This document shows positions 1 to 64,000 of a stretch of 64,000 nucleotides of DNA, piece by piece. The stretch is from Nocardioides bizhenqiangii (GTDB lineage Bacteria; Actinomycetota; Actinomycetes; Propionibacteriales; Nocardioidaceae), in contig NZ_CP141059.1 of assembly GCF_034661235.1 (NCBI RefSeq), positions 372,001-436,000 on the forward strand, read 5' to 3'. Every line of letters starts with the position of its first letter. The first letter of the stretch is position 1. The notes beneath the pieces are model-generated. The model saw only the letters and a program-made list of their open reading frames with translations. It searched no databases and was not told where the DNA came from. The position numbers and the translations under genes are program-made.

Positions 1-77
1 CGGAGCAACTGCTGCGGGGAGGGTGCGTGGACGGGCGCCCTGGAGCCAATGTGCGGGGGTGGCCATGATGCCGCGAT

Positions 78-1349
78 TCAAGCAGGTTGCGTGATGCCTT
101 GGTCGGCCAGGTGGCGTTCGGCGGCGCGGGCGGCGGGATGGATCAGCACCGCGGCCACGAGCACGATCGCGGCGATCACCAGCCAGCCCGGCGGGCCCCA
201 GGACATGGCGAGGAACGTGTAGAGCGCCGGCGCCCACACCGAGCCGAGGGTGAAGCCGAGCTGGGAGACGCCCTGGTACTCGCCGCGGCGCTCGGGGTCG
301 GACAGCTCGGCCTGGAGCCCCCACTCGCCGGCGGACTGGAAGAGCTCGGCTCCGGTGACGGTGACGTGCCCGATCCAGACCAGGGCGATGGTGATCCAGC
401 CGACGGTGTCGTGGGTGACCAGGACGATGCCGCAGGAGAGCACGAAGAAGAACGCACCGCGGCGCTGGGCGCGCAGCGAGTCGGCGACGGTGGTGATGCC
501 GCGTGCTGCGGCGACCTGGAGCAGCACCGCCATCACGGTGTTGGTGCCGAACAGCCAGGCCAGCAGGACGCGGGGGGCGTCGGTCTCCTCGACCAGCCAG
601 AGCGGGATGACCACGTTGAGCAGCACCTGGTGCGTCGAGAGCACCCCACCGAGCACGGCCATGGCGACGTACGCGCGGTTCCGCAGGGCGCTGCGGCGCT
701 CCCCGGATGCCTCGATCGCCACCTCCAGCGCCGGCTCGGTGCTGACGTGGTGGGCGGCGCGCGGCAGCCGGGCGACGAGCGCGGCGTTGAGCACGAGCAG
801 TCCGGCAGTGATCACCGGCACCAGGCGCACGACGTCGTCGTCGTTGGTCGCGAGCGCGACGCCCGCGAGCAGCGCACCGAACGTGTAGCCGACGTTGCGT
901 GCCGCCCGGAAGTACGCGTTGGACGAGACCCGCTCCTCCCGCGGGAACACGTCGAAGCGGTAGGCGTTGCGCGACGACCGGCTGGCGGTCTGCACCAGCC
1001 CGAGGCCGATCATCATCAGCACGAACGGGAGCATCCCGTCGACCGCGAGCCACACCAGGTAGAGCAGCGCCTCGACCAGCGAGCTCAGCGCCCAGACCAG
1101 CTTGGCGCCGTACCGGTCGCTCAGCTTGCCGAGCGGGACGGCGAGCGCGAAGGTCGCCAGTCCCGAGAGGGAGAGGCCGAGACCGACCTGCGCGGCGGAG
1201 AGGCCGACGATCTGCGTGAAGAAGACCGCGCTGCCGGTGAGGAAGACGCCGTCGCCGAAGGCGGACAGCACCGACTGGGCGGAGAGCCGACGGACCAGCG
1301 AGGTGGGACCGGCGAGGCGGAGGACCGGGTCCGGCAAGTATCTTGACAT
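78..1349 (-). CDS. MFS transporter, paralogue A
   Basis: Predicted inner-membrane exporter of the major facilitator superfamily, about 423 residues with roughly twelve hydrophobic segments and the usual loop 2-3 signature (GKLSDRYGAK, near residue 75). The ORF is open to 1388, but the ATG at 1349 (MSRYLPDPV) starts just after the stop of the upstream paralogue, so I chose it. It shares a layout with the next gene: both have an R-R-L-(S/A)-(A/T)-Q-S N-terminus and the motif LSDPERRGEYQGV in the C-terminal half. It is probably co-transcribed with that paralogue, 10 bp away. Substrate unknown; drug or metabolite efflux is the family default. Confidence 0.85.
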   Translation of the reverse strand: MSRYLPDPVLRLAGPTSLVRRLSAQSVLSAFGDGVFLTGSAVFFTQIVGLSAAQVGLGLSLSGLATFALAVPLGKLSDRYGAKLVWALSSLVEALLYLVWLAVDGMLPFVLMMIGLGLVQTASRSSRNAYRFDVFPREERVSSNAYFRAARNVGYTFGALLAGVALATNDDDVVRLVPVITAGLLVLNAALVARLPRAAHHVSTEPALEVAIEASGERRSALRNRAYVAMAVLGGVLSTHQVLLNVVIPLWLVEETDAPRVLLAWLFGTNTVMAVLLQVAAARGITTVADSLRAQRRGAFFFVLSCGIVLVTHDTVGWITIALVWIGHVTVTGAELFQSAGEWGLQAELSDPERRGEYQGVSQLGFTLGSVWAPALYTFLAMSWGPPGWLVIAAIVLVAAVLIHPAARAAERHLADQGITQPA

Positions 1350-1359
1350 CAAGAGAAGG

Positions 1360-2709
1360 TTACGTCGGGTCGGCCGCGAGGTCCACATCCGCCCCGACGC
1401 CCGCGTCCTCCTCCGGCACCTGCTCGTGCTCGGACTCGGGCTCGGGCGGGAAGTGCCGGTCGCGGAACCGCTCGGCCATCCGCACCGACGGTCCGAGCCC
1501 GAGCGTCGCCACGACCACGATGCCGGCGATCACCAACCAGCCCTGACCACCAGCCCAGGAGAGGGCCAGCCACGTGTAGAGGGCCGGAGCCCACTGGAAC
1601 CCGAGCGCGCTGCTGACCTCCTGGACCCCTTGGTACTCACCGCGTCGCTCGGGATCCGACAGCTCTGCCTCGAACGACCAGCTCGCCCCGGAGATCGCCA
1701 GCTCGGCGCCGGTCACGGTGAGGTGGCCCAGCCACACCAGCACGACGGTGATCAGGCCGACCGTCGAGTGCGTGATCATCGTGACCACGCACGACACGAT
1801 GAAGAACGCCGACGAGATCCACGTGTAGCGCATCGCGTCCCTGAGGTTGCGCACGCCCTTCGAGGTGTACGCCGGCAGGAAGATGCAGAGGACGGTGTTG
1901 GTGCCGAACAGCCAGGCCAGCAGCACGTGCGGGGCGTCGGTCGCCGCGACCAGCCAGAGCGGGATCACGATCTGGAGCAGGACCTGGTTGGTCCACAGCA
2001 CGCCCATGAAGAACGTGGTCAGGATCCACCCGATGTTGCGGATCGGGCCCGGTCCGGTCGGCTTGACCCGCCGCTCGCCGCTGGCGACCCGGAGGTCGTG
2101 GGGAGCCGCCGGCAGCCGTGAGACCCAGAACGCGTTCGCGAGCATCATCGCGGCAGCGAAGAACGGCGTCCACCGGATCACGGTCAGGCTGTCGGTCGCG
2201 AGCGCGAGGCCGCCGATCATCGCGCCGAGGGTGTGGCCGACGTTGAGCCACGAGTACATGTAGGCCTGGGTCTCCACCCGCTGGTTGCGCGGCAGCACGT
2301 CGAGCACGTAGGCCTGGTGGCTCGACGCCCCGAGCGAGGCGAACAGCGCGAAGGCGATGGCGACGCCGACGTACTCCTGGAACCCGGTGACGAAGGGCAG
2401 CGCACAGAACACGCCCGCGCGGCCCAGGGTCGACAACGCCCAGATCCGCTTCGGTCCGAAGCGGTCCACGACCCGGCCGGCGGGATAGGCGAACAGGAAC
2501 TCCGCCACCCCCATGATCGTGAGGGCGATGCCGACCTTCCCGGCAGACATCCCGACGACGAGGGTCAGGAACACCGCGCTCCCGGTCATGAACGTGCTCT
2601 CGCCAGTGGCGAACAACATCGACTGCGTCGCGAGCCGCCGCGACAGCGGGGTCGGCGGGATCAGCCTCTTGAAGAAGCCGCGCTGGTCGCCCGAGATGGT
2701 GTTCGTCAC
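1360..2709 (-). CDS. MFS transporter, paralogue B
   Basis: Second MFS permease, about 449 residues, clearly paralogous to the gene downstream (shared SDPERRGEYQGVQ motif and N-terminal RRLATQS). An earlier GTG exists at 2739. I prefer the GTG at 2709 because a CAATAT -10-like hexamer sits 5 nt upstream of it and the N-terminus then matches the paralogue in length. The extra C-terminal tail after the last helix is acidic. It is divergent from menE with under 80 bp between starts, so the promoters are adjacent; this does not by itself imply a menaquinone function. A tandem pair could act as a heterodimer or be a simple duplication. Substrate not inferable. Confidence 0.83.
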   Translation of the reverse strand: MTNTISGDQRGFFKRLIPPTPLSRRLATQSMLFATGESTFMTGSAVFLTLVVGMSAGKVGIALTIMGVAEFLFAYPAGRVVDRFGPKRIWALSTLGRAGVFCALPFVTGFQEYVGVAIAFALFASLGASSHQAYVLDVLPRNQRVETQAYMYSWLNVGHTLGAMIGGLALATDSLTVIRWTPFFAAAMMLANAFWVSRLPAAPHDLRVASGERRVKPTGPGPIRNIGWILTTFFMGVLWTNQVLLQIVIPLWLVAATDAPHVLLAWLFGTNTVLCIFLPAYTSKGVRNLRDAMRYTWISSAFFIVSCVVTMITHSTVGLITVVLVWLGHLTVTGAELAISGASWSFEAELSDPERRGEYQGVQEVSSALGFQWAPALYTWLALSWAGGQGWLVIAGIVVVATLGLGPSVRMAERFRDRHFPPEPESEHEQVPEEDAGVGADVDLAADPT

Positions 2710-2765
2710 TCGGCATATTGCACTGCACGGCACCGACACCCGGCCACCGAATATCCCCGACGGCC

Positions 2766-2771
2766 TAACCT
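2766..2771 (+). promoter_or_regulatory. Candidate leaderless -10 box for menE
   Basis: TAACCT lies 7 nt before the menE ATG. The same geometry (TAnnnT, 6-7 nt, start codon) recurs at several genes in the window, which supports leaderless transcription starting at or next to the A of the ATG. No convincing -35 box is visible. Inference from spacing only. Confidence 0.45.
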
Positions 2772-2778
2772 CGTCGAC

Positions 2779-3822
2779 ATGTCCGACCTGACGCCCCGCG
2801 GGGAGCCGGCCGCGGTGGTCGAGCAGCTCCGTGCGTGGCTGACCGGGCCGACCGGCTCACGCCTCGTCGTCGAGACGTCCGGGTCGACGGGCCGGCCCAA
2901 GCGGGTCGCGCTCACGCGGGACGCGGTCCTCGCGTCGGTAGCGGCGTCGGCGCGACGGCTCGGCGCGACCGGCCCGTGGGTGCTGGCGCTGCCGCAGACG
3001 TACGTCGCGGGGGTGCAGGTGATCGTGCGCTCGCTGGTCGCCGGTCACGAGCCGGTGGTGCTGGCGCGAGACCCTTCGACAGGCTCAGGACAACGCGGGT
3101 GGCCGACCGGGGAGGGCTGGTTCGTCTCTCTCGTCCCGACCCAGCTGGCGCGGCTGCTCGACGACGACGACCAGGACGGCGCGGTCGCGGCGCTGCGCCG
3201 CGCGCACACCGTGCTCCTGGGCGGCGGGCCGATCGACCCGATGCTCCGCGAGCGGGCGGCCGCGGCCGGCGTCCACGTCGTCGCGACCTACGGCGCCGCG
3301 GAGACCGCGGGCGGCTGTGTCTACGACGGACTGCCCCTCGACGGCGTCGCCGTCGCGGTCGGCGAGAGCGGCCGGATCCGGATCGGCGGACCCACCGTCT
3401 TCGAGGAGTACGTCGACGATCCCTCGCTCACGGCGGAGACCCTGGTCGACGGTTGGTACCTCACCTCCGATGCCGGACGGCTCGACGAGGACGGCCGGCT
3501 CGCCGTCCTCGGGCGGGTCGACGACGTCGTCGTCACCGGCGGCCTCAACGTGCCCGCCCCCGCAGTCGCGGCGCGCCTGCGGGCGCATCCGGCGGTCGCG
3601 CAGGTCGAGGTGCTGGGCGTGCCGGACGAGGAGTGGGGCAACCGGGTGGTCGCGTTCGTCGCGGGCGCGATCACGCTCGACGACGCCCGCGACTGGGTGG
3701 CGGAGGTCCACCCCCGCCCGTGGGCACCCCGCGAGCTGGTCCTGGTCACCGAGATCCCGATGCTCCCCAACGGCAAGCCCGACCGGCAGGCGCTCCTGGC
3801 TCTCGCGGGCGCCGCGACATGA
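2779..3822 (+). CDS. menE: o-Succinylbenzoate--CoA ligase
   Basis: Activates o-succinylbenzoate to its CoA thioester in menaquinone synthesis. At 347 residues it is the short actinobacterial form. ANL-superfamily motifs are in order: A3 P-loop TSGSTGRPK (near 35), A5 YGAAETAGG (near 175), A7/A8 SDAGRLDEDG and GRVDDVVVTGG (near 230-255), and the A10 catalytic lysine in LPNGKPDRQ at the C-terminus. The ORF is open far upstream, but the ATG at 2779 gives the expected N-terminus and has a -10 box at leaderless distance. It overlaps menC by ATGA, so menE-menC-menD is one operon. Oddity: residues about 98-105 (DPSTGSGQ) are encoded by a dispersed-repeat-like sequence. Confidence 0.93.
   Translation: MSDLTPRGEPAAVVEQLRAWLTGPTGSRLVVETSGSTGRPKRVALTRDAVLASVAASARRLGATGPWVLALPQTYVAGVQVIVRSLVAGHEPVVLARDPSTGSGQRGWPTGEGWFVSLVPTQLARLLDDDDQDGAVAALRRAHTVLLGGGPIDPMLRERAAAAGVHVVATYGAAETAGGCVYDGLPLDGVAVAVGESGRIRIGGPTVFEEYVDDPSLTAETLVDGWYLTSDAGRLDEDGRLAVLGRVDDVVVTGGLNVPAPAVAARLRAHPAVAQVEVLGVPDEEWGNRVVAFVAGAITLDDARDWVAEVHPRPWAPRELVLVTEIPMLPNGKPDRQALLALAGAAT
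3071..3093 (+). repeat. Short dispersed-repeat-like sequence inside menE
   Basis: The sequence CCCTTCGACAGGCTCAGGAC sits inside menE and encodes PSTGSGQ in a surface-type segment before the core of the AMP-binding domain. From memory, near-identical CTTCGACA(A/G)GCTCAGGACA strings are scattered through many bacterial genomes, usually between genes. It keeps the reading frame here. Only one copy is in this window, so repeat status comes from prior knowledge, not from this sequence. Confidence 0.45.
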
Positions 3823-4778
3823 CCGCGATGCGGGTGGTCTCGATCCCGATGCGCACCCGGTTCCGTGGGCTGACGGTGCGCGAGGCGGCACTGGTCGAGG
3901 GTCCGGCCGGCTGGGGCGAGTGGAGCCCGTTCCTGGAGTACGACGCGCGGATCGCCGAGCCGTGGCTCCGGTGCGCGGAGGAGGCCGCGGCGGGCGACTG
4001 GCCGGACCCGGTCCGCGACGGCGTGCCCGTCAACGTGACCGTGCCCGCGATCGGACCCGAGTCCGCGCACGCGCTCGTGGTCCGTGGTGGCTGCCGGACG
4101 GCCAAGGTGAAGGTCGCCGAGGCGGGCCAGTCTCTCGCCGACGACCAGGCGCGGCTCGAGGCGGTGCGCGACGCGCTGGGACCGGACGGCCGGGTGCGGA
4201 TCGACGCCAACGGGGCCTGGTCGGTCGACGACGCCGTCGCGGCGATCGGCGTGCTGGACCGGGCCGCCGGCGGGCTGGAGTACGTCGAGCAGCCGTCCGC
4301 GTCGGTCGAGGAGCTCGCCGCGGTGCGCCGCCGGGTGCGGGTGCCGATCGCGGCCGACGAGTCGATCCGCCGGGCCGAGGACCCCTACCGGGTGCGCGAC
4401 CTGGCGGCAGCCGACATCGCCGTGCTCAAGGTCCAGCCACTCGGAGGCGTGCGCGCGTGCCTCCGGATCGCGGAGGAGATCGGGCTGCCCGTCGTCGTGT
4501 CGTCGGCGCTGGAGACGTCGGTCGGGATCGCCGCCGGAGTGGCGCTGGCGGCGGCGCTGCCCGAGCTGCCGTACGCCTGCGGGCTGGCCACCGTGCAGCT
4601 GCTCACCGACGACGTTGCCGTCGCCCCGCTGCTGCCGGTCGCCGGTGCCCTCCCCGTCGGTCGGCCCCTCGTGGACGGCGCCGCCCTGACTCGCACGGCA
4701 GCGGCAGCCGGCCGGGTGGCCTGGTGGGAGGCCAGGCTCCGCGCCGTGCGCGCCCTCCAGCAGGATGGTCGACCGTGA
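3819..4778 (+). CDS. menC: o-Succinylbenzoate synthase
   Basis: Enolase-superfamily dehydratase making o-succinylbenzoate from SHCHC, the step before MenE. 319 residues. The catalytic set is visible: K96 and K98 (AKVKVAE), metal ligands D129 (RIDANGAW), E157 (YVEQPS) and D180 (AADES), and the opposing K204 (VLKVQPLGG). The start is fixed by the ATGA overlap with menE; its own stop overlaps the menD GTG (GTGA). The start is unusually compact, with a short N-terminal capping region as in other actinobacterial MenC proteins. A dipeptide epimerase is the alternative in this superfamily, but the men operon context makes MenC very likely. Confidence 0.93.
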   Translation: MTAMRVVSIPMRTRFRGLTVREAALVEGPAGWGEWSPFLEYDARIAEPWLRCAEEAAAGDWPDPVRDGVPVNVTVPAIGPESAHALVVRGGCRTAKVKVAEAGQSLADDQARLEAVRDALGPDGRVRIDANGAWSVDDAVAAIGVLDRAAGGLEYVEQPSASVEELAAVRRRVRVPIAADESIRRAEDPYRVRDLAAADIAVLKVQPLGGVRACLRIAEEIGLPVVVSSALETSVGIAAGVALAAALPELPYACGLATVQLLTDDVAVAPLLPVAGALPVGRPLVDGAALTRTAAAAGRVAWWEARLRAVRALQQDGRP

Positions 4779-6397
4779 GCGAGATCAGCGGTGTTCAGCT
4801 GGGTGCGGCGGTCGTCGCGCGGTTGCTTGCCGCGGGGGTCGACGAGGTCGTGGTGTGCCCAGGCTCGCGCAACGCGCCGCTGTCGATGGCAGCGTGGGCG
4901 GCCGGGCAGGCGGGTGAGCCGCTCCGCCTGCACACGCGCATCGACGAGCGCAGTGCCGGCTTCCTCGCGCTCGGTCTGACGAAGGTCTTCGCAAGGGCGG
5001 CCGTCCTCTGCACTTCCGGCACTGCCGTTGCCAACCTCCATCCAGCAGTCCTCGAGGCCGCCCACGCGGGCGTGCCGATGGTCGTCGTCACCGCCGACCG
5101 TCCTGCCCGGATGCGGGCGACGGGCGCCAACCAAACCACCGACCAGGTGGGGATCTTCGGGCTGCTGATTCCTACGTACGACGTCGCGGAGCTGGCCGAT
5201 CTCGACGCGATCCCGTGGCGCCAGCACGGCCCGTTGCACGTCAACGTCCAGCTCGACGCCCCACTGGTGCCCGTCGACGGGCCGCTGGAGTGGCCAGCGC
5301 GCTCCGATGCCGAGGGCGGCGAAGTCGTGGCTCATTCCTCGCGGCGCAGCAGCCTGTCGTTGCCCGACGGTCCGGTAGGCGACCTGAGGACGGTCGTCGT
5401 GGCCGGCGACGACGCCGGGCCCACCGCCCGGATGTTCGCCGAGGCAGCAGACTGGCCACTGCTTGCCGAGCCGTCCAGCGGGGCCCGCCGGGGTTCGAAC
5501 GCGATCCGCACCTACCGCCTGCTGCTCGGCACCGCGCTCGGTTCTCGGATCGAGCGCGTCGTGGTGCTCGGTCGACCGACCCTGTCGCGGCCCGTCGCCC
5601 AGCTCCTGGATCGGCCGGACGTGGAGATCCGCGTCGTTCCCGGCAGCGGCGCCTGGCCCTTCCACCGTGACGGGGCACTGGGCATGCCGGGGATCGAGAA
5701 GTTCGATCGCGGTTCCGGTGATTGGCTCAAGAGCTGGCAGGACGCGGACCGTGAGCTGAGCCGGCGGATCGACCGCCTGCTCGCGGAGGAGCCCGCGCTG
5801 ACGCCGTACGACGTGGCTGCCGCAGTGTCGGCGGCTCTTCCCGCCGGGAGCCTCCTGGTCGTCGGTGCTTCCAGCCCGATCCGCGACCTCGACATCATGG
5901 AGCCCGCTGCGCCGGTCGGCGAGCGACGCAAGGTGATCGCCAACCGCGGCCTGTCCGGCATCGACGGGACCATCAGCACGGCGATCGGCGCCGCCCTGGG
6001 GCGGCCGGAAAGCAGCCGGGCGATCGCGCTCATGGGCGACGTGACCTTCCTCCACGACCAGAACGGACTGGTGCTCGGTCCGGACGAGCCGCGACCCGAC
6101 CTCACGATCGTTGTCGCCAATGACGACGGCGGCTCGATCTTCTCGATGCTCGAGCAAGGGGCGCCCCAGCACGCGGCGTCGTTCGAGCGGCTGTTCGGCA
6201 CGCCGCACGGTACTGACCTGGCGAGTCTCTGCGTCGGCACCCGCACGTCCTTCCTGCGGGTCACCTCGCGGCCCGAGCTCGAGCACGCGCTCTCCAGCCC
6301 CAACGGCGGCATCGAGGTCGTCGAGGCGATGATCGGCCGCAGCGACCGGCGCGGGCTCGACGCCCGGATCCGGGCCCTGGCGAGCGACCTGCGCTAG
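4775..6397 (+). CDS. menD: SEPHCHC synthase (2-succinyl-5-enolpyruvyl-6-hydroxy-3-cyclohexene-1-carboxylate synthase)
   Basis: ThDP-dependent enzyme joining isochorismate and 2-oxoglutarate, the first committed step of classical menaquinone synthesis. 540 residues, usual length. N-terminal VCPGSRNAPLS and TRIDERSAGF, central domain, and the C-terminal ThDP region with GLSGIDGTISTAIGAALG and MGDVTFLHDQNG. GTG start overlapping the menC stop. The end overlaps by 4 bp the stop of a convergent gene fragment. Codon use looks a little less GC-extreme than in menE and menC, but there is no other sign of transfer. menF, menH, menB and menA are not in the window. Confidence 0.94.
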   Translation: MSEISGVQLGAAVVARLLAAGVDEVVVCPGSRNAPLSMAAWAAGQAGEPLRLHTRIDERSAGFLALGLTKVFARAAVLCTSGTAVANLHPAVLEAAHAGVPMVVVTADRPARMRATGANQTTDQVGIFGLLIPTYDVAELADLDAIPWRQHGPLHVNVQLDAPLVPVDGPLEWPARSDAEGGEVVAHSSRRSSLSLPDGPVGDLRTVVVAGDDAGPTARMFAEAADWPLLAEPSSGARRGSNAIRTYRLLLGTALGSRIERVVVLGRPTLSRPVAQLLDRPDVEIRVVPGSGAWPFHRDGALGMPGIEKFDRGSGDWLKSWQDADRELSRRIDRLLAEEPALTPYDVAAAVSAALPAGSLLVVGASSPIRDLDIMEPAAPVGERRKVIANRGLSGIDGTISTAIGAALGRPESSRAIALMGDVTFLHDQNGLVLGPDEPRPDLTIVVANDDGGSIFSMLEQGAPQHAASFERLFGTPHGTDLASLCVGTRTSFLRVTSRPELEHALSSPNGGIEVVEAMIGRSDRRGLDARIRALASDLR

Positions 6398-6708
6398 ATC
6401 CTGCCGAGGATCTGCTGGGACTCGAGGATCCCCTCGTCGCTGGGCTTGCTGCCATCGCCGAACACCTTGGCCTGCTGGCGCGCGCGAAGCTCGAGGTGGG
6501 CGTCGCGCGGCCGGTCGTAGCCGTAGCGCTCCCGGGCCTGCGCCGGCGTCAGCACCTCCTCCGTCTCCGGGGGTACGCCGAGCAGCACCGGCGCCGCGAC
6601 CGAGGCCGTCATGGGCGAGACCAGCCGGAGCAGCGCCACCTGGGCGGGTCCGTTGAGCGAGACGACCCAGAACGCGATCCGCAGCTCCGGCCGGATCAGC
6701 GCGCCCAT
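6394..6708 (-). pseudogene. Truncated ORF, unrecognised (C-terminal fragment?)
   Basis: A 104-codon reading frame (from ATG at 6708) with protein-like composition: an N-terminal hydrophobic stretch (RIAFWVVSLNGPAQVALLRLVSP), then LGVPPETEEVLTPAQARERYGYD and a polar C-terminus. I cannot name the family. There is no ribosome-binding site at the ATG, and the frame upstream of it is antisense to a TetR-like fragment, so the real N-terminus seems to be missing. It converges with menD and overlaps it by 4 bp. It could be a short functional protein, but the head-to-head abutment with another N-terminally truncated gene suggests a deletion remnant. Confidence 0.45.
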
Positions 6709-6714
6709 CAGGCG

Positions 6715-6936
6715 CGACTCGACCGGGAGCGGATCCGCGTCATGTTCGCCTCGCTCATCTCCGACATCGGCGAGTCCCGACCCGACTGGAAGGTCGACGC
6801 CGAGCTCTACTCGCACGCCGTCCTCGCGATCGTCGAGCACTTCGGCCGGGTCATGGTCGACGACCCTGATCGCTTCACCGCCGAACGCCTGGTGGACGGT
6901 GCGAAGGCCGTGCTCGGCACTCTGTGGAGACAATGA
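6715..6936 (+). pseudogene. C-terminal remnant of a TetR-family regulator
   Basis: The frame reads RERIRVMFASLISDIGE..., then AELYSHAVLAIVEHFGRVMVDDPDRF and ERLVDGAKAVLGTLWR, typical of the C-terminal ligand-binding helices of TetR regulators. An ATG is available at 6742 (64 codons). No helix-turn-helix region exists upstream; that DNA instead encodes the minus-strand fragment, so about two thirds of a normal TetR protein is missing. The stop lies 4 bp before the antiporter start, so the remnant may still affect translation of that gene. Identified from its helical pattern, without a database match. Confidence 0.5.
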
Positions 6937-6940
6937 ACGC

Positions 6941-8812
6941 GTGGAGATCGCATTCCTGCTGGTGGCCATCGCCGTCACCGTCCTCACGGTCACGGCAATT
7001 GCCGGCCGGATCGGGATCGCCGCACCGATCCCGCTGATCCTGGTCGGGTGGGTCGGCTCCTACCTGCCGGGAGTCCCGACGATCCATCTCGAGCCCGAGG
7101 TGGTGCTGCTGGGCCTCCTGCCTCCGCTGCTCTACGCGGCCGCGCTCAGCACGTCCCTCGTCGACTTCAACGCCAACCGCCGCCCGATCCTGCTGCTCTC
7201 GGTCGGGCTGGTGGCGTTCACGACGGTCGGCGTCGCGGTCGTGGTGCACGAGATCCTGCCCGAGGTCGGCTGGGCCGCGGCGTTCGCGATCGGCGCCGTC
7301 GTCGCGCCGCCCGACGCCGTCGCAGCCACCGCGATCGGACGCCGGATCGGGCTGCCCCGCCGGATCGTCACCATCCTCGAGGGCGAGTCCCTGCTCAACG
7401 ACGCGACCGCCCTGGTCGCGCTGCGCACCGCGATCGCGGCGGCCGGCACCGCCGGCGCGATGGCCCCGGCGTGGGAGGTCGGGGTCGACTTCGCCCTGGC
7501 GGCCGGGGGCGGCCTGGTGGTCGGCATCGCCGGCTTCCTCCTCGTGGCGAAGATGCGCAAGCACGTCACCGACCCGGTGCTGGACACTGGCATCTCGCTG
7601 GTCGTGCCGTTCGCGACCTTCATCGCCGCCGAGGAGATCCACGCCTCCGGCGTGGTCGCCGTCGTCGTCGCGGGCCTGCTGCTGGGTCACAAGGCGCCGA
7701 TCCTGCAGACCGCGCAGTCGCGGATCGCGGAGCGGATGAACTGGCGCACGTTGGCGTTCATGCTCGAGAACACCGTGTTCCTGCTCATCGGCCTGCAGGC
7801 GCACTGGCTGGTCGACGACGTCCGCGCCAGCACGCTGCCGACCGGCACGATCGTGGGCGTCTGCCTCGCCACGCTGGTCGCGGTCGTCGTGCTCCGGATG
7901 GCGTGGGTGTTCCCCGTCCGCTACCTACTGATCCGGCCCGGGCCGGACCCGGCGACCGGACGCCCACCACCGGCGTCGTACACGTTCCTGATCGGGTGGG
8001 CCGGGATGCGCGGCGTGGTCACCCTCGCCGCCGCGTTCATCATCCCGGACACCGTTCCGCACCGCGAAGTGCTACTGATGATCGCGTTCACGGTCGTCGC
8101 CGGGACCCTCCTGCTGCAGGGGCTCAGCCTCGGATGGCTCGCGCGCCGGCTGAACGTCCCAGCGCCGGACCCGATGGACGACGCCCTCGCCCGTGCGACC
8201 CTCCTGCAACAGGCCTCCAAAGCCAGCCACAAGGTGCTCGCGGAGCTCAAGGCTGATGATCCGTACGGCGTCGCCGACCTCATCCGCCAGCGCATCGAGC
8301 AGCGCAACTTCGCCGCCTGGGAACGCCTCGGCACCACCGCGGGCGAGGAGAGCCCGGCCGCGCTCTACGCCCGGGTGCGCGAGGAGATGATCGAGGCCGA
8401 ACGGCGGCGAGTGCTGGAGATCCGGTCCACCGGCTCCGTACCGTCGGAGGTGGTCAGCGACGTGCTGGCCATGCTCGACATCGAGGAGTCCATGCTGGAC
8501 GCCGCCGAGCAGGAACGAGCCGACGTGGAGGCAGAGCGCGTGCGCAGACCGGTCGGACAGGCGTGCGACCACCTCCTGTCGACGCCGCTCGCGGACCCTG
8601 CCGGCGAGCTCGAGTGCGGTGCCTGCCTGGCGATCGGCAGCCGCTGGGTCGCGCTGCGGATGTGCCTCGCCTGCGGCGAGATCGGCTGCTGCGACTCCTC
8701 ACCCAACCGGCATGCCTCCGCCCACTTCCACGAGAGCACTCATCCCGTGATGCGGTCGGTCGAGCCCGGTGAGGACTGGCGCTGGTGCTTCGTGCACCAC
8801 CTGACTGCCTGA
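6941..8812 (+). CDS. CPA1-type Na+(K+)/H+ antiporter with C-terminal UBP zinc finger
   Basis: Membrane antiporter of about 623 residues. Roughly twelve helices fill residues 1-415, including the CPA1 hallmarks VAPPDAVAATAIGRR and EGESLLNDATALV (ion-binding Asp in the ND pair). A cytoplasmic helical segment (about 420-535) follows, then a UBP-type zinc finger (about 540-620) with paired Cys/His ligands: CDH, ECGAC, CLACGEIGCCD, HASAHFHESTHP. The start is GTG 6941, with GGAGA 10 nt upstream; the reading frame stays open further upstream through the TetR remnant. The finger normally binds free ubiquitin C-termini in eukaryotes; in a bacterium its ligand is unknown. The fusion implies regulation of ion exchange by a peptide or protein C-terminus. 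Confidence 0.88.
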   Translation: MEIAFLLVAIAVTVLTVTAIAGRIGIAAPIPLILVGWVGSYLPGVPTIHLEPEVVLLGLLPPLLYAAALSTSLVDFNANRRPILLLSVGLVAFTTVGVAVVVHEILPEVGWAAAFAIGAVVAPPDAVAATAIGRRIGLPRRIVTILEGESLLNDATALVALRTAIAAAGTAGAMAPAWEVGVDFALAAGGGLVVGIAGFLLVAKMRKHVTDPVLDTGISLVVPFATFIAAEEIHASGVVAVVVAGLLLGHKAPILQTAQSRIAERMNWRTLAFMLENTVFLLIGLQAHWLVDDVRASTLPTGTIVGVCLATLVAVVVLRMAWVFPVRYLLIRPGPDPATGRPPPASYTFLIGWAGMRGVVTLAAAFIIPDTVPHREVLLMIAFTVVAGTLLLQGLSLGWLARRLNVPAPDPMDDALARATLLQQASKASHKVLAELKADDPYGVADLIRQRIEQRNFAAWERLGTTAGEESPAALYARVREEMIEAERRRVLEIRSTGSVPSEVVSDVLAMLDIEESMLDAAEQERADVEAERVRRPVGQACDHLLSTPLADPAGELECGACLAIGSRWVALRMCLACGEIGCCDSSPNRHASAHFHESTHPVMRSVEPGEDWRWCFVHHLTA

Positions 8813-8846
8813 CCGAATCCGCGGTCGACGGCGGGGCGGCGGTGGG

Positions 8847-9587
8847 TCAGGAACCGTGCTCGCGCGTGATGTCCGCGGTCATCGTCATGTCGCCGATGGA
8901 GCTCGTGAGCACCATCGAGACCGCCACCCGCCGTCCGCCCTCGCTCACGGTGACCGACCACGGGCCGCTGTCGGTGTAGCAGTAGAAGTAGTCCGTGTCC
9001 TCGTCGAGCTCCAGGTATGCCTCGTCGTAGGCCAGCGCCGCCCCTGCCGCCTCGCGCTCGCGCGAGATCGCCAACAGGTCGTAGCTGCCGTCTCCGGTGT
9101 ACCCGGGGACCTGGAACCGCCAGCTGGCCAGCCGATGGCTCCCCAGTGACACCGCGTTCCCGGTCTGGGGGTGCAGCTCGACCGACAGGTAGGGCCGGTA
9201 CGCGTAGGGGTCCGGGTCGGTGTACTCGGGGTCCGGGCCGTCCGGTGTGACCACCTCCCAGCGCAGGTGCATGGGGCCGAACCAGGCGTCCTCCGCCCAC
9301 CCCGTCACTCGCATCTGGACCTGTGCCACCGGGAGCGCCGCGATCTCGTCGCGGAGCCTCTGGAGCCTGTCCTCCTCGGCCTGGCGCTGGCTCTCCTCCT
9401 GCTTGTCCTTCCACTTCGCGAGTCCGGGGAACGCCGTCCGCACCAGCTGTTCGCCCGCCTGGTCCTTGGCCTCCCGCTCGGTCGCGTCCGCATCGGCCGA
9501 GGCGCTCGCCGCCTTCTGGCTGTCGCTGGACAGCATCTCGGTGGCCTTCGACTTCGCCCACTGCTTGGCCAGGTCTCCCAGTCCCAT
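8847..9587 (-). CDS. Hypothetical cytoplasmic protein with N-terminal coiled coil
   Basis: 246 residues. ATG at 9587 is preceded by GGAGGAAGAC, a strong Shine-Dalgarno at normal spacing, so the long upstream open frame is not used. Residues about 10-75 are rich in Ala/Glu/Lys/Gln (KWKDKQEESQRQAEEDRLQ) and likely form a coiled coil. The rest is a beta-rich domain with many Tyr/Trp/Asp (YTDPDPYAYRPYLS, DEDTDYFYCYTD). No signal peptide or membrane segment. I do not recognise a family. It converges with the antiporter gene (34 bp apart). Confidence 0.72.
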   Translation of the reverse strand: MGLGDLAKQWAKSKATEMLSSDSQKAASASADADATEREAKDQAGEQLVRTAFPGLAKWKDKQEESQRQAEEDRLQRLRDEIAALPVAQVQMRVTGWAEDAWFGPMHLRWEVVTPDGPDPEYTDPDPYAYRPYLSVELHPQTGNAVSLGSHRLASWRFQVPGYTGDGSYDLLAISREREAAGAALAYDEAYLELDEDTDYFYCYTDSGPWSVTVSEGGRRVAVSMVLTSSIGDMTMTADITREHGS

Positions 9588-10029
9588 GTCTTCCTCCCGC
9601 ATGTCGAGCCTCGCGGGTATCACGCTACGTCCGGAACGAGCCCGTCGCGCGGGTCCTGAGAAAGTCCACGCCGAGACCTGCATCCCGTACCGACTGACGG
9701 CCGGACGGCTCTCGGCGATCGCGGTGCGGGTGACTGCCTGACCCCGCCGGTCCAAGAGCTGTGCGGGGCGGACCTGGCGCTCGCGCGGCAGTGCAGCCTG
9801 GTCTCGATCAAGCACCTGGCTGCTGATGCGTTGGATCTGGGCACCGGCTGCCGCTGGTGTGCACTTGCGGTCAAGGATGAAGCCCGACGACGTGACGCAG
9901 TTGACAACCTCAACGGCCACGCCGGCACGCTCTACCGCGCCGAGGTCAGCGACCTCGACACCGCCGAGCCTCTCCCCGCAGCCGCAGCCGCAGCCGCAGC
10001 CGCGGCCGCTGGCCTTTCGCTCGCCCCTT
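9588..10029. other. Gene-free stretch with GCAGCC microsatellite
   Basis: No gene I can support between the two minus-strand genes. A short run of GCAGCC hexamers lies at about 9976-10010 and produces poly-Ala or Pro-Gln in overlapping open frames. One plus-strand frame stays open from 9660 to 10145 but has no ATG/GTG start and runs antisense into the next gene. The promoter of the coiled-coil gene should lie near 9600-9650. Confidence 0.5.
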
Positions 10030-11172
10030 TCAGCGCGTCGACAGGGAGGGGACGGCCTGCTTCCGGGCCTGCTGCCCCGCGACGCCGATCGGAGAGCGTG
10101 TCCGGGGGCACGCGGCGACGTCCGGCACCAGGCGGAACCTGGTGATGGCGCGGTAGTGCTTGCCTTCGGGGAGAGGCCCGGTCTGGGCCCCGTACGCGCC
10201 ACCGGCATCGGTCTTGTCCCCGACCAGGTGACGATCGCTACCCACGTACCAGCGCACCCAGACCTTGGTCCCGGTCGCCGCGCACGCAGGGGCCGAGGAG
10301 GAGAGCAACCCGTTCACGCTCTGGCCGGCGAGCGACGCGGTGAGCGAGCGACTCGCCAGCGGGCAGCCCTGGGCCCTCACCACGTTCGGATCCCCCGCCA
10401 GGGTGGAGCAGGCGTCGGCGCCATCCGCGATGGTGTCGTTGTCGTCGTCGGCGTCGCAGGCGTCTCCCGCTCCGTCGCCGTCGTGATCGTCCTGTCCCGG
10501 GTTGGGCACGCCCGGACAGTTGTCCAGACCCGTCAGTTCCCCGTCGGCGAAGAGCACGAAGTGGGAGTTCGGGAAGCCCAAGCTGGCAGCGGCCGTCGGC
10601 TCGGCTATCCCACAGTCCGGCGCCGCGATGTAGGAGGGGCCGCTCTGACCGTCGGCGTTCGCCCCGAGGAAGAAGCTGTGGTCCGCAGCCTGGCCGTTGG
10701 GCGTGAACAGTGCCACCACCAGGTCGGTCGTGGAGGGATCGGCGACCGTCGCGCTCACCGGGACGGTCTTGATCGTGCCAGCGTCGCTGTTGACCACCGT
10801 GGTCGGCACGTCCGCGAGCAGGGTCAGGTCGGCGAACGTCATCGTCGGGTCCGACGCCGCGATCGTGAAGACGCGCACCGAGGCCGGCTGGGAGGGGTCA
10901 GCCCCTGACAGCGCGGACTCGACGCCGAAGCTCACCGACGAGACGTGGAACCCGGCGTCCACCCCGTGGGCGCCGTCGAGGTCGAAGCGCCGCAGGTAGG
11001 TGTTGTCCGTGTGCTCGCTGCCGGCGTTGCACGAGAAGCCGACACCCGGCGTGATGGTGTCGGTGGAGTTCTGCTTGATGGTCAGCGCCGCCGCTGGAGT
11101 CGCGGACGTGAGGACGAGGCCTAGGGCGACGCCGACACTGACGAGGGCGCGGGCGGTCAACTGTCGGGGCAT
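10030..11172 (-). CDS. Secreted protein with thrombospondin type-3 calcium-binding repeat
   Basis: 380 residues. Sec signal peptide at 1-29 ([20 protein letters not shown], cleavage after ATPAAA). The middle domain is Ser/Thr/Asp-rich and beta-like. Around residues 220-265 there is a thrombospondin type-3 type repeat ([20 protein letters not shown], then [19 protein letters not shown]) expected to bind calcium. A C-terminal region of about 100 residues has paired Cys. Start ATG 11172 with GGAAGG about 9 nt upstream. Exported or cell-surface structural role inferred; enzymatic function not evident. It stands alone, flanked by low-information intergenic DNA on both sides. Confidence 0.78.
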
Positions 11173-11464
11173 CGATGGCACCTTCCGGGAGGGACAGAAA
11201 GCGCCATCCGGGGCACCAACCGTCTCAACACCGTAGACCGCGTCACGGCTGCGGAAGAACGATTCGCCGAAGTCGGCCGTAGATCCGCCCGATCGGTCTA
11301 GACAGCGGCGCCCGCGACGCGGCGGAACCGCATCGCAGGAACGCCTTGCTTCCATCACCGGCACGCCGATAAGGCGGGTCGTCTTGGTCAGCGTCGTAGA
11401 CGCAACCGACATGGGGAACGAGTGCGGTAGCGACGCTGCTGCCGGTCGCCGAATCCTCGGGCAC
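11173..11464. other. Intergenic stretch without a supportable gene
   Basis: 292 bp upstream of the secreted protein gene. Base composition is less GC-rich than the flanks and the only open frames are short and lack ribosome-binding sites. It should contain the promoter of the secreted protein gene and the end of the reductase transcript unit; I cannot place either confidently. Confidence 0.4.
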
Positions 11465-12067
11465 TCAGCCCCGAAACACCTCATAGGTGAGGTGGGTCGC
11501 CACCGGTGACGTCTCGACCCCGACCTGGCGGAGCCGGTGCCGGCCGACGGCGTCGAAGAGTGGCGTCCCCGCCCCCAGCACCTCGGGCGAGAGATGGATC
11601 CGCAGCTGGTCGAGGAGGCCGGCGGCGAGGCAGCCGCCGACGGTCCGGCCGCCACCCATCACGTAGACGTCGCGGTCGCCTGCCGCCGCCCGCGCCTGCT
11701 CGACCGCTGGGCCGAGGCCGTCGAGCACGAAGGTGAAGTCATGGGAATCCGCGAGCCGGACATGGCTCGGCTGCGTGCTCGTGACGACGAAGAAGGCCGG
11801 TCGTCCGTCCTGGTCGGCGCCGTACCCACGCTCGGCGCTCCATCCGTCGGGGCCGTCCACCGTGTCGAAGGTCTTCCGGCCCATGACCACCGCTCCGGAA
11901 GCGGCTGTCAGCCGCTCCAGCATGCTGCGGTCGACAGAGTCCTTGCTGTCGAGCGCCCATGCGTGCAGGCCCTCGGCGTCGCGGCCGAGCCCGTGCTCGA
12001 GGTCGGCGCCGGGTCCGGTGACGAACCCGTCGAGGGACATGGTGATGTCGCCGATGATGTTGGTCAT
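11465..12067 (-). CDS. Dihydrofolate reductase-like (RibD C-terminal family) protein
   Basis: About 200 residues. N-terminal [17 protein letters not shown] is the RibD-C/DHFR-like signature; [11 protein letters not shown] (near 70) and [18 protein letters not shown] (near 145) are the nucleotide-binding motifs. Family members are NADPH-dependent reductases of unknown physiological substrate, common in actinobacteria; this is not the riboflavin enzyme itself, since the deaminase domain is missing. Start chosen at ATG 12067; a GTG at 12082 would add five residues and neither has a clear ribosome-binding site. It lies 30 bp downstream of the NmrA-like reductase, same strand, probably one transcript. 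Confidence 0.82.
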
Positions 12068-12097
12068 GTCGATGTCGACCACGTGCTGCGCACGGAC

Positions 12098-12964
12098 TCA
12101 TCGGTCTGCGACCGACCCCTGCCCAGGGAAGCTCGCCAGCGCCTCCTCGAGGGTGCGGGCGGGGTGGCCGGTGAGTCGTTCGACGTCGCCGGACACGTGG
12201 GACACCGAGCCGTCGGCGATCGCCGTGTAGGTGCTGACCCACGCGTCGAGCTGGTAGTCGGCCGCATCGGGGTACGCCGCCCGGCGGGAGGCGTAGGCCT
12301 CCGCGACCGTCTCCTCCTCGTAGCGCAGGTCGCGACCCAGCACGGCACCGGCGCGGGCGGCGACCTCGGCCATCGTCAGCGCCTCGGGTCCGGTCAGCTC
12401 GTAGGCGACGTCCGCGTGCGCCTCCGGCGCCTTGAGCACGACAGCAGCGACGTCGGCCACGTCCGCGCGGGCCACCGCCGCGAGCCGCCCGTGCCCGGCC
12501 GGCCCGCGGACCACGCCCGACGCGTCGGCGAACCAGGGGAGCACGTCGGCGTAGAAGTTGTCCCGCAGGAACGTGTAGGTCATACCGGTCCGCGCCGCGG
12601 CATCCCGGATCGCCTGCTCGGTGTCACCGTGGTCCCGCCCGAGCGTGAACGTCGACTCCCGGCCGGCACCGGCGAACGAGGTGTAGACGAGGTGCCGGAC
12701 CCCGGCGGCCGCGGCGGCCTCGACCATGGTGCGGTGCTGCTCACGGCGGGTCGCGGACTCGGCCGCCGACACCAGCAGCAGCGTGGTCACGCCGTCGAGC
12801 GCCGCCTCGGCGGCGGGGCGGTCGTCGTACGACGCCTGGCGGACCTCCCCTCCGAGATCGGGCGCGCGGGACGGGTCGCGCACGACGAGTCGAGGGGACA
12901 GGTCGGCGAGCAGGCGGGCGACCTCTCCGCCGAGGGCTCCGGTGGCACCGGTGATCGCGATCAT
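12098..12964 (-). CDS. NmrA/QOR2-like SDR family NAD(P)-binding oxidoreductase
   Basis: 288 residues. Begins MIAITGATGALGGEVARLL, an atypical-SDR Rossmann glycine motif; HLVYTSFAGAG (near 95) and FLRDNFYADVLPWF (near 140) match the NmrA/quinone oxidoreductase-2 pattern. Such proteins bind NAD(P)(H), and some act as redox sensors rather than enzymes. No catalytic YxxxK is obvious. It is divergent from the metallo-hydrolase gene, with 52 bp between starts. The downstream RibD-like reductase is probably co-transcribed. Confidence 0.85.
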   Translation of the reverse strand: MIAITGATGALGGEVARLLADLSPRLVVRDPSRAPDLGGEVRQASYDDRPAAEAALDGVTTLLLVSAAESATRREQHRTMVEAAAAAGVRHLVYTSFAGAGRESTFTLGRDHGDTEQAIRDAAARTGMTYTFLRDNFYADVLPWFADASGVVRGPAGHGRLAAVARADVADVAAVVLKAPEAHADVAYELTGPEALTMAEVAARAGAVLGRDLRYEEETVAEAYASRRAAYPDAADYQLDAWVSTYTAIADGSVSHVSGDVERLTGHPARTLEEALASFPGQGSVADR

Positions 12965-13004
12965 GGCCGGCCCAACCCGGCGAGGTCGGCAGGCATTCCG
13001 CCGC

Positions 13005-13010
13005 TAGCGT
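13005..13010 (+). promoter_or_regulatory. Candidate leaderless -10 box for metallo-hydrolase gene
   Basis: TAGCGT followed by GAACAC and then the ATG at 13017. This is the clearest example of the TAnnnT-N6-start geometry in the window; TAGCGT also appears in the leaders at 36.5, 45.2 and 46.5 kb. Confidence 0.45.
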
Positions 13011-13016
13011 GAACAC

Positions 13017-13655
13017 ATGCGACTGACCAAGTTCGGCCACTCCTGCGTCCGGGTCGAGCACGACGGCACGGTCCTGGTGCTCGACCCCGGGGTCTTCACC
13101 GACGGCGACGCCGTCGACGGGGCGGACGTCGTCCTGATCACCCACGAGCACCCGGACCACTTCCACCCCGACCACCTGCGCCGGACCGACGCGGCGATCT
13201 TCACGATCGCCGCGGTGGCGGCGCAGGTCCGGGAGCAGGCGCCCGACCTGGGCGAGCGGGTCACCGTGGTCGGCCCCGGCCAGGACTTCGACGCCGGCAC
13301 GATCCCGGTCACCGCCGTCGGCGAGCTGCACGCCGTGATCCACCCCGAGCTGCCGCGCTTCGACAACAGCGGCTACCTGCTCGCACTCGATGACGTCACC
13401 GTCTTCCACCCGGGCGATGCGCTCACCGGGCCCGGCCGTCCCGTCGACGTGCTCCTCGCACCGGTGTGCGCTCCGTGGATGAAGGCGTCCGAGGGCATCG
13501 ACTTCGCACGGTCGGTCCGCGCACCGCGCAACGTGGCGATCCACGACCGCGTCTACTCCGACGCCGGTCTCGGCATCGTCGACGGACACTTCGCCCGGTT
13601 CCTCGGGGCAGCAGGGCAGGAATACGTGCGTCTCGCCGACGGCACCGACCTCTGA
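13017..13655 (+). CDS. MBL-fold metal-dependent hydrolase (UPF0173-like)
   Basis: 212 residues. LTKFGHSCVRVEHDG at the start and THEHPDHFHPDH (near 42) give the metallo-beta-lactamase H-x-H-x-D-H zinc site; GDALTGPG and the late His (NVAIHDR) complete the fold. Similar to the UlaG/UPF0173 group of phosphodiesterase/lactonase-like enzymes; the substrate is unknown. ATG start with a leaderless-type promoter. It is a short single-gene unit, 30 bp before the following membrane-anchored protein gene. Confidence 0.86.
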   Translation: MRLTKFGHSCVRVEHDGTVLVLDPGVFTDGDAVDGADVVLITHEHPDHFHPDHLRRTDAAIFTIAAVAAQVREQAPDLGERVTVVGPGQDFDAGTIPVTAVGELHAVIHPELPRFDNSGYLLALDDVTVFHPGDALTGPGRPVDVLLAPVCAPWMKASEGIDFARSVRAPRNVAIHDRVYSDAGLGIVDGHFARFLGAAGQEYVRLADGTDL

Positions 13656-13685
13656 GGCGCCAGACGGGGCAGGCATGATGGCCCG

Positions 13686-14318
13686 ATGCCCCTGCGTTCC
13701 ACCATCATCGGTGCCGCGTCCGGCGTGGTCCTGCTGGCCGGTGTCGTCGGCTTCGCCGTCGGCCTCCCCGAGGTCACCGGCGACGAGGCGGAGCCGGCGG
13801 CGGAGACCGAGGACCAAGCAGCGGACGCAAGCAGTACGCCGGCTGCCGAGCTGATCCCCGAGTCCCTTCTCGGCGGCGCGCTCGTCCGCTACCCGGAGAT
13901 CGATCCGCAGATGCAGTCGGTGTCCGACGAGGTCGAGCAGTTCGGCGGCGACAAGCTGGCCGACGTCTTCGACACCGACGTCGCGGTCGGCATCTACGCG
14001 ACCCCCGACCTCCAGGTGCAGGTGGCGGTCACCGTCTACAACGGCGAGTCCGGCCTCTTCCTCCAGAAGGGCCCCCCGGTTCCTCCGAACCTGGCCGCGA
14101 GCCAGCAGACGATCAGCGACATCGTCCGGCAGGGCGACAGCGTCTGCATCGCGCAGTGGGAGGCGCAGGCCTTCGAGCAGGAGGGCCCGCCGTTCCAGAC
14201 CCAGTGCCAGCGCGTGGTGGACGGCCGCACCGTCAACGTCTACGCCACCCCCGGGCTCACCATCGAGCAGACCGCCGAGCTCGTCGACGACGTCGTCTCC
14301 CAGGCCGGGCTGGACTAG
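13686..14318 (+). CDS. Hypothetical membrane-anchored or secreted protein
   Basis: 210 residues. N-terminal hydrophobic segment (TIIGAASGVVLLAGVVGFAVG, residues about 5-25) works as a signal anchor; an acidic Ala/Glu/Thr linker (about 30-55) follows, then a soluble extracytoplasmic domain with two Cys (CIAQWEAQAF and TQCQRV) that could form one disulfide. I do not recognise the family. A CATGAT hexamer 6 nt before the ATG could be a leaderless -10 box. It converges with the sigma factor gene. Confidence 0.7.
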   Translation: MPLRSTIIGAASGVVLLAGVVGFAVGLPEVTGDEAEPAAETEDQAADASSTPAAELIPESLLGGALVRYPEIDPQMQSVSDEVEQFGGDKLADVFDTDVAVGIYATPDLQVQVAVTVYNGESGLFLQKGPPVPPNLAASQQTISDIVRQGDSVCIAQWEAQAFEQEGPPFQTQCQRVVDGRTVNVYATPGLTIEQTAELVDDVVSQAGLD

Positions 14319-14331
14319 ACGAGTCCAGCCG

Positions 14332-15219
14332 TCAACGCTGCAGCGTCGTCTCCTCCCCGAGCCGCTGCAGCTTGTGCGGGTTGCGCATGGCGAAGATCCG
14401 CGTGATCAGGCCGTCCTCGACGACGAAGCTCAGCGCCGTGGTGGAGCCGTCGAACGGGATGTCGAGCCGCGCGCCCGGGAGACCGTTGATCGAGATCGGC
14501 ACGCCGGTGAACTCGATGTTGATCCGCTTCGCGGTCCCGAGGAAGGCTGCGACCTTCGAGGCTCCGTGGATCGGCCTGCGCGCCGCCTGGGCGACGCCGC
14601 CGCCGTCGGCGACCATCACCACGTCGGGCGCCAGCACGGCGAGCAGGTCCTGGATGTCGCCGCCCTGCACCGCCGCGAGGAACCGCTCGACCGCCGCCCG
14701 CTGCTCGTCCTGCTTCACCTCCATGCGCGGTCGCCGGGCCGCGACGTGCTCCTTGGCCCGGTGCGCGATCTGGCGGACGGCGGCCGGCGACTTGCCGACC
14801 GCCTCCGCGATCTCCTCGTAGGGGGTGTCGAAGACCTCGCGCAGCACGAAGACCGCGCGTTCGGCGGGCCCCAGCGTCTCGAGCACGGTGAGCATCGCGA
14901 TCGAGACGCTCTCGGCGAGCTCGACGTCCTCAGCGACGTCGGGCGAGGTGAGCAGCGGCTCCGGCAGCCACTCGCCGACGTAGTCCTCCCGCCGGCGTGA
15001 CAGCGACCGCAGCCGGTTGAGCGACTGCCGGGTGACGATGCGGACCAGGTAGGCCCGCGGATCGCGCACCTCGGCCTGGTCGACATCGGACCACCTCAGC
15101 CAGCTCTCCTGGACGACGTCCTCGGCGTCGGCCGCCGAACCGAGCATCTCGTAGGCGACGGTGAAGAGCAGGCGGCGGTGCTCCACGAACGGATCTGCCG
15201 ACGGGGAGGTCACGATCAC
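14332..15219 (-). CDS. sigJ: ECF41-group RNA polymerase sigma factor (SigJ-like)
   Basis: 295 residues. Sigma2 (AYEMLGSAADAEDVVQESW) and sigma4 (YEEIAEAVGKSPAAVRQIAH) are followed by a SnoaL-like C-terminal extension of about 100 residues. The group's diagnostic motifs are present: WLPEPL in the linker, DGGG in the extension, and NPHKL near the C-terminus (a one-residue variant of NPDKL). In ECF41 factors the extension both restrains and assists the sigma, replacing an anti-sigma factor. GTG start overlapping the stop of the upstream carboxymuconolactone-decarboxylase-like gene (GTGA), the standard ECF41 partner. A second GTG two codons later is possible. Confidence 0.92.
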   Translation of the reverse strand: MIVTSPSADPFVEHRRLLFTVAYEMLGSAADAEDVVQESWLRWSDVDQAEVRDPRAYLVRIVTRQSLNRLRSLSRRREDYVGEWLPEPLLTSPDVAEDVELAESVSIAMLTVLETLGPAERAVFVLREVFDTPYEEIAEAVGKSPAAVRQIAHRAKEHVAARRPRMEVKQDEQRAAVERFLAAVQGGDIQDLLAVLAPDVVMVADGGGVAQAARRPIHGASKVAAFLGTAKRINIEFTGVPISINGLPGARLDIPFDGSTTALSFVVEDGLITRIFAMRNPHKLQRLGEETTLQR

Positions 15220-15803
15220 GACCGTACGGCGCTCGCGGTCGGCTCGGCGAGCGGCTTCAGGCCGCAGGCCGCGGCAAAGCCGTCCGACTCGATGCCGAGA
15301 GCCACGTTGGGCCGGGTGGTGAAGTTGGCGAAGGCGATGACCGCGGTCAGCTCGACCACCGCCGCGTCACCGAGCTGCTGGCGCAGGCTCGCGACCATCT
15401 CGTCGGTGACCGTGACCGGCGTCCTGCTCATCGCCTCGGCGTAGTCCATGACCTCCCGCTCGAGCGGCGTGAAGACGTCGGACTCCCGCCAGCGCGGCAC
15501 CTCGCGGGCCTTGTCCAGGTCGAGGTTCTTGTTGTGGGCCTCGAAGTAGTTGAAGTCGAGGCACCACGTGCAGCCGATGTACGACGCGACCGCCATGTGC
15601 GCGAAGGTCTTCAGGCCCTCGTCGCACGCGTCCCACTTCTTCAGCTTGCCGCCGAGGCCGCCCATGCTCATCAGCACCTTCTGGTTGTGCCAGTAGACGC
15701 CGAGCGACGACGGCACCTGGCCGAGCGTCTTCTTCATGATCCGCTTGAACATCGCGCCCTTGAAGCCGGTGATCTCGGCCGGGGGGATGCGGGTGTTGCT
15801 CAT
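15216..15803 (-). CDS. Carboxymuconolactone decarboxylase (AhpD-like) family protein, ECF41 partner
   Basis: 195 residues. The CMD/AhpD fold is indicated by AVASYIGCTWCLDFN with the redox CxxC (CTWC, near 78-81) and following His/Asn, and by AFANFTTRPN near the C-terminus. Family members are peroxidase- or disulfide-reductase-like; the exact substrate of ECF41-linked copies is unknown. ATG 15803 has a strong GAGGAGG site 5 nt upstream. It is the first gene of the unit and carries a well-matched ECF41 promoter, so it is the expected target of the sigma factor encoded directly downstream. Confidence 0.88.
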   Translation of the reverse strand: MSNTRIPPAEITGFKGAMFKRIMKKTLGQVPSSLGVYWHNQKVLMSMGGLGGKLKKWDACDEGLKTFAHMAVASYIGCTWCLDFNYFEAHNKNLDLDKAREVPRWRESDVFTPLEREVMDYAEAMSRTPVTVTDEMVASLRQQLGDAAVVELTAVIAFANFTTRPNVALGIESDGFAAACGLKPLAEPTASAVRS

Positions 15804-15837
15804 TGTTGCCTCCTCGGTTGCGGTGTGTGCTCATGGA

Positions 15838-15864
15838 GACACCGCAACCGGGAAGGTTGTGACA
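15838..15864 (-). promoter_or_regulatory. ECF41-type promoter
   Basis: On the minus strand TGTCACA (15864-15858), exactly 16 nt, then TGTC (15841-15838). The described ECF41 consensus is TGTCACA-N16-CGTC, so 10 of 11 fixed bases match with ideal spacing. It is 35 bp upstream of the CMD gene start, which fits an autoregulated CMD-sigJ operon. A dispersed repeat begins 11 bp further upstream. Confidence 0.78.
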
Positions 15865-15874
15865 CATACCGATC

Positions 15875-15996
15875 GTCGAGTAGCCCGAGCGCCTGCGCGA
15901 GGGCGTATCGAGACGCCCGCACCCGAACGACGACCTCGAGGCGGACAGGGGTGCTGCGTCTCGATACGTCGCTCGCTGCGCTCGCTCCTACTCGAC
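15875..15996. repeat. Palindromic dispersed repeat, GTCGAGTAG/CTACTCGAC family
   Basis: About 122 bp flanked by GTCGAGTAG and CTACTCGAC, with inner arms GCGTATCGAGACG and CGTCTCGATACG, so the whole element is an imperfect inverted repeat. Purine-pyrimidine alternating stretches (GCTCGCTGCGCTCGCT) lie inside. Related elements occur at 55889-56032 and, inverted in order, inside nuoG at 25882-25980. Non-coding, between the ECF41 promoter and the L,D-transpeptidase gene. Confidence 0.75.
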
Positions 15997-16014
15997 GACC
16001 GGCAGGGGCGCTGC

Positions 16015-16941
16015 TCAGCTCCAGTACACGACGACGGTGTCGCCGATCTGCACCTGGTCGTAGAGCCAGGCGACGCCGTCGTAGTCGCGCGTGTTCACGC
16101 AGCCGTGGGACGCACCGTCGTAGCCGACCGACGCGAAGTCGGGGGAGTAGTGCACGGCCTGGCCGTTGGAGAAGAACATCGCGAAGGGCATCGACGTGTC
16201 GTAGAGGCTCGACACGTGGTCGCGGCTCTTCTGGAACACGCTGAACTCACCCTCGCGGGTCGGGGTCGCCGAGCCGCCGAACCGCGCGTCCATGGTCTTC
16301 AGCACCTCGCCGTCGACGACCCAGCGGAGCGTGTTGCTCGTCTTGTCGACGCAGATCACCCGTCCATCGAGGCAGCGCGGGTCGAGCGCACCGGGGGCGT
16401 TCGTGGTCGTCTGGTTGGTCAGCTCGGCCGGGGTCGGCTCGTTTGTCATGGAGTGGAGACGGTCGAGCGTGCGCCGGTCGACCTCGCCGGTCACCGGGAT
16501 CTCGCGCTTGGCCTGGAAGCCGCGCACCGCCTCGGTGGTGACGTCGCCGTAGTAGCCGGTGACGTCAGCGTTGAACCAGTCGATCTGGGCGAGCCGCGCC
16601 TGGAGCTCGCGGACCTCGTCGCCGGAGTCGCCGGGCGCGATGAGAGCCGGCCCGGGCGTGAGCTCCGGCACGGTCGGCCCCTCGGGCTCATCGGTCGGCT
16701 GATCCGGGTTGCTCGGCTCCTCCGACCGGTCGTCGGTGGCCTCGTCGACCGGTTCGGTCGTCGGCAGGTCCTCCGGCACACCCGGCGGGTCCTCACCGGC
16801 CTGGGCGGGCGTGCTCGCGTCGTCGACGGGGCCCTGCCAGGGGAGGCTCCCGGCCTGGCTCGCCCAGCCGACGCCGTACGCGAGAGCGCACAGCAGAGCC
16901 GCGACGACGGTGACGATGGTGAAGCGGCGGGCGAACGACAT
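16015..16941 (-). CDS. L,D-transpeptidase with peptidoglycan-binding domain
   Basis: 308 residues. Signal anchor at 6-25 ([20 protein letters not shown]), an acidic Pro/Glu/Thr-rich linker (about 35-95) that would span the cell wall, a PG_binding_1 domain (about 100-160; [29 protein letters not shown]) and a YkuD catalytic domain ending in SHGCVN with nucleophile C281 and the upstream His in AVHYSPDF. It forms 3-3 peptidoglycan cross-links or attaches proteins to the wall. ATG 16941 with GAGGA 8 nt upstream. Divergent from menG. Confidence 0.9.
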
Positions 16942-17010
16942 GGCGGGATCCTCGAGGGGTCTTGGTGCTGCGACGTGGGTTGGTACTGAGACGACGCGGA
17001 CGCGGCCCAT

Positions 17011-17054
17011 TTGGTTGCACGGATTGGTTGCAGCGATTTCCCACGGCCTACAGT
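17011..17054 (+). promoter_or_regulatory. menG promoter region with 9-bp direct repeats
   Basis: TACAGT (17049-17054) is 6 nt before the menG GTG, the leaderless spacing seen elsewhere. Upstream, TTGGTTGCA occurs twice exactly (17011-17019 and 17024-17032), 13 bp apart, overlapping where a -35 box would be. The repeats may bind a regulator or simply provide alternative -35 elements. Confidence 0.4.
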
Positions 17055-17060
17055 TCGCGA

Positions 17061-17750
17061 GTGGCCCGCGCAGCACTCGACAAGCAGCCCGCCGACGTGC
17101 GGCGGATGTTCGACGCCGTCGCCAAGCGGTACGACATCACCAACGACGTGCTGTCCTTCGGGCAGGACCGCCGCTGGCGGCGCGAGGTGCTGACGGCCGT
17201 CGACCCGTCGTACGGCGACAAGGTGCTCGACCTCGCCGCCGGCACCGGTACGTCGAGCCAGCCCTTCGCCGACGCCGGCGCGACCGTCGTCCCGTGCGAC
17301 TTCTCGATCGGCATGCTTCAGGTCGGCAAGAAACAGCTGCCGCACCTGCCCTTCACCGCCGGCGACGGCACCAGGCTGCCGTTCGGCGACGGCACCTTCG
17401 ACGCGGTGACCATCTCCTTCGGCCTCCGCAACATCGTCGACCCGGTCAAGGGTCTCGCCGAGCTGCGCCGGGTCACCCGCGCCGGCGGCCGCCTGGTCGT
17501 CTGCGAGTTCAGCCACCCGACCTGGAGCCCCTGGCGCACCGTCTACCTCGAGTACCTGATGAAGGCGCTCCCGACGGTCGCCAAGGCCGTGTCGTCCTCG
17601 CCCGACGCCTACGTCTACCTCGCCGAGTCGATCCGCGCCTGGCCGGACCAGGCCGGCCTGGCCGCGATGATCGGCGAAGCGGGCTGGCAGAACGCCGAGT
17701 GGCGCAACCTCTCCGGCGGCATCGTCGCCCTGCATCGCGCCTCTGTGTAA
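17061..17750 (+). CDS. menG: Demethylmenaquinone methyltransferase
   Basis: SAM-dependent C-methyltransferase (UbiE/MenG), last step of menaquinone synthesis. 229 residues, usual length. [24 protein letters not shown] (residues near 15-38) is the UbiE signature region; [10 protein letters not shown] is the SAM motif [14 protein letters not shown] motif II/III, and [15 protein letters not shown] a late motif. Start chosen at GTG 17061, matching family N-termini; upstream translation is not protein-like. Together with menECD, the polyprenyl synthase and nuo in this window it makes a quinone-respiration neighbourhood. Confidence 0.94.
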
Positions 17751-18490
17751 GCCGCGCGCTTCGCGCGCGGGTCTTTCCGCGCTGCGCGCGGTTTGAGTTG
17801 GGTGGGTTGTCGCTGGGTGGGTGTGGCGGGCGGTGCGGTGGCCTCCGGTGCGGGACGAGACCCCGAGCGGGCTGCAAACCGTGGCCTGCCGGCCTGGATG
17901 TGCCACGGGCTGGATGTCCCCTGGCATGGGAAAGGGTGGATGCCGTTCCTGCGACAGGGCAGACGAAGAGAGGCCGGCAGGCCCCGACTTGCCCGCCCGG
18001 GGTCCCGCCCCGCACCGGCCACCGCACCGCCCGCCACTCCCACGGCTCAGGGTCGTTCGGGGTGGATGGGTTTCCCTGTGTCGGACCGGCCGCTCGTGTG
18101 GGAGAGGACCACCCGGCGCCGTGGTGGGTCCGTCCCTCCCAGGGCGCCGAACCGGATGACATGGGTGGACCTCATCCACCCCGCGCCTCGAGCCGTGGGA
18201 GTGGCGGGCGCGGCCGCCTTCGTGCGGTGCGGGGCGTGGGGCCCGGCGGGCAAGTCGGGGCCTGCCGGCCTCTTCTGATGGCCCCTGTCGCAGGAACCTC
18301 ATCCGGCTTGCCCATGCCAGGGCCATCCGGCCCGAGGTGTGGGTCAGGCCGGCAGGCCACGGTTTGCAGCCCGTCGGGGCCCATGCCCCGCACCGCCCCC
18401 AACCGGTCACGCCCGCCACACCCACCAGGCGACAACCCACCAACCCAACCCGCGCGAAGCGCGGAAAATCCCGCCGCGGAGCGGCGGAAT
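17751..18490. repeat. Large nested palindrome (about 740 bp) between menG and nuoA
   Basis: Left arm read 5'-3' matches the reverse complement of the right arm along its length: GGGTTGTCGC...GGTGGGTGTGGCGGGCG near 17805-17830 pairs with CGCCCGCCACACCCACC...GCGACAACCC near 18405-18440. The centre is about 18118 (GGCGCC). Each arm is itself an imperfect palindrome: the block GGCCTGCCGGCCT or its complement appears four times in alternating orientation (17883, 17971, 18259, 18346). GC-rich hairpins cap both ends. Open frames in it read similarly on both strands because of the symmetry and look non-genic. It separates the menG transcript from nuoA and could terminate transcription. Confidence 0.8.
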
Positions 18491-18667
18491 TACGGCATGC
18501 GTCCGTGCGGTAAATCCGCTGGTCAGCGGCACGTTTCGAACCCCTAGACCCCCTTGTGCGTCAGGCGCCGCGTGGTGGCAGTATGTGTCTCGCGCCACTC
18601 GTGATTCCATTCACAAGATCACGATCGGAGCGCTGGAACGGGCCCGCCGCACGGGAAGGGGAGGCAG
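18491..18667 (+). promoter_or_regulatory. Upstream region of the nuo operon
   Basis: The 177 bp between the palindrome and nuoA must hold the nuo promoter. TTGTGC (18554-18559) and CAGTAT (18579-18584) form a weak -35/-10 pair with 19-bp spacing. AAGGGGAGG precedes the TTG start of nuoA by only 3 nt, so the effective ribosome-binding core is probably its AAGGGG part. I cannot identify an operator. Confidence 0.3.
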
Positions 18668-19027
18668 TTGGAGCTCTACACGCCGGTACTCGTCCTCGCG
18701 GCTCTCGCCGCGCTGTTCGCGGTCGGCTCGGTCGCGATGAGCGCCCTCGTCGGACCGGCCCGTTACAACCGCGCGAAGCTCGACTCCTACGAGTGCGGCA
18801 TCGAGCCGACGCCGCATGCCATCGGGGGCGGCCGGTTCCCGGTGAAGTACTACATCACCGCGATGATGTTCATCGTCTTCGACATCGAGATCATCTTCCT
18901 CTACCCGTGGGCCGTGCACTTCGACGCGATGGGCTGGTTCGGGTTGGTCGAGATGGTCGTCTTCATCGCCACCGTCTTCGTCGCGTACGCCTATGTGTGG
19001 CGTCGCGGCGGCCTGGACTGGGACTAA
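18668..19027 (+). CDS. nuoA: NADH-quinone oxidoreductase subunit A
   Basis: 119 residues, three membrane helices, small membrane-arm subunit of complex I next to the quinone channel. The conserved loop YNRAKLDSYECGIEP (with the key Cys and Glu) and FDIEIIFLYPW in helix 2 are present. TTG start supported by the purine-rich AAGGGGAGG and by family N-terminal length. First gene of the nuoA-N operon; nuoB follows after 16 bp. Confidence 0.94.
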   Translation: MELYTPVLVLAALAALFAVGSVAMSALVGPARYNRAKLDSYECGIEPTPHAIGGGRFPVKYYITAMMFIVFDIEIIFLYPWAVHFDAMGWFGLVEMVVFIATVFVAYAYVWRRGGLDWD

Positions 19028-19043
19028 CAGGAGGTAGGGCCTG

Positions 19044-19598
19044 ATGGGTCTCGAAGAGAAGCTTCCGAGCGGCGTCCTCCTGACCACGGTCGAGGGCGTC
19101 GCAGGCTACTTCCGCAAGGCCAGCTTCTGGCCGGCGACGTTCGGCCTCGCGTGCTGCGCGATCGAGATGATGACCAGCGGCGGCCCGAAGTACGACCTGG
19201 CCCGCTTCGGCATGGAGGTGTTCCGCGCCAGCCCCCGGCAGGCCGACCTGATGATCGTGGCCGGCCGGGTGAGCCAGAAGATGGCGCCGGTGCTCCGCCA
19301 GATCTACGACCAGATGGCCGAGCCCAAGTGGGTGCTCGCGATGGGCGTGTGCGCCAGCAGCGGCGGCATGTTCAACAACTACGCGATCGTGCAGGGGGTC
19401 GACCACGTCGTACCCGTCGACATGTACCTCCCCGGCTGCCCGCCGCGGCCGGAGATGCTCATCGACGCGATCCTCAAGCTCCACGACAAGGTCCAGGCCG
19501 GCAAGCTCGGCGCCAACCGCGAGGCCCAGATCCGCGAGCTCGAGGCCGAGGGCCTGGTGGCGCTGCCCACCAGCGACATGAAGGGCCTGCTGCGGTGA
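19044..19598 (+). CDS. nuoB: NADH-quinone oxidoreductase subunit B
   Basis: 184 residues. Carries the terminal 4Fe-4S cluster N2 that reduces menaquinone; ligands C37, C38, C103 and C132 ([24 protein letters not shown]) are all visible. Strong AGGAGG ribosome-binding site upstream of the ATG. The stop overlaps the nuoC GTG (GTGA). Located at the junction between peripheral and membrane arms. Confidence 0.96.
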
Positions 19599-20347
19599 CG
19601 GAGGACGAGAAGAACGTCGACGAGAACGCCGACGAGAAGAAGGTCGACGAGCCGAAGCCGGCCGTCGAGCAGCCGGCTGCCGAGCAGTCGCCCGAGAACG
19701 TCCCCGCCCCGACCGGCGAGGTGCGCAAGGTCGGCGAGCGGCACGGCATGTTCGGGGTCGCGGGCACCGGCGACACCAGCGGGTACGGCGGTCTGGTCGC
19801 CCCGGTCGTCTTCCCGGCCGCGACCGAGCGTCCGTACGGCGGCTGGTTCGACACCGTGGCCGACAGCCTCGACCCGCTCATCGAGTCGGTGGTGATCCAC
19901 CGGGGCGAGATCACCTTCCACATCGCGCCCGGCAACCTGATCGCGGCCGCGAAGCTGCTGCGCGACGACCCGACACTGCGCTTCGAGCTGTGTGCCGGCG
20001 TCAGCGGCGTGCACTACCCGGACGACCACGGACGCGAGCTGCACGCGGTCTACAGCTTCTTGTCCATGACCTACAACCGGCGGATCCGGGTCGAGGTCAG
20101 CGTGCCTGACGCCGACCCGCACCTGCCGTCGCTGTGCGGGGTCTATCCCGCGGTCGACTGGCACGAGCGCGAGACCTACGACATGTTCGGCATCGTCTTC
20201 GACGACCACCCGGCGCTGACCCGGATCCTGATGCCCGACGACTGGCCGGGCCACCCGCAGCGCAAGGACTACCCACTGGGTGGCATCCCGGTCGAGTACA
20301 AGGGCGGCACCATCCCGCCGCCCGACCAGAGGAGGTCCTACTCATGA
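19595..20347 (+). CDS. nuoC: NADH-quinone oxidoreductase subunit C
   Basis: 250 residues. The first 55 residues are a charged, low-complexity Glu/Lys/Pro/Ala extension, typical of actinobacterial NuoC, followed by the 30-kDa subunit domain with [17 protein letters not shown] and the C-terminal [13 protein letters not shown]. Peripheral-arm subunit contacting NuoD; separate from nuoD here, not fused. GTG start overlapping nuoB; the stop overlaps the nuoD ATG (ATGA). Confidence 0.95.
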
Positions 20348-21690
20348 CCACCCACGACGTCTACGCCGGCTCCTCCGAGACGACCGACGGGAAAGTCTTC
20401 ACGGTCTCCGGCCAGGACTGGGACGACATCGCGGCCGGCCTCGGCGACGAGGGCGGCGACGCGCAGGAGCGGGTCGTCGTCAACATGGGGCCGCAGCACC
20501 CGTCGACCCACGGCGTGCTCCGGCTGATCCTCGAGCTCGAGGGAGAGACGGTCACCGAGGCCCGGTGCGGCATCGGCTACCTGCACACCGGCATCGAGAA
20601 GAACATGGAGTACCGCTCCTGGGTGCAGGGCACGACGTTCTGCACCCGGATGGACTACCTCAGCCCGTTCTACAACGAGATGACCTACGTCCTCGGCGTC
20701 GAGCGTCTCCTCGACATCGAGGACGACATCCCTGAGAAGGCCCAGGTCATGCGGGTGCTCCTCATGGAGCTCAACCGGATCTCCTCCCACCTGGTCTGCA
20801 TCGCGACCGGTGGCATGGAGATCGGCGCCCTCACGGTGATGACCATCGGCTTCCGTGAGCGGGAGCTGGTGCTCGACCTGTTCGAGCTGATCACCGGCCT
20901 CCGGATGAACCACGCGTTCATCCGGCCCGGTGGCGTGGCCCAGGACCTGCCCCCGGGCGCGCTCGAGGAGATCCGCGGGTTCATCGCGCTGATGAAGAAG
21001 CGGCTCCCGGAGTACGCCGCCCTCTGCAACGCCAACCCGATCTTCAAGGCACGGCTCGAGGGTGTCGGCCACCTCGACCTCGAGGGCTGCCTCGCGCTCG
21101 GTATCACCGGGCCGGTGCTGCGCAGCACCGGCTACCCGTGGGACCTGCGCAAGACGTCGCCGTACTCAGGCTACGAGACCTACGACTTCGACGTGCAGAC
21201 GTGGGACACCAGCGACTCCTACGGCCGGTTCAGGCTCCGCCTCAACGAGATGTGGGAGTCGCTCAAGATCATCGAGCAGGCCGCCGACCGGCTGGCGCGG
21301 ATGGAGGGCGAGCCGGTGATGGTCGCCGACAAGAAGATCGCGTGGCCCAGCCAGCTCGCGATCGGCAGCGACGGGATGGGCAACAGCCTCGACCACATCC
21401 GCCACATCATGGGGGAGTCGATGGAGGCGCTCATCCACCACTTCAAGCTGGTGACCGAGGGGTTCCGGGTGCCAGCCGGTCAGGCGTACGTCCCGATCGA
21501 GTCGCCCCGCGGCGAGCTCGGCGCCCACGTCGTCTCCGACGGCGGCACCCGCCCGTTCCGCGCCCACTTCCGCGACCCGTCGTTCAACAACCTGCAGGCC
21601 ATGGGCGTGATGAGCGAGGGCAGCATGATCGCCGACGTCATCGTCGCGATCGCCAGCATCGACCCGGTGATGGGAGGTGTCGACAGGTGA
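20344..21690 (+). CDS. nuoD: NADH-quinone oxidoreductase subunit D
   Basis: 448 residues, 49-kDa subunit that forms the quinone-binding cavity with Nuo[16 protein letters not shown] (near 42), [12 protein letters not shown] and the C-terminal [13 protein letters not shown] are the family's conserved blocks. The N-terminal 35 residues are variable. An AGGAGG site precedes the ATG. Stop overlaps the nuoE GTG. Confidence 0.96.
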
Positions 21691-22484
21691 ACGTCCTCGA
21701 CGACAAGACGCTCGACGAGCTGCGCGAGATCGCCGGCCGCTACCCGGAGAAGCGCTCGGGTCTGCTGCCGATGCTCCACCTCGCGCAGTCCGTGCAGGGC
21801 AAGGTGACGCCCGAGGCCATCGAGGCCTGCGCCGACATCCTCGACATCTCCGCCGCCGACGTCAGCGGCGTCGCGACGTTCTACACGATGTACAAGCGGC
21901 ACGCGGTCGGCGACTTCCACGTCGGCGTCTGCACCAACACGCTGTGCGCGGTGATGGGTGGCGACGCGATCTTCGACCGGCTCAAGGAGCACCTCGACGT
22001 CGGCAACGACGAGGTCGCCGAGAAGCGGCAAGGCGATCAGCACTCCGTGAGCCTCGAGCACGTCGAGTGCAACGCGGCCTGCGACTACGCCCCGGTCGTG
22101 ATGGTCAACTGGGAGTTCATGGACAACCAGACCCCCGACAGCGCGGTCCAGATGGTCGAGGCGCTCCGCACCGGCCAGGAGGTCCGCTCCACCCGAGGTC
22201 CCGCCATCTGCACCTGGCGCGAGGCCGAGCGGGTGCTCGCCGGCTTCCCCGACGGCCGCGTCGACGAAGGCCCGGGCGCCGGACCGGCGAGTCTGGCCGG
22301 GCTCGAGATCGCTCGCGAGCGCGGCTGGACCGCTCCGACCGCGCCGGCACCGGCCGCGGTCGAAGCCGCCGGGTCGAAGCAGGAGGCGGTCTCCGAGGCC
22401 GACACGTCGCGGGCCGAGTCCGAGACGGTCGAGGAGACCAGCGCCACCGGCGAGTCCGCTGCGGAGAAGGAGGAGGCGCAGTGA
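21687..22484 (+). CDS. nuoE: NADH-quinone oxidoreductase subunit E
   Basis: 265 residues. Thioredoxin-like 2Fe-2S subunit (cluster N1a); ligands in VCTNTLC and ECNAAC. The Glu/Ala/Ser-rich C-terminal tail (residues about 205-265) is longer than in E. coli and looks disordered. GTG start overlapping nuoD; the stop overlaps nuoF (GTGA). Part of the NADH dehydrogenase module with NuoF and NuoG. Confidence 0.95.
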
Positions 22485-23812
22485 CCGCCCAGGACTCCGT
22501 GCTGACCCCGGTCCTCACCGACATGTGGGACGTCGACCGCGGGTGGACGCTGCCGGCCTACGCGGCCAAGGGCGGCTACCAAGCGCTCGACCATGCCTTC
22601 GGCATGAGCCCGGACGACGTCATCACCGCCGTCAAGGACTCCGGCCTGCGCGGTCGCGGCGGCGCCGGCTTCCCGACCGGCATGAAGTGGTCGTTCATCC
22701 CGCAGGACAACCCCCGGCCCAAGTACCTCGTGGTGAACGCCGACGAGTCCGAGCCGGGCACCTGCAAGGACATCCCGCTGATGATGGGCAACCCGCACGT
22801 CCTCGTCGAGGGCGTCATCATCAGCTCCTACGCGATCCGCGCCAACAAGGCGTTCATCTACATCCGCGGCGAGGTGCTCCACGTCATCCGCCGGGTGCAG
22901 GCGGCGGTCGACGAGGCGTACGCCGCCGGCCACCTCGGCAAGGACATCCACGGGTCCGGCTACGACCTCGACGTCGTCGTGCACGCCGGTGCCGGCGCCT
23001 ACATCTGCGGCGAGGAGACCGCGCTCCTCGAGGGCCTCGAGGGCCGTCGCGGACAGCCGCGCCTCCGGCCGCCGTTCCCGGCCGTCGCCGGCCTCTATGC
23101 GAGCCCGACCGTCATCAACAACGTCGAGTCGATCGCGTCGGTCCCCAGCATCGTCGCCAACGGCGCCAAGTGGTTCGCGTCCATGGGCACCGAGAAGTCC
23201 GCGGGCTTCGGCATCTTCTCCCTCTCCGGGCACGTGCAGAAGCCGGGTCAGTACGAAGCGCCCCTCGGCATCACGCTCCGCGAGCTGCTCGACCTCGCCG
23301 GCGGCGTCCGCGAGGGCCACCAGCTGAAGTTCTGGACCCCGGGCGGGTCCAGCACGCCGCTGCTCACTGCTGAGCACCTCGACATCCCGCTCGACTTCGA
23401 GGGCGTCGGTGCGGCCGGTTCGATGCTCGGCACCCGGGCGCTGCAGATCTTCGACGACAGCGTCTGCGTCGTCCGGGCCGTGCTGCGCTGGACCGAGTTC
23501 TACAAGCACGAGTCGTGCGGCAAGTGCACCCCGTGCCGCGAGGGCACCTGGTGGCTCGTGCAGGCCCTCAGCCGGCTCGAGAAGGGCTCGATCGCCGAGG
23601 CCGACGGTGCGGAGACCTTGGACCTGCTCCTCGACCAGTGCGACAACATCCTCGGGCGCTCCTTCTGCGCCCTCGGTGACGGTGCGACCAGCCCGATCTC
23701 GAGCTCGATCGCCTACTTCCGAGACGAGTACCTCGCCCACCTGGCGCAGGGCGGATGCCCCTTCGACCCGGCGAGATCGACGGCCTGGGCCGGCCAGGAG
23801 GTGAGGGCATGA
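22481..23812 (+). CDS. nuoF: NADH-quinone oxidoreductase subunit F
   Basis: 443 residues. FMN- and NADH-binding subunit: [16 protein letters not shown] and [13 protein letters not shown] (glycine-rich nucleotide sites), SLBB domain in the middle, and the 4Fe-4S N3 motif [12 protein letters not shown] near residue 350. Entry point for electrons from NADH. Translationally coupled to nuoE and nuoG. Confidence 0.96.
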
Positions 23813-26277
23813 CCACCACGCCCGAGAAAGCGACCGACCTGGTCAACGTCACCATCGACGGCATCCAGGTCGCGGTCCCCAAGGACACGCTGGTGATCCG
23901 GGCGGCCGAGCAGGTCGGCGTCCAGATCCCGCGCTTCTGCGACCACCCGCTGCTCGCGCCGGTCGGCGCCTGCCGCCAGTGCCTGGTCGACGTACCCGAC
24001 GCCGGCAACGGCCGCGGCTTCCCCAAGCCGCAGGCCTCCTGCACGCTTCCGGTCGCCGACGGCATGGTCGTCAACACGCAGGTCACCAGCCCGGTCGCCG
24101 ACAAGGCGCAGCAGGGCGTGATGGAGTTCCTCCTCATCAACCATCCCCTCGACTGCCCGGTGTGCGACAAGGGCGGCGAGTGCCCGCTGCAGAACCAGGC
24201 GATGTCCAACGGCCGTGGCGAGTCGCGGTTCTCGAGCCCTGCGTCCGAGGGCGTCAAGCGGACCTTCCCCAAGCCGATCAACCTGTCGCCCAACGTGCTG
24301 CTCGACCGCGAGCGGTGCATCGTGTGCCAGCGCTGCACCCGCTTCGCCGACGAGATCGCGGGCGACCCGTTCATCGCGCTGGTCGAGCGGGGCGCCCAGC
24401 AGCAGATCGGTATCGCCGAGGACGCGCCGTTCCTGTCGTACTTCTCCGGCAACGTCATCCAGATCTGTCCCGTCGGCGCCCTCACGTCGGAGGAGTACCG
24501 GTTCCGGTCCCGTCCGTTCGACCTGGTGTCCAGTCCCGCCATCGCGGAGCACGACGCCTGCGGCTCCGCCATCCGCGTCGACCACCGGCGCGGCAAGGTG
24601 ATGCGCCGGCAGGCTGGCGACGACCCCGCGGTCAACGAGGAGTGGATCACCGACAAGGACCGGTTCGCGTTCAGCTACGCGCACGCGGACGACCGGATCA
24701 CGTACCCGCAGGTCCGCGGCGCCGACGGCGTCCTGCGCCCCGCGTCATGGCCCGAGGCGTTCGCCGTCGCCGCCCGCGGCCTCGCCGCTGCCCGGACGGC
24801 CGGCGGGGTGGGCGTCCTGACCGGTGGTCGGCTCACCGCCGAGGACGCCTACGCCTACAGCAAGTTCGCCCGCGTCGCGCTCGGGACCAACGACATCGAC
24901 TTCCGCGCCCGGCCGCTCTCGGCCGAGGAGACGGACTTCCTCGCCGCGCACGTCGTCCTCACCGCTCCGGCGGGCGGCGGCGTGACCTACGGCGACCTCC
25001 AGTCCGCGGCGAAGGTCGTGCTGGTCGGGCTCGAGCCCGAGGACGAGGCCGGCGCGATCTTCCTGCGCCTGCGCAAGGCGGTCCTCGCCGGCCGCACCCA
25101 GGTGACCGCCCTGGCGCCGTACCGGACCCGGGGCCTGAGCAAGCTGTCGGGTCGGCTGGTCCCGACCGTTCCCGGCACCGAGGCGGAGGCGCTCCGTTCA
25201 CTGCTCGAGCAGGCCGAGCACGGCGTCGACAGCACCGCGGTGGTGCTGGTCGGCGAGCGTCTCGCGGCCGTGCCGGGCGCCCTCAGCGCCGCTGCCGAGC
25301 TGGCGGCGAAGTCCGGTGCCCGACTGGCCTGGGTGCCGCGTCGGGCAGGAGACCGTGGCGCGATCGAGGCCGGCTGCCTGCCCAACCTGCTGCCCGGCGG
25401 CCGACCGGTCGCCGACGCCTCGGCCCGGGTCGACGCCGCCGCCGCCTGGGGCGTCGACGCGCTGCCCGAGGCCGAGGGCCGCGACGCCGACGGGATCGTG
25501 GCCGCGCTGAACGCCGGCGAGCTCGGCGGGCTGGTGATCGCGGGTGTCGACCCCGCCGACACCGCCGACCCGGCCGCCACCCGTGCCGCCGTCGGGGCCG
25601 CCGGCTTCGTCGTCGCCCTCGACCTCCGCGAGACGGAGGTAACCCGGGTCGCCGACGTCGTGCTGCCGGTCGCACCGGTGAGCGACAAGTCGGGTTCGTT
25701 CGTCAACTGGGAGGGCCGGATGCGGTCCTTCGAGGCCGCGCTCCGCAACCCCTCCTCGCTCCCGGACCTGCGCATCCTGTCCGGCATCGCGGCGGAGATG
25801 GGCACGCCGCTCGGCTTCCGCTCCGTACCGGAGGTCCGTGCCGAGATGGCGCAGCTGGGGCCGTGGGACGGCGAGCGACCTGGTCTCGATACGTCCTCGC
25901 CTAGCGGCTCGGACTACTCGACCAACGAAGATGTCGTTGGTCGAGTAGCGGCGAGCGCCAGCGAGCCGCGTATCCAGACCTATGTCCTCGCGACCTGGAA
26001 GCAGTCGATCGACAACGGCCGGATGCAGGACGGCGACAAGTACCTCAAGGCCACCGCGCGGCCCGTGGTCGCGCTGGTGCACCAGGACGTCTACGACAGG
26101 TGCGGGTCGACCGTGACCCTGACCGGTGACCGCGGGTCGGTCACGCTGCCGGCCGAGGTCGGCGTCGACCTGGCGCCCGGCGTGGTGTGGGTGCCCGCCA
26201 ACTCGTTCGGCGCCGGAGTGCTCAGCGACCTCGCCTCGCCCGGCAGTCGCGTGCGCGTGGAGGGAGGACAACCGTGA
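23809..26277 (+). CDS. nuoG: NADH-quinone oxidoreductase subunit G, with in-frame repeat insertion
   Basis: 822 residues. N-terminal 2Fe-2S ferredoxin domain ([15 protein letters not shown]), the His/Cys cluster motif [13 protein letters not shown], two 4Fe-4S motifs (CIVCQRC..., ICPVGAL), then a catalytically inactive molybdopterin-oxidoreductase-like domain. Residues 692-724 are encoded exactly by a 99-bp palindromic repeat (25882-25980) inserted between the large domain and the C-terminal [11 protein letters not shown] region; the frame is kept. In relatives this position is a variable loop, which would explain tolerance. ATG overlaps nuoF; the stop overlaps nuoH. Confidence 0.95.
25882..25980. 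repeat. 99-bp palindromic repeat inserted in nuoG
   Basis: Begins GGTCTCGATACG and ends CGTATCCAGACC, an imperfect terminal inverted pair. The core is a perfect 15-bp stem (CTACTCGACCAACGA, 25914-25928, and its complement at 25934-25948) around a 5-nt loop AGATG. Length is 33 codons exactly and aligned to the nuoG frame, so it adds 33 residues without a stop. Same family as the elements at 15.9 and 55.9 kb, with the half-elements in the opposite order. Confidence 0.85.
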
Positions 26278-27653
26278 TCGCCAACCTGCTGCCGCTCGCG
26301 GCGGACGACACCGAGCTGCCGGCGTTCGGCCACGACGTCTGGTGGGTCATCGGCCTCAAGACACTGCTGATCTTCGTCATCCTGGTGCTGCTCACCCTCT
26401 TCAACATCTGGTGGGAGCGCCGGGTCGTGGCCCGGATGCAGCACCGGATCGGGCCCAACGTGCACGGGCCGTTCGGCCTCCTGCAGTCGCTCGCCGACGG
26501 CGTCAAGCTCGCCCTCAAGGAGGACCTGACGCCCAAGAACGCCGACAAGCTCGTCTTCATCCTCGCGCCGGTCATCGCGACGGTCCCCGCGTTCGTGACG
26601 TTCGCCGTCATCCCGTTCGGCCCCGAGGTCAACTTTTTCGGCGAGCGGACCCCGCTCCAGCTCACCGACATGCCGGTCGCCGTGCTCTTCGTGATGGCGA
26701 TCGCGTCCATCGGCATCTACGGCATCGTGCTCGGCGGCTGGTCCAGCGGCTCGACGTACTCGCTGCTCGGCGGCCTCCGGTCGAGCGCCCAGATGATCTC
26801 CTACGAGGTCGCGATGGGCCTCGCGCTGGTGTCGGTCTTCATGTACGCCGGCGCGATGTCGACCAGTGAGATCGTCGCCGCCCAGGACGACTACTGGTTC
26901 GGCCTGATCCTGTTCCCGTCGTTCGTGATCTACACGATCGCGATGGTGGGGGAGACCAACCGCGCGCCGTTCGACCTCCCGGAGGCCGAGGGCGAACTGG
27001 TCGGCGGCTTCCACACCGAGTACTCCTCGCTGAAGTTCGCCCTCTTCTTCCTCGCCGAGTACATCAACATGGCGACCGTGTCGGCGCTCGCGACGACCCT
27101 GTTCCTCGGCGGCTGGCACGCACCGTTCTGGATCGACGAGCTCTGGGCCGGGGCGAACGAGGGCTACTGGCCGGTGCTCTGGTTCTTCGGCAAGGTCCTC
27201 TTCTTCATCTTCATCTTCATCTGGCTGCGCGGCTCGTTGCCGCGACTGCGCTACGACCAGTTCATGGCGTTCGGCTGGAAGCTGCTGATCCCGGGCGCGC
27301 TGGCATGGATCATCGCGGTCGCCGCGATGCGGACGGCCCGCAACGAGGGAGTCTTCGACGACGGCCTGATCGGCGAGCCACGCAACCTGCTCATCGTGGT
27401 CGGCGTGATCGTCGGCGTCTCCCTGGTGCTGTTCCTGATCCCCGAGAGCCGCAGGAGCGACGACGACGCGACGCACCTCGCGGCGCCGCGCTCGGGCGGC
27501 TACCCGGTGCCGCCCATGCCGGCCGGCGGAGCGGTCCGGGGCGCGGCCCGGCCGCTCGTGTTCGCAGCGGACGAGCGGGTCACCACCCCAGGGACGAGCA
27601 GCAGGTCCGGCACCACCGACAACACCACCGACCGAGGGGCGAACGATGGCTGA
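26274..27653 (+). CDS. nuoH: NADH-quinone oxidoreductase subunit H
   Basis: 459 residues, eight or nine membrane helices. Connects the quinone cavity to the proton-pumping arm; conserved [15 protein letters not shown] (near 48) and [17 protein letters not shown] (near 228) form the quinone-access loop. The C-terminal 75 residues are a hydrophilic Ser/Gly/Pro extension found in actinobacterial NuoH. GTG overlaps nuoG; the ATG of nuoI lies inside its last codons. Confidence 0.96.
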
Positions 27654-28296
27654 TCAGCCAGGCAAGCAGGACTCCCCGTCGCTCAAGGAGCAGTTCTGGG
27701 ACCCGGTGGCCGGCTTCGGGGTGACCTTCCGGACCATGTTCCGCAAGGTCGTCACCGAGCAGTACCCGAAGGAGAAGTTCCCCACCGCGCCGCGGTTCCA
27801 CGGGCGGCACCAGCTCAACCGGTGGCCAGACGGCCTGGAGAAGTGCATCGGCTGCGAGCTGTGTGCCTGGGCGTGCCCGGCCGACGCGATCTACGTCGAG
27901 GGCGCGGAGAACAGCGACCAGCCGACCGTGGATGCCGACGGCAACACCGTGCAGTCGGGGCGCTTCTCGCCTGGCGAGCGCTACGGCCGCGTCTACCAGA
28001 TCAACTACCTGCGCTGCATCCTCTGCGGTCTCTGCATCGAGGCGTGCCCGACCCGGGCGCTCACGATGACCAACGAGTACGAGCTCGCCGATGACAACCG
28101 GCGCGACCTGATCTTCGAGAAGTCCGACCTGCTCGCACCGCTGCTTCCCGGGATGGAGCAGCCGCCGCACCCGATGCTGCTCGGCGACGACGAGCAGGCC
28201 TACTACCGCGGCGAAGCCGCGACGCCCGTCGACGCGAGCGAGCGTCCTGCGGCATCGCGGGCCGCCCAGGCACCGAGCGAGGAGGCCGCGCAGTGA
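27646..28296 (+). CDS. nuoI: NADH-quinone oxidoreductase subunit I
   Basis: 216 residues. Two 4Fe-4S clusters (N6a, N6b) in [12 protein letters not shown] and [12 protein letters not shown], linking NuoG to NuoB. The N-terminal amphipathic region and [14 protein letters not shown] are typical. The ATG overlaps nuoH by 8 bp. The C-terminal tail after about residue 170 is Ala/Glu-rich and variable. Confidence 0.96.
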
Positions 28297-29162
28297 CCGC
28301 ATTCTGGATCCTCGCGCCGATCATGGTGCTGGCCGCGCTCGGCATCCTGTTCGTGCGCAAGGCCGTGCACGCCGCGCTGCTGCTGGCTGTGGTGATGATC
28401 AGCCTGGCGATCCTGTACGCCGTGCTCGAGGCGCCGTTCCTCTTCGCCGTGCAGATCATCGTCTACACCGGCGCGATCCTGATGCTCTTCCTCTTCGTGC
28501 TGATGCTGGTCGGGGTGGACGCGTCCGACTCGCTGGTCGAGACGATCAAGGGACAGCGGGCGCTGGCCTGGCTCACCGGCCTGGTGTTCGTGGTCGTGCT
28601 GCTCGTCGGCCTGACCCAGATCAGCTTCGGCACCGCGGTCGGGCTCGACGAGGCCAACGAGGGCGGCAACGTGCAGGTGCTGGCGAACCTGCTGTTCTCC
28701 CGCTACGTCTTCGCCTTCGAGGTCACCAGCGCGCTGCTGATCACGGCCGCCGTCGGCGCGATGGTGCTGGCCCACCGCGAGCGGCTCACGCCGAAGGTCA
28801 ACCAGGCCGACCTCGCGGCCAAGCGGGTCCGGGACTTCAGCGAGAAGGGCGTCCACCTAGGGCCGCTGCCGCCACCCGGTGTCTACGCCCGCCACAACGC
28901 CGTCGACACCCCCGCACTGCTGCCCGACGGCAGCCCGGCGCCGGCCTCTGTGTCCCGCGTCCTCGCGGCGCGTGGCTCGATCCGCGCGGCCGAGGACCTC
29001 GCCGACGACATCGACGTGGTCACCGCGCAGCTCGACCAGGACCCCGGCACCAAGCCCGAGACCGGCGGCAAGACCAGCGCTACAGCCAGTTCAGAGGAGG
29101 ATCAGGCCGCGCCCCACGGTGACCACAGTGTGCGAGGCCAGGAAAAGGGTGACCACAAGTGA
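28293..29162 (+). CDS. nuoJ: NADH-quinone oxidoreductase subunit J
   Basis: 289 residues. Five membrane helices in the first 165 residues (including [16 protein letters not shown], the helix-3 pi-bulge region), then a long cytoplasmic tail of about 120 residues rich in Asp/Ala/Thr. The tail is common in actinobacterial NuoJ and absent from E. coli. GTG overlaps nuoI; the stop overlaps nuoK. Confidence 0.94.
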
Positions 29163-29458
29163 GCCTGACGCCGTACGTGGTCCTGTCCGCGATCCTGTTC
29201 ACGATCGGGTCCGTGGGCGTCCTGACCCGCCGCAACGCCATCGTCGTGTTCATGTGCGTCGAGCTGATGCTCAACGCATGCAACCTGGCCTTCGTCGCCT
29301 TCGCCCACCAGCACGGCAACCTCGACGGCCAGGTCGCCGCCTTCTTCGTGATGGTGGTGGCCGCGGCCGAGGTCGTGGTCGGGCTCGCGATCATCATGAC
29401 CATCTTCCGGACCCGTCGATCGGCCTCGGTCGACGACGCCAGCCTGCTGAAGTTCTGA
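29159..29458 (+). CDS. nuoK: NADH-quinone oxidoreductase subunit K
   Basis: 99 residues, three membrane helices. [17 protein letters not shown] contains the conserved helix-2 Glu of the E-channel, and [17 protein letters not shown] the helix-3 Glu. Proton-transfer subunit next to NuoJ and NuoN. GTG start overlapping nuoJ. Confidence 0.95.
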
Positions 29459-29465
29459 GGAACGG

Positions 29466-31412
29466 ATGAGCTCACTTCTCCTGACCGCCGCGGCAGAGGC
29501 GGAGCACCACATCCCCGTGGTCGCCCCGACCGACGCCGACGGCGTCTTCTCGCTGCTGTGGCTGATCATCGCGCTGCCGCTGTTCGGTGCCGTGGTGCTG
29601 CTGCTCGGTGGCAAGTACACCGACAAGTGGGGCCACCTCCTCGGCACTGCCCTGCCGCTCGGGTCGTTCGTGATCAGCCTGCTCTGCTTCTTCAGCCTGC
29701 TCGGGCGCGACGAGGGCGACCGTCAGGTCTCCCAGCACCTCTACGACTGGATGCAGGTCGGCGGTCTCGATGTCGGCATGGACCTCCTCTACGACCCGCT
29801 GTCGGCGATGTTCCTGCTGCTGATCACGGGCGTCGGGTCGCTGATCCACGTGTACTCGATCGGCTACATGGCGCACGACCCGCGCCGGCGCCGGTTCTTC
29901 GGCTACCTCAACCTGTTCGTCGCCGCGATGCTGATGCTGGTCCTCTCCGAGAACTACCTCGGCCTGTTCCTGGGCTGGGAGGGCGTCGGCCTCGCGTCGT
30001 ACCTCCTCATCGGCTTCTGGCAGCACAAGCACTCCGCCGCGGCCGCCGCCAAGAAGGCGTTCGTCATCAACCGGGTCGGCGACATGGGGATGGCGCTGGC
30101 GATCTTCCTGTTCTTCGTCACGTTCGGCTCCACCAGCTTCACCGTGATCAGCGCCAACGCCGGCAGTGCATCGGAGACCACCCTCAACTGGCTCGGCGTG
30201 CTGCTCCTGATCGGCGCGTGCGGCAAGTCGGCCCAGGTGCCGCTCCAGGCCTGGCTGCTCGACGCGATGGAGGGCCCGACCCCGGTGTCGGCGCTCATCC
30301 ACGCCGCGACCATGGTGACCGCGGGCGTCTACCTGATCACCCGCTCCAACTTCGTCTTCGAGCTGGCGCCGGCCGCGCAGACCGCGGTCGTCATCGTCGC
30401 GACGGTCACGCTGCTCTGGGGTGCGATCCTCGGGTGCGCCAAGGACGACATCAAGAAGGGCCTCGCCGGCTCCACGATGAGCCAGATCGGCTACATGATG
30501 CTCGGCGCCGGGCTCGGTGTCGCCGGCTACGCCTTCGCGATCTTCCACCTGATGACCCACGGGTTCTTCAAGGCCAACATGTTCCTCGGCGCCGGCTCGG
30601 TCATGCACGCGATGGACGACGACGTCGACATGCGTCACTACGGCGGCCTGCAGAAACTGCTGCCGGTGACGTTCCTGACGTTCGCGATGGGCTACCTGGC
30701 GATCATCGGGTTCCCCGGGTTCTCCGGGTTCTTCTCCAAGGACAAGATCATCGAGGTCGCGCTCACCGAGAACCTCCTCGTGGGCATCTGCGCGCTGCTG
30801 GGCGCCGGCATCACCGGCTTCTACATGACCCGGATGATGCTGTTGACCTTCTTCACCAAGAAGCGCTGGGAGGACGGCGTCCACCCGCACGAGTCGCCCG
30901 CCGTGATGACGGTGCCGCTGATCGTGCTGGCGGCGCTCTCGGTGCTCGGCGGCGTGATGCTCGCCGGCGACTGGATCGTCGACTTCCTCAGCCCGGTGGT
31001 CGGCCACGTGGAGCACGAGGACCCGCCGCTCCCCGCGATCGTGATCACCCTGCTCGTCGTCGCGGTCGTCGGCGTCGGCGTGGCGCTCGCGTTCCTGCTC
31101 TTCCAGAAGCGCGACGTGCCGCGCGAAGCCCCCCAGGACGTCTCGTTCGTCACGAGGGCCGCGCGTGCGGACATCTACGGCGACGCGATCAACGACGCGC
31201 TCGTCGTACGGCCCGGCGGCCAGTTGGTGACCGGGCTGGTCGCGACCGACCGGGGTCTCGTCGACGGCAGCTTCACCGGCGGCGCGACCGTCGTCGGTGG
31301 CATCGGCCAGGGGCTGCGTCGGCTGCAGACCGGCTACGTCCGGTCGTACGCGTTGTCCGTGCTCGGGGGCGCACTCATCCTCGTCCTGACCCTGGTGGCG
31401 GTGAACCTCTGA
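29466..31412 (+). CDS. nuoL: NADH-quinone oxidoreductase subunit L
   Basis: 648 residues, Mrp-type antiporter-like proton-pumping subunit at the distal end of the membrane arm. Conserved [39 protein letters not shown] and a Lys in the broken helix (FFSKDKIIE) are present. C-terminal lateral-helix region extends past residue 540. The stop overlaps nuoM as TGATG. Confidence 0.96.
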
Positions 31413-32950
31413 TGTTGTCCACTCTCATCTGGCTCCCGCTGGCCGGCGCGGTCGTCGTCGCCCTCGCGCCGCGGTCGCTGAGCAAGCTGCTCGGCATGGG
31501 CGTCGCGCTGGCGACCCTCGTCGTCGGCGCGGTGGCCGCGGTCTCCTACGAGGTCGACGGCGGGATGCAGCTCGAGGAGAGCTACACCTGGATCGACGCG
31601 TTCGGCGTCCACTACGCGCTCGGCCTCGACGGGCTCGGCCTGCTGATGGTGCTGCTCACCGTGGCGCTGGTCCCGCTGGTGCTCGCGGCGGAGTGGTTCG
31701 CGGCCGACGACGCCGACGGCGGCGGGGCGCGCGCGTTCGTCGCGTGGGCGTTGGCGCTCGAGTCCTTGTCGCTCGCGGTGTTCTGCGCGACCGACGTGTT
31801 CCTCTTCTACGTCGTGTTCGAGGCCACCCTGATCCCGGCGTACTTCCTCATCGGCGGCTTCGGCCGCGCGGGCCGCGGCGCGGCGGCGGTGAAGTTCCTG
31901 ATGTTCCAGCTCGCCGGCGGACTGGTGCTGCTCGCCTCCGTGATCGGGCTCTACGTCGTCTCGGCCGAGGAGGGCGAGCCGTCGTACCTCCTCTCCGACC
32001 TGATGGCCCTCGACATCGACACCGACGCCGGGCGCTGGCTGTTCATCGGCTTCTTCATCGCCTTCGCGATCAAGGCGCCGCTGTTCCCGCTCCACACCTG
32101 GCTCGCCGACACCACCGAGAAGGCCACGCCCGGCACCTCGGTGCTGCTGGTGTGCGTGCTCGACAAGATCGGCACCTTCGGCATGCTGCGGTTCTGCCTC
32201 GGGATCTTCCCGGAGGCGTCGGAGTGGGCGACCCCGGTCGTGATCACGCTGGCACTGATCTCCATCGTGTACGGCGCCCTCGTGGCGATCGGGCAGGACG
32301 ACGTCCTCCGGCTGATCGGCCTGACCTCGCTGAGCCACTTCGGCTTCATCACCCTCGGCATCTTCGCGATGACCAGCCAGGGCAGCTCCGGCGCGATCCT
32401 CTACATGGTCAACCACGGCATCGGCACCGCCGCGCTGTTCCTCATCGCCGGCTACCTCTACCACCGCCGCGGCACCATGCTGATCAGCGAGATGGGCGGC
32501 CTCGAGAAGGCGACCCCGGTGCTCGCCGGGCTGTTCCTCGTCGCCGGGCTGGCGACCCTCGGCCTCCCGGGCCTCAGCCCGTTCGTCTCCGAGTTCCTCG
32601 TGCTGGTGTCGGCCTTCGACTACGCCTGGTACGCCGGCGTGATCGCGGTCACCGGCATCGTGCTGGCCGCCATCTACGTGCTGTGGATGTACCAGCGCAC
32701 GTTCACCGGTCCGCCGGGGCCGTCGTCGGTCGGCGGGGGGACGAGTGACCTCGGCGTGCGCGAGGTCGCAGCGGTCGCCCCGTTGATGGCGGCGCTGGTC
32801 CTCTTCGGCTTCTACCCGGCGCCGCTGCTCGACGTCGCCAACCCTTTCACCGATGACCTGCTGGGCCATGTCGGCGTCGAGGACGACAGTCCCGACGTCC
32901 CACCGGCCGAGGTCGAGCACGACGCTGCCGACGAGGGGGAGGCGCACTGA
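31412..32950 (+). CDS. nuoM: NADH-quinone oxidoreductase subunit M
   Basis: 512 residues, second antiporter-like pump. VFEATLIPAYFLIGGFG carries the key Glu of helix 5; KAPLFPLHTWLADTTEKATPGTS the channel Lys and loop. The C-terminus (about 485-512) is an acidic tail with many Asp/Glu. ATG start within TGATG. Confidence 0.96.
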   Translation: MLSTLIWLPLAGAVVVALAPRSLSKLLGMGVALATLVVGAVAAVSYEVDGGMQLEESYTWIDAFGVHYALGLDGLGLLMVLLTVALVPLVLAAEWFAADDADGGGARAFVAWALALESLSLAVFCATDVFLFYVVFEATLIPAYFLIGGFGRAGRGAAAVKFLMFQLAGGLVLLASVIGLYVVSAEEGEPSYLLSDLMALDIDTDAGRWLFIGFFIAFAIKAPLFPLHTWLADTTEKATPGTSVLLVCVLDKIGTFGMLRFCLGIFPEASEWATPVVITLALISIVYGALVAIGQDDVLRLIGLTSLSHFGFITLGIFAMTSQGSSGAILYMVNHGIGTAALFLIAGYLYHRRGTMLISEMGGLEKATPVLAGLFLVAGLATLGLPGLSPFVSEFLVLVSAFDYAWYAGVIAVTGIVLAAIYVLWMYQRTFTGPPGPSSVGGGTSDLGVREVAAVAPLMAALVLFGFYPAPLLDVANPFTDDLLGHVGVEDDSPDVPPAEVEHDAADEGEAH

Positions 32951-34545
32951 TGCCCGAGTTCAGCAAGCCCACGCTCGAGTACTTCGAGCTCCTTCCGCTG
33001 TTCATCGTCTTCGGCGCGGCCTGCCTCGGCGTGCTCGTCGAGGCGTTCCTCCCGCGGGAGCGGCGTCGGCTGCCGCAGGTGCTGCTGACCCTCGTCGCGC
33101 TCGCTGCCGCGCTGGGCGCCACCATCTGGATCGCCACCGACCTGGAGGAGCACGCAGACGGCGCGGCGCGCGGCCTGGTCGGCGCCGAGGGCAGCATCAT
33201 CGTCGACGGTCCGACCGTCTACCTGTGGGGCCTGCTGCTGGTCTTCGGCATCCTCGGCACCGGGCTCTTCGCCGAGCGCCGCCTGGAGGGCGGGCTGTCC
33301 GCGTTCGCGGGCCAGGCCGCGGCCCTGCCCGGCACCGAGGCGGAGCGGCTGGCCGCCACCAAGGGCCTCGACCACACCGAGGTCTACCCGCTGCTGCTGT
33401 TCGCCACTGGCGGCATGCTGATGTTCCCGGCGTCGGGTGACCTGCTCACCATGTTCGTCGCGCTCGAGGTGCTCTCGCTGCCGCTCTACCTGCTCTGTGG
33501 ACTCGCCCGCCGGCGACGGCTGCTGAGCCAGGAGGCGGCCCTCAAGTACTTCCTGCTCGGCGCCTTCTCCTCCGGGTTCTTCCTCTACGGCGCCGCCCTG
33601 GTCTACGGCTACGCCGGCTCGGTGTCGCTGGCCGGCATCGACCAGGCGGTCCGGGCCGGCAACGCCGACCGCGGCCTGCTGCTCGCCGGTATCGCGCTGC
33701 TCGCGGTCGGTCTGCTGTTCAAGGTCGGCGCCGCGCCGTTCCAGGCCTGGACGCCGGACGTCTACCAGGGTGCTCCGACCGCGGTCACCGCGTTCATGTC
33801 GGCAGCGACCAAGGTCGCCGCGTTCGGGGCGCTGCTGCGCCTGTTCTACGTCGCGTTCGACGCGGAGCGGTGGAGCTGGCAGCCGATGCTCTCGGTGGTC
33901 GCGATCGCCACCATGCTGCTCGGTGCGGTGCTCGCGATCGTGCAGACCGACGTGAAGCGGATGCTGGCCTACTCCGCGGTCGCGCACACCGGCTTCCTGC
34001 TGACCGGTCTGATCGGTGCCCAGGGCGCCGGGGAGCTCGCCGAGGGCCAGTACTCCTCGCTGGAGGGCGTGCTGTTCTACCTGACGACCTACGGGTTCGC
34101 GTCGGTCGGCGCCTTCGCGCTGGTCACGGTGGTGCGCGACGCCGGCGGCGAGGCTTCCGGGATGTCCGCCTGGGCCGGGCTGGGGAAGCGGTCCCCGCTC
34201 GTGGCGGGTTCCTTCGCGTTCTTCCTGCTGTCGATGGCCGGGATCCCGCTGACCTCGGGATTCGTCGGCAAGTGGGCGGTCTTCACCTCGGCGATGTCCG
34301 CCGGGTTCTGGTGGGTGGTGCTACCGGCGATCGTGTCCAGTGTCATCGCCGTCTTCTTCTACATCCGGTGCATCCGGGTGATGTTCTTCAACGACCCGGA
34401 GCCGGGTGAGACAGCGGCGGTGACGGACGCGTCGGTGCTGACCGTCGGCACCGTCGCGATCTGCCTGGCGGCGACCGTCGTGCTCGGTATCGTGCCGGGC
34501 CCGGTTCTGGATCTGGTCGTGGGTGCGGGAGACTTCATCAGGTGA
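32950..34545 (+). CDS. nuoN: NADH-quinone oxidoreductase subunit N
   Basis: 531 residues, third antiporter-like pump. LFVALEVLSLPLYLL-type helix (FVALEVLSLPLYLLCGLARR) with the pump Glu, KVGAAPFQAWTPDVYQGAPT with the channel Lys, and DVKRMLAYSAVAHTGF are conserved. ATG within TGATG; its stop overlaps the GTG of the polyprenyl synthase, so that gene is translated with the nuo operon. Completes all 14 subunits in canonical order. Confidence 0.96.
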   Translation: MPEFSKPTLEYFELLPLFIVFGAACLGVLVEAFLPRERRRLPQVLLTLVALAAALGATIWIATDLEEHADGAARGLVGAEGSIIVDGPTVYLWGLLLVFGILGTGLFAERRLEGGLSAFAGQAAALPGTEAERLAATKGLDHTEVYPLLLFATGGMLMFPASGDLLTMFVALEVLSLPLYLLCGLARRRRLLSQEAALKYFLLGAFSSGFFLYGAALVYGYAGSVSLAGIDQAVRAGNADRGLLLAGIALLAVGLLFKVGAAPFQAWTPDVYQGAPTAVTAFMSAATKVAAFGALLRLFYVAFDAERWSWQPMLSVVAIATMLLGAVLAIVQTDVKRMLAYSAVAHTGFLLTGLIGAQGAGELAEGQYSSLEGVLFYLTTYGFASVGAFALVTVVRDAGGEASGMSAWAGLGKRSPLVAGSFAFFLLSMAGIPLTSGFVGKWAVFTSAMSAGFWWVVLPAIVSSVIAVFFYIRCIRVMFFNDPEPGETAAVTDASVLTVGTVAICLAATVVLGIVPGPVLDLVVGAGDFIR

Positions 34546-35540
34546 ATCCCGCCGACCTGGCCCTGCCGATCACGGACGACGCCCTCGCCGCCCGCCTGCG
34601 CGAACGGATGACGGCGGTCGAGGCGGCACTCTTCGAGCACGCGAGCAGTCGGGCGCCGTACGTCACCGAGGCGGCGCGCCACCTGCTCGCCGCCGGCGGC
34701 AAGCGGTTCCGGCCGCTGCTGGTGCTGCTCGCCGCCGAGGCCGGCGACCGGCCGGACTCCGACGAGGTGCTCACGGCCGCCTGCGTCGTCGAGATCACCC
34801 ACGTCGGCTCGCTCTACCACGACGACGTGATGGACGAGGCCGCGCTCAGGCGGGGAGCCGACTCGGCCAACTCCCGCTACGACAACCTGGTCGCCATCCT
34901 CACCGGCGACTGGCTGTTCGCGAAGTCCTCCGAGCTGACCTCCCGGCTCGGGCCCGAGGCGGTGCGCATCCAGGCCGAGACGTTCACCCGGCTGGTCGAG
35001 GGCCAGATCCTCGAGACCGTCGAGCCGGGGCCCGACGACGACCCGCTGCAGCACTACCTGGAGGTGGTCGCCGGCAAGACCGGCTCCCTGATCGCGACGT
35101 CCGCCCGCTACGGCGCGATGTTCGGCGGCGCGCCGCCGGAGGTGGTCGCCGCGCTGACGGAGTACGGCGAGCTCGTCGGGACCGCGTTCCAGCTCTCCGA
35201 CGACATCCTCGACATCGCGTCGGAGTCCGCCGAGTCCGGCAAGACGCCGGGCACCGACCTGCGCGAGGGCGTGCCGACCCTGCCGGTGCTGATGGCCCAG
35301 GCGTCGAAGGACCCAGCGGACGCCCGCCTGCACGAGATCCTCGCCGCCGACCTCGCCGACGACGACCTCCACGCCGAGGCCCTCGACCTGCTGCGCAAGC
35401 ACCCCGCGATGGACGAGGCCCGCGCCTACGTCCTCGCCCGCGCCGGCGAGGCCAAGCAGCGCCTCGCCGCCCTCCCCGAGGGATCGGTCCGCTCCGCCCT
35501 CGAGGCCTTCGCCGACGCCGTCGCTGTCCGCACCGCCTGA
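34542..35540 (+). CDS. Polyprenyl diphosphate synthase (probable menaquinone side chain)
   Basis: 332 residues, all-trans prenyltransferase. First Asp-rich motif DDVMDEA (in SLYHDDVMDE, near 90) and second DDILD (near 220), with GGKRFRPLLVLL at the N-terminus and KTGSLIATSARYGA. It makes the long isoprenoid tail that MenA attaches to the menaquinone ring; chain length cannot be read reliably from sequence. GTG overlaps the nuoN stop (GTGA), so it is the last gene of the nuo transcript. The pairing fits supply of quinone for complex I. Confidence 0.91.
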   Translation: MNPADLALPITDDALAARLRERMTAVEAALFEHASSRAPYVTEAARHLLAAGGKRFRPLLVLLAAEAGDRPDSDEVLTAACVVEITHVGSLYHDDVMDEAALRRGADSANSRYDNLVAILTGDWLFAKSSELTSRLGPEAVRIQAETFTRLVEGQILETVEPGPDDDPLQHYLEVVAGKTGSLIATSARYGAMFGGAPPEVVAALTEYGELVGTAFQLSDDILDIASESAESGKTPGTDLREGVPTLPVLMAQASKDPADARLHEILAADLADDDLHAEALDLLRKHPAMDEARAYVLARAGEAKQRLAALPEGSVRSALEAFADAVAVRTA

Positions 35541-35559
35541 GCTCGTCCCTCGGACGAGC
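35541..35559 (+). terminator. Hairpin after the nuo-prenyl synthase operon
   Basis: GCTCGTCC, loop CTC, GGACGAGC: a perfect 8-bp stem beginning directly after the stop codon, between convergent genes. No T-run follows, as is common in high-GC actinobacteria. It could serve both strands. Confidence 0.5.
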
Positions 35560-35567
35560 GCCGGCGC

Positions 35568-36476
35568 TCAGCAGGCCGGCGCGGTCTCGACCACGAGCGC
35601 GAACTGGCGGCGGCGCTCGCGGAGCGCGTCCCAGGTGAACACCGAGAGGGCGAGCCAGACGAGGGCGAAGCCGATCCAGCGGCCCGGTGGCATGTGCTCG
35701 CCGAGCACCGTGACGCCGAGCGCGAACTGCAAGATCGGCGCGAGGTACTGCAGCAGCCCGAGTGACGTCATCGTGAGCCGGGTCGCCGCTCCGCTGAAGA
35801 GGAGGAGCGGGATGGCGGTGACCACACCGCTCGACATCAGCAGCAGCACGTGGCCGATGCCTTCGGAGCCGAAGTGCGCGTCGCCCGTCGTACCCAGCCA
35901 GGCGAGGAAGCAGAGGGCGAACGGCGCGATCAGCGCTGTCTCGAGGGCCAGGCTCTCGATCGCGCCGACTCCCGCGGTCTTCTTCGCCAGCCCGTACGTC
36001 CCGAACGAGAACGCGAGCACCAGCGCGATCCACGGCGGGCGGCCGTAGTCCCACGTCAGCACGGCGACGGCCACGAAACCGATGCCGAGCGCGGTCCACT
36101 GAACCCAGCGCAGCCGCTCGCCGAGGATGATCACGCCCATCAGCACCGTCACCAGCGGGTTGATGAAGTACCCGAGCGACGTCTCGACCACGCGCTCGGA
36201 GTTCACGCCGTAGATGTAGGTGCCCCAGTTGAAGGTGATCGTCGCTGCCGCGAGCACCAGGAGCAGCGTCTTCCGACGATCGCGGAGCAGGTCCCGCATG
36301 GTCGCCCGGCGCCGCAGTGCGAGGACCAGCAGCGCCATGACCAGCGCCGACCACACGATCCGGTGGGCGAGGATCTCGATCGCGCCACCCGGCTCCAGGA
36401 GCGGGAAGTAGAGGGGGAACGCGCCCCAGAGCCCGTACGCTCCGATCCCGAAGATCAGGCCACGCCGAGACTCCAT
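35568..36476 (-). CDS. rarD: EamA/RarD-family permease
   Basis: 302 residues, ten hydrophobic helices. The N-terminus MESRRGLIFGIGAYGLWGAFP and NWGTYIYGVNSERVVETSLGYFINPL are characteristic of RarD (chloramphenicol-sensitive) members of the drug/metabolite transporter superfamily. Natural substrate unknown. ATG 36476 chosen over upstream in-frame starts because it gives the family N-terminus; TACGCT about 9 nt upstream may be its -10 box. Convergent with the prenyl synthase gene. Confidence 0.88.
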   Translation of the reverse strand: MESRRGLIFGIGAYGLWGAFPLYFPLLEPGGAIEILAHRIVWSALVMALLVLALRRRATMRDLLRDRRKTLLLVLAAATITFNWGTYIYGVNSERVVETSLGYFINPLVTVLMGVIILGERLRWVQWTALGIGFVAVAVLTWDYGRPPWIALVLAFSFGTYGLAKKTAGVGAIESLALETALIAPFALCFLAWLGTTGDAHFGSEGIGHVLLLMSSGVVTAIPLLLFSGAATRLTMTSLGLLQYLAPILQFALGVTVLGEHMPPGRWIGFALVWLALSVFTWDALRERRRQFALVVETAPAC

Positions 36477-36610
36477 CACGTCACAAGCGTAGGTGTCAGA
36501 CGACCATGACAACAACCGGGACCCGGTTCGGCGCTCCGGGTTTGCGCCCGATAGCGTCGGGTAGACGCCGCCTTGCAACGCTCACAACTCGGAAATAAAA
36601 AGGGGACCCC

Positions 36611-37039
36611 ATGCGCCGCATGATCTTTGCGCTGATCGCCACGTTCAGCGCCTTCCTGCTCGCCGCCACCGTCGCGCCGGCCGCGACCGCGCAGCAGGAC
36701 GCCAGCATCACGACCGACCGAACCTCCGTCAGCACCGCGACCGTCGGCGAACGCCCGCCGCACGTCGTGCGGGGCCTGAAGGCCTACGAGATCCGCAACA
36801 CCGGCAGGTTCCGGGTCGTCGGAAAGGCGATCACCTACCGGGGCAAGCCGGTCGTCCTGAAGAAGTCGAACCGCAAGCTCACCGGCTACCGGTTCGTCAA
36901 GCAGGACCGGACCAGCCCCGAGGGCCGGTTCGCGATGAACTTCGACGGTCCGGTCGGGACCCACTTCCGCATCTTCCTGAAGGCGACGCCGCGCAACAGC
37001 GCCACGAACTTCTACCTGGGCAGGATCGTCCGCGACTGA
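36611..37039 (+). CDS. Small secreted protein, unknown function
   Basis: 142 residues. Clear Sec signal peptide (RRMIFALIATFSAFLLAATV, cleavage after ATA near 27). The mature part is basic and beta-like with no cysteine: YEIRNTGRFRVVGKAITYRG, VVLKKSNRKLTGY, FRIFLKATPRNSATN. The conserved-looking RFRV/Y-x-F patterns suggest a beta-sandwich. A-rich AAAAAGGGGACCCC precedes the ATG. An efficient terminator follows. I do not recognise the family. Confidence 0.72.
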   Translation: MRRMIFALIATFSAFLLAATVAPAATAQQDASITTDRTSVSTATVGERPPHVVRGLKAYEIRNTGRFRVVGKAITYRGKPVVLKKSNRKLTGYRFVKQDRTSPEGRFAMNFDGPVGTHFRIFLKATPRNSATNFYLGRIVRD

Positions 37040-37056
37040 TCGCGCCGGACAACGCA

Positions 37057-37088
37057 ACGTGGGCCCCGCCGGATGGCGGGGCCCACGT
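37057..37088. terminator. Bidirectional terminator hairpin
   Basis: Perfect 14-bp stem ACGTGGGCCCCGCC with loop GGAT, between the convergent small secreted protein gene and korB. Strong and symmetric, so likely used from both sides. Confidence 0.85.
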
Positions 37089-37108
37089 CTGCGTCTGGTC
37101 GGGGGAGC

Positions 37109-38206
37109 TCAGCCGACGTCCCAGGTGTCGCCGGCGTTGAGCAGCTGGGTGAGCCGGTCGGTGTCGGTGCCCTCGACCTTGGCCTTGGCGTCGTCGACCT
37201 GCGCGCGGGCGAGGTCGTCGTAGGTCGGCCGCTCGACCTGGCGGAAGATGCCGATCGGTGAACGGTTGAGGTAGCCGGCGTCGGTGAGCCGTGAGATCGC
37301 GAACGCCGTCGACGGGTCCGGGTTGTGGGCGTCGTGGACGAGCAACTGGTCGTCGGTCACCGACGCCGTTTCGGCCACGTCGACGCCGCCGGCGGACCGG
37401 ACGAGGGCCTTGTCGCCGCGGCCGGTGTCCTCGTCGAGCGTGCCGAAGGTGATCGGCTGGCCGTGGACGAGCGGGATGATCGCGTGGTCCTTGGTGTCGC
37501 GATCCTTGATCGCGTCGAACGCGCCATCGTTGAAGATCGGGCAGTTCTGGTAGATCTCGACGAACGACGTGCCCCGGTGGGCGGCGGCCGCGGCAAGCAC
37601 GGCGGTGAGGTGCTTGCGGTCGCTGTCGATGGTGCGGGCGACGAAGGACGCTTCGGCGCCGAGCGCCAGGGACACCGGGTTGAACGGGTGGTCGAGCGAG
37701 CCCACCGGAGTCGACTTGGTGACCTTGCCGACCTCGGAGGTGGGGGAGTACTGACCCTTGGTGAGGCCGTAGATCCGGTTGTTGAACAGCAGGATCGTCA
37801 TGTTGACGTTGCGGCGCAGCGCGTGGATCAGGTGGTTGCCGCCGATCGACAGCGCGTCACCGTCACCGGTGACGACCCAGACCGACAGGTCCGCACGCGC
37901 GGTCGCGATGCCGGTCGCGATCGACGGCGCGCGGCCGTGGATCGAGTGCATGCCGTAGGTGTCGAGGTAGTAAGGGAACCGCGACGAGCAGCCGATGCCG
38001 GAGACGAACACGATGTTCTCGCGGCGCAGGCCGAGATCGGGCAGGAACGACTGCACCGCCTTGAGCACGGCGTAGTCCCCGCAGCCCGGGCACCAGCGCA
38101 CCTCCTGGTCGCTGGTGAACTCCTTGCCGGTCTGCGGGCCGTCGGCAGCGGGCACCGACTCGGTGCCGGAGCGGAAGGACGGGACGGGAAGCTCGGTGGT
38201 GCTCAT
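37109..38206 (-). CDS. korB: 2-oxoacid:ferredoxin oxidoreductase subunit beta
   Basis: 365 residues. ThDP-binding subunit: RWCPGCGDYAVLKAVQ (cluster/ThDP region, near 36), GIGCSSRFPYYLDTYGMHSIHGR and TGDGDALSIGGNHLIHALRRN (ThDP motif). With KorA it oxidises 2-oxoglutarate (or another 2-oxoacid) to the CoA thioester, reducing ferredoxin; in aerobic actinobacteria it can replace 2-oxoglutarate dehydrogenase in the TCA cycle. ATG 38206 has only a distant GCAGGGA upstream. It lies 73 bp downstream of korA. Confidence 0.93.
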   Translation of the reverse strand: MSTTELPVPSFRSGTESVPAADGPQTGKEFTSDQEVRWCPGCGDYAVLKAVQSFLPDLGLRRENIVFVSGIGCSSRFPYYLDTYGMHSIHGRAPSIATGIATARADLSVWVVTGDGDALSIGGNHLIHALRRNVNMTILLFNNRIYGLTKGQYSPTSEVGKVTKSTPVGSLDHPFNPVSLALGAEASFVARTIDSDRKHLTAVLAAAAAHRGTSFVEIYQNCPIFNDGAFDAIKDRDTKDHAIIPLVHGQPITFGTLDEDTGRGDKALVRSAGGVDVAETASVTDDQLLVHDAHNPDPSTAFAISRLTDAGYLNRSPIGIFRQVERPTYDDLARAQVDDAKAKVEGTDTDRLTQLLNAGDTWDVG

Positions 38207-38279
38207 GCTTTTTCGGGGTCCCTGCGGAGTTGTTGGGCGGAGGAGCGCAGCGGGGGAGTCCAAGAACTCCGTGGGGTGT

Positions 38280-40310
38280 TCATGAGAAGGGGGCCTCTTC
38301 GTGGTCGGAGGGCGGGTTGAGGCCGTGCTCACCGAGGTCGACGTCGATGCCCTCGGCCGCACCGACCAGCTGGCCGATCGCCTCGGCGAGCTCGGCCGCC
38401 TTCAGGGGCAGACCGCGCACGTGGTTGTAGCCGATCGCGTCGACGAGGTACTCCGCGCGGAGCAGCTTGGAGAGCTGGCCGAGGTTCATCTCGGGCACGA
38501 GCACCTTGTCGTAGCCCTTGAGGATCTCGCCCAGGTCGGCCGGGAACGGGTTCAGGTGGCGCAGGTGGGTCTGCGCGACGTGGTAGCCGGCACGCCGGAC
38601 CCGGCGGCAGGCGGCGCCGATCGGGCCGTACGTCGAGCCCCAGCCGATGACGAGCACCTTCGCCTTGCCTTGTCCTGGTGGGCCGGAGGGGTCGTCGACC
38701 TCGAGCGGCGGGAGCGACTTGGCGATCGCCTCGACCTTGGCCTGGCGGGTGCGGACCATGAAGTCGTGGTTGGCCGGGTCGTAGGAGATGTTGCCGTGCC
38801 CGTCGCCCTTCTCCAGGCCACCGATCCGGTGCTCCAGGCCGGCGGTGCCGGGGATGGCCCACGGGCGGGCCAGCGTCTCCTCGTCGCGCAGGTAGGGCCA
38901 GAACTCGTCGGGCTCGCCCTCCCCGACCCCCTCCTTCTGTGCAGCCAGCGACTTCTTGCCGACGTGGTTGGGACCGGTCGCGAACGCGGGGTCGATCTCC
39001 GGGAGGTCGTCGAGGGACGGGATCAGCCACGGCTCGGAGCCGTTGGCGAGGTAGCCGTCGGAGAGCAGCATGACGGGGGTGCGGTAGGTGATCGCGATCC
39101 GGGCCGCCTCGACGGCCGCGGAGAAACAGTCACCGGGGGACTGTGGCGCGACGATCGGCACCGGCGCCTCGCCGTTGCGGCCGTACATCGCCTGCAGCAG
39201 GTCGGCCTGCTCGGTCTTGGTCGGCAGTCCGGTCGACGGACCACCGCGCTGCACGTCGATCACGAGCAGCGGCAGCTCGGTCATCACCGCCAGGCCGATC
39301 GCCTCGGACTTCAGGGCGATGCCCGGGCCGGAGGTGGTGGTCACGCCGAGGGAACCGGCGAAGGACGCGCCGATCGCGGCACCGATGCCGGCGATCTCGT
39401 CCTCGGCCTGGAGCGTGGTCACGCCGAACGACTTGTGCTTCGACAGCTCGTGGAGGATGTCGGAGGCCGGGGTGATCGGGTAGGAGCCGAGGAAGATCGG
39501 CAGGCCCGAGCGGACGCCCGCGGCGATCAGGCCGTAGGACAAGGCTAGGTTGCCGGTGATGTTGCGATAGGCCCCGGGCGGCAGGGTGGCCGGCTTGATC
39601 TCGTAGCGGACCACGAACGTCTCGGTCGTCTCGCCGAAGTTCCACCCCGCCTTGAACGCGGTGAGGTTGGCACCGAGGATGTCGGGCGCCTTCTTGAACT
39701 TGTTCTCCAGGAACGCCGTCGTGGGCTCGGTCGGCCGGCCGTACATCCAGGACAGCAGCCCGAGGGCGAACATGTTCTTGGCGCGGGCGGCGTCCTTGCG
39801 GGACAGGCCGTACTCCTTGACCGCCTCGACCGTCATGCCGGTCAGGTCGACCGGGTGGACCTGGAAGTCACCGAGCGGGTCGTTGGCGTCGCCGAGCAGG
39901 TCGAGCGGGTTGACGTCGTAGCCGGCCTTGTCGAGGTTGCGCTTGGTGAAGTCGTGGCTGTCGACGATGATCGCCGCGCCCTTCGGCAGGTCGCCGACGT
40001 TGGCCTTCAGGGCGGCGGGGTTCATCGCCACCAGCACGTCGGGCCGGTCGCCGGCCGTGAGGATGTCGTGGTCGGCGAAGTGCACCTGGAAGGACGACAC
40101 GCCCGGCAGGGTGCCCTGAGGGGCGCGGATCTCGGCCGGGAAGTTCGGCAGGGTCACCAGGTCGTTGCCGAAGACGGCGGACTCCTGGGTGAACCGGTCA
40201 CCGGTCAGCTGCATGCCGTCGCCGGAGTCGCCGGCGAACCGGATGATCACCCGGTCGAGCTGCTTGACCTGTTTGGTCTGACTCACGATCGGTCCACTTT
40301 CCCTGTGCAC
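38280..40310 (-). CDS. korA: 2-oxoacid:ferredoxin oxidoreductase subunit alpha (gamma-alpha fusion)
   Basis: 676 residues. N-terminal gamma domain (RVIIRFAGDSGDGMQLTGDRF), then the alpha pyrimidine-binding domain (GSYPITPASDILHELSKHK, TTSGPGIALKSEAIGLAVM, VQRGGPSTGLPTKTEQ), and domain III at the C-terminus. Start: GTG 40310 lies exactly 7 nt after a TAGAAT -10 box (leaderless); GTG 40286 (VSQTKQVKQLDR), with GGGAAAG upstream, is an equally possible start and would remove eight residues. First gene of the korAB unit. A KstR-like palindrome overlaps its promoter. Confidence 0.93.
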   Translation of the reverse strand: MHRESGPIVSQTKQVKQLDRVIIRFAGDSGDGMQLTGDRFTQESAVFGNDLVTLPNFPAEIRAPQGTLPGVSSFQVHFADHDILTAGDRPDVLVAMNPAALKANVGDLPKGAAIIVDSHDFTKRNLDKAGYDVNPLDLLGDANDPLGDFQVHPVDLTGMTVEAVKEYGLSRKDAARAKNMFALGLLSWMYGRPTEPTTAFLENKFKKAPDILGANLTAFKAGWNFGETTETFVVRYEIKPATLPPGAYRNITGNLALSYGLIAAGVRSGLPIFLGSYPITPASDILHELSKHKSFGVTTLQAEDEIAGIGAAIGASFAGSLGVTTTSGPGIALKSEAIGLAVMTELPLLVIDVQRGGPSTGLPTKTEQADLLQAMYGRNGEAPVPIVAPQSPGDCFSAAVEAARIAITYRTPVMLLSDGYLANGSEPWLIPSLDDLPEIDPAFATGPNHVGKKSLAAQKEGVGEGEPDEFWPYLRDEETLARPWAIPGTAGLEHRIGGLEKGDGHGNISYDPANHDFMVRTRQAKVEAIAKSLPPLEVDDPSGPPGQGKAKVLVIGWGSTYGPIGAACRRVRRAGYHVAQTHLRHLNPFPADLGEILKGYDKVLVPEMNLGQLSKLLRAEYLVDAIGYNHVRGLPLKAAELAEAIGQLVGAAEGIDVDLGEHGLNPPSDHEEAPFS

Positions 40311-40317
40311 GTTCCTG

Positions 40318-40335
40318 ATTCTAGAACCTGTTCCA
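40318..40335 (-). promoter_or_regulatory. korA promoter with overlapping TnnAACnnGTTnnA palindrome
   Basis: Minus-strand TAGAAT (40323-40318) is a good -10 box for korA. Overlapping it, TAGAACCTGTTCCA (40322-40335, plus strand) fits TnnAACnnGTTnnA, the consensus reported for KstR-type TetR repressors of actinobacterial steroid catabolism. The motif is short and degenerate (eight fixed bases), so a chance match is possible, but its position on the -10 box is right for an operator. Confidence 0.4.
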
Positions 40336-40345
40336 GTTTTTGCCT

Positions 40346-40357
40346 GGACACGTGTCC
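40346..40357. promoter_or_regulatory. 12-bp perfect palindrome upstream of korA
   Basis: GGACACGTGTCC, about 23 bp upstream of the korA -10 box. Perfect dyad, plausible binding site for a homodimeric regulator, identity unknown. Confidence 0.35.
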
Positions 40358-40516
40358 GAAGTCTCGCTCGCGGTGGCTAGCGACACGCGCTCCACGATAG
40401 TCCGCCCGCGGCGCTCATCCGATTCGGTGCCAGGTTCTGGGAGGGGATCGAGGTGAGGTCACTCACAACCCGGCGCCCGGCGAGCACAACCACGTCTCAC
40501 GTCCGACATGCGGGAT

Positions 40517-40579
40517 TTGCATACTGACTCACTTAAGTCTAGTAATCTACCTGTCATTAGGCATGAAGGCCGCGCCTAA
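40517..40579 (+). promoter_or_regulatory. Promoter and leader of the sulfate transport operon
   Basis: TTGCAT (40517-40522), 17 nt, TAGTAA (40540-40545) make a good sigma70-type promoter. The 8-bp palindrome ACTTAAGT lies in the spacer, and TTAGGC/GCCTAA form an inverted repeat (40557-40579) near the predicted start of the transcript. Either could respond to sulfur status. The rest of the stretch between korA and this operon shows nothing else. The leader to the ATG is about 70 nt, too short for a known SAM riboswitch. Confidence 0.45.
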
Positions 40580-40620
40580 CGGGGTATCGGCCAGGGACAC
40601 GAAGGCAGGAAGTGACGTAC

Positions 40621-41667
40621 ATGAAGAAGACGATCAAGGCGACGGTCGTGGGACTGACCGGAGTGCTGGCCTTGACCGCCTGCACCTCGGCCGGCGGCAG
40701 CAGCTCGGAGGACACGCTCTCGGTGGTGGCCTTCTCGGTCATGGAGACGGCGAACGAAGGCGTCTACGAGGGGTTCAAGGACTCGGACGCCGGCGACGGT
40801 GTCGAGTTCGCTCCGTCGTACGGCGCCTCCGGCGACCAGAGCCGCGCCGTCGTCGACGGCAAGGAGGCCGACTACGTCCACTTCTCGCTCGAGACGGACG
40901 TGACGCGTCTGGTCGACGAGGGCCTGGTCGCCGAGGACTGGAAGGAGGCCACGCCCACCAACGGCATCGCCACCTCGTCGGTCGTGGTCTTCGTGGTCCG
41001 CGAGGGCAACCCGCTCGGCATCGACTCCTGGGACGACCTCGCCAAGCCGGACATCGCGATCGTGACGCCCAACCCCGGCTCGTCCGGCGCGGCGCGGTGG
41101 AACATCCTCGCCGCGTGGGCGCACATCATCGGCGAGGGCGGCACCGAGGCGGAGGCGGAGGCGTTCGTGTCCGACCTGCTCGCGAACACCCCGGCGCTGC
41201 CCGCCAGCGGACGGGAGGCGACGTCCGCGTTCGTCGAAGGTGACCAGGACGTGCTGCTGTCCTACGAGAACGAGGCGATCCTCGCCAAGCAGAACGGCGA
41301 GGCCATCGACTACGTCGTCCCCCAGGACACGCTGCTCATCGAGAACCCGGCCGCGGTGACGGTCGACGCCAAGGACGCGGCCACGGACTTCCTCGAGTAC
41401 GTCACCTCGGCGGAGGCGCAGTCGCTGTACGCCGGGTTCGGGTTCCGTCCCGTGGCGGGCGTCGAGGGCGTCGAGCTGCCGGAGGTCGAGGGAGCCAACG
41501 ACCCTGCCGACCCGTTCCCGGCGCCGGCGCAGCTCTACACGATCGACGGTGACTTCGGCGGCTGGTCAGAAGCCGCGGAGAAGTTCTTCGCCGACGGTGA
41601 GGACGGGGAGCCACTCGGCATCATTCCCCAGCTCATCGAAGAGTCCGGCGCGGACGCCCAGGAGTAA
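40621..41667 (+). CDS. Sulfate ABC transporter, substrate-binding lipoprotein
   Basis: 348 residues. Lipoprotein signal with lipobox LTAC (cleavage before C21). Mature protein has the sulfate/thiosulfate-binding family features: FSVMETANEGVYEGFK, PSYGASGDQSRAVVDG, VTPNPGSSGAARWNILAAWA (oxyanion-binding loop). ATG 40621 fits AGGAAG 8-9 nt upstream better than GTG 40612. Captures sulfate or thiosulfate outside the membrane and delivers it to the CysTW permease encoded next. Operon sbp-cysT-cysW-cysA. Confidence 0.92.
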   Translation: MKKTIKATVVGLTGVLALTACTSAGGSSSEDTLSVVAFSVMETANEGVYEGFKDSDAGDGVEFAPSYGASGDQSRAVVDGKEADYVHFSLETDVTRLVDEGLVAEDWKEATPTNGIATSSVVVFVVREGNPLGIDSWDDLAKPDIAIVTPNPGSSGAARWNILAAWAHIIGEGGTEAEAEAFVSDLLANTPALPASGREATSAFVEGDQDVLLSYENEAILAKQNGEAIDYVVPQDTLLIENPAAVTVDAKDAATDFLEYVTSAEAQSLYAGFGFRPVAGVEGVELPEVEGANDPADPFPAPAQLYTIDGDFGGWSEAAEKFFADGEDGEPLGIIPQLIEESGADAQE

Positions 41668-41675
41668 CGAGACCT

Positions 41676-42530
41676 GTGGCTACCGCGACTCTTGACGCGA
41701 CCGCCCGCCCGACGCCGCCACCGCGGCGCCGGGCGGGCGCCCGCTCGACCCTGACCGCCGGGTCCGCGCTCGGGCTCGGCATCGCGGTCACCTGGTTCAG
41801 CCTGCTGGTGCTGATCCCGCTGACCGCCATCGTCGCCACCTCCGCCGAGCGCGGCTGGTCCGGCTACATCGACACGCTCTCCAACCCGCAGACCATGGCG
41901 GCGATCCGGCTCACCGTCGGCCAGTCGTTGCTGGTCACGGGGATCAACGTCGTCATGGGCACGCTGATCGCCTGGGTCCTGGTCCGCGACCGGTTCTGGG
42001 GCAAGCGGGTCCTCGACGTCATCATCGACATCCCGTTCGCCCTGCCGACCATCGTCGCCGGTCTGGTCCTGCTCGGCCTCTACGGCAACGGCAGCCCGAT
42101 CGGGCTGGACTGGGCCTACACCGAGCGCGCGGTGCTGCTGGCCCTGGCGTTCGTGACCCTGCCCTTCATCGTGCGGACGGTGCAGCCGGTGCTGGAGGAG
42201 CTCGACCATGACGTCGAGGAGGCCGCCGCATCCCTCGGCGCGAAGCGGCTCACCATCTTCCGGCGGATCATCCTGCCCAGCCTGGTGCCGGCGATCTTCG
42301 CCGGAGCCGCGCTGTCGTTCGCCCGGGCCATCGCGGAGTACGGCTCGCTGGTGCTGCTGAGCGGCAACAAGCCGTTCTCCACCGAGGTGGTCTCGGTGCG
42401 GGTGCTGTCCTTCATCGAGAACGGAAGCACGGCGTCGGCCGCCGCGGTCGCGAGCCTGATGCTCGCCGTCGCGCTGGTCGTGATCGTCGTGCTCGACATC
42501 GTGCAGAGGCGGGTGTCGCGTCGTGGTTGA
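41676..42530 (+). CDS. cysT: Sulfate ABC transporter permease CysT
   Basis: 284 residues, six helices. ISR loop EELDHDVEEAAASLGAKRLTIFRRIILP (shown here in part as EEAAASLGAKRLTIFRRI) contains the EAA-G motif that docks on CysA. FARAIAEYGSLVLLSGN is characteristic of CysT. GTG start with AGGAG upstream. Overlaps cysW by 8 bp. Confidence 0.93.
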   Translation: MATATLDATARPTPPPRRRAGARSTLTAGSALGLGIAVTWFSLLVLIPLTAIVATSAERGWSGYIDTLSNPQTMAAIRLTVGQSLLVTGINVVMGTLIAWVLVRDRFWGKRVLDVIIDIPFALPTIVAGLVLLGLYGNGSPIGLDWAYTERAVLLALAFVTLPFIVRTVQPVLEELDHDVEEAAASLGAKRLTIFRRIILPSLVPAIFAGAALSFARAIAEYGSLVLLSGNKPFSTEVVSVRVLSFIENGSTASAAAVASLMLAVALVVIVVLDIVQRRVSRRG

Positions 42531-43335
42531 GGTCTCGAACCCGGTCAAGTGGCTGCTCCGACTGCTCGCGCTGGGCTACGTCTTCCTCCTGGTCGCCTGG
42601 CCCGTCTCGACCATCGTCCGGGAGGCGTTCGGCGACGGTCTCGGCACCTTCGTCGACATCTTCAGCGACGAGGAGGCGGTCAACGCCCTCATCCTGACGG
42701 CACAGGTCGCGCTGCAGGCGGTGGCCATCAACCTCGTCTTCGGCGTGGGTATCTCGCTGCTGCTGGTCCGCTACGAGTTCCCTGGCAAGCGGGTCCTCTC
42801 CGCGCTCATCGACCTCCCGATGGCCGTGTCGCCCGTGGTGGTGGGGTTGTCGCTGCTGCTGGTCTACAACGGTCGCGACGGGTGGTTCGGAACCCACCTG
42901 GAGGAGTGGGGGATCCAGATCATCTTCAGCGGCACCGGGATGATCATGGCCACCTGCTTCGTCGCGCTGCCGCTGGTGATCCGCGAGGTGGTGCCGGTCC
43001 TCACCGAGATCGGTGACGACCAGGAGCAGGCCGCGCGCAGCCTCGGCGCGAACGCGCGGCAGACGTTCCTGCGGATCACCCTGCCCAGCATCAAGTGGGC
43101 GGTGGTGTACGGCGTCGTGCTGAGCCTGGCCCGCAGCCTCGGCGAGTTCGGCGCGGTCAAGATCGTCTCCAGCGGCGTCGCCAACCAGACCCAGACCGCG
43201 ACTCTTCTCGTCGAGAAGCAGTACCAGAGCTTCGACCAGGACGGCGCCTACGCCGTCTCGTTCGTCCTCGCCTTCGCGAGCGTGCTCTGCATCGTCGTCG
43301 TCTCCCTCCTCCGACCCAAGGAGATACACAAATGA
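42523..43335 (+). CDS. cysW: Sulfate ABC transporter permease CysW
   Basis: 270 residues, six helices. [21 protein letters not shown] is the EAA motif; [17 protein letters not shown] is typical of CysW. Forms the heterodimeric channel with CysT. GTG start within the last codons of cysT; its stop overlaps the cysA ATG (ATGA). Confidence 0.93.
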
Positions 43336-44321
43336 GCATCGAAGTAACCAACGTGACCAAGAAGTACGGCGACTTCTACGCCCTCGACGACGTCAGCGTC
43401 TCGCTGCCCACGGGCCAGCTCACCGCGCTGCTCGGCCCGTCGGGCGGCGGCAAGTCGACGCTGCTGCGGATCATCGCCGGCCTCGACACCGCCGACAGCG
43501 GCACCGTCGCGATCGAGGGCACGAACGCGACCAAGCTGCCGCCGCAGAAGCGGAACGTCGGCTTCGTGTTCCAGCACTACGCCGTCTTCAAGCACATGAC
43601 GGTGGCGAAGAACGTGGCATTCGGCCTCGAGATCCGCAAGACCCCCAAGGCCGAGGTCAAGCGGCGGGTGGGGGAGCTGCTCGAGCTCGTTCACCTCTCG
43701 CAGTTCGCCGACCGGCTGCCGTCGCAGCTGTCGGGCGGCCAGCGGCAGCGGATGGCACTGGCCCGGGCTCTCGCCGTCGAGCCGACGGTGCTGCTGCTCG
43801 ACGAGCCGTTCGGGGCACTCGACGCGAAGGTCCGCAAGGAGCTGCGCGAGTGGCTGCGCCGTCTCCACGACGAGGTCCACGTGACGACGGTCTTCGTCAC
43901 GCACGACCAGGAGGAGGCGATGGAGGTCGCCGACGAGATCGTCGTCATCAACCACGGCCGGGTCGAGCAGGTCGGCAGCCCCGACCAGCTCTACGACGAG
44001 CCGGCCAGCGACTTCGTGATGGGCTTCCTGGGTGAGGTGACCCGGCTGGGTCCGGTGCGCCTCCGCCCCCACGACGTCGAGGTCGCGGTCACCCCGGGTC
44101 GCGCCGGCGCGCTGCCGGGCACCGTCACCCGGTTGCTGCGGGTCGGCTTCGAGGTGCGGCTCCAGGTCGAGCTCGACGAGGAGTTCGGGGCCGGCGCCGA
44201 CCCGGTGTCCGTCGTACTCTCCCGGAGCCACGCGCGTTCGCTCGACCTCGAGCTCGGCTCCAAGGTCTGGCTCACCGCCGCCATCGGCGCCGTCACGGTC
44301 CCCGCGATGGTCGCCGTCTGA
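43332..44321 (+). CDS. cysA: Sulfate ABC transporter ATP-binding protein CysA
   Basis: 329 residues. Walker [10 protein letters not shown] (near 36), Q-loop VFQHYAVF, signature [15 protein letters not shown], Walker [18 protein letters not shown]-loop [13 protein letters not shown], then a TOBE-type regulatory domain (about 235-329). Energises sulfate import. ATG overlaps cysW. A long hairpin 22 bp after the stop probably ends the transcript. Confidence 0.94.
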
Positions 44322-44343
44322 CGCTGCCGGGCCGGATTCCGCG

Positions 44344-44404
44344 TAGTCCCTGACGTCTCTGCTGCGCGATCTGGCGCGATCGACGACAGAAACGTCAGGG
44401 ACTA
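44344..44404. terminator. Long repeat-like hairpin TAGTCCCTGACGT
   Basis: An 18-bp stem with one mismatch: TAGTCCCTGACGTCTCTG (44344-44361) and CAGAAACGTCAGGGACTA (44387-44404), loop about 25 nt. It sits between convergent cysA and the SRPBCC gene and probably terminates both. The right arm also encodes the last residues and stop (DSP-stop) of the SRPBCC protein. GTCCCTGACGT strings look like a dispersed repeat, but no second copy is in the window. Confidence 0.65.
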
Positions 44405-44880
44405 TCCGCGCCCGGCTCCGCCTCCGCGCGTCGCTTGAGCGCGTCGGCGTGGCGGCGGAAGCCGTCGGCGACGCGGCCGGGTCCGGCAAGGGGGACCAGA
44501 GGTCCGGAGAACTCCTCGACTGTGTCGTACGTCGTCGGCCCGCCCGGCGCTTGCGTCAGCCGTTGGTGCCGGGTGCCTCGGACCAGGCCCAGCTTGGAGG
44601 GGAGGCCGGCGTACTCGTAGGAGAGCAGGGCGGTCGTCGTGCCGTCGGCGGCGGTGGCCGGCGGCTCGATCGCGGTGATCACCTCGGGGGACCGGGTGCC
44701 CTTGCCGTTCGCCCAGCGCACATGGAGAACGATCGGGTTGCCGACCGCGGGCGGCTGCGGAGTCTCGGCGCGAACGACGAACGGGTTCCACTCGCCGTAG
44801 CAATCCGTGTCGAGCATGACCTGCCAGACCGCGGCGAGCGGGGCGTCGATCTCGACCGACGCCCGGGGGTCAGCAGCCAT
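44395..44880 (-). CDS. SRPBCC-domain protein
   Basis: 161 residues. VEIDAPLAAVWQVMLDTDCYGEWNPFVV is the polyketide-cyclase/START-like (SRPBCC) N-terminus; a helix-grip fold binding hydrophobic ligands is expected. EEFSGPLVPLAG and DGFRRHADALKRRAE (C-terminal helix) are also typical. Function unknown. The ATG at 44880 overlaps by 11 bp the end of the small membrane protein gene upstream. The C-terminus is cut inside a repeat-like hairpin. Confidence 0.8.
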   Translation of the reverse strand: MAADPRASVEIDAPLAAVWQVMLDTDCYGEWNPFVVRAETPQPPAVGNPIVLHVRWANGKGTRSPEVITAIEPPATAADGTTTALLSYEYAGLPSKLGLVRGTRHQRLTQAPGGPTTYDTVEEFSGPLVPLAGPGRVADGFRRHADALKRRAEAEPGADSP

Positions 44881-45139
44881 CGAGCTGAGCGCTGAGCGCT
44901 CGGACCGACTCCAGCTGGCTCTCGCGGTCGAGGCCCTCCCCGGGCGTGATCAACGCCGGCGCGATGAGGCCGACGGTCACGGTCGCCTGCGTGCCCGAGA
45001 CACAGGCCTGGTGCTCGGCGTACTCCCGTGCCTGCTCGGCATCGTCGTGGGCTTGCTCACCCGCCCGCCAGACGAGGAACCCGTGCACTGCCACGAGCAC
45101 GATCAACACGGACAGGAGGACGACGATCAGCCGATTCAT
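44870..45139 (-). CDS. Small membrane-anchored hypothetical protein
   Basis: 89 residues. One N-terminal transmembrane segment (NRLIVVLLSVLIVLVAVHGF, residues 2-21), a charged helical stretch (GEQAHDDAEQAREYAEHQ) and a Thr/Val-rich C-terminal part with two Cys. ATG 45139 begins right at the hydrophobic segment; earlier starts would put 44 poorly conserved residues before it. Overlaps and probably co-transcribed with the SRPBCC gene. No recognised family. Confidence 0.55.
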   Translation of the reverse strand: MNRLIVVLLSVLIVLVAVHGFLVWRAGEQAHDDAEQAREYAEHQACVSGTQATVTVGLIAPALITPGEGLDRESQLESVRALSAQLDGC

Positions 45140-45180
45140 GCGCGTCACCCTAACGACGACCCCTCCGTGCGGGGCAGACA

Positions 45181-45302
45181 GAATTAGCCCGTATGGGTGA
45201 TTCTGCGCAGCTTTACCCTCGGTAGCGTCGGTGGCCGGGCCCGGGCCACCGGGCCGATCTCGGGTATTCACGGCTTTTCGCTCTCAGAGGACGGCTAAAC
45301 GC
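45181..45302 (+). promoter_or_regulatory. Leader of decapeptide-repeat gene, copy 1
   Basis: 122 bp almost duplicated at 46424-46548: GAATTAGCCCG...GGGTGATTCTG, then CGGTAGCGTCGG (TAGCGT may be the -10 box), a GC-rich hairpin around CCGGGCCACCGGGCC, then GATCTCGGGTATTCACGGCTTTTCGCTCTCA and a GAGGAC/AAGGAC ribosome-binding site (quoted in parts of the shared block). Conservation between copies points to a structured 5-prime UTR. Confidence 0.55.
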
Positions 45303-46001
45303 ATGAGGCTTCCGCAACTCACCTTCGGCAAGGTCCTGGCAGGCACGGCTGTCGTGCTGGTCCTGACCACGGGCACCGCCTACGCGCACGGCATGATCAA
45401 CAGCGCAGACATCGTCAACGGCTCGATCCGGAGCGTCGACATCGGCAGCGGCGAGGTCAAGAGTGTCGACATCGGCAACTCGACGGTCCGCAGCGCCGAC
45501 ATCCTCAACGGCGGCGTCAAGTCCGACGACGTCCTCGACAGCTCGCTGACCTCGGCCGACGTCGCCCCCGACACGCTGACCGCTGACGACCTGGCGTCCA
45601 ACTCGGTGGGCCAGCTCGAGATCCAGACCGACGGTGTGGCCGCGACCGAGATCGCGGACAACACCATCGACTCGGGTGAGATCGTCGACTTCCAGCTGTC
45701 CAACCAGGACATCAGCGTCCTCACGGCCGAGGTGAGCTCCGCCGGTGTTCTCGACAACCAGTGCCCCGGTTGTGGCGTGTCGGTGATCAAGCTCAACGTC
45801 GGCCAGTACGAGGTCGACTTCTCGCGCGTCATCACCGCCTGCACCTTCGTGGCGACCGTCGGCCCTTCGGGCGGCGGTTCGGCGGCCGGTGAGATCAACG
45901 TGGCCGACCGTGGTGGCAACAACGAGGCGGTCTTCGTCGACACCAACGACTCCGCAGGCACGAGCGCGGACAGGCCGTTCCGGTTGGTCGTGGTGTGCTG
46001 A
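45303..46001 (+). CDS. Secreted decapeptide-repeat protein, copy 1
   Basis: 232 residues. Signal peptide 1-28 (KVLAGTAVVLVLTTGTAYA). Residues 31-140 are eleven tandem ten-residue units with pattern x-[IVL]-[RKT]-S-x-D-[IV]-x-x-[GDS], for example SIRSVDIGSG and TVRSADILNG; this resembles a double pentapeptide repeat and predicts a beta-solenoid. The C-terminal domain (about 145-232) has three Cys (NQCPGCG, ITAC). AGAGGAC precedes the ATG. Surface or extracellular structural role inferred. The stop overlaps the next gene as TGATG. Confidence 0.82.
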   Translation: MRLPQLTFGKVLAGTAVVLVLTTGTAYAHGMINSADIVNGSIRSVDIGSGEVKSVDIGNSTVRSADILNGGVKSDDVLDSSLTSADVAPDTLTADDLASNSVGQLEIQTDGVAATEIADNTIDSGEIVDFQLSNQDISVLTAEVSSAGVLDNQCPGCGVSVIKLNVGQYEVDFSRVITACTFVATVGPSGGGSAAGEINVADRGGNNEAVFVDTNDSAGTSADRPFRLVVVC

Positions 46002-46360
46002 TGAAGCTGCGACCCAGTCACGCTGTCGCCGCTGGCGCCGCCGTGCTCGGGATGTTGGTCGCGGCGCCGGCGATCGCCGGCGTCGGTCAGGCCTCCGATC
46101 CCGGACGGCAACCGTCAGCGGGGGCGAGCGCGGAGAAGAAGTCCGACTTCCGGGTCGGCAGCCAGCCGAAGGCCGGCGTCGAGGTGAAGGCCGGGACGAC
46201 CGACTTCCGCCTCGGCAAGCAGCCGGTCAACCGCAACCCGCAGAAGCCGACCAAGGTCGCAAAGGTCAGGGACAACGACCGGGGCGTCAAGGGGCTGAAG
46301 GTGACGAAGGACAGGGGCAAGAGGAACCTGCCCGCCACGCGGGATCGCGGAGTCCGCTAA
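46001..46360 (+). CDS. Small basic secreted protein
   Basis: 119 residues. Signal peptide at 1-24 (AVAAGAAVLGMLVAAPAIAG). The mature protein is strongly basic, with short repeated phrases: KKSDFRVGSQPKAG and TTDFRLGKQPVN (a [S/T]DFR[V/L]G motif twice) and a Lys/Arg-rich end (KVTKDRGKRNLPATRDRG). Translationally coupled to the decapeptide-repeat gene by TGATG and absent after copy 2. Function unknown; electrostatic partner of the acidic repeat protein is a guess. Confidence 0.68.
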   Translation: MKLRPSHAVAAGAAVLGMLVAAPAIAGVGQASDPGRQPSAGASAEKKSDFRVGSQPKAGVEVKAGTTDFRLGKQPVNRNPQKPTKVAKVRDNDRGVKGLKVTKDRGKRNLPATRDRGVR

Positions 46361-46372
46361 CGGGTGCGCTGG

Positions 46373-46406
46373 CCGTGGTCCGGCTTCCGAGGGAGTCGGA
46401 CCACGG
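46373..46406 (+). terminator. Terminator after copy-1 unit
   Basis: CCGTGGTCCG pairs with CGGACCACGG, extended by wobble pairs, loop around CCGAGG. Follows the stop of the basic protein by 12 bp. Confidence 0.7.
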
Positions 46407-46423
46407 ACGGGCATGCCTATGCC

Positions 46424-46548
46424 GAATTAGCCCGTTCGGGTGATTCTGCCCGCGCCGCCTCGTCGGTAGCGTCGGGGCCCGGGCTCGGACCACCGGGCCG
46501 ATCTCGGGTATTCACGGCTTTTCGCTCTCAAAGGACGGCAATAACCAC
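46424..46548 (+). promoter_or_regulatory. Leader of decapeptide-repeat gene, copy 2
   Basis: Second copy of the block at 45181, with most bases identical over GATCTCGGGTATTCACGGC and neighbouring segments; starts GAATTAGCCCGTTCGGGTGA, where CCCGTTCGGG is a perfect small dyad. TAGCGT again precedes the hairpin. Confidence 0.55.
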
Positions 46549-47217
46549 ATGAGGCTTCCGCAACTCTCCTTCGGCAAGATCCTGGCTGGCACGGCTGTCG
46601 TGCTGGTCGCGACCACGGGCACCGCCTACGCACACGGCATGATCAACAGCGCAGACATCGTCAACGGCTCGATCCGGAGCGTCGACATCGGCAGCGGCGA
46701 GGTCAAGAGCGTGGACATCGGGAACTCGACGATCCGCAGCGCCGACATCTTCAACGGCGGCGTCAAGTCTGACGACGTCCTCGACAACTCGCTGACCGCC
46801 GACGACCTGGCGTCCGGCTCGGTGGGCCAGCTCGAGATCCAGACCGATGGCGTGGCCGCTACCGAGATCGCGGACGACTCCATCGATTCCGGCGAGATCC
46901 AGAACGGCACCCTCGCCCGGGCGGACCTGAACTTCGACGTCCCGGTCGTCCTAGCAGCGTTGGTCCAGTCGAACGGCACCCTGTCGAGGGGCATCGGCGC
47001 CACCGCTTCGAGCCGGACCGACACCGGTATCTACACGGTGACGTTCAACCAGTCCATCGGAAACTGCTTCGCGAACGTGACCGGCACCGGGGACCAGCAC
47101 GACGAGATGGCGTCCACCCTGAGTGGCTCGGTCGTCACCGTCGACATCGAGGACCCGGACCAGGAGGACGTGCAGAACGACGCGTCGTTCTTCCTCACGG
47201 TCGTCTGCCCGGCCTGA
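46549..47217 (+). CDS. Secreted decapeptide-repeat protein, copy 2
   Basis: 222 residues. Near-identical to copy 1 over the signal peptide and first repeats, but with ten decapeptide units instead of eleven: the LTSADVAPDT unit is missing. The C-terminal domain has diverged completely (two Cys, different length), so the repeat domain is conserved while the exposed end changes. AAGGAC precedes the ATG. A strong terminator follows. Likely a recent tandem duplication followed by domain replacement or rapid divergence. Confidence 0.82.
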   Translation: MRLPQLSFGKILAGTAVVLVATTGTAYAHGMINSADIVNGSIRSVDIGSGEVKSVDIGNSTIRSADIFNGGVKSDDVLDNSLTADDLASGSVGQLEIQTDGVAATEIADDSIDSGEIQNGTLARADLNFDVPVVLAALVQSNGTLSRGIGATASSRTDTGIYTVTFNQSIGNCFANVTGTGDQHDEMASTLSGSVVTVDIEDPDQEDVQNDASFFLTVVCPA

Positions 47218-47236
47218 TCCGCCACTGAACAAACTG

Positions 47237-47270
47237 CGTGGGCCTGGCTCCTTCGGGAGTCGGGCCCACG
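47237..47270. terminator. Terminator between copy 2 and yajQ
   Basis: Stem CGTGGGCCTGGCTCC with GGAGTCGGGCCCACG (15 bp, two wobble pairs) closed by a stable TTCG tetraloop. Convergent genes on both sides. Confidence 0.85.
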
Positions 47271-47280
47271 TTCGTTCTGG

Positions 47281-47772
47281 TCAGCGGTAGTTCGTGAACT
47301 GCACCGCGAAGTCGTAGTCCTGTGCCTTCACCAACGCCTGGACCGCCTGGAGGTCGTCGCGCTTCTTCGACGACACCCGCAGCTCGTCGCCCTGGATCTG
47401 GGCCTTCACGCCCTTCGGCCCCTCGTCGCGGATCAGCTTGCTGATCTTCTTGGCGTCCTCGGAGGTGATCCCCTCCTTCAGGGTGATGCCGATCTTCGAC
47501 TGCTGGCCGGACGGGCGCGGCTCGGAGGCGTCGAGGATCTTGAGGGACTGGCCGCGCTTGATCAGCTTCTGCTGGAAGACGTCGAGTACGGCGGACGCGC
47601 GGTCGTCGGCGGAGGCGGTGATCTCGATCGCGTGATCGCCCTTCCACTCGATGGTGGCGCCCGTGCCCTTGAAGTCGAAGCGGGTCGCCACTTCGCGGGC
47701 CGTCTGGCCGAGCGCGTTGTCGACCTCCTGGCGGTCGATCTTGCTGACGATGTCGAACGAGGAGTCGGCCAT
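47281..47772 (-). CDS. yajQ: YajQ-family cyclic-di-GMP/nucleotide-binding protein
   Basis: 163 residues. [20 protein letters not shown] and TRFDFKGT at the start, [20 protein letters not shown] and the C-terminal [19 protein letters not shown] are family hallmarks. Two ferredoxin-like domains; some members bind c-di-GMP and act as transcription co-factors, others have only structural evidence. ATG 47772; the upstream open frame is not protein-like. Adjacent to tRNA-Tyr, divergent. Confidence 0.93.
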
Positions 47773-47892
47773 GGGTTCTGGTCTCCGCTGGTTTCTTGGA
47801 GGGGCAGGTGCTGCGCTATTGTTTCGCGTCGTTGTCGACCGGCCAACCGGGGTCGCATTTCTCCGGTTCGCAAGCGGCCGCGACACCACCCT

Positions 47893-47974
47893 GGCAGGTT
47901 GCCCGAGCGGCCAAAGGGAGCTGACTGTAAATCAGCCGGCAACGCCTACAGTGGTTCGAATCCACTACCTGCCA
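47893..47974 (+). tRNA. tRNA-Tyr (anticodon GUA)
   Basis: Acceptor stem GGCAGGT/ACCTGCC with discriminator A. D-arm with GCCCGAGCGGCCAAAGGGA; anticodon stem GCTGA/TCAGC around loop CTGTAAA (anticodon GTA); class II long variable arm as expected for Tyr; T-arm GTGGTTCGAATCCAC. CCA is not encoded. 82 nt. A perfect terminator follows 10 bp downstream. Confidence 0.97.
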
Positions 47975-47983
47975 CGGCACGAA

Positions 47984-48021
47984 AACCGCCCCTGACCTGC
48001 GAAGCAAGGTCAGGGGCGGTT
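47984..48021 (+). terminator. Terminator of tRNA-Tyr
   Basis: Perfect 15-bp stem AACCGCCCCTGACCT/AGGTCAGGGGCGGTT with an 8-nt loop, followed by GTG. Because of its symmetry it can also end the small minus-strand ORF. Confidence 0.85.
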
Positions 48022-48038
48022 GTGCATTTGGCGGGCGG

Positions 48039-48239
48039 TTACAGCGAACTTACTGGGGCGAGGACGAGCGCTGGGAGCCACTCGGTAACGATCCTGCCGT
48101 CGACCTCGTGACTGACGAGGCCCTCCCATACGTCGCCGCGCCGACGCCACCTCACCACTAGACCGTCGCTGTCGTCGGCGCTCTCAGGCCGGTCGACGAT
48201 GACTTCGTGTACGCCAGAAAAGATGTCTTGAATCGCCAT
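48039..48239 (-). CDS. Small hypothetical protein
   Basis: 66 residues: a possible short beta-rich protein with VRWRRRGDVWEGLVSHEVDG and EWLPALVLAPV near the C-terminus, a pattern that I associate with short actinobacterial proteins of unknown function. Ribosome-binding site is weak (AGGGA about 10 nt upstream). Convergent with the tRNA transcript. The 269 bp between its start and the next small ORF hold no gene I can support. Confidence 0.5.
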   Translation of the reverse strand: MAIQDIFSGVHEVIVDRPESADDSDGLVVRWRRRGDVWEGLVSHEVDGRIVTEWLPALVLAPVSSL

Positions 48240-48508
48240 GATGGCCGGTCCCTAGTGAGCCTCTGATGGCTCTGGCTTCGCCGCAATAGGCGGCATTGGT
48301 GCCGGGGGACGAACCGGGGTCTCGGGCCAGTCGGGCGACTTGGACTTTCGACTGTACGCCTACTCTCCGGATGGAGGGTCAGGGGTCGGGTACTGCTCAG
48401 CCAGCCAGCCCGCACTTGCGCGCACCGTCGACGGGCCCGGGGCCGGCTAGGTCCCGGAAGGTTCAGTCGAGTTGCCTCCGGGACCGCCGGGCGGCATTCC
48501 TGCGGCGC

Positions 48509-48652
48509 ATGGCCGACCGAGTGCGCCACGTCTGGGTGCGACCTGAGCACAGCCCTACCGAGTGTCCCGGCCTGGTCCTCGAGTGGAGCCAGAACCCCGA
48601 CTGGGAGGCGCTGACGGAAGTCCGTGACCGGCTGACGCAGATGACCGACTGA
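48509..48652 (+). CDS. Small hypothetical protein
   Basis: 47 residues: RHVWVRPEHSPTECPGLVLEWSQNPD (in parts HVWVRPEHSPTECPG and GLVLEWSQNP) then a C-terminal helix LTEVRDRLTQM. The V-W-V...G-L-V-L-E-W layout recalls small proteins seen next to the EWLPALVLAP type of ORF on the other side of this intergenic region, so the two may be functionally linked. Start at ATG 48509 without a clear ribosome-binding site. Low certainty. Confidence 0.4.
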   Translation: MADRVRHVWVRPEHSPTECPGLVLEWSQNPDWEALTEVRDRLTQMTD

Positions 48653-48717
48653 CCATCAGGCGCCCCTTGGCCCAATTCGGGAGGGGGTTCGAGGGGCGTC
48701 GTGGCCGTGGCCCCCGC

Positions 48718-49485
48718 TCACGCCCGGACGACCTCGAGGCCGGCAGCCTCGAACGCCTTGGCGTCAGCGGTGTCGATGGCGTCGTCGGTCACCAGGACGT
48801 CGACGTCGTCGAGGGCGGCGAACCGCACCGTGCGCTCCTGCCCGACCTTGGTCGAGTCGCTGAGCACGACGACCCGCTCCGCGGCGGCGACCAACGCGCT
48901 CTTGGTCGCGGCCTCCTCCGGGTCGGGCGTGGACAGGCCGTGTCGCACCGAGATGCCGTTGGTGCCCACGAAGGCGACGTCGGCGCGCAGGTGGGCGATG
49001 GCCTCGACCGTGGCGTGGCCGACGGCCGCCTGCGTGGCCGCCCGCACTCGACCCGGGAGCAGGTGCAGCTCGACTTGCGGGAGCGGGGCCAGGATCGCGG
49101 CGATCGGGACGGAGTGCGTGATCACGGTCCACTGCTCGCCCGTCGGCAGCCGAGCGGCGAGCCGCGCCGTGGTGGTTCCCGCGTCGATCAGCAGGGTGCC
49201 GCCGCCCTCGGGCAGCTGCGAGAGGGCGGCCAGCGCGATCCGGTCCTTCTCCTCGGCGTTGACCTGGTCGCGGTCGGGCAGCCGTGCCTCGAGCATCGTG
49301 ACCGAGCGCATCGACACCGCGCCGCCGTGGACGCGGCGGAGCAGCTGCAGCTTCTCGAGCTGGGACAGGTCGCGTCGCACCGTCTCCGTCGTGACGTCGA
49401 AGTGGCTGGCCAGCTCGGTGACCGCCACCCGGCCGCGGCTGGCGACCAGCTCGGCGATGGCCTGGTGCCTCTCCTCGGCGTACAT
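48718..49485 (-). CDS. DeoR/GlpR-family transcriptional regulator
   Basis: 255 residues. N-terminal winged helix ERHQAIAELVASRGRVAVTELASHFDVTTETVRRDLSQLEK (signature TTETVRRDLSQLE) and a C-terminal sugar-phosphate sensor domain with LLIDAGTTTARLA and AFVGTNGIS. Likely regulates the adjacent dehydrogenase and mannitol-type PTS genes in response to a phosphorylated sugar or polyol. AGGAGG before the ATG. CATAAT (49547-49542, minus strand) may be its own -10 box. Confidence 0.9.
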   Translation of the reverse strand: MYAEERHQAIAELVASRGRVAVTELASHFDVTTETVRRDLSQLEKLQLLRRVHGGAVSMRSVTMLEARLPDRDQVNAEEKDRIALAALSQLPEGGGTLLIDAGTTTARLAARLPTGEQWTVITHSVPIAAILAPLPQVELHLLPGRVRAATQAAVGHATVEAIAHLRADVAFVGTNGISVRHGLSTPDPEEAATKSALVAAAERVVVLSDSTKVGQERTVRFAALDDVDVLVTDDAIDTADAKAFEAAGLEVVRA

Positions 49486-49593
49486 GGTCGCCTCCTGCCT
49501 GGCCCAGCGCGGGGATCTTTGGATCTGTTGTCTTGGTCCCGATTATGTTGCTGCCCGCGGGGGTGGTCCAGCCGCCGCGCTGAGCCGGACCCG

Positions 49594-50652
49594 TTACGGC
49601 TCGACGGTGACCTTGATCGCCTCGCCGTTCTTGACGATGGTGAAGGCGTCCAGGACGTCGACCAGCGGGACGTGCCGGGTGATCAGGTCCTTGACCGGGA
49701 CCTGGCCGGTGGAGATGTACTCCAGGGCCCGCTTGTTGTGCTCGGGGGCCGAGCCGTTCGCGCCGTGGATGTGCAGCTGGCGGTAGTGGACGACGTTGGA
49801 GTCGCACTTGATGAACGGGTCGTTCTTCGGCAGCCCGCCGAAGAAGGAGATCCGGCCGTTGCGGGCAGCCATCGCGATCGCCTGCTCCTGGGTCACGTTC
49901 GCGGCGGTCGCCGTGATGATCACGTCGGCTCCGCGGCCGTCGGTCAGCTCCAGCACCCGTTCGACGACGTCGACCTGCGAGCCGTCGATGGTCTCGTCCG
50001 GCTGCACCGCCTCGGCCGACATCTTCAACCGCTCGGCGTTGACGTCGACGAGATAGACGGGGCCGGCCCTGTGGACCCCGCGCGCGATCCGGATGTGCAT
50101 GCAGCCGATGGGGCCGGCGCCGAAGACCACGACGGTGTCGCCGGGCTCGATGCCGAGCAGCTCCTGGGCGTTGATCGCGCACGCGAACGGCTCGGCCGCC
50201 GACGCCTCGTCGTACCCGACGTTGTCGGGGATCCGGTTCAGGCCGTCGACCTTGAGCACCTGGCGCGGAACGATCATGAACTCCGCGAACCCGCCGTCGT
50301 ACTGGTAGCCGACCGAGGTCTGGTTCTGGCAGACGGCCATCCAACCCTTGCGGCACTCGTGGCACTCGCCGCACGGGACGGCGGCGATCACCTGGGCCCT
50401 GTCGCCCACCTGCCAGCTCGAGCCGTACGTCGCGTTGACGTCGGCCCCGACCTCGGCCACCTCGCCGGCGATCTCGTGCCCGATCGTCCGCGGCGGGGTC
50501 AGGTTCTGGTGGCCGTTGTGGAAGATCTTCACGTCCGTGCCGCAGGTCGAGCAGTTGCGGACCCGGAGCTTGACCTCGTCCGGCCCGCACTCGGGCTCGG
50601 GGACCTCCTCCAGCCGGACGTCCTCGGGAGCGTAGAAGCGCAGCGCCTTCAT
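49594..50652 (-). CDS. Zinc-dependent alcohol/polyol dehydrogenase
   Basis: 352 residues, medium-chain dehydrogenase. Catalytic zinc: Cys in NCSTCGTD and the GHEIAGE pair. Structural zinc: CGECHECRKGWMAVC. NAD-binding glycine motif VVVFGAGPIGCMHI (near 175). Sorbitol/threonine dehydrogenase-like. The gene is divergent from the PTS gene and upstream of deoR, so a role in polyol (or polyol-phosphate) oxidation after uptake is likely, in the place where a long-chain MtlD would normally be. No start ambiguity: ATG 50652 fits the family N-terminus. Confidence 0.87.
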   Translation of the reverse strand: MKALRFYAPEDVRLEEVPEPECGPDEVKLRVRNCSTCGTDVKIFHNGHQNLTPPRTIGHEIAGEVAEVGADVNATYGSSWQVGDRAQVIAAVPCGECHECRKGWMAVCQNQTSVGYQYDGGFAEFMIVPRQVLKVDGLNRIPDNVGYDEASAAEPFACAINAQELLGIEPGDTVVVFGAGPIGCMHIRIARGVHRAGPVYLVDVNAERLKMSAEAVQPDETIDGSQVDVVERVLELTDGRGADVIITATAANVTQEQAIAMAARNGRISFFGGLPKNDPFIKCDSNVVHYRQLHIHGANGSAPEHNKRALEYISTGQVPVKDLITRHVPLVDVLDAFTIVKNGEAIKVTVEP

Positions 50653-50841
50653 GTTCGGGTGGTCCTCTCTGCGGGCGGATCGAGTGCGACTCACCGCGAC
50701 GGTAGTGCCGAAACAGGCAAAATGCCACAGCAACGGGCGGAAAACTCTGCCCGAATGCTTGGCAACGTGCCCGGTTGTGTGCAAACTGAGGGCATCGGAC
50801 AGTGACGCGGGTCACGTCCCAGCTCGACGAGAGGAACCCTG
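50653..50841. promoter_or_regulatory. Divergent control region with CRP-like site
   Basis: Between the dehydrogenase and PTS genes. GTGACGCGGGTCAC (50802-50815) is GTGA-N6-TCAC, the core of the CRP/GlxR box, 27 bp before the PTS start. CGGGC...GCCCG (around GGAAAACTCT) is another inverted repeat that could be the DeoR operator. Both would fit catabolite and substrate control. Confidence 0.5.
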
Positions 50842-52788
50842 ATGGCCGCCACCGCCACCGCCACGCCCGGGCCCAAGACCGGGGTACGCGTCCACGTGCA
50901 GAGGTTCGGCACCTTCCTGTCCAACATGATCATGCCGAACATCGCTGCGATCATCGCCTGGGGCCTGATCACCGCGTTCTTCATCCCGGACGGCTTCACG
51001 CCCAACGAGAAGATCGCGACGATGGTCGGCCCCACCATCTACTACCTGCTGCCGATCCTCATCGCCTACACCGGCGGTCGGATCGTCCACGGCACCCGCG
51101 GCGGCGTGGTCGGCGCGATGTCGGTCATGGGCGTGATCATGGCGACCAGCGACGTGCTCTTCGTCGGCGCCGACGGTGGCTCGCCGATGTTCCTGGGCGC
51201 GATGATCATGGGCCCGCTCACCGCCTGGGTGGTGAAGCAGCTCGACTCGCTCTGGGAAGGCAAGATCAAACCCGGCTTCGAGATGCTCGTCGACAACTTC
51301 TCCGCCGGCATCGCGGCGGCCGCGATGGCGATCGGTGGGATGTTCCTGCTCGCCCCGGTGCTGCGGAAGGTCATCACCTGGCTCGGCGACGGGGTGGACT
51401 TCCTCGTCGACAACGACGTGCTGCCCTTCACCTCGATCGTGATCGAGCCGGCGAAGGTGATGTTCCTCAACAACGCCATCAACCACGGCGTGCTGACCCC
51501 GCTCGGCATCGACGAGGCCGCCGAGCAGGGCAAGTCGATCCTGTTCCTCCTCGAGGCGAATCCCGGCCCGGGACTCGGCCTGCTGCTCGCCTACACCTTC
51601 TTCGGGCGTGGCCTGGCCCGCGCCGCGGCGCCCGGCGCCGCGATCATCCAGTTCTTCGGCGGCATCCACGAGGTGTACTTCCCGTTCGTGCTGATGAAGC
51701 CGAAGATGATTCTCGCGCCGATCGCTGGCGGCATCACCGGCATCTTCCTCCTGACGATCTTCGACGCGGGGCTGCGCGCGCCCGCCGCTCCCGGCTCGAT
51801 CTTCGCGGTCTACGCGCAGACGCCGGGCGACGCGGGGGACTACCTCGGAGTCACCCTCGGCGTGTTCGGCGCCGCGGCTGTGTCGTTCGCGGTGGCGGCG
51901 TTGCTGCTCAAGACCGACAGGTCGACCGACGAGGGCGACCTCGACCATGCGACCGCCGCGATGGAGCAGATGAAGGGCAAGAGGTCGATCGCCTCGTCGG
52001 TGCTCGCCTCCCGCGACGGTGAGCAGATCCGTTCGGTCGTCTTCGCGTGCGACGCCGGGATGGGTTCCTCGGCGATGGGTGCCTCGGTGCTTAGGAAGAA
52101 GATCCACGACGCCGGCCACCCCGAGGTCACCGTGGTCAACATGGCCATCGCGAACCTCACCGACAGCTTCGACCTCGTGGTCACCCACCAGGACCTCACC
52201 GATCGGGCCAGGCTGAAGACGCCTTCCGCGATCCACGTCTCCGTCGAGAACTTCATGGGGAGTCCGCGGTACGACGAGATCGTCGACCTCATCGACCAGA
52301 CGGGTGCGCCGTCGGGGACCAGCGCGACCGCCGACCCTGTGACCGCCGGCGCCGCCGGCGACGTGCTGACCCGCGACTCGATCGTGCTCGGGGGCACCGC
52401 CCGGAGCCGCGACGAGGCGATCACCGAGGCCGGCCGGCTGCTCGTGGAGAGCGGCGCGGTGGACGCGTCGTACGTCGACGCGATGCAGGCCCGCGAGTCG
52501 TCGGTGTCCACGCACATGGGCAACGGCCTGGCGATCCCGCACGGGACCAACGAGGCCAAGGGGGCGATCCGTCGCACCGCGATCTCGTTCGTCCGCTACG
52601 ACGAGCCGATCGACTGGAACGGCAAGCCCGCCGAGTTCGTGCTCGGCATCGCCGGGGCAGGGAACGACCACCTCGCCCTGTTGTCGCGCATCGCCGAGGT
52701 GTTCACCGACGACCAGGCAGTCGCCCGCCTGCGGGCCGCCCGCACGCCGGAGGACGTCCTCGCCACCCTGGACACGGTCCGGGTCTAG
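50842..52788 (+). CDS. mtlA: Mannitol-type PTS transporter, IICBA fusion
   Basis: 648 residues. IIC membrane domain (about 20-355) with AYTGGRIVHGTRGGVVGAM and GGIHEVYFPFVLMKPKMI (mannitol-family GGIHE); IIB domain with phosphorylated C403 in FACDAGMGSS; IIA domain (about 505-648) with active H567 in GNGLAIPHGT. Takes up and phosphorylates mannitol (or a close hexitol) using PEP-derived phosphate from HPr. GAGAGGAAC precedes the ATG. Divergent from the zinc dehydrogenase. Confidence 0.93.
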   Translation: MAATATATPGPKTGVRVHVQRFGTFLSNMIMPNIAAIIAWGLITAFFIPDGFTPNEKIATMVGPTIYYLLPILIAYTGGRIVHGTRGGVVGAMSVMGVIMATSDVLFVGADGGSPMFLGAMIMGPLTAWVVKQLDSLWEGKIKPGFEMLVDNFSAGIAAAAMAIGGMFLLAPVLRKVITWLGDGVDFLVDNDVLPFTSIVIEPAKVMFLNNAINHGVLTPLGIDEAAEQGKSILFLLEANPGPGLGLLLAYTFFGRGLARAAAPGAAIIQFFGGIHEVYFPFVLMKPKMILAPIAGGITGIFLLTIFDAGLRAPAAPGSIFAVYAQTPGDAGDYLGVTLGVFGAAAVSFAVAALLLKTDRSTDEGDLDHATAAMEQMKGKRSIASSVLASRDGEQIRSVVFACDAGMGSSAMGASVLRKKIHDAGHPEVTVVNMAIANLTDSFDLVVTHQDLTDRARLKTPSAIHVSVENFMGSPRYDEIVDLIDQTGAPSGTSATADPVTAGAAGDVLTRDSIVLGGTARSRDEAITEAGRLLVESGAVDASYVDAMQARESSVSTHMGNGLAIPHGTNEAKGAIRRTAISFVRYDEPIDWNGKPAEFVLGIAGAGNDHLALLSRIAEVFTDDQAVARLRAARTPEDVLATLDTVRV

Positions 52789-52946
52789 GAGCCGGTCGCT
52801 GTGAGCCGACCTTCCCGCGGGGGGCGGCAGGTCTGACCTCGCGGCAAAGGGGCACTGTGCGGTTGGATCGGACCAACTGGGGGTGGTCTTGGCCCAGCGG
52901 ACCGTCCGCACAGCGATATCGGACGTATCGGACATAGGAGGACACG
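52789..52946 (+). promoter_or_regulatory. Upstream region of the Asp-rich peptide operon
   Basis: GTTGG-ATCGGA-CCAAC (52862-52877) is a perfect small dyad. TATCGGAC occurs twice in tandem, 9 bp apart (52917-52924 and 52926-52933), directly before a strong AGGAGG. The first could also help terminate mtlA. No unambiguous promoter hexamers. Confidence 0.4.
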
Positions 52947-53165
52947 ATGACGGACAAGCCTCTCGGCGACGACGACATGACCACAGGGCCGGTAGCCGGC
53001 TCGGGTCCCGGCGTCGGTGACGCCGACGGCACCGACGGTGACGCCACCGACACCACCGACGGCGACACCACCGACAGCGACGGCACCGACGGCGACGCCA
53101 GCGACAGCGACGGCTCCGACAGTGACAGCACCGACGGCGATGCGACCGATGGGGACATCATCTGA
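52947..53165 (+). CDS. Asp-rich pentapeptide-repeat small protein, candidate modified-peptide precursor
   Basis: 72 residues: residues 1-23 are a mixed N-terminal segment (MTDKPLGDDDMTTG...), residues 24-71 are pentapeptides of the form [T/S]-D-[G/S]-D-x: two units, a partial unit, then seven in perfect register (37-71: TDGDT, TDSDG, TDGDA, SDSDG, SDSDS, TDGDA, TDGDI). 23 of 72 residues are Asp; no Cys, and Lys only at position 4. AGGAGG lies 6 nt before the ATG, and the stop abuts the GTG of the JmjC-type oxygenase gene with zero spacing. Leader-plus-repeated-core layout next to a likely Asp/Asn/His hydroxylase suggests a ribosomally made, modified peptide. It could alternatively be a disordered calcium-binding or stress protein. 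Confidence 0.75.
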   Translation: MTDKPLGDDDMTTGPVAGSGPGVGDADGTDGDATDTTDGDTTDSDGTDGDASDSDGSDSDSTDGDATDGDII

Positions 53166-54293
53166 GTGTCCGCTCTCGGCCTGTTGACCGGTGACGCCCA
53201 GACCTTCCTGACGAAGGTCTGGGCGTCGCGCGTCCACCTCCACCGGGCCGATCCGGACGAGCTGGTCGGCCTGCTCTCGCTGCAGGACGCCGACCGGCTG
53301 CTGACGTCCTCCGCGATCCGCACGCCCTCGATCCGGCTGGCCAAGGACGGCGCGATCGTGCCGGAGTCGGCGTACACCCGCGGGGCCACGGTGACCGGTC
53401 GGCCGCTCACCGGGCTCGTCGACGCCCGCAAGGCGCTCGCGTTGTTCGACGACGGCGCCACCGTGGTCTTTCAAGGCGTGCACCGCTACTGGCCCCCGCT
53501 CGCCGAGCTGGTCGCCGAGCTCGAGCTCGAGCTCGGGCACCCGTGCCAGGTCAACGCCTACCTGACGCCACCGGGGTCGCAGGGCTTCGCCGTGCACTCC
53601 GACTCCCACGACGTCTTCGTGTTCCAGACCGCCGGCTCCAAGCAGTGGGAGGTCCACGGCGAGGACGGCGCCGAGGAGGTGCTGCTCGAGCCCGGGCTCT
53701 CGATGTACCTGCCCACCGGTACGCCGCACGCGGCGCGGGCGCAGGAGAGCGTCTCCCTGCACGTGACCCTCGGCGTCAACCAGCTCACGTGGCGCGGTCT
53801 CGTCGAGCGCACCGTGGCGGAAGTGGTCGCGGGCGTCCCCGCCGAGCACCTCCCTGCAGGCTACCTCGACGACCCCGCCCTGCTGGCCGGGCCGCTGGCC
53901 GAGCGGCTGGAGGCCCTCGCCGACGACGTACGACGCATCGATGCCGACTCGGCCGTCGAGGCCGAGATCCGTCGCTTCCTCACGTCCCGACCCTCCCGGC
54001 TCCCGGGTGGGGTCACCGATGTCCTGGCGCTGCGTGCCGGCATCGACGACGACACCCGGCTCCGCCGCCGTCCCGGCCATCCCTGCGTGCTCCTCGAGGA
54101 CGGCGAACACCTCGTGGTCCTGCTCGGCGACCGGTCGCTGACGGTGCCGGCGTGGATCCGGCCCGCCCTCGAGGAGATCCGGGCCCGCCCGTCGTTCACC
54201 GTCGGTGACCTCGCCGGCCACCTCGACGCCCAGAGCCGGAAGGTGCTCTGCCGGCGCCTGGTCCGGGAGGGGCTGCTCGAGGCGGTGTCCTGA
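53166..54293 (+). CDS. JmjC/cupin-type Fe(II)/2-oxoglutarate oxygenase with C-terminal winged-helix-like domain
   Basis: 375 residues, similar in design to bacterial ribosomal oxygenases (YcfD/RoxA type). Iron triad H144, D146 (FAVHSDSHDVFVFQ) and H188 (YLPTGTPHAA); the GSKQW lysine (K159) is the likely 2-oxoglutarate contact. The C-terminal about 85 residues (CVLLEDGEHLVVLLGDRS, FTVGDLAGHLD, LVREGLLEAVS) look like a winged helix, as in RoxA, and also like a PqqD-type RiPP recognition element. Family enzymes hydroxylate side chains on folded or ribosomal substrates. GTG start directly after the peptide stop, so translation is coupled. The adjacent peptide is the obvious candidate substrate. 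Confidence 0.85.
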   Translation: MSALGLLTGDAQTFLTKVWASRVHLHRADPDELVGLLSLQDADRLLTSSAIRTPSIRLAKDGAIVPESAYTRGATVTGRPLTGLVDARKALALFDDGATVVFQGVHRYWPPLAELVAELELELGHPCQVNAYLTPPGSQGFAVHSDSHDVFVFQTAGSKQWEVHGEDGAEEVLLEPGLSMYLPTGTPHAARAQESVSLHVTLGVNQLTWRGLVERTVAEVVAGVPAEHLPAGYLDDPALLAGPLAERLEALADDVRRIDADSAVEAEIRRFLTSRPSRLPGGVTDVLALRAGIDDDTRLRRRPGHPCVLLEDGEHLVVLLGDRSLTVPAWIRPALEEIRARPSFTVGDLAGHLDAQSRKVLCRRLVREGLLEAVS

Positions 54294-54298
54294 CCACG

Positions 54299-55213
54299 TT
54301 GGAGACCGCCGCCGCGAAGCGTTTCTCGTGCGCCGCCGCCAGCGTGCTGCGCGACGAGCCGGTGGCCGGCACCGCCACACACGTCCGCACCTGGATGCTG
54401 CTCGAGCACTCGGGCCCCTGGGGCGACGACGCGCTCCTCGACGCCCGCCTCCCGGACGGCCTCGGCGCGTCCCTCAAGCAGCAGGCGAAGACCTACCGCG
54501 CCAAGATCCTGCTCGCCCGGCGCGCGCGGGCGAAGAGAGATCCCGAGCGGCTGAACGTGTACGTGGCCGACGCCCATCCCCGTCTCCCGCGGGTCGAGCA
54601 CGGCACCGTCGGGGATCTCCGTGAGGTGCTCGACCTCGACCTCAGCTCGTTCCGCGAGGGGGGCTCGGCCGGGCTGGAGCCCTACGACGGCGCCCTCTTC
54701 TGCGTCTGCACCAACGGTCGTCACGACGCCTGCTGCGCGGAGTTCGGCCGGCCCGTCGCGATGGCGCTCGACGACGCGCACCCCGAGGAGACCTGGGAGG
54801 TCTCGCACATCGGCGGCGACCGCTTCGCGGGGAACCTGGTCGTGCTGCCGGAAGGCCTCTACTACGGGCGTCTCGACCCTCAGCGCGCGATTGGCGTCGC
54901 GGGTGCACACGTCGCCGGCGAGCTGGACCTCGACCACCTGCGCGGCCGGTCGTCCTACCCGATGCCGGTCCAGGCCGCCGAGCACCATCTGCGGCGCCGG
55001 GTCGGAGCCACCCGGATCGTCGACGTCGAGCTGGTCCGACACACGGTCGACGGCGACGTCAACGCGGCCACCTTCGTCGTGGGAGGGGCGACCTACGCCG
55101 TACGCGTCCGGACCGTCCTCGACCCGGCGAGCGCCACGAGGCTGACGTGCAAGGCCCACCGTGACAACCCCATCCCGCGACACGAGCTGTTGTCGGTCGA
55201 GCGGACGTCGTGA
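54299..55213 (+). CDS. Sucrase/ferredoxin-like family protein (thioredoxin-fold 2Fe-2S)
   Basis: 304 residues. FCVCTNGRHDACCAEFG with C135, C137, C145 and C146, plus VSHIGGDRFAGNLVVLPEGLYYGR, match the sucraseferredoxin-like family (thioredoxin-like 2Fe-2S proteins); an extra Cys (C11) lies in RFSCAAAS. TTG start 5 bp after the oxygenase stop; GGAG-like bases overlap that stop. Might supply electrons to keep the oxygenase iron reduced, act on the peptide, or be unrelated. Family members are otherwise poorly characterised. Confidence 0.85.
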   Translation: METAAAKRFSCAAASVLRDEPVAGTATHVRTWMLLEHSGPWGDDALLDARLPDGLGASLKQQAKTYRAKILLARRARAKRDPERLNVYVADAHPRLPRVEHGTVGDLREVLDLDLSSFREGGSAGLEPYDGALFCVCTNGRHDACCAEFGRPVAMALDDAHPEETWEVSHIGGDRFAGNLVVLPEGLYYGRLDPQRAIGVAGAHVAGELDLDHLRGRSSYPMPVQAAEHHLRRRVGATRIVDVELVRHTVDGDVNAATFVVGGATYAVRVRTVLDPASATRLTCKAHRDNPIPRHELLSVERTS

Positions 55214-55278
55214 GCGCTCGACAGCGACCAGAGCGACGAGAGCGATGAGTTGGTGAGGCGACGGCGGTCCACCCGGCC

Positions 55279-55878
55279 ATGGGAATCGTGACCGCAGACA
55301 TCGCCATCACCCTCGACGGCTACGGAAGCGGAGCAGCGCAGAGCCTCGCGCGCCCCTTCGGCGAGCTCGACGACGAGCGGCTCCACAGCTGGATGTTCGA
55401 CCATGCTGCCGAGAACGCCACGGAGGTGGATGCCATCGTCGACGCGGGCGCCTTCGTGATGGGCCGCAACATGTTCACGCCCGGCCGGGGCGACTGGGAC
55501 CCGGACTGGCGTGGGTGGTGGGGCGATGACCCGCCGTACCACGCGCCGGTCTTCGTGCTGACCCATCACGAGCGGGAACCGGTCGTCATGGAGGGCGGCA
55601 CCACCTTCCACTTCGTCACCGACGGGCCGGATGCCGCGCTCGGTCTCGCCCGAGCGGCCGCGGGCGACCGCAACGTTGCGATCGCCGGTGGTGCGTCGAC
55701 GATCAACGCCTACCTTGCGGCCGACGCCATCGATGAGCTGCGGCTGCACGTCGTGCCGTTCACGTCCGGACTCACCGAAGGGTCGCGGATGTTCGACGGC
55801 GTCCCGGCGCTCGCCCTGGAGTCAGTGGGCGCACGGCACACGCCGCACGTCACCCACCTCACCTACCGCCGGGCCTGA
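55279..55878 (+). CDS. Dihydrofolate reductase-like (RibD C-terminal family) protein
   Basis: 199 residues. GIVTADIAITLDGYGSGAAQ, GAFVMGRNMFTPG, DRNVAIAGGASTINAYLAAD and the C-terminal VTHLTYRRA are RibD-C family motifs. Second such reductase in the window; the two share the ending THLTY(E/R) and overall layout but are not close copies. NADPH-dependent reductase of unknown substrate. 65 bp after the Fe-S protein gene; a separate unit is possible. Directly followed by a dispersed repeat. Confidence 0.84.
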   Translation: MGIVTADIAITLDGYGSGAAQSLARPFGELDDERLHSWMFDHAAENATEVDAIVDAGAFVMGRNMFTPGRGDWDPDWRGWWGDDPPYHAPVFVLTHHEREPVVMEGGTTFHFVTDGPDAALGLARAAAGDRNVAIAGGASTINAYLAADAIDELRLHVVPFTSGLTEGSRMFDGVPALALESVGARHTPHVTHLTYRRA

Positions 55879-55888
55879 CCGTCCGGCC

Positions 55889-56032
55889 GTCGAGTAGCCC
55901 GAGCGCCCTGGCCCGAGGGCATATCGAGGCGCCCGCAGCCAAGACCCGACCGTCCCTGCCGTCGGCGGGCACGTCACCAGGTCTCGATACGCGCGTCGCC
56001 GGTTCGTTCCTCACCCGCGGCGCTACTCGACC
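55889..56032. repeat. Palindromic dispersed repeat, GTCGAGTAG/CTACTCGAC family
   Basis: Starts GTCGAGTAGCCCGAGCGCC and ends CTACTCGACC, with inner GGCATATCGAGGCGCCCGC and CAGGTCTCGATACGCGC. Same order as the element at 15.9 kb, about 144 bp. Its right end carries the TAG stop of the ABC ATPase on the minus strand (KVE-stop from AAGGTCGAGTAG). Confidence 0.75.
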
Positions 56033-57144
56033 TTCGCGCCGGATCGGCGCCCGTCCTCGTTCCTCGGACGGGCGGCCGCGCGCTCGAACGCGACGACCTC
56101 GCCGACGACCGCGACGCGGACCCGCTCACCAGGTGCCGGGACCGAGGTGGCCGGGGTACGGGCCGAGAGCTCCTCACCCGAGTCGAGACGCACCCGCACG
56201 GTGGCGTCATGGCCGTAGAAGCTGATGTCGACGACCTCGGCCGGCGCACCGTCCGTCGCGTCCGTGCCGGCCGCGTCGTCGGGCCGGATCTGGATCTGCT
56301 CCGCGCGGACGGCGAGCCGCACCGGTCCGGGGCGGGTTGCTGCCCGGAGGCGGAGGACGCCCAGCGCGCAGTCGGCGTCGGTGCCGTGCGCGACCAGGCC
56401 GTCGAGGAGCGAGGCGTGGCCGAGGAAAGCGGCCACCCGAGGGTCGGCCGGGGTGAGGTAGACCGTCGCGGGGGTCCCGACCTGCAGGAAGCCGCCGTCC
56501 ATCATCACGGCCACCTGGTCGGCGAGCGAGAGCGCCTCGCCCTGGTCGTGGGTCACGAGGACGGCGGCGGCGCCGGCGGTCCGCAGCGCGCGGGCGACGG
56601 CCCGTCCGGTGTCCTCGCGCAGCGCCGCGTCCAGCGAGGAGAACGGCTCGTCGAGGAGTACGACGCGCGGCCGCGGCGCCAGCGCCCGGGCCAGCGCGAC
56701 GCGTTGCTGCTGCCCGCCGGACAGCTCGTGCGGGTAGCGGCTCGCCAGGCTCGTCGGCAGCTCGACCAGCTCCAGCATCTCCGAGACCAGGTCGGCACCC
56801 CGTCGCTCCGACCGTGAGAGCCCGAACGCCACGTTGCCCGCCACGCTGAGGTGCGGGAAGAGCGCGCCGTCCTGGGGCACGTAGCCGAGGCCGCGGAGGC
56901 GGGCGGGGACCGGACGGGGCCCGCCGACGACCGGGGTGCCCGCCACGACCACCGAGCCCGCGGTGGGCGTCACGAACCCGGCGACCGCGCGCAGCAGCGT
57001 GGTCTTGCCGCACCCCGACGGCCCGAGGATCGCGGTGATGCCGTCGGCGACCACCAGGTCGAGGTCACGGAGCACGGGGGTGCCGCCGTAGCCGGCCGCG
57101 AGCCCGTGGACCTCCAGGGCGGCGGTCAGTTCCTTGGAGATCAC
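56023..57144 (-). CDS. fbpC: Iron(III) ABC transporter ATP-binding protein
   Basis: 373 residues. Walker A GPSGCGKTT (near 40), LSGGQQQRVALARAL, Walker B VVLLDEPFSSLD, H-loop VTHDQGEA, then TOBE-type domains to the C-terminus. Energises the two-domain permease encoded upstream (GTGA overlap). Last gene of the iron operon. Its final residues and TAG stop come from a dispersed repeat, so the native C-terminus may have been altered. Confidence 0.9.
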   Translation of the reverse strand: MISKELTAALEVHGLAAGYGGTPVLRDLDLVVADGITAILGPSGCGKTTLLRAVAGFVTPTAGSVVVAGTPVVGGPRPVPARLRGLGYVPQDGALFPHLSVAGNVAFGLSRSERRGADLVSEMLELVELPTSLASRYPHELSGGQQQRVALARALAPRPRVVLLDEPFSSLDAALREDTGRAVARALRTAGAAAVLVTHDQGEALSLADQVAVMMDGGFLQVGTPATVYLTPADPRVAAFLGHASLLDGLVAHGTDADCALGVLRLRAATRPGPVRLAVRAEQIQIRPDDAAGTDATDGAPAEVVDISFYGHDATVRVRLDSGEELSARTPATSVPAPGERVRVAVVGEVVAFERAAARPRNEDGRRSGAKVE

Positions 57145-58688
57145 GACGTGCTCCCGAGGCTCAGCCGGCCCAGCAGCCAGGTGGACGGGATGGACAGCAC
57201 CACCAGCGCCAGGCCGTAGGGAGCCGCGGCGCCGTACGCGATCGAGGACGCATCGGACCAGAAGCGGGTCGCGAGGGTGTCGGTGCCGGTGGGGGCCAGC
57301 AGCAGGGTCGCGGTGAGCTCGGTCGCCACCGCGAGCGCGACCAGGGCCGTGGCAGCGGTCAGGCCGGGCAGGACCAGCGGCAGCGTCACCCGTCGGGCAA
57401 CCGACGGCCCGGTGCAACCGAGGTTGCGCGCGACGTCCTCGAGCCCGGGCGGCACCAGCTCGAACGTCGACCGCACGCTGACGACCGCCCGCGGCAGGAA
57501 CAGGATCGTGTAGCCGATCAGGAGCACGACCAGAGTCTGGTACAGCGACGGCACCACCCGGATGGAGACGGTCACGAGCGCCAGCGCGATGACGATCCCC
57601 GGCATCGCGCTGGCGGTGTAGACGCTGCGCTCGATCGCCGTCGTCAACAGCCCGCGGTGCCGGACCGCCAGCCAGACGACCGGTACGGCGACGGCGGTCG
57701 CCATCAGGCCGCCACCGAGTGCCAGGCCGAGGGTGGTCCAGATCGCGCCGGTCAGCTCGCCGACGTCGACGGAGCTCGAGGTGCCCCGGACCAGCCAGCG
57801 CACCAGGGCCACGATCGGCACCGCCAGCGCCCACAGGGCGAGGGCGGCCAGCGCGCCGACGACGGGCAACCGGAGTCGTCCGAGCCGGATCCGGTGCGGC
57901 ACGCCGCTCGCTCCGGAGCCGACCCGTGCGCGGCGGCGACGGCCCCGCAGCAGCAGCTCCAGACCCAGCAGCAGCAGGCAGAAGGTGACCAGGACCAGCG
58001 CGAGCAGCGTGGCCTCCGGCCCGTTGAAGACGGTGGCGTACTGCTGGAGGATCGCGGTCGTCAGGGTCGGGTAGTTGAGCAGCTGGAGGGCGCCGTACTC
58101 CGCCAGCAGGTGGAGGCCGACCAGCAGCGCACCGCCCAGGACCGCCGGGCTGACGGCGGGGAGCGTCACCCGGGTGAAGACGCTCCAGCCGCTCCGGCCG
58201 AGCGATGTGGCGACCTCTTCGACGGACGGGTCGAGCCGGCGCAGGGCGGCGACCGTCGGCAGGTAGACCAACGGGTAGTACGACAGTGTCACGACCATCA
58301 CGGCGCCCGGGAACGACTGCACGGCGTGGGTCGTCGACACCCATCCGTAGCCGTTGACGAACGCCGGTACGGCGAGCGGGGCGCACATCAGGCCGTGCCA
58401 CCAACCCCGGCCCGGCACGTCGGTCCGCTCGACGACCCAGGCACCGGCGACGCCGATGAAGGTGCTGGCCAGGACCCCGGCGACGAGCAGGCGCACCGTG
58501 TTCCAGAGCAGCTCGCCGATCCGTGGCCGCCACAGGAAGTCAGTGGCCTCGCGGGGGCCGAGCTCGGCGGTGGTCCAGAGCACGTAGCCGAGCGGCACCA
58601 GGGTCAGGGCGGCGACCGCGAGACCCACCGCGAGCAGCAACGGTGAGGCGCCTCCGGCCAGCTGCCGCGGGCGTCTCGTCTCCCGCAC
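57141..58688 (-). CDS. fbpB: Iron(III) ABC transporter permease (fused two-domain)
   Basis: 515 residues, about twelve helices in two homologous halves. EAA-type loops: PSVEEVATSLGRSGWSVFTRV (near 205) and PPGLEDVARNLGCTGPSVARR (near 425). This is the FbpB/SfuB form in which both permease halves are on one chain. Start uncertain: GTG 58688, or CTG 58712 overlapping the fbpA stop with GGAGG upstream. Operon with fbpA and fbpC. Confidence 0.9.
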   Translation of the reverse strand: MRETRRPRQLAGGASPLLLAVGLAVAALTLVPLGYVLWTTAELGPREATDFLWRPRIGELLWNTVRLLVAGVLASTFIGVAGAWVVERTDVPGRGWWHGLMCAPLAVPAFVNGYGWVSTTHAVQSFPGAVMVVTLSYYPLVYLPTVAALRRLDPSVEEVATSLGRSGWSVFTRVTLPAVSPAVLGGALLVGLHLLAEYGALQLLNYPTLTTAILQQYATVFNGPEATLLALVLVTFCLLLLGLELLLRGRRRRARVGSGASGVPHRIRLGRLRLPVVGALAALALWALAVPIVALVRWLVRGTSSSVDVGELTGAIWTTLGLALGGGLMATAVAVPVVWLAVRHRGLLTTAIERSVYTASAMPGIVIALALVTVSIRVVPSLYQTLVVLLIGYTILFLPRAVVSVRSTFELVPPGLEDVARNLGCTGPSVARRVTLPLVLPGLTAATALVALAVATELTATLLLAPTGTDTLATRFWSDASSIAYGAAAPYGLALVVLSIPSTWLLGRLSLGSTS

Positions 58689-58708
58689 GGGTGCGGTGAG
58701 GGTGCCGC

Positions 58709-59716
58709 TCAGAGGAAGCCGACCTCCGTCATCAGGTCGACGACGGCCTCGGAGTCGAGGTCGGACACGTTGACCACCGGGGGCTCGAGCTCGGCGAACG
58801 GCTTGACGCCCTTCTCCAACGTGACTGCAGGGTTGAGGGGGTACTCCAGGGCATAGCTGTCGGCGAGGGTCTGCTGACCCTCCTCGCCGACGAGGAACTC
58901 CATGAACTCCCGGGCCTCGTCCTTCATGTCGCTCGACTCGAGGATGCCCGCGCCGGACACGCTCAGGAAGGCGCCGGGGTCCTGGTCGGTGAAGTAGTAC
59001 TGCTCGCTGTTGTCGCTGAGGTCGCCGCCCTCGACCCGGTCGCGCTCCCAGTAGTAGTGGTAGACGATGCCGACCTCTGACTCGCCGGCGTCGACCGCCT
59101 CCAGCACGACGTTGTTGCCGTCGTAGACGGTGCCGTTCTCCTCGATGCCCTCCAGCCAGGCGCGGGTGGCGTCCTCGCCCTCGAGCTCGAGGATCGCCGC
59201 GACGATCGCCTGGAAGTCGGCGCCCGTCGGCGAGAAGGAGATCCGGCCGGCCCACTCCGGGTCGGCGAGGTCGAGGATCGACCCGGGGAGCTCGGAGGGG
59301 TCGACCAGGTCGGTGTTGTAGACGAGCACGGTCGACCGCGCCACGAACCCGGTCCACAGCCCGCTGCGCGGGCGGTACTGCTCCGGGATCACCTCGAGGA
59401 TCTCGGCGGGCAGCTCCTCGAACAGGCCGGCCTGCTCGACCTGCGACATCGCCGGGGAGTTCTCGGTGAGGAACACGTCCGCGTCCGATGCGTCGCCCTC
59501 CTGGACCAGCTGGTTGGACAGCTCGAGGTCCTTGCCGTGACGCAGCTCGACCTCGATCCCGGACGCCTCCTCGAACGCGGGTGCGATCTCGTCGAGCAGC
59601 TGCTCGTGCTGGGCGTTGTAGATCACCAGCTTCGGCTCGTCCTCGCCGCAGGCGGCGAGGAGCGGGAGGGCGAGGGACAGTGCGGCCAGGCTGACGGCGG
59701 CACGGACGTGGATCAT
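58709..59716 (-). CDS. fbpA: Iron(III) ABC transporter substrate-binding lipoprotein
   Basis: 335 residues. Lipobox LAAC (cleavage before C23). LVIYNAQHEQLLDEIAPAFEE at the mature N-terminus and the tyrosine-rich ligand region VGIVYHYYWERDR (near 228) and EQYYFTDQDPG match class II ferric-binding proteins, where paired Tyr bind Fe3+. AAGGAAA upstream; its ATG overlaps the stop of the ligase-acyltransferase gene (ATGA), so all four genes form one operon under the iron box. Confidence 0.9.
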   Translation of the reverse strand: MIHVRAAVSLAALSLALPLLAACGEDEPKLVIYNAQHEQLLDEIAPAFEEASGIEVELRHGKDLELSNQLVQEGDASDADVFLTENSPAMSQVEQAGLFEELPAEILEVIPEQYRPRSGLWTGFVARSTVLVYNTDLVDPSELPGSILDLADPEWAGRISFSPTGADFQAIVAAILELEGEDATRAWLEGIEENGTVYDGNNVVLEAVDAGESEVGIVYHYYWERDRVEGGDLSDNSEQYYFTDQDPGAFLSVSGAGILESSDMKDEAREFMEFLVGEEGQQTLADSYALEYPLNPAVTLEKGVKPFAELEPPVVNVSDLDSEAVVDLMTEVGFL

Positions 59717-62295
59717 CGGGTTTCCTTGCTGGGGGTGTCGAGCTGTGGGTGGGAAGCGCCGAGGCCGTGCCAGTGGCGGCGGCCCAGGACACGCCCTCGG
59801 TCCGAGACGTGGTCGACGAGCCGCCACACGGCGATGCCGACCAGGAGTGAGGCGAGCAGCCCGGCGACGGGCAGCCGGTGCTCGAAGTGGGGATAGACCT
59901 GCCAGTGGGTCAGGTAGACGTAGAGGGAGGCGCCCGCCACCTGGCCGACCACGCCGATGAGGGCCCGCGGGAAAGGCACGTACGGCAGCCAGACCAGCGC
60001 CAGCAGGCCGAGCGCGATCGTCGCCTCGCGGACCGGGTCGTCGCAGAAACCGACCAGGCCGGCGACCAGCAGCGCCGAGAGCAGCAGTCGGTGGCCCGCG
60101 TGACGTGCCCGGGTGGCGGCCCAGCCGCCCGCGAACAGCCAGGCCACGAACAGCGACGAGTGGATGAGGTCCCCGTCGTACCCGCTCGCTGTCGCCCAGA
60201 ACCGCGGGACCAGGCCGGCCACGACGAGCCCGACGGCGAACCAGTACGGCGACCGCCGCTCCCACGCCGCGACCCGGGCGACGGTCGTGAGCGCGCCGGC
60301 GCCGACCAGCAGGTAGACGAGCACCTCGATGAACCAGAAGTGCCACTCGGGCTCGTGCCAGGTGCGGCGGCCGATCGCGTCGTTGAGGAGCAGGACGTTG
60401 CGCCAGCCGTACTGGCCGCTGATCAGCAGGACCGCCGCGACCCAGAGCGCGGTGGGGACGGCGATGCGGGCGATCGAGCGGGTGAGGTTGCGCCGGCGCT
60501 CACTGCGCTCGGCGCCCGCCAGATGGAAGCGCGCGAAGTTCGCGCCGGCGACGGCCAGGAGCACGTGGGCGCCACCGGCGAGCACGAACAGGTTGGTGTG
60601 GCTGCCGACGATCATCACGATCGCCGCCGCGCGCAGCAGGATCCCGGTGTCGAGCCGCACCCAGCGCGAACGGCGGGCGCCGGCCGCCGACGCGGCGAGG
60701 TCGCCGATCGTCCGGTCCGGCCAGTCCGACGGCAGGCGTCCGAGTCGACTCTCCAGACGCAGCGAGAGCTCGACGTAGGACAGTGAGTCGCCGCCGAGAC
60801 CCGTGAACGTGTCGTCCGCGGTGACCCGGTGCCGGCCGAGCACGGCGGCGTACACCGCCGTCAGCGCGTCGACCGGCGACAACGCGCGGACGTCGGCACG
60901 CGGCGCCTCGAGCCGGGACACCGCGGCCTGGTCGACCTTGCCGTTGGGCAGTCGCGGCACCGCAGCGACGGGTACGACGGCGACGGCGTGCTCGGGCAGG
61001 CCGGTCGCGGCGACGGCTGTCGCGGCGGCCTCGTCGATCGCGAACCGGTCGGCCTCGCCCGCAAGGGCGACCACGAGCCGGGTCGCGTCGGCGGACTCGG
61101 CGCAGGCGACCTCGTGGTCGTCGAGGGTGAGCAGGTTCTCCACTCGGTCGAGGTCGATCCGCTTCCCGAAGAGCTTGGCGAATCGCGAGCTGCGACCGAC
61201 GACCTCGAACAACCCCGCGTCGTTCTGCCGGGCCAGGTCGCCGGTGCGCAGCTCGGTGAGCTCCGCGCCGCGGGCCAGGTCGGCGGTGCCGTGGGCGTAA
61301 CCCATCATCACGTTCGGGCCCGTGTAGACCAGCTCGCCGACGCCGGCGGCGTGCCCGACCGCACCGTCGACGGGCTCGAGGTGCAGCGCGCCACCGGGGA
61401 TCGCGACGCCGATCGCGCCGGGGTGGGCATCGGTCAGGTCCGGGGGCAGGTAGGCCATCCGGGCGGTCGCCTCGGTCTGGCCGTACATGACGATCAGGTC
61501 CCAGCCCTCGCGCCGACCGCGCTCGGCGACGGCGGCGACCCGGTCAGGAGCGAGCCGGCCACCGGCCTGGGTGACCTGCCGCAGGGTCGGCAGTGCCGGC
61601 CAGCCGGCGGTGTCGAGCAGGTCGAAGGTGAACGGCACGCCCGCGAACGACGTCACCCCGGTCGCCCGCGCCAGGTCCCAGAGCGCCGACTCGGCGACGG
61701 AGAGGTCGGTGAGCACGAGCGAGGCGCCGACCGCGAGGTGGCTGTGCAGCACCGAGAGGCCGTAGCAGTAGTCGAGGGGGAGCGTGGTGATCGCCCGGTC
61801 GTCCGCGGTCAGGCCGAGGTAGGACGCGATCGCTCCGGCGTTGCTCTCGATGTTGCTCCGGGACAGGCGGACCAGCTTGGGCGAGCCGGTGGATCCGGAG
61901 GTGCTGAGCAGCAGCCGCAGGTCGGGGTGAAGGACCGGGTCCGGTCGGCCGGTCGCCGTGAAGCCGCCGTCGGCCCAGGTGGTGCTCGCGCCGTAAGCCC
62001 GGGCGAGCACCTCGTCGTGGGACAGGAGCACGGCGTGGCCCCCTGCGAGCGCGGCCAGGTAGGCGACGACGAACTCGATCGTCGGCGCCGGGACCAGGCC
62101 GACCAGCCGCTGGGCGGACCCGAGCCGGGCCCGCGCCCGGGCGACCCGGTCCGCGAGGTCGTCGTACGACACCACCTCGTGGCCGGCGACCAACGCGGGC
62201 CGTCCGCCGTGCTGCGCGAGGTCCGCCGCGAACCCGACGCCCGTGCGGGGCCGGGTGGCGCGATCGGGCGCGCTCGTCGGCAGCGGGGGCGTCAC
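59713..62295 (-). CDS. Fused AMP-ligase / carrier protein / acyltransferase-3 membrane protein
   Basis: 860 residues, three parts. (1) Adenylation domain, residues about 20-460: P-loop STSGSTGSPK (131-140), A5 YGQTEATAR (271), RTGDLARQ (350), A10 K453 in LPNGKVDQ. (2) Acyl/peptidyl carrier domain, about 470-540, with phosphopantetheine site S504 in GGDSLSYVEL. (3) Acyltransferase-3 family membrane domain, about 545-850, ten or so helices. The architecture implies activation of an acid, loading on the built-in carrier and transfer to an acceptor at the membrane. GTG 62295 is 6 nt after a TATATT box inside an iron box. First gene of the operon with fbpABC. Product unknown; needs a phosphopantetheinyl transferase encoded elsewhere. 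Confidence 0.88.
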   Translation of the reverse strand: MTPPLPTSAPDRATRPRTGVGFAADLAQHGGRPALVAGHEVVSYDDLADRVARARARLGSAQRLVGLVPAPTIEFVVAYLAALAGGHAVLLSHDEVLARAYGASTTWADGGFTATGRPDPVLHPDLRLLLSTSGSTGSPKLVRLSRSNIESNAGAIASYLGLTADDRAITTLPLDYCYGLSVLHSHLAVGASLVLTDLSVAESALWDLARATGVTSFAGVPFTFDLLDTAGWPALPTLRQVTQAGGRLAPDRVAAVAERGRREGWDLIVMYGQTEATARMAYLPPDLTDAHPGAIGVAIPGGALHLEPVDGAVGHAAGVGELVYTGPNVMMGYAHGTADLARGAELTELRTGDLARQNDAGLFEVVGRSSRFAKLFGKRIDLDRVENLLTLDDHEVACAESADATRLVVALAGEADRFAIDEAAATAVAATGLPEHAVAVVPVAAVPRLPNGKVDQAAVSRLEAPRADVRALSPVDALTAVYAAVLGRHRVTADDTFTGLGGDSLSYVELSLRLESRLGRLPSDWPDRTIGDLAASAAGARRSRWVRLDTGILLRAAAIVMIVGSHTNLFVLAGGAHVLLAVAGANFARFHLAGAERSERRRNLTRSIARIAVPTALWVAAVLLISGQYGWRNVLLLNDAIGRRTWHEPEWHFWFIEVLVYLLVGAGALTTVARVAAWERRSPYWFAVGLVVAGLVPRFWATASGYDGDLIHSSLFVAWLFAGGWAATRARHAGHRLLLSALLVAGLVGFCDDPVREATIALGLLALVWLPYVPFPRALIGVVGQVAGASLYVYLTHWQVYPHFEHRLPVAGLLASLLVGIAVWRLVDHVSDRGRVLGRRHWHGLGASHPQLDTPSKETR

Positions 62296-62301
62296 CCGTT
62301 C

Positions 62302-62324
62302 AATATAAGGCTAGCCAAACCAAC
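62302..62324 (-). promoter_or_regulatory. DtxR/IdeR-type iron box on a leaderless promoter
   Basis: The minus-strand sequence GTTGGTTTGGCTAGCCTTA (62324-62306) matches TTAGGTTAGGCTAACCTAA at 14 of 19 positions. The -10 box TATATT (62307-62302) begins at its edge, and the GTG start is 6 nt further. Repression by iron-loaded DtxR/IdeR of the ligase-fbpABC operon is the straightforward reading. Confidence 0.72.
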
Positions 62325-62397
62325 GTTAGGCATCGCTCACCAAAACGGCCCGGCGGCGCTGGTTGCGGTGCGCGCGCGAGCCCCGGGAACCCAGTTG

Positions 62398-62871
62398 TCA
62401 GCCTGCGACGCGTGTCAGCCGGAAGACCGGGATCACCCGGTCGGTGCGCTCGGCGTACTTGTCGAAGTTCGGCCACAACGCCCGCATCGTCTCCCACGCC
62501 TGCTCGCGCTCCTCACCCACCATCTCGCGCCAGGTGACCGTGTAGTCCTGCCGCCGGTAGCGGATCTTGACCGTCTCGGCCGCCCGGAGGTTGGCGACCC
62601 AGATCGGCGGCTTGGGGGCGCCGAAGTAGGACCCGGCGATCAGCCACTCGTCGCCGTCCGGGACGGTCAGCAGGTTGGTGGACCGGGGGATGCCACTCTT
62701 CCGGCCCGGCACCGTCAGCACGACGTTGGGCAGGCCGGCGATGTCGAGGATGCCGTAGCGGTTCTTCGTGACCTTGTGAACCAGGTTGTCGGTCCAGACG
62801 ATCTGGGGGAGCAGCTTCGGCATCCACGAGATGGAGCCGATCTTGATCGCGACGGGGGTGAGCAGGCCCAT
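62398..62871 (-). CDS. Nitroreductase-family deazaflavin(F420)-dependent oxidoreductase
   Basis: 157 residues. GLPNVVLTVPGRKSGIPRSTNLL (in part LTVPGRKSGIPRSTNLL) and WLIAGSYFGAPKPPIWVANLRA are hallmarks of the DDN-like split-beta-barrel family that binds F420 in actinobacteria. Physiological substrate unknown. ATG 62871 follows TACCTT by 6 nt (leaderless geometry). Divergent from the PAP2 gene; convergent neighbours none. Confidence 0.88.
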   Translation of the reverse strand: MGLLTPVAIKIGSISWMPKLLPQIVWTDNLVHKVTKNRYGILDIAGLPNVVLTVPGRKSGIPRSTNLLTVPDGDEWLIAGSYFGAPKPPIWVANLRAAETVKIRYRRQDYTVTWREMVGEEREQAWETMRALWPNFDKYAERTDRVIPVFRLTRVAG

Positions 62872-62918
62872 GCCCGAAAGGTAGACGAAAGGACCGTTCC
62901 GCGGTCGGCCGCCCGCTT

Positions 62919-62955
62919 GATGAGCGCCAGATGAGAGCCTCATCGAGGTCTCATC
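62919..62955 (+). promoter_or_regulatory. Symmetric operator array upstream of PAP2 gene
   Basis: GATGAG-N5-GATGAG-AGC-CTCATC-N5-CTCATC: two 11-bp-period direct repeats facing their exact complement, 37 bp. Tandem hexamers at 11-bp period are typical of OmpR/PhoB-type response regulators. TAACGT (62965-62970) and the GTG at 62978 fit a leaderless start, placing the array about -23 to -59. Confidence 0.6.
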
Positions 62956-62977
62956 CGGCGTTCCTAACGTCGTCGAC

Positions 62978-63748
62978 GTGCTCACGACCACTGCTGCTCC
63001 CGTCTCGGCAACCCGAGCTGCTGATCCTCGAGTGCCCGCGCGGCCGGCCCTCTCGGCCCGGACCGCGCTGCTGGCGTCGCTGACGTCGTTCGGCCTCGTC
63101 ATCCTGATCGGTCTCGCCATGACCGGCGGGACCCCGGGCCCGGGCGGGCTCGACGCGTCCAGCGCAGGGTTCCGGGAGTGGGCGGTGAGCCACACCTGGA
63201 CGCAGCAGCCGCTGTTGTGGGTCGAGTGGGCGTTCGACAAGCACACCTTGCAGTACTGGATGCTGGCGCTGGCGGCCCTCCTGCTGCTGCGGCGACAGGT
63301 CCGCGAGGCGCTCCTCACCGTCGCCGTGATGTGGACGACGCTCGAGCTCACCGGTTGGGCGAAGGCGCTGTTCGGCCGCGACCGGCCGCAGTGGCAGGCC
63401 CCCGACCACTTCCACGCGTCCGGCTCGTTCCCGTCGGCCCACGCCTCCGGTACGGCGGCGCTGATGGGCCTGGTGCTCGTGTTCGTGGTCCTGCGGAGCC
63501 GGAACGCGGCCGTCCGCCTGTGGGGCACGGTCGTGGTCACCGCGACGGTGCTCGCCGTCTGCCTCGACCGGCTGTTCCTCGGCCGGCACTACCCCAGCGA
63601 CCTCGCGGCGGGCGTCCTGCTCGGCGGCGGCATGGTGCTGGTCGCCATGGCGTTCGTCTCGGTCCAGGCACGCGAAAGGGGCACCACCCTTGCCCGGGTG
63701 GCGCCCCTTCAGGATCGCGAGCGGGTGCTGGTCAGCCGATCTGCCTGA
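62978..63748 (+). CDS. PAP2-superfamily membrane phosphatase
   Basis: 256 residues, five or six helices. The three-part phosphatase signature is present: KALFGRDRP, GSFPSAHASG (PSxH) and LDRLFLGRHYPSD (catalytic His before the Asp). Family members dephosphorylate lipid phosphates such as undecaprenyl diphosphate or phosphatidic acid at the outer face of the membrane. GTG start at leaderless distance from TAACGT. Its end overlaps by 17 bp the convergent RDD gene. Confidence 0.9.
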   Translation: MLTTTAAPVSATRAADPRVPARPALSARTALLASLTSFGLVILIGLAMTGGTPGPGGLDASSAGFREWAVSHTWTQQPLLWVEWAFDKHTLQYWMLALAALLLLRRQVREALLTVAVMWTTLELTGWAKALFGRDRPQWQAPDHFHASGSFPSAHASGTAALMGLVLVFVVLRSRNAAVRLWGTVVVTATVLAVCLDRLFLGRHYPSDLAAGVLLGGGMVLVAMAFVSVQARERGTTLARVAPLQDRERVLVSRSA

Positions 63749-64000
63749 CCAGGGTGCCGCCGGCGAACTTGTCGTGCCAGCCCTGGTGGTTGGGCTGGTC
63801 GCTGTTCAACGTGACCGCGATGAAGATCATCGCGGCAATGGGTGCTGCCCAGCCGAGGAAGAACCAGCCGATGATCGGGATGATGCTCAGCACACCGAGC
63901 GCGGAGTAGGCGTTGCGCTTCGCAGCCTGCTCGACCGTCGGGTTGCTGACCCCGTCGGGGCCGTAGGTGCGGAGCTTCATGATCATCTTGCCCACGGTCT
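63732..64000 (-). CDS. RDD-family membrane protein, C-terminal part (runs off the window)
   Basis: The frame is open to the window edge and reads TVGKMIMKLRTYGPDG, the conserved G-K-(M/L) loop after helix 1 of RDD-domain proteins, then RNAYSALGVLSIIPIIGWFF (helix) and a C-terminal SDQPNHQGWHDKFAGGTLV, the usual D-K ending. Only about 90 residues are visible; the first helix and start lie beyond 64000. Function of RDD proteins is mostly unknown (transport or ion-handling suggested). Confidence 0.8.
   Translation of the reverse strand, partial: TVGKMIMKLRTYGPDGVSNPTVEQAAKRNAYSALGVLSIIPIIGWFFLGWAAPIAAMIFIAVTLNSDQPNHQGWHDKFAGGTLVRQIG

Follow-up and report, generated by a model that had tools for sequence, protein, structure and literature searches.

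A conserved trio of an Asp-repeat peptide, a JmjC_2 oxygenase, and a Suc_Fer-like protein suggests an undescribed peptide-oxidation system in actinobacteria

JmjC-type oxygenases are known to act on proteins and on ribosomal peptides. The enzymes of the ribosomal-oxygenase type that PMC4543633 describes are hydroxylases, and the same paper presents FIH as an enzyme that can hydroxylate aspartyl residues, with AnkyrinR as a substrate. The JmjC protein BipG has been reported as an ornithine hydroxylase of a RiPP (PMC12707348), and according to the accounts of the biphenomycin enzymes BipG/BpmG and of PbsQ, a 2-oxoglutarate oxygenase acts on a ribosomal precursor peptide (PMC12707348, PMC12257519). 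In the Suc_Fer family, the bis-histidinyl [2Fe-2S] protein Aim32 is characterized by the motif CX8CXnHX3H (PMC8482512). The literature searched, repeat strings included, comprised few subscription journals and no supplements and contained no description of the unit presented here; the nearest statement is found in the 2025 update of RRE-Finder (PMC12710340), which mentions PF08007 proteins of fish and algae with RRE-like folds, whose nearest bacterial homologs occur in RiPP-like contexts. That statement is a single sentence, which as it stands gives no precursor, partner, or family description and could refer to the lineage treated here or to a related branch of JmjC_2.

In the window (the entire 64-kb stretch of DNA analyzed), the reading of open reading frames (ORFs) places three genes head to tail on the + strand, like all features given below, encoding an Asp-rich peptide, a JmjC_2 oxygenase, and a Suc_Fer-like protein. 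The peptide gene (52,947–53,165, stop codon included) encodes a candidate precursor of 72 aa, and its ATG is separated by 5 nt from an AGGAGG (52,936–52,941) that was read directly from the sequence and would serve as a Shine-Dalgarno-like site. The oxygenase gene (53,166–54,293; 375 aa) has a GTG start that follows the peptide stop with zero gap, and the Suc_Fer-like gene (54,299–55,213; 304 aa) has a TTG start after a gap of 5 nt; the ORF calls agree with the peptide length and the spacings given in the initial annotation of this DNA. The host genome, one contig of 4.55 Mb, contains one PF08007 gene and one PF06999 gene, and no convincing second copy of the peptide was found in it. The oxygenase is only 18–25% identical over aligned residues to NO66, MINA53, and YcfD (PF08007), and, unlike these, it is accompanied by genes for an Asp-repeat peptide and a Suc_Fer protein. 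The clusters described for BipG/BpmG and PbsQ also encode a protease, a transporter, and several further tailoring enzymes, and their reported target is ornithine, whereas the unit in the window is small and its peptide core is a repetitive Asp sequence.

The peptide begins with MTDKPLGDDDMTT and contains 23 Asp and no Glu. In its core (residues 25–72; 53,019–53,162), the pentad [TS]D[GS]D-x is repeated seven times without interruption and in register, and runs of at least four pentads occurred in none of 20,000 shuffles of these residues; the Asp content and periodicity reported earlier are thereby confirmed. The peptide has no match to any Pfam or NCBIfam family, and the test for Asp-rich low complexity was passed by only 4 of the 491 ORFs of at least 28 aa in the window, the peptide among them.

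Relatives of the oxygenase were searched in 198 genomes of the host family, 245 of the order, 394 of the class, and 296 of the phylum. A JmjC_2 match is present in 104 of the 198 family genomes, including at least one (G195) with a remote JmjC_2 only, and flanking regions were taken from 71 of these 104. The class level, with 128 genomes matching at 1e-20, contributed flanks from 60 further genomes, the phylum level, with 39 matching genomes, 20 places in 19 genomes, and the order and family searches together 20 places; ten named loci, nine from Nocardioides and one from an Aeromicrobium MAG, were added. Related loci were defined by an HMM score of at least 310, which yielded 125 distinct loci after those with identical oxygenase DNA had been merged. 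To build the HMM, 23 oxygenases were used whose loci already had an upstream Asp-rich ORF, and the loci at the phylum level and part of those at the class level were selected by HMM score alone. A locus passed the peptide test when an ORF ending between −330 and +150 nt from the oxygenase start contained a stretch of 40 aa with at least six Asp and no more than two of the residues K, R, F, W, Y, C, L, and I; a scaled rule was used for shorter ORFs.

An Asp-rich low-complexity ORF lies directly upstream of the oxygenase in 123 of the 124 loci with enough upstream sequence (score 450–900, 76/76; 370–450, 32/33; 310–370, 15/15), and a Suc_Fer gene lies directly downstream in 115 of 123 (75/75, 30/34, and 10/14 in the same bins). 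Two atypical ORFs (L105 and L143) are among those that pass the test, and L136 fails it despite having a short ORF. Of 20 loci found outside the class of the host, the test is passed by 18, although the pass of L185 is doubtful because its contig stops 131 nt upstream; L181 and L190 fail it, yet their leader and DADGTD core are visible by eye, and L182 and L198 have cores of another kind. Whether oxygenase homologs are accompanied by such an ORF, a question raised with the initial annotation, is thus answered affirmatively both within and outside the class. Suc_Fer follows the oxygenase in 17 of the loci from other classes, including L197, and is absent next to the remaining 3 of these 20 and to 8 of the 123 loci with scores of at least 310. 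Below that score, the association fades: at 200–310, the peptide is present in 1 of 8 loci (L175) and Suc_Fer in 2 of 7, and at 90–200, among the remote JmjC_2 loci, both are found in 0 of 24. In the host family, PF06999 is present in 103 of the 104 genomes with a JmjC_2 match vs. 30 of the 94 without a match.

The neighborhood was surveyed in the window and nine other loci that extend about 4 kb to either side, for ORFs of at least 110 aa. Apart from the peptide, nothing but the oxygenase, Suc_Fer, and frames that overlap these two recurs in 9–10 of these ten loci, and no protease, exporter, or other tailoring gene was found to be conserved in them. The missing protease and exporter, already recognized as a weakness of the proposal, remain one, although such genes may lie elsewhere in the genome. 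A larger gene cluster was rejected, as the neighboring genes for RibD_C and an ABC transporter are present in only three and four of the ten loci, respectively.

The frame of the peptide is under purifying selection, judging from the distribution of substitutions (1149, 1229, and 3177 differences at codon positions 1, 2, and 3), with a pN/pS of 0.28 over 144 pairs that share lineages and are not independent, so that the value indicates a direction and is not a test statistic. The pairs were chosen by an oxygenase identity of 80–98.5%, as a choice by peptide identity is biased. A frame free of such selection had been named beforehand as a possible refutation of the modified-peptide system, which therefore withstood the comparison. 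Conservation and purifying selection rule out a chance low-complexity ORF, and a fusion of peptide and oxygenase through the TGA is ruled out by the different frames or spacers between them in many loci. Known adhesin-type repeats were also rejected; only one relative gave weak, low-complexity matches of the SdrC type, far below the cut-off.

The peptides have a common leader motif, though their cores diverge. The motif LGDDDMTT of the window peptide (residues 6–13; 52,962–52,985) belongs to the type L-[SGN]-D-[DE]-[DE]-[MI]-x-T, which occurs in 93 of the 125 peptides vs. 4 of 125 after shuffling and, with a slightly different pattern, in 15 of the 20 loci from other classes. Asp-Gly is abundant in the cores. 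Those of type A are TDGDATDTTDGD-like; for the 76 peptides with the highest scores, which include one or more of type B, the Asp content of the core is 31%, with 9–43 Asp per peptide. Type B cores are EGPADGGAEGTPGVHDGGADGGA-like and found only inside the class of the host; in the score bin 310–450, which is mostly type B, the cores contain 17% Asp. The cores of L043 and L070 are intermediate between the two types, and the type B cores of L098 and L145 are nearly plain (ADGG)n, with stretches of 60 and 69 residues consisting of A, D, and G only. In the oxygenase tree, type A and type B are each a well-supported group within an open fork. No fewer than three changes of the label "linked" are required on this tree, partly because L151 and L175 were counted as remote; L151 groups with the type A oxygenases but lacks the peptide and Suc_Fer, and L175 is a type B locus with a low score from a partial match only. 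Other JmjC_2 branches also have short upstream peptides, which end in TSRDITAGGDSDGTDSSSDFI (or close to it) or SDSDGSDG in 8 of 31 remote loci.

The oxygenase is a member of the Pfam family JmjC_2 (PF08007; E = 7.9e-18) and of the Fe(II)/2-oxoglutarate type, with the ribosomal-oxygenase fold of NO66/MINA/YcfD, i.e., a JmjC fold with an HxD...H triad and a C-terminal winged helix. H144, D146, and H188 are invariant in all 23 aligned oxygenases, and the triad aligns with the HxD...H of NO66, which confirms the intact iron site seen initially. The C-terminal domain (residues 283–375; 54,012–54,290), the proposed leader-binding element, resembles PqqD/RRE domains, as anticipated, but more weakly than the winged helices of ribosomal oxygenases, which give higher scores. 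It corresponds to the C-terminal domain usual in JmjC_2 proteins of that type and is not a separately acquired RRE. In an AF2 model of the peptide read through into the oxygenase, the mean pLDDT is 80 for peptide residues 1–10 and 67 for residues 11–20, a moderate confidence for the leader, with a strand at residues 12–15, whereas residues 18–72 have a pLDDT of <50, and the core is predicted to be disordered.

The third protein is Suc_Fer-like (PF06999; E = 1e-18), a thioredoxin-like ferredoxin family, with the motif CX8C...HX3D. Conservation among 133 relatives and the window protein amounts to 100% (to two decimals) for C11, C137, C145, C146, C284, and H170 and to 99% for D174; the "four-Cys" protein of the initial annotation has to be corrected to one with five conserved cysteines and H170. 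Like Apd1 and Aim32, the linked proteins belong to PF06999 and have the CX8C and the first His, but they depart from the bis-histidinyl motif CX8CXnHX3H in that HX3D replaces HX3H and possess the additional conserved cysteines C11, C145, and C284. In the 132 copies directly downstream of the oxygenase, the position of the second cluster His is occupied by Asp in 130 and Cys in 2 cases and never by His, whereas it is His in 9 of 9 unlinked PF06999 copies and, in a second count, in all 16 that have the motif among 20 fetched. A cruder motif count, which took in every copy from the fetched loci along with duplicates, gave 153 D, 13 H, 3 R, and 2 C; the R cases are out-of-frame chance matches, and the H cases are read as other PF06999 copies, since all nine copies located elsewhere have His. 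This difference between linked and unlinked copies sets the linked Suc_Fer apart as a dedicated subfamily in which a predicted cluster ligand is altered. No sequence match of Suc_Fer was found among solved structures.

The conserved occurrence of the trio across many actinobacteria suggests an undescribed peptide-oxidation system that probably acts on aspartates. The placement of the peptide beside the oxygenase, the purifying selection, and the PqqD/RRE-like C terminus make a dedicated modified-peptide system well supported. The preferred reading, to which we assign a probability of about 0.6, is that peptide, oxygenase, and Suc_Fer form a dedicated peptide-oxidation system with a RiPP-like logic, in which a leader-guided oxygenase hydroxylates Asp. 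Comparative sequence evidence indicates that a peptide with an acidic leader (LxDDDMxT type) and an Asp repeat, one JmjC_2 oxygenase, and usually one Suc_Fer are the conserved unit. The leader would dock on the winged-helix/RRE-like domain, which is consistent with the fold and with the ordered leader in the model, and the core would be fed into the JmjC active site, where its Asp residues would be hydroxylated, most likely at C-beta and in numerous repeats of each chain. All cores have Asp in common, and in L098 and L145, whose cores consist almost wholly of A, D, and G, no other residue is a plausible site of hydroxylation; leader docking followed by repeated Asp hydroxylation is the simplest reading. 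The results that speak against it are the lack of a conserved protease or exporter near the surveyed loci, the loci without Suc_Fer, the atypical peptides of L105 and L143, the deviating cores of L182 and L198, and L151 with neither peptide nor Suc_Fer. With less weight, Suc_Fer, with its HX3D variant of the predicted [2Fe-2S] site, could act as redox partner by maintaining the oxygenase iron in the reduced state or could catalyze a further redox step, and one may speculate that the product is an acidic, metal-binding, and probably intracellular beta-hydroxyaspartyl repeat peptide. With an encoded precursor, made up of a conserved leader and a variable core, and the adjacent gene of a candidate modifying enzyme, the unit resembles a minimal RiPP pathway; as modification of the core is a prediction, we call the unit RiPP-like and do not file it as a RiPP.

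Other explanations assign the peptide a different fate. It might be modified by another chemistry, such as desaturation, oxidative decarboxylation, epimerization, or oxidation of the Asp/Gly backbone, with direct involvement of Suc_Fer. Simple 2-oxoglutarate hydroxylases need no Suc_Fer-type partner, and both the dedication of the Suc_Fer variant to the three-gene unit and the Asp-Gly-rich cores, two of them almost wholly A, D, and G, would fit such a reaction; this is nevertheless rather unlikely, because the ribosomal-oxygenase-type JmjC enzymes described in PMC4543633 are hydroxylases and because no further tailoring gene is conserved near the ten loci surveyed. An unmodified peptide that serves as an acidic metal buffer or as a chaperone supplying both the oxygenase and the Fe-S-type protein with iron, and is not a substrate, would be in line with the disordered Asp-rich repeat, with its 31% Asp in the highest-scoring cores, and with the membership of both partners in iron-protein families. 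We consider it improbable, because the cores with 17% Asp would be weak chelators unless modified, and substrate recognition accounts better for a conserved leader next to a domain that resembles an RRE.

A ribosomal protein would be the substrate, as it is for YcfD and NO66, if the enzyme were a ribosomal oxygenase and the linked peptide its regulator, inhibitor, or solubility tail. The entire fold, including the winged helix, is that of ribosomal oxygenases, the enzyme is the sole PF08007 protein found in the host genome, and relatives are publicly annotated as NO66 or L16 Arg81 hydroxylase. Ribosomal proteins are universal, however, and the patchy distribution of JmjC_2 relatives, with matches in little more than half of the family genomes, speaks against this substrate, as does the persistence of the peptide beside the oxygenase across large sequence divergence. 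Moreover, the multi-repeat Asp core resembles a multi-site substrate, and other JmjC_2 branches are preceded by different short peptides with similar D-S-D-G-T-D motifs, which makes a ribosomal protein the less likely target and the explanation as a whole unlikely.

A broader form of the Asp-hydroxylation reading, which we regard as tentative and rather doubtful, envisages a phylum-wide and so far undescribed class of modified peptides: a leader-guided JmjC enzyme would make poly-beta-hydroxyaspartyl chains from disordered Asp-Gly repeat proteins, which would be kept intracellular as iron or calcium buffers or as a read-out of oxygen, 2-oxoglutarate, or iron, with the His-to-Asp variant of the [2Fe-2S] protein as redox partner. 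If true, the system would generate a polymer by post-translational modification and not a natural product for secretion.

If the preferred reading of a leader-guided Asp hydroxylation is right, there would be a large, unrecognized peptide-modifying family in Actinomycetota, with related branches carrying different peptides. The short peptides upstream of the remote loci suggest that further JmjC_2 branches of the phylum may be peptide oxygenases as well. Relatives are at present annotated as "cupin", "NO66", or "L16 Arg81 hydroxylase", so that a number of bacterial proteins taken for ribosomal oxygenases might in fact act on peptides. The unit would also hint at a relation between the winged helix of ribosomal oxygenases and the recognition elements of RiPPs, and it would provide a biological way of making Asp repeats with multiple hydroxyl groups, together with a dedicated ferredoxin-like partner that has an altered cluster ligand.

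The Suc_Fer-like protein (PF06999) encoded by the third gene of the unit (54299–55213) and its homologs encoded just downstream of unit-type oxygenases carry an HX3D motif instead of the HX3H motif of the Suc_Fer family in 130 of 132 cases, which by sequence would be a naturally occurring change of ligand in the motif predicted to bind a [2Fe-2S] cluster. Eight genomes (G067, G093, G154, G164, G172, G180, G188, and G190) have another PF06999 gene about 2 kb or less from the oxygenase; in the two of these copies that were read (G164 and G188; loci L242 and L243), the motif is the usual HX3H.

The ABC transporter encoded on the minus strand downstream of the unit (56023–60346) is probably unrelated to it, because related genes occur near only four of the ten loci compared. 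The best NCBIfam matches of its substrate-binding and ATPase components are of the 2-aminoethylphosphonate type, albeit below the cut-off.

Among the relatives of the unit, two type B loci (L105 and L143) lack Suc_Fer, and the ORFs upstream of their oxygenases are long, acidic, and non-repetitive; they are possibly drifting or re-purposed systems.

Short peptides are encoded also upstream of some of the remote JmjC_2 oxygenases, the low-scoring relatives of the enzyme of the unit. At seven loci (L157, L160, and L162–L166), this is a very conserved peptide of about 35–38 aa (EVEDLAEVTSRDITAGGDSDGTDSSSDFI type), which differs from the Asp-rich peptide of the unit and has a DSDGTD-like tail. The JmjC_2 genes behind it are not accompanied by Suc_Fer, and the two genes are a candidate for a second JmjC–peptide pair. 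The short ORFs upstream of two other remote JmjC_2 genes (L172 and L174), which encode a DDLILAVE/DDDLVVAVE-type stretch and, at L174, end in SDSDGSDG, perhaps represent a third type of precursor.
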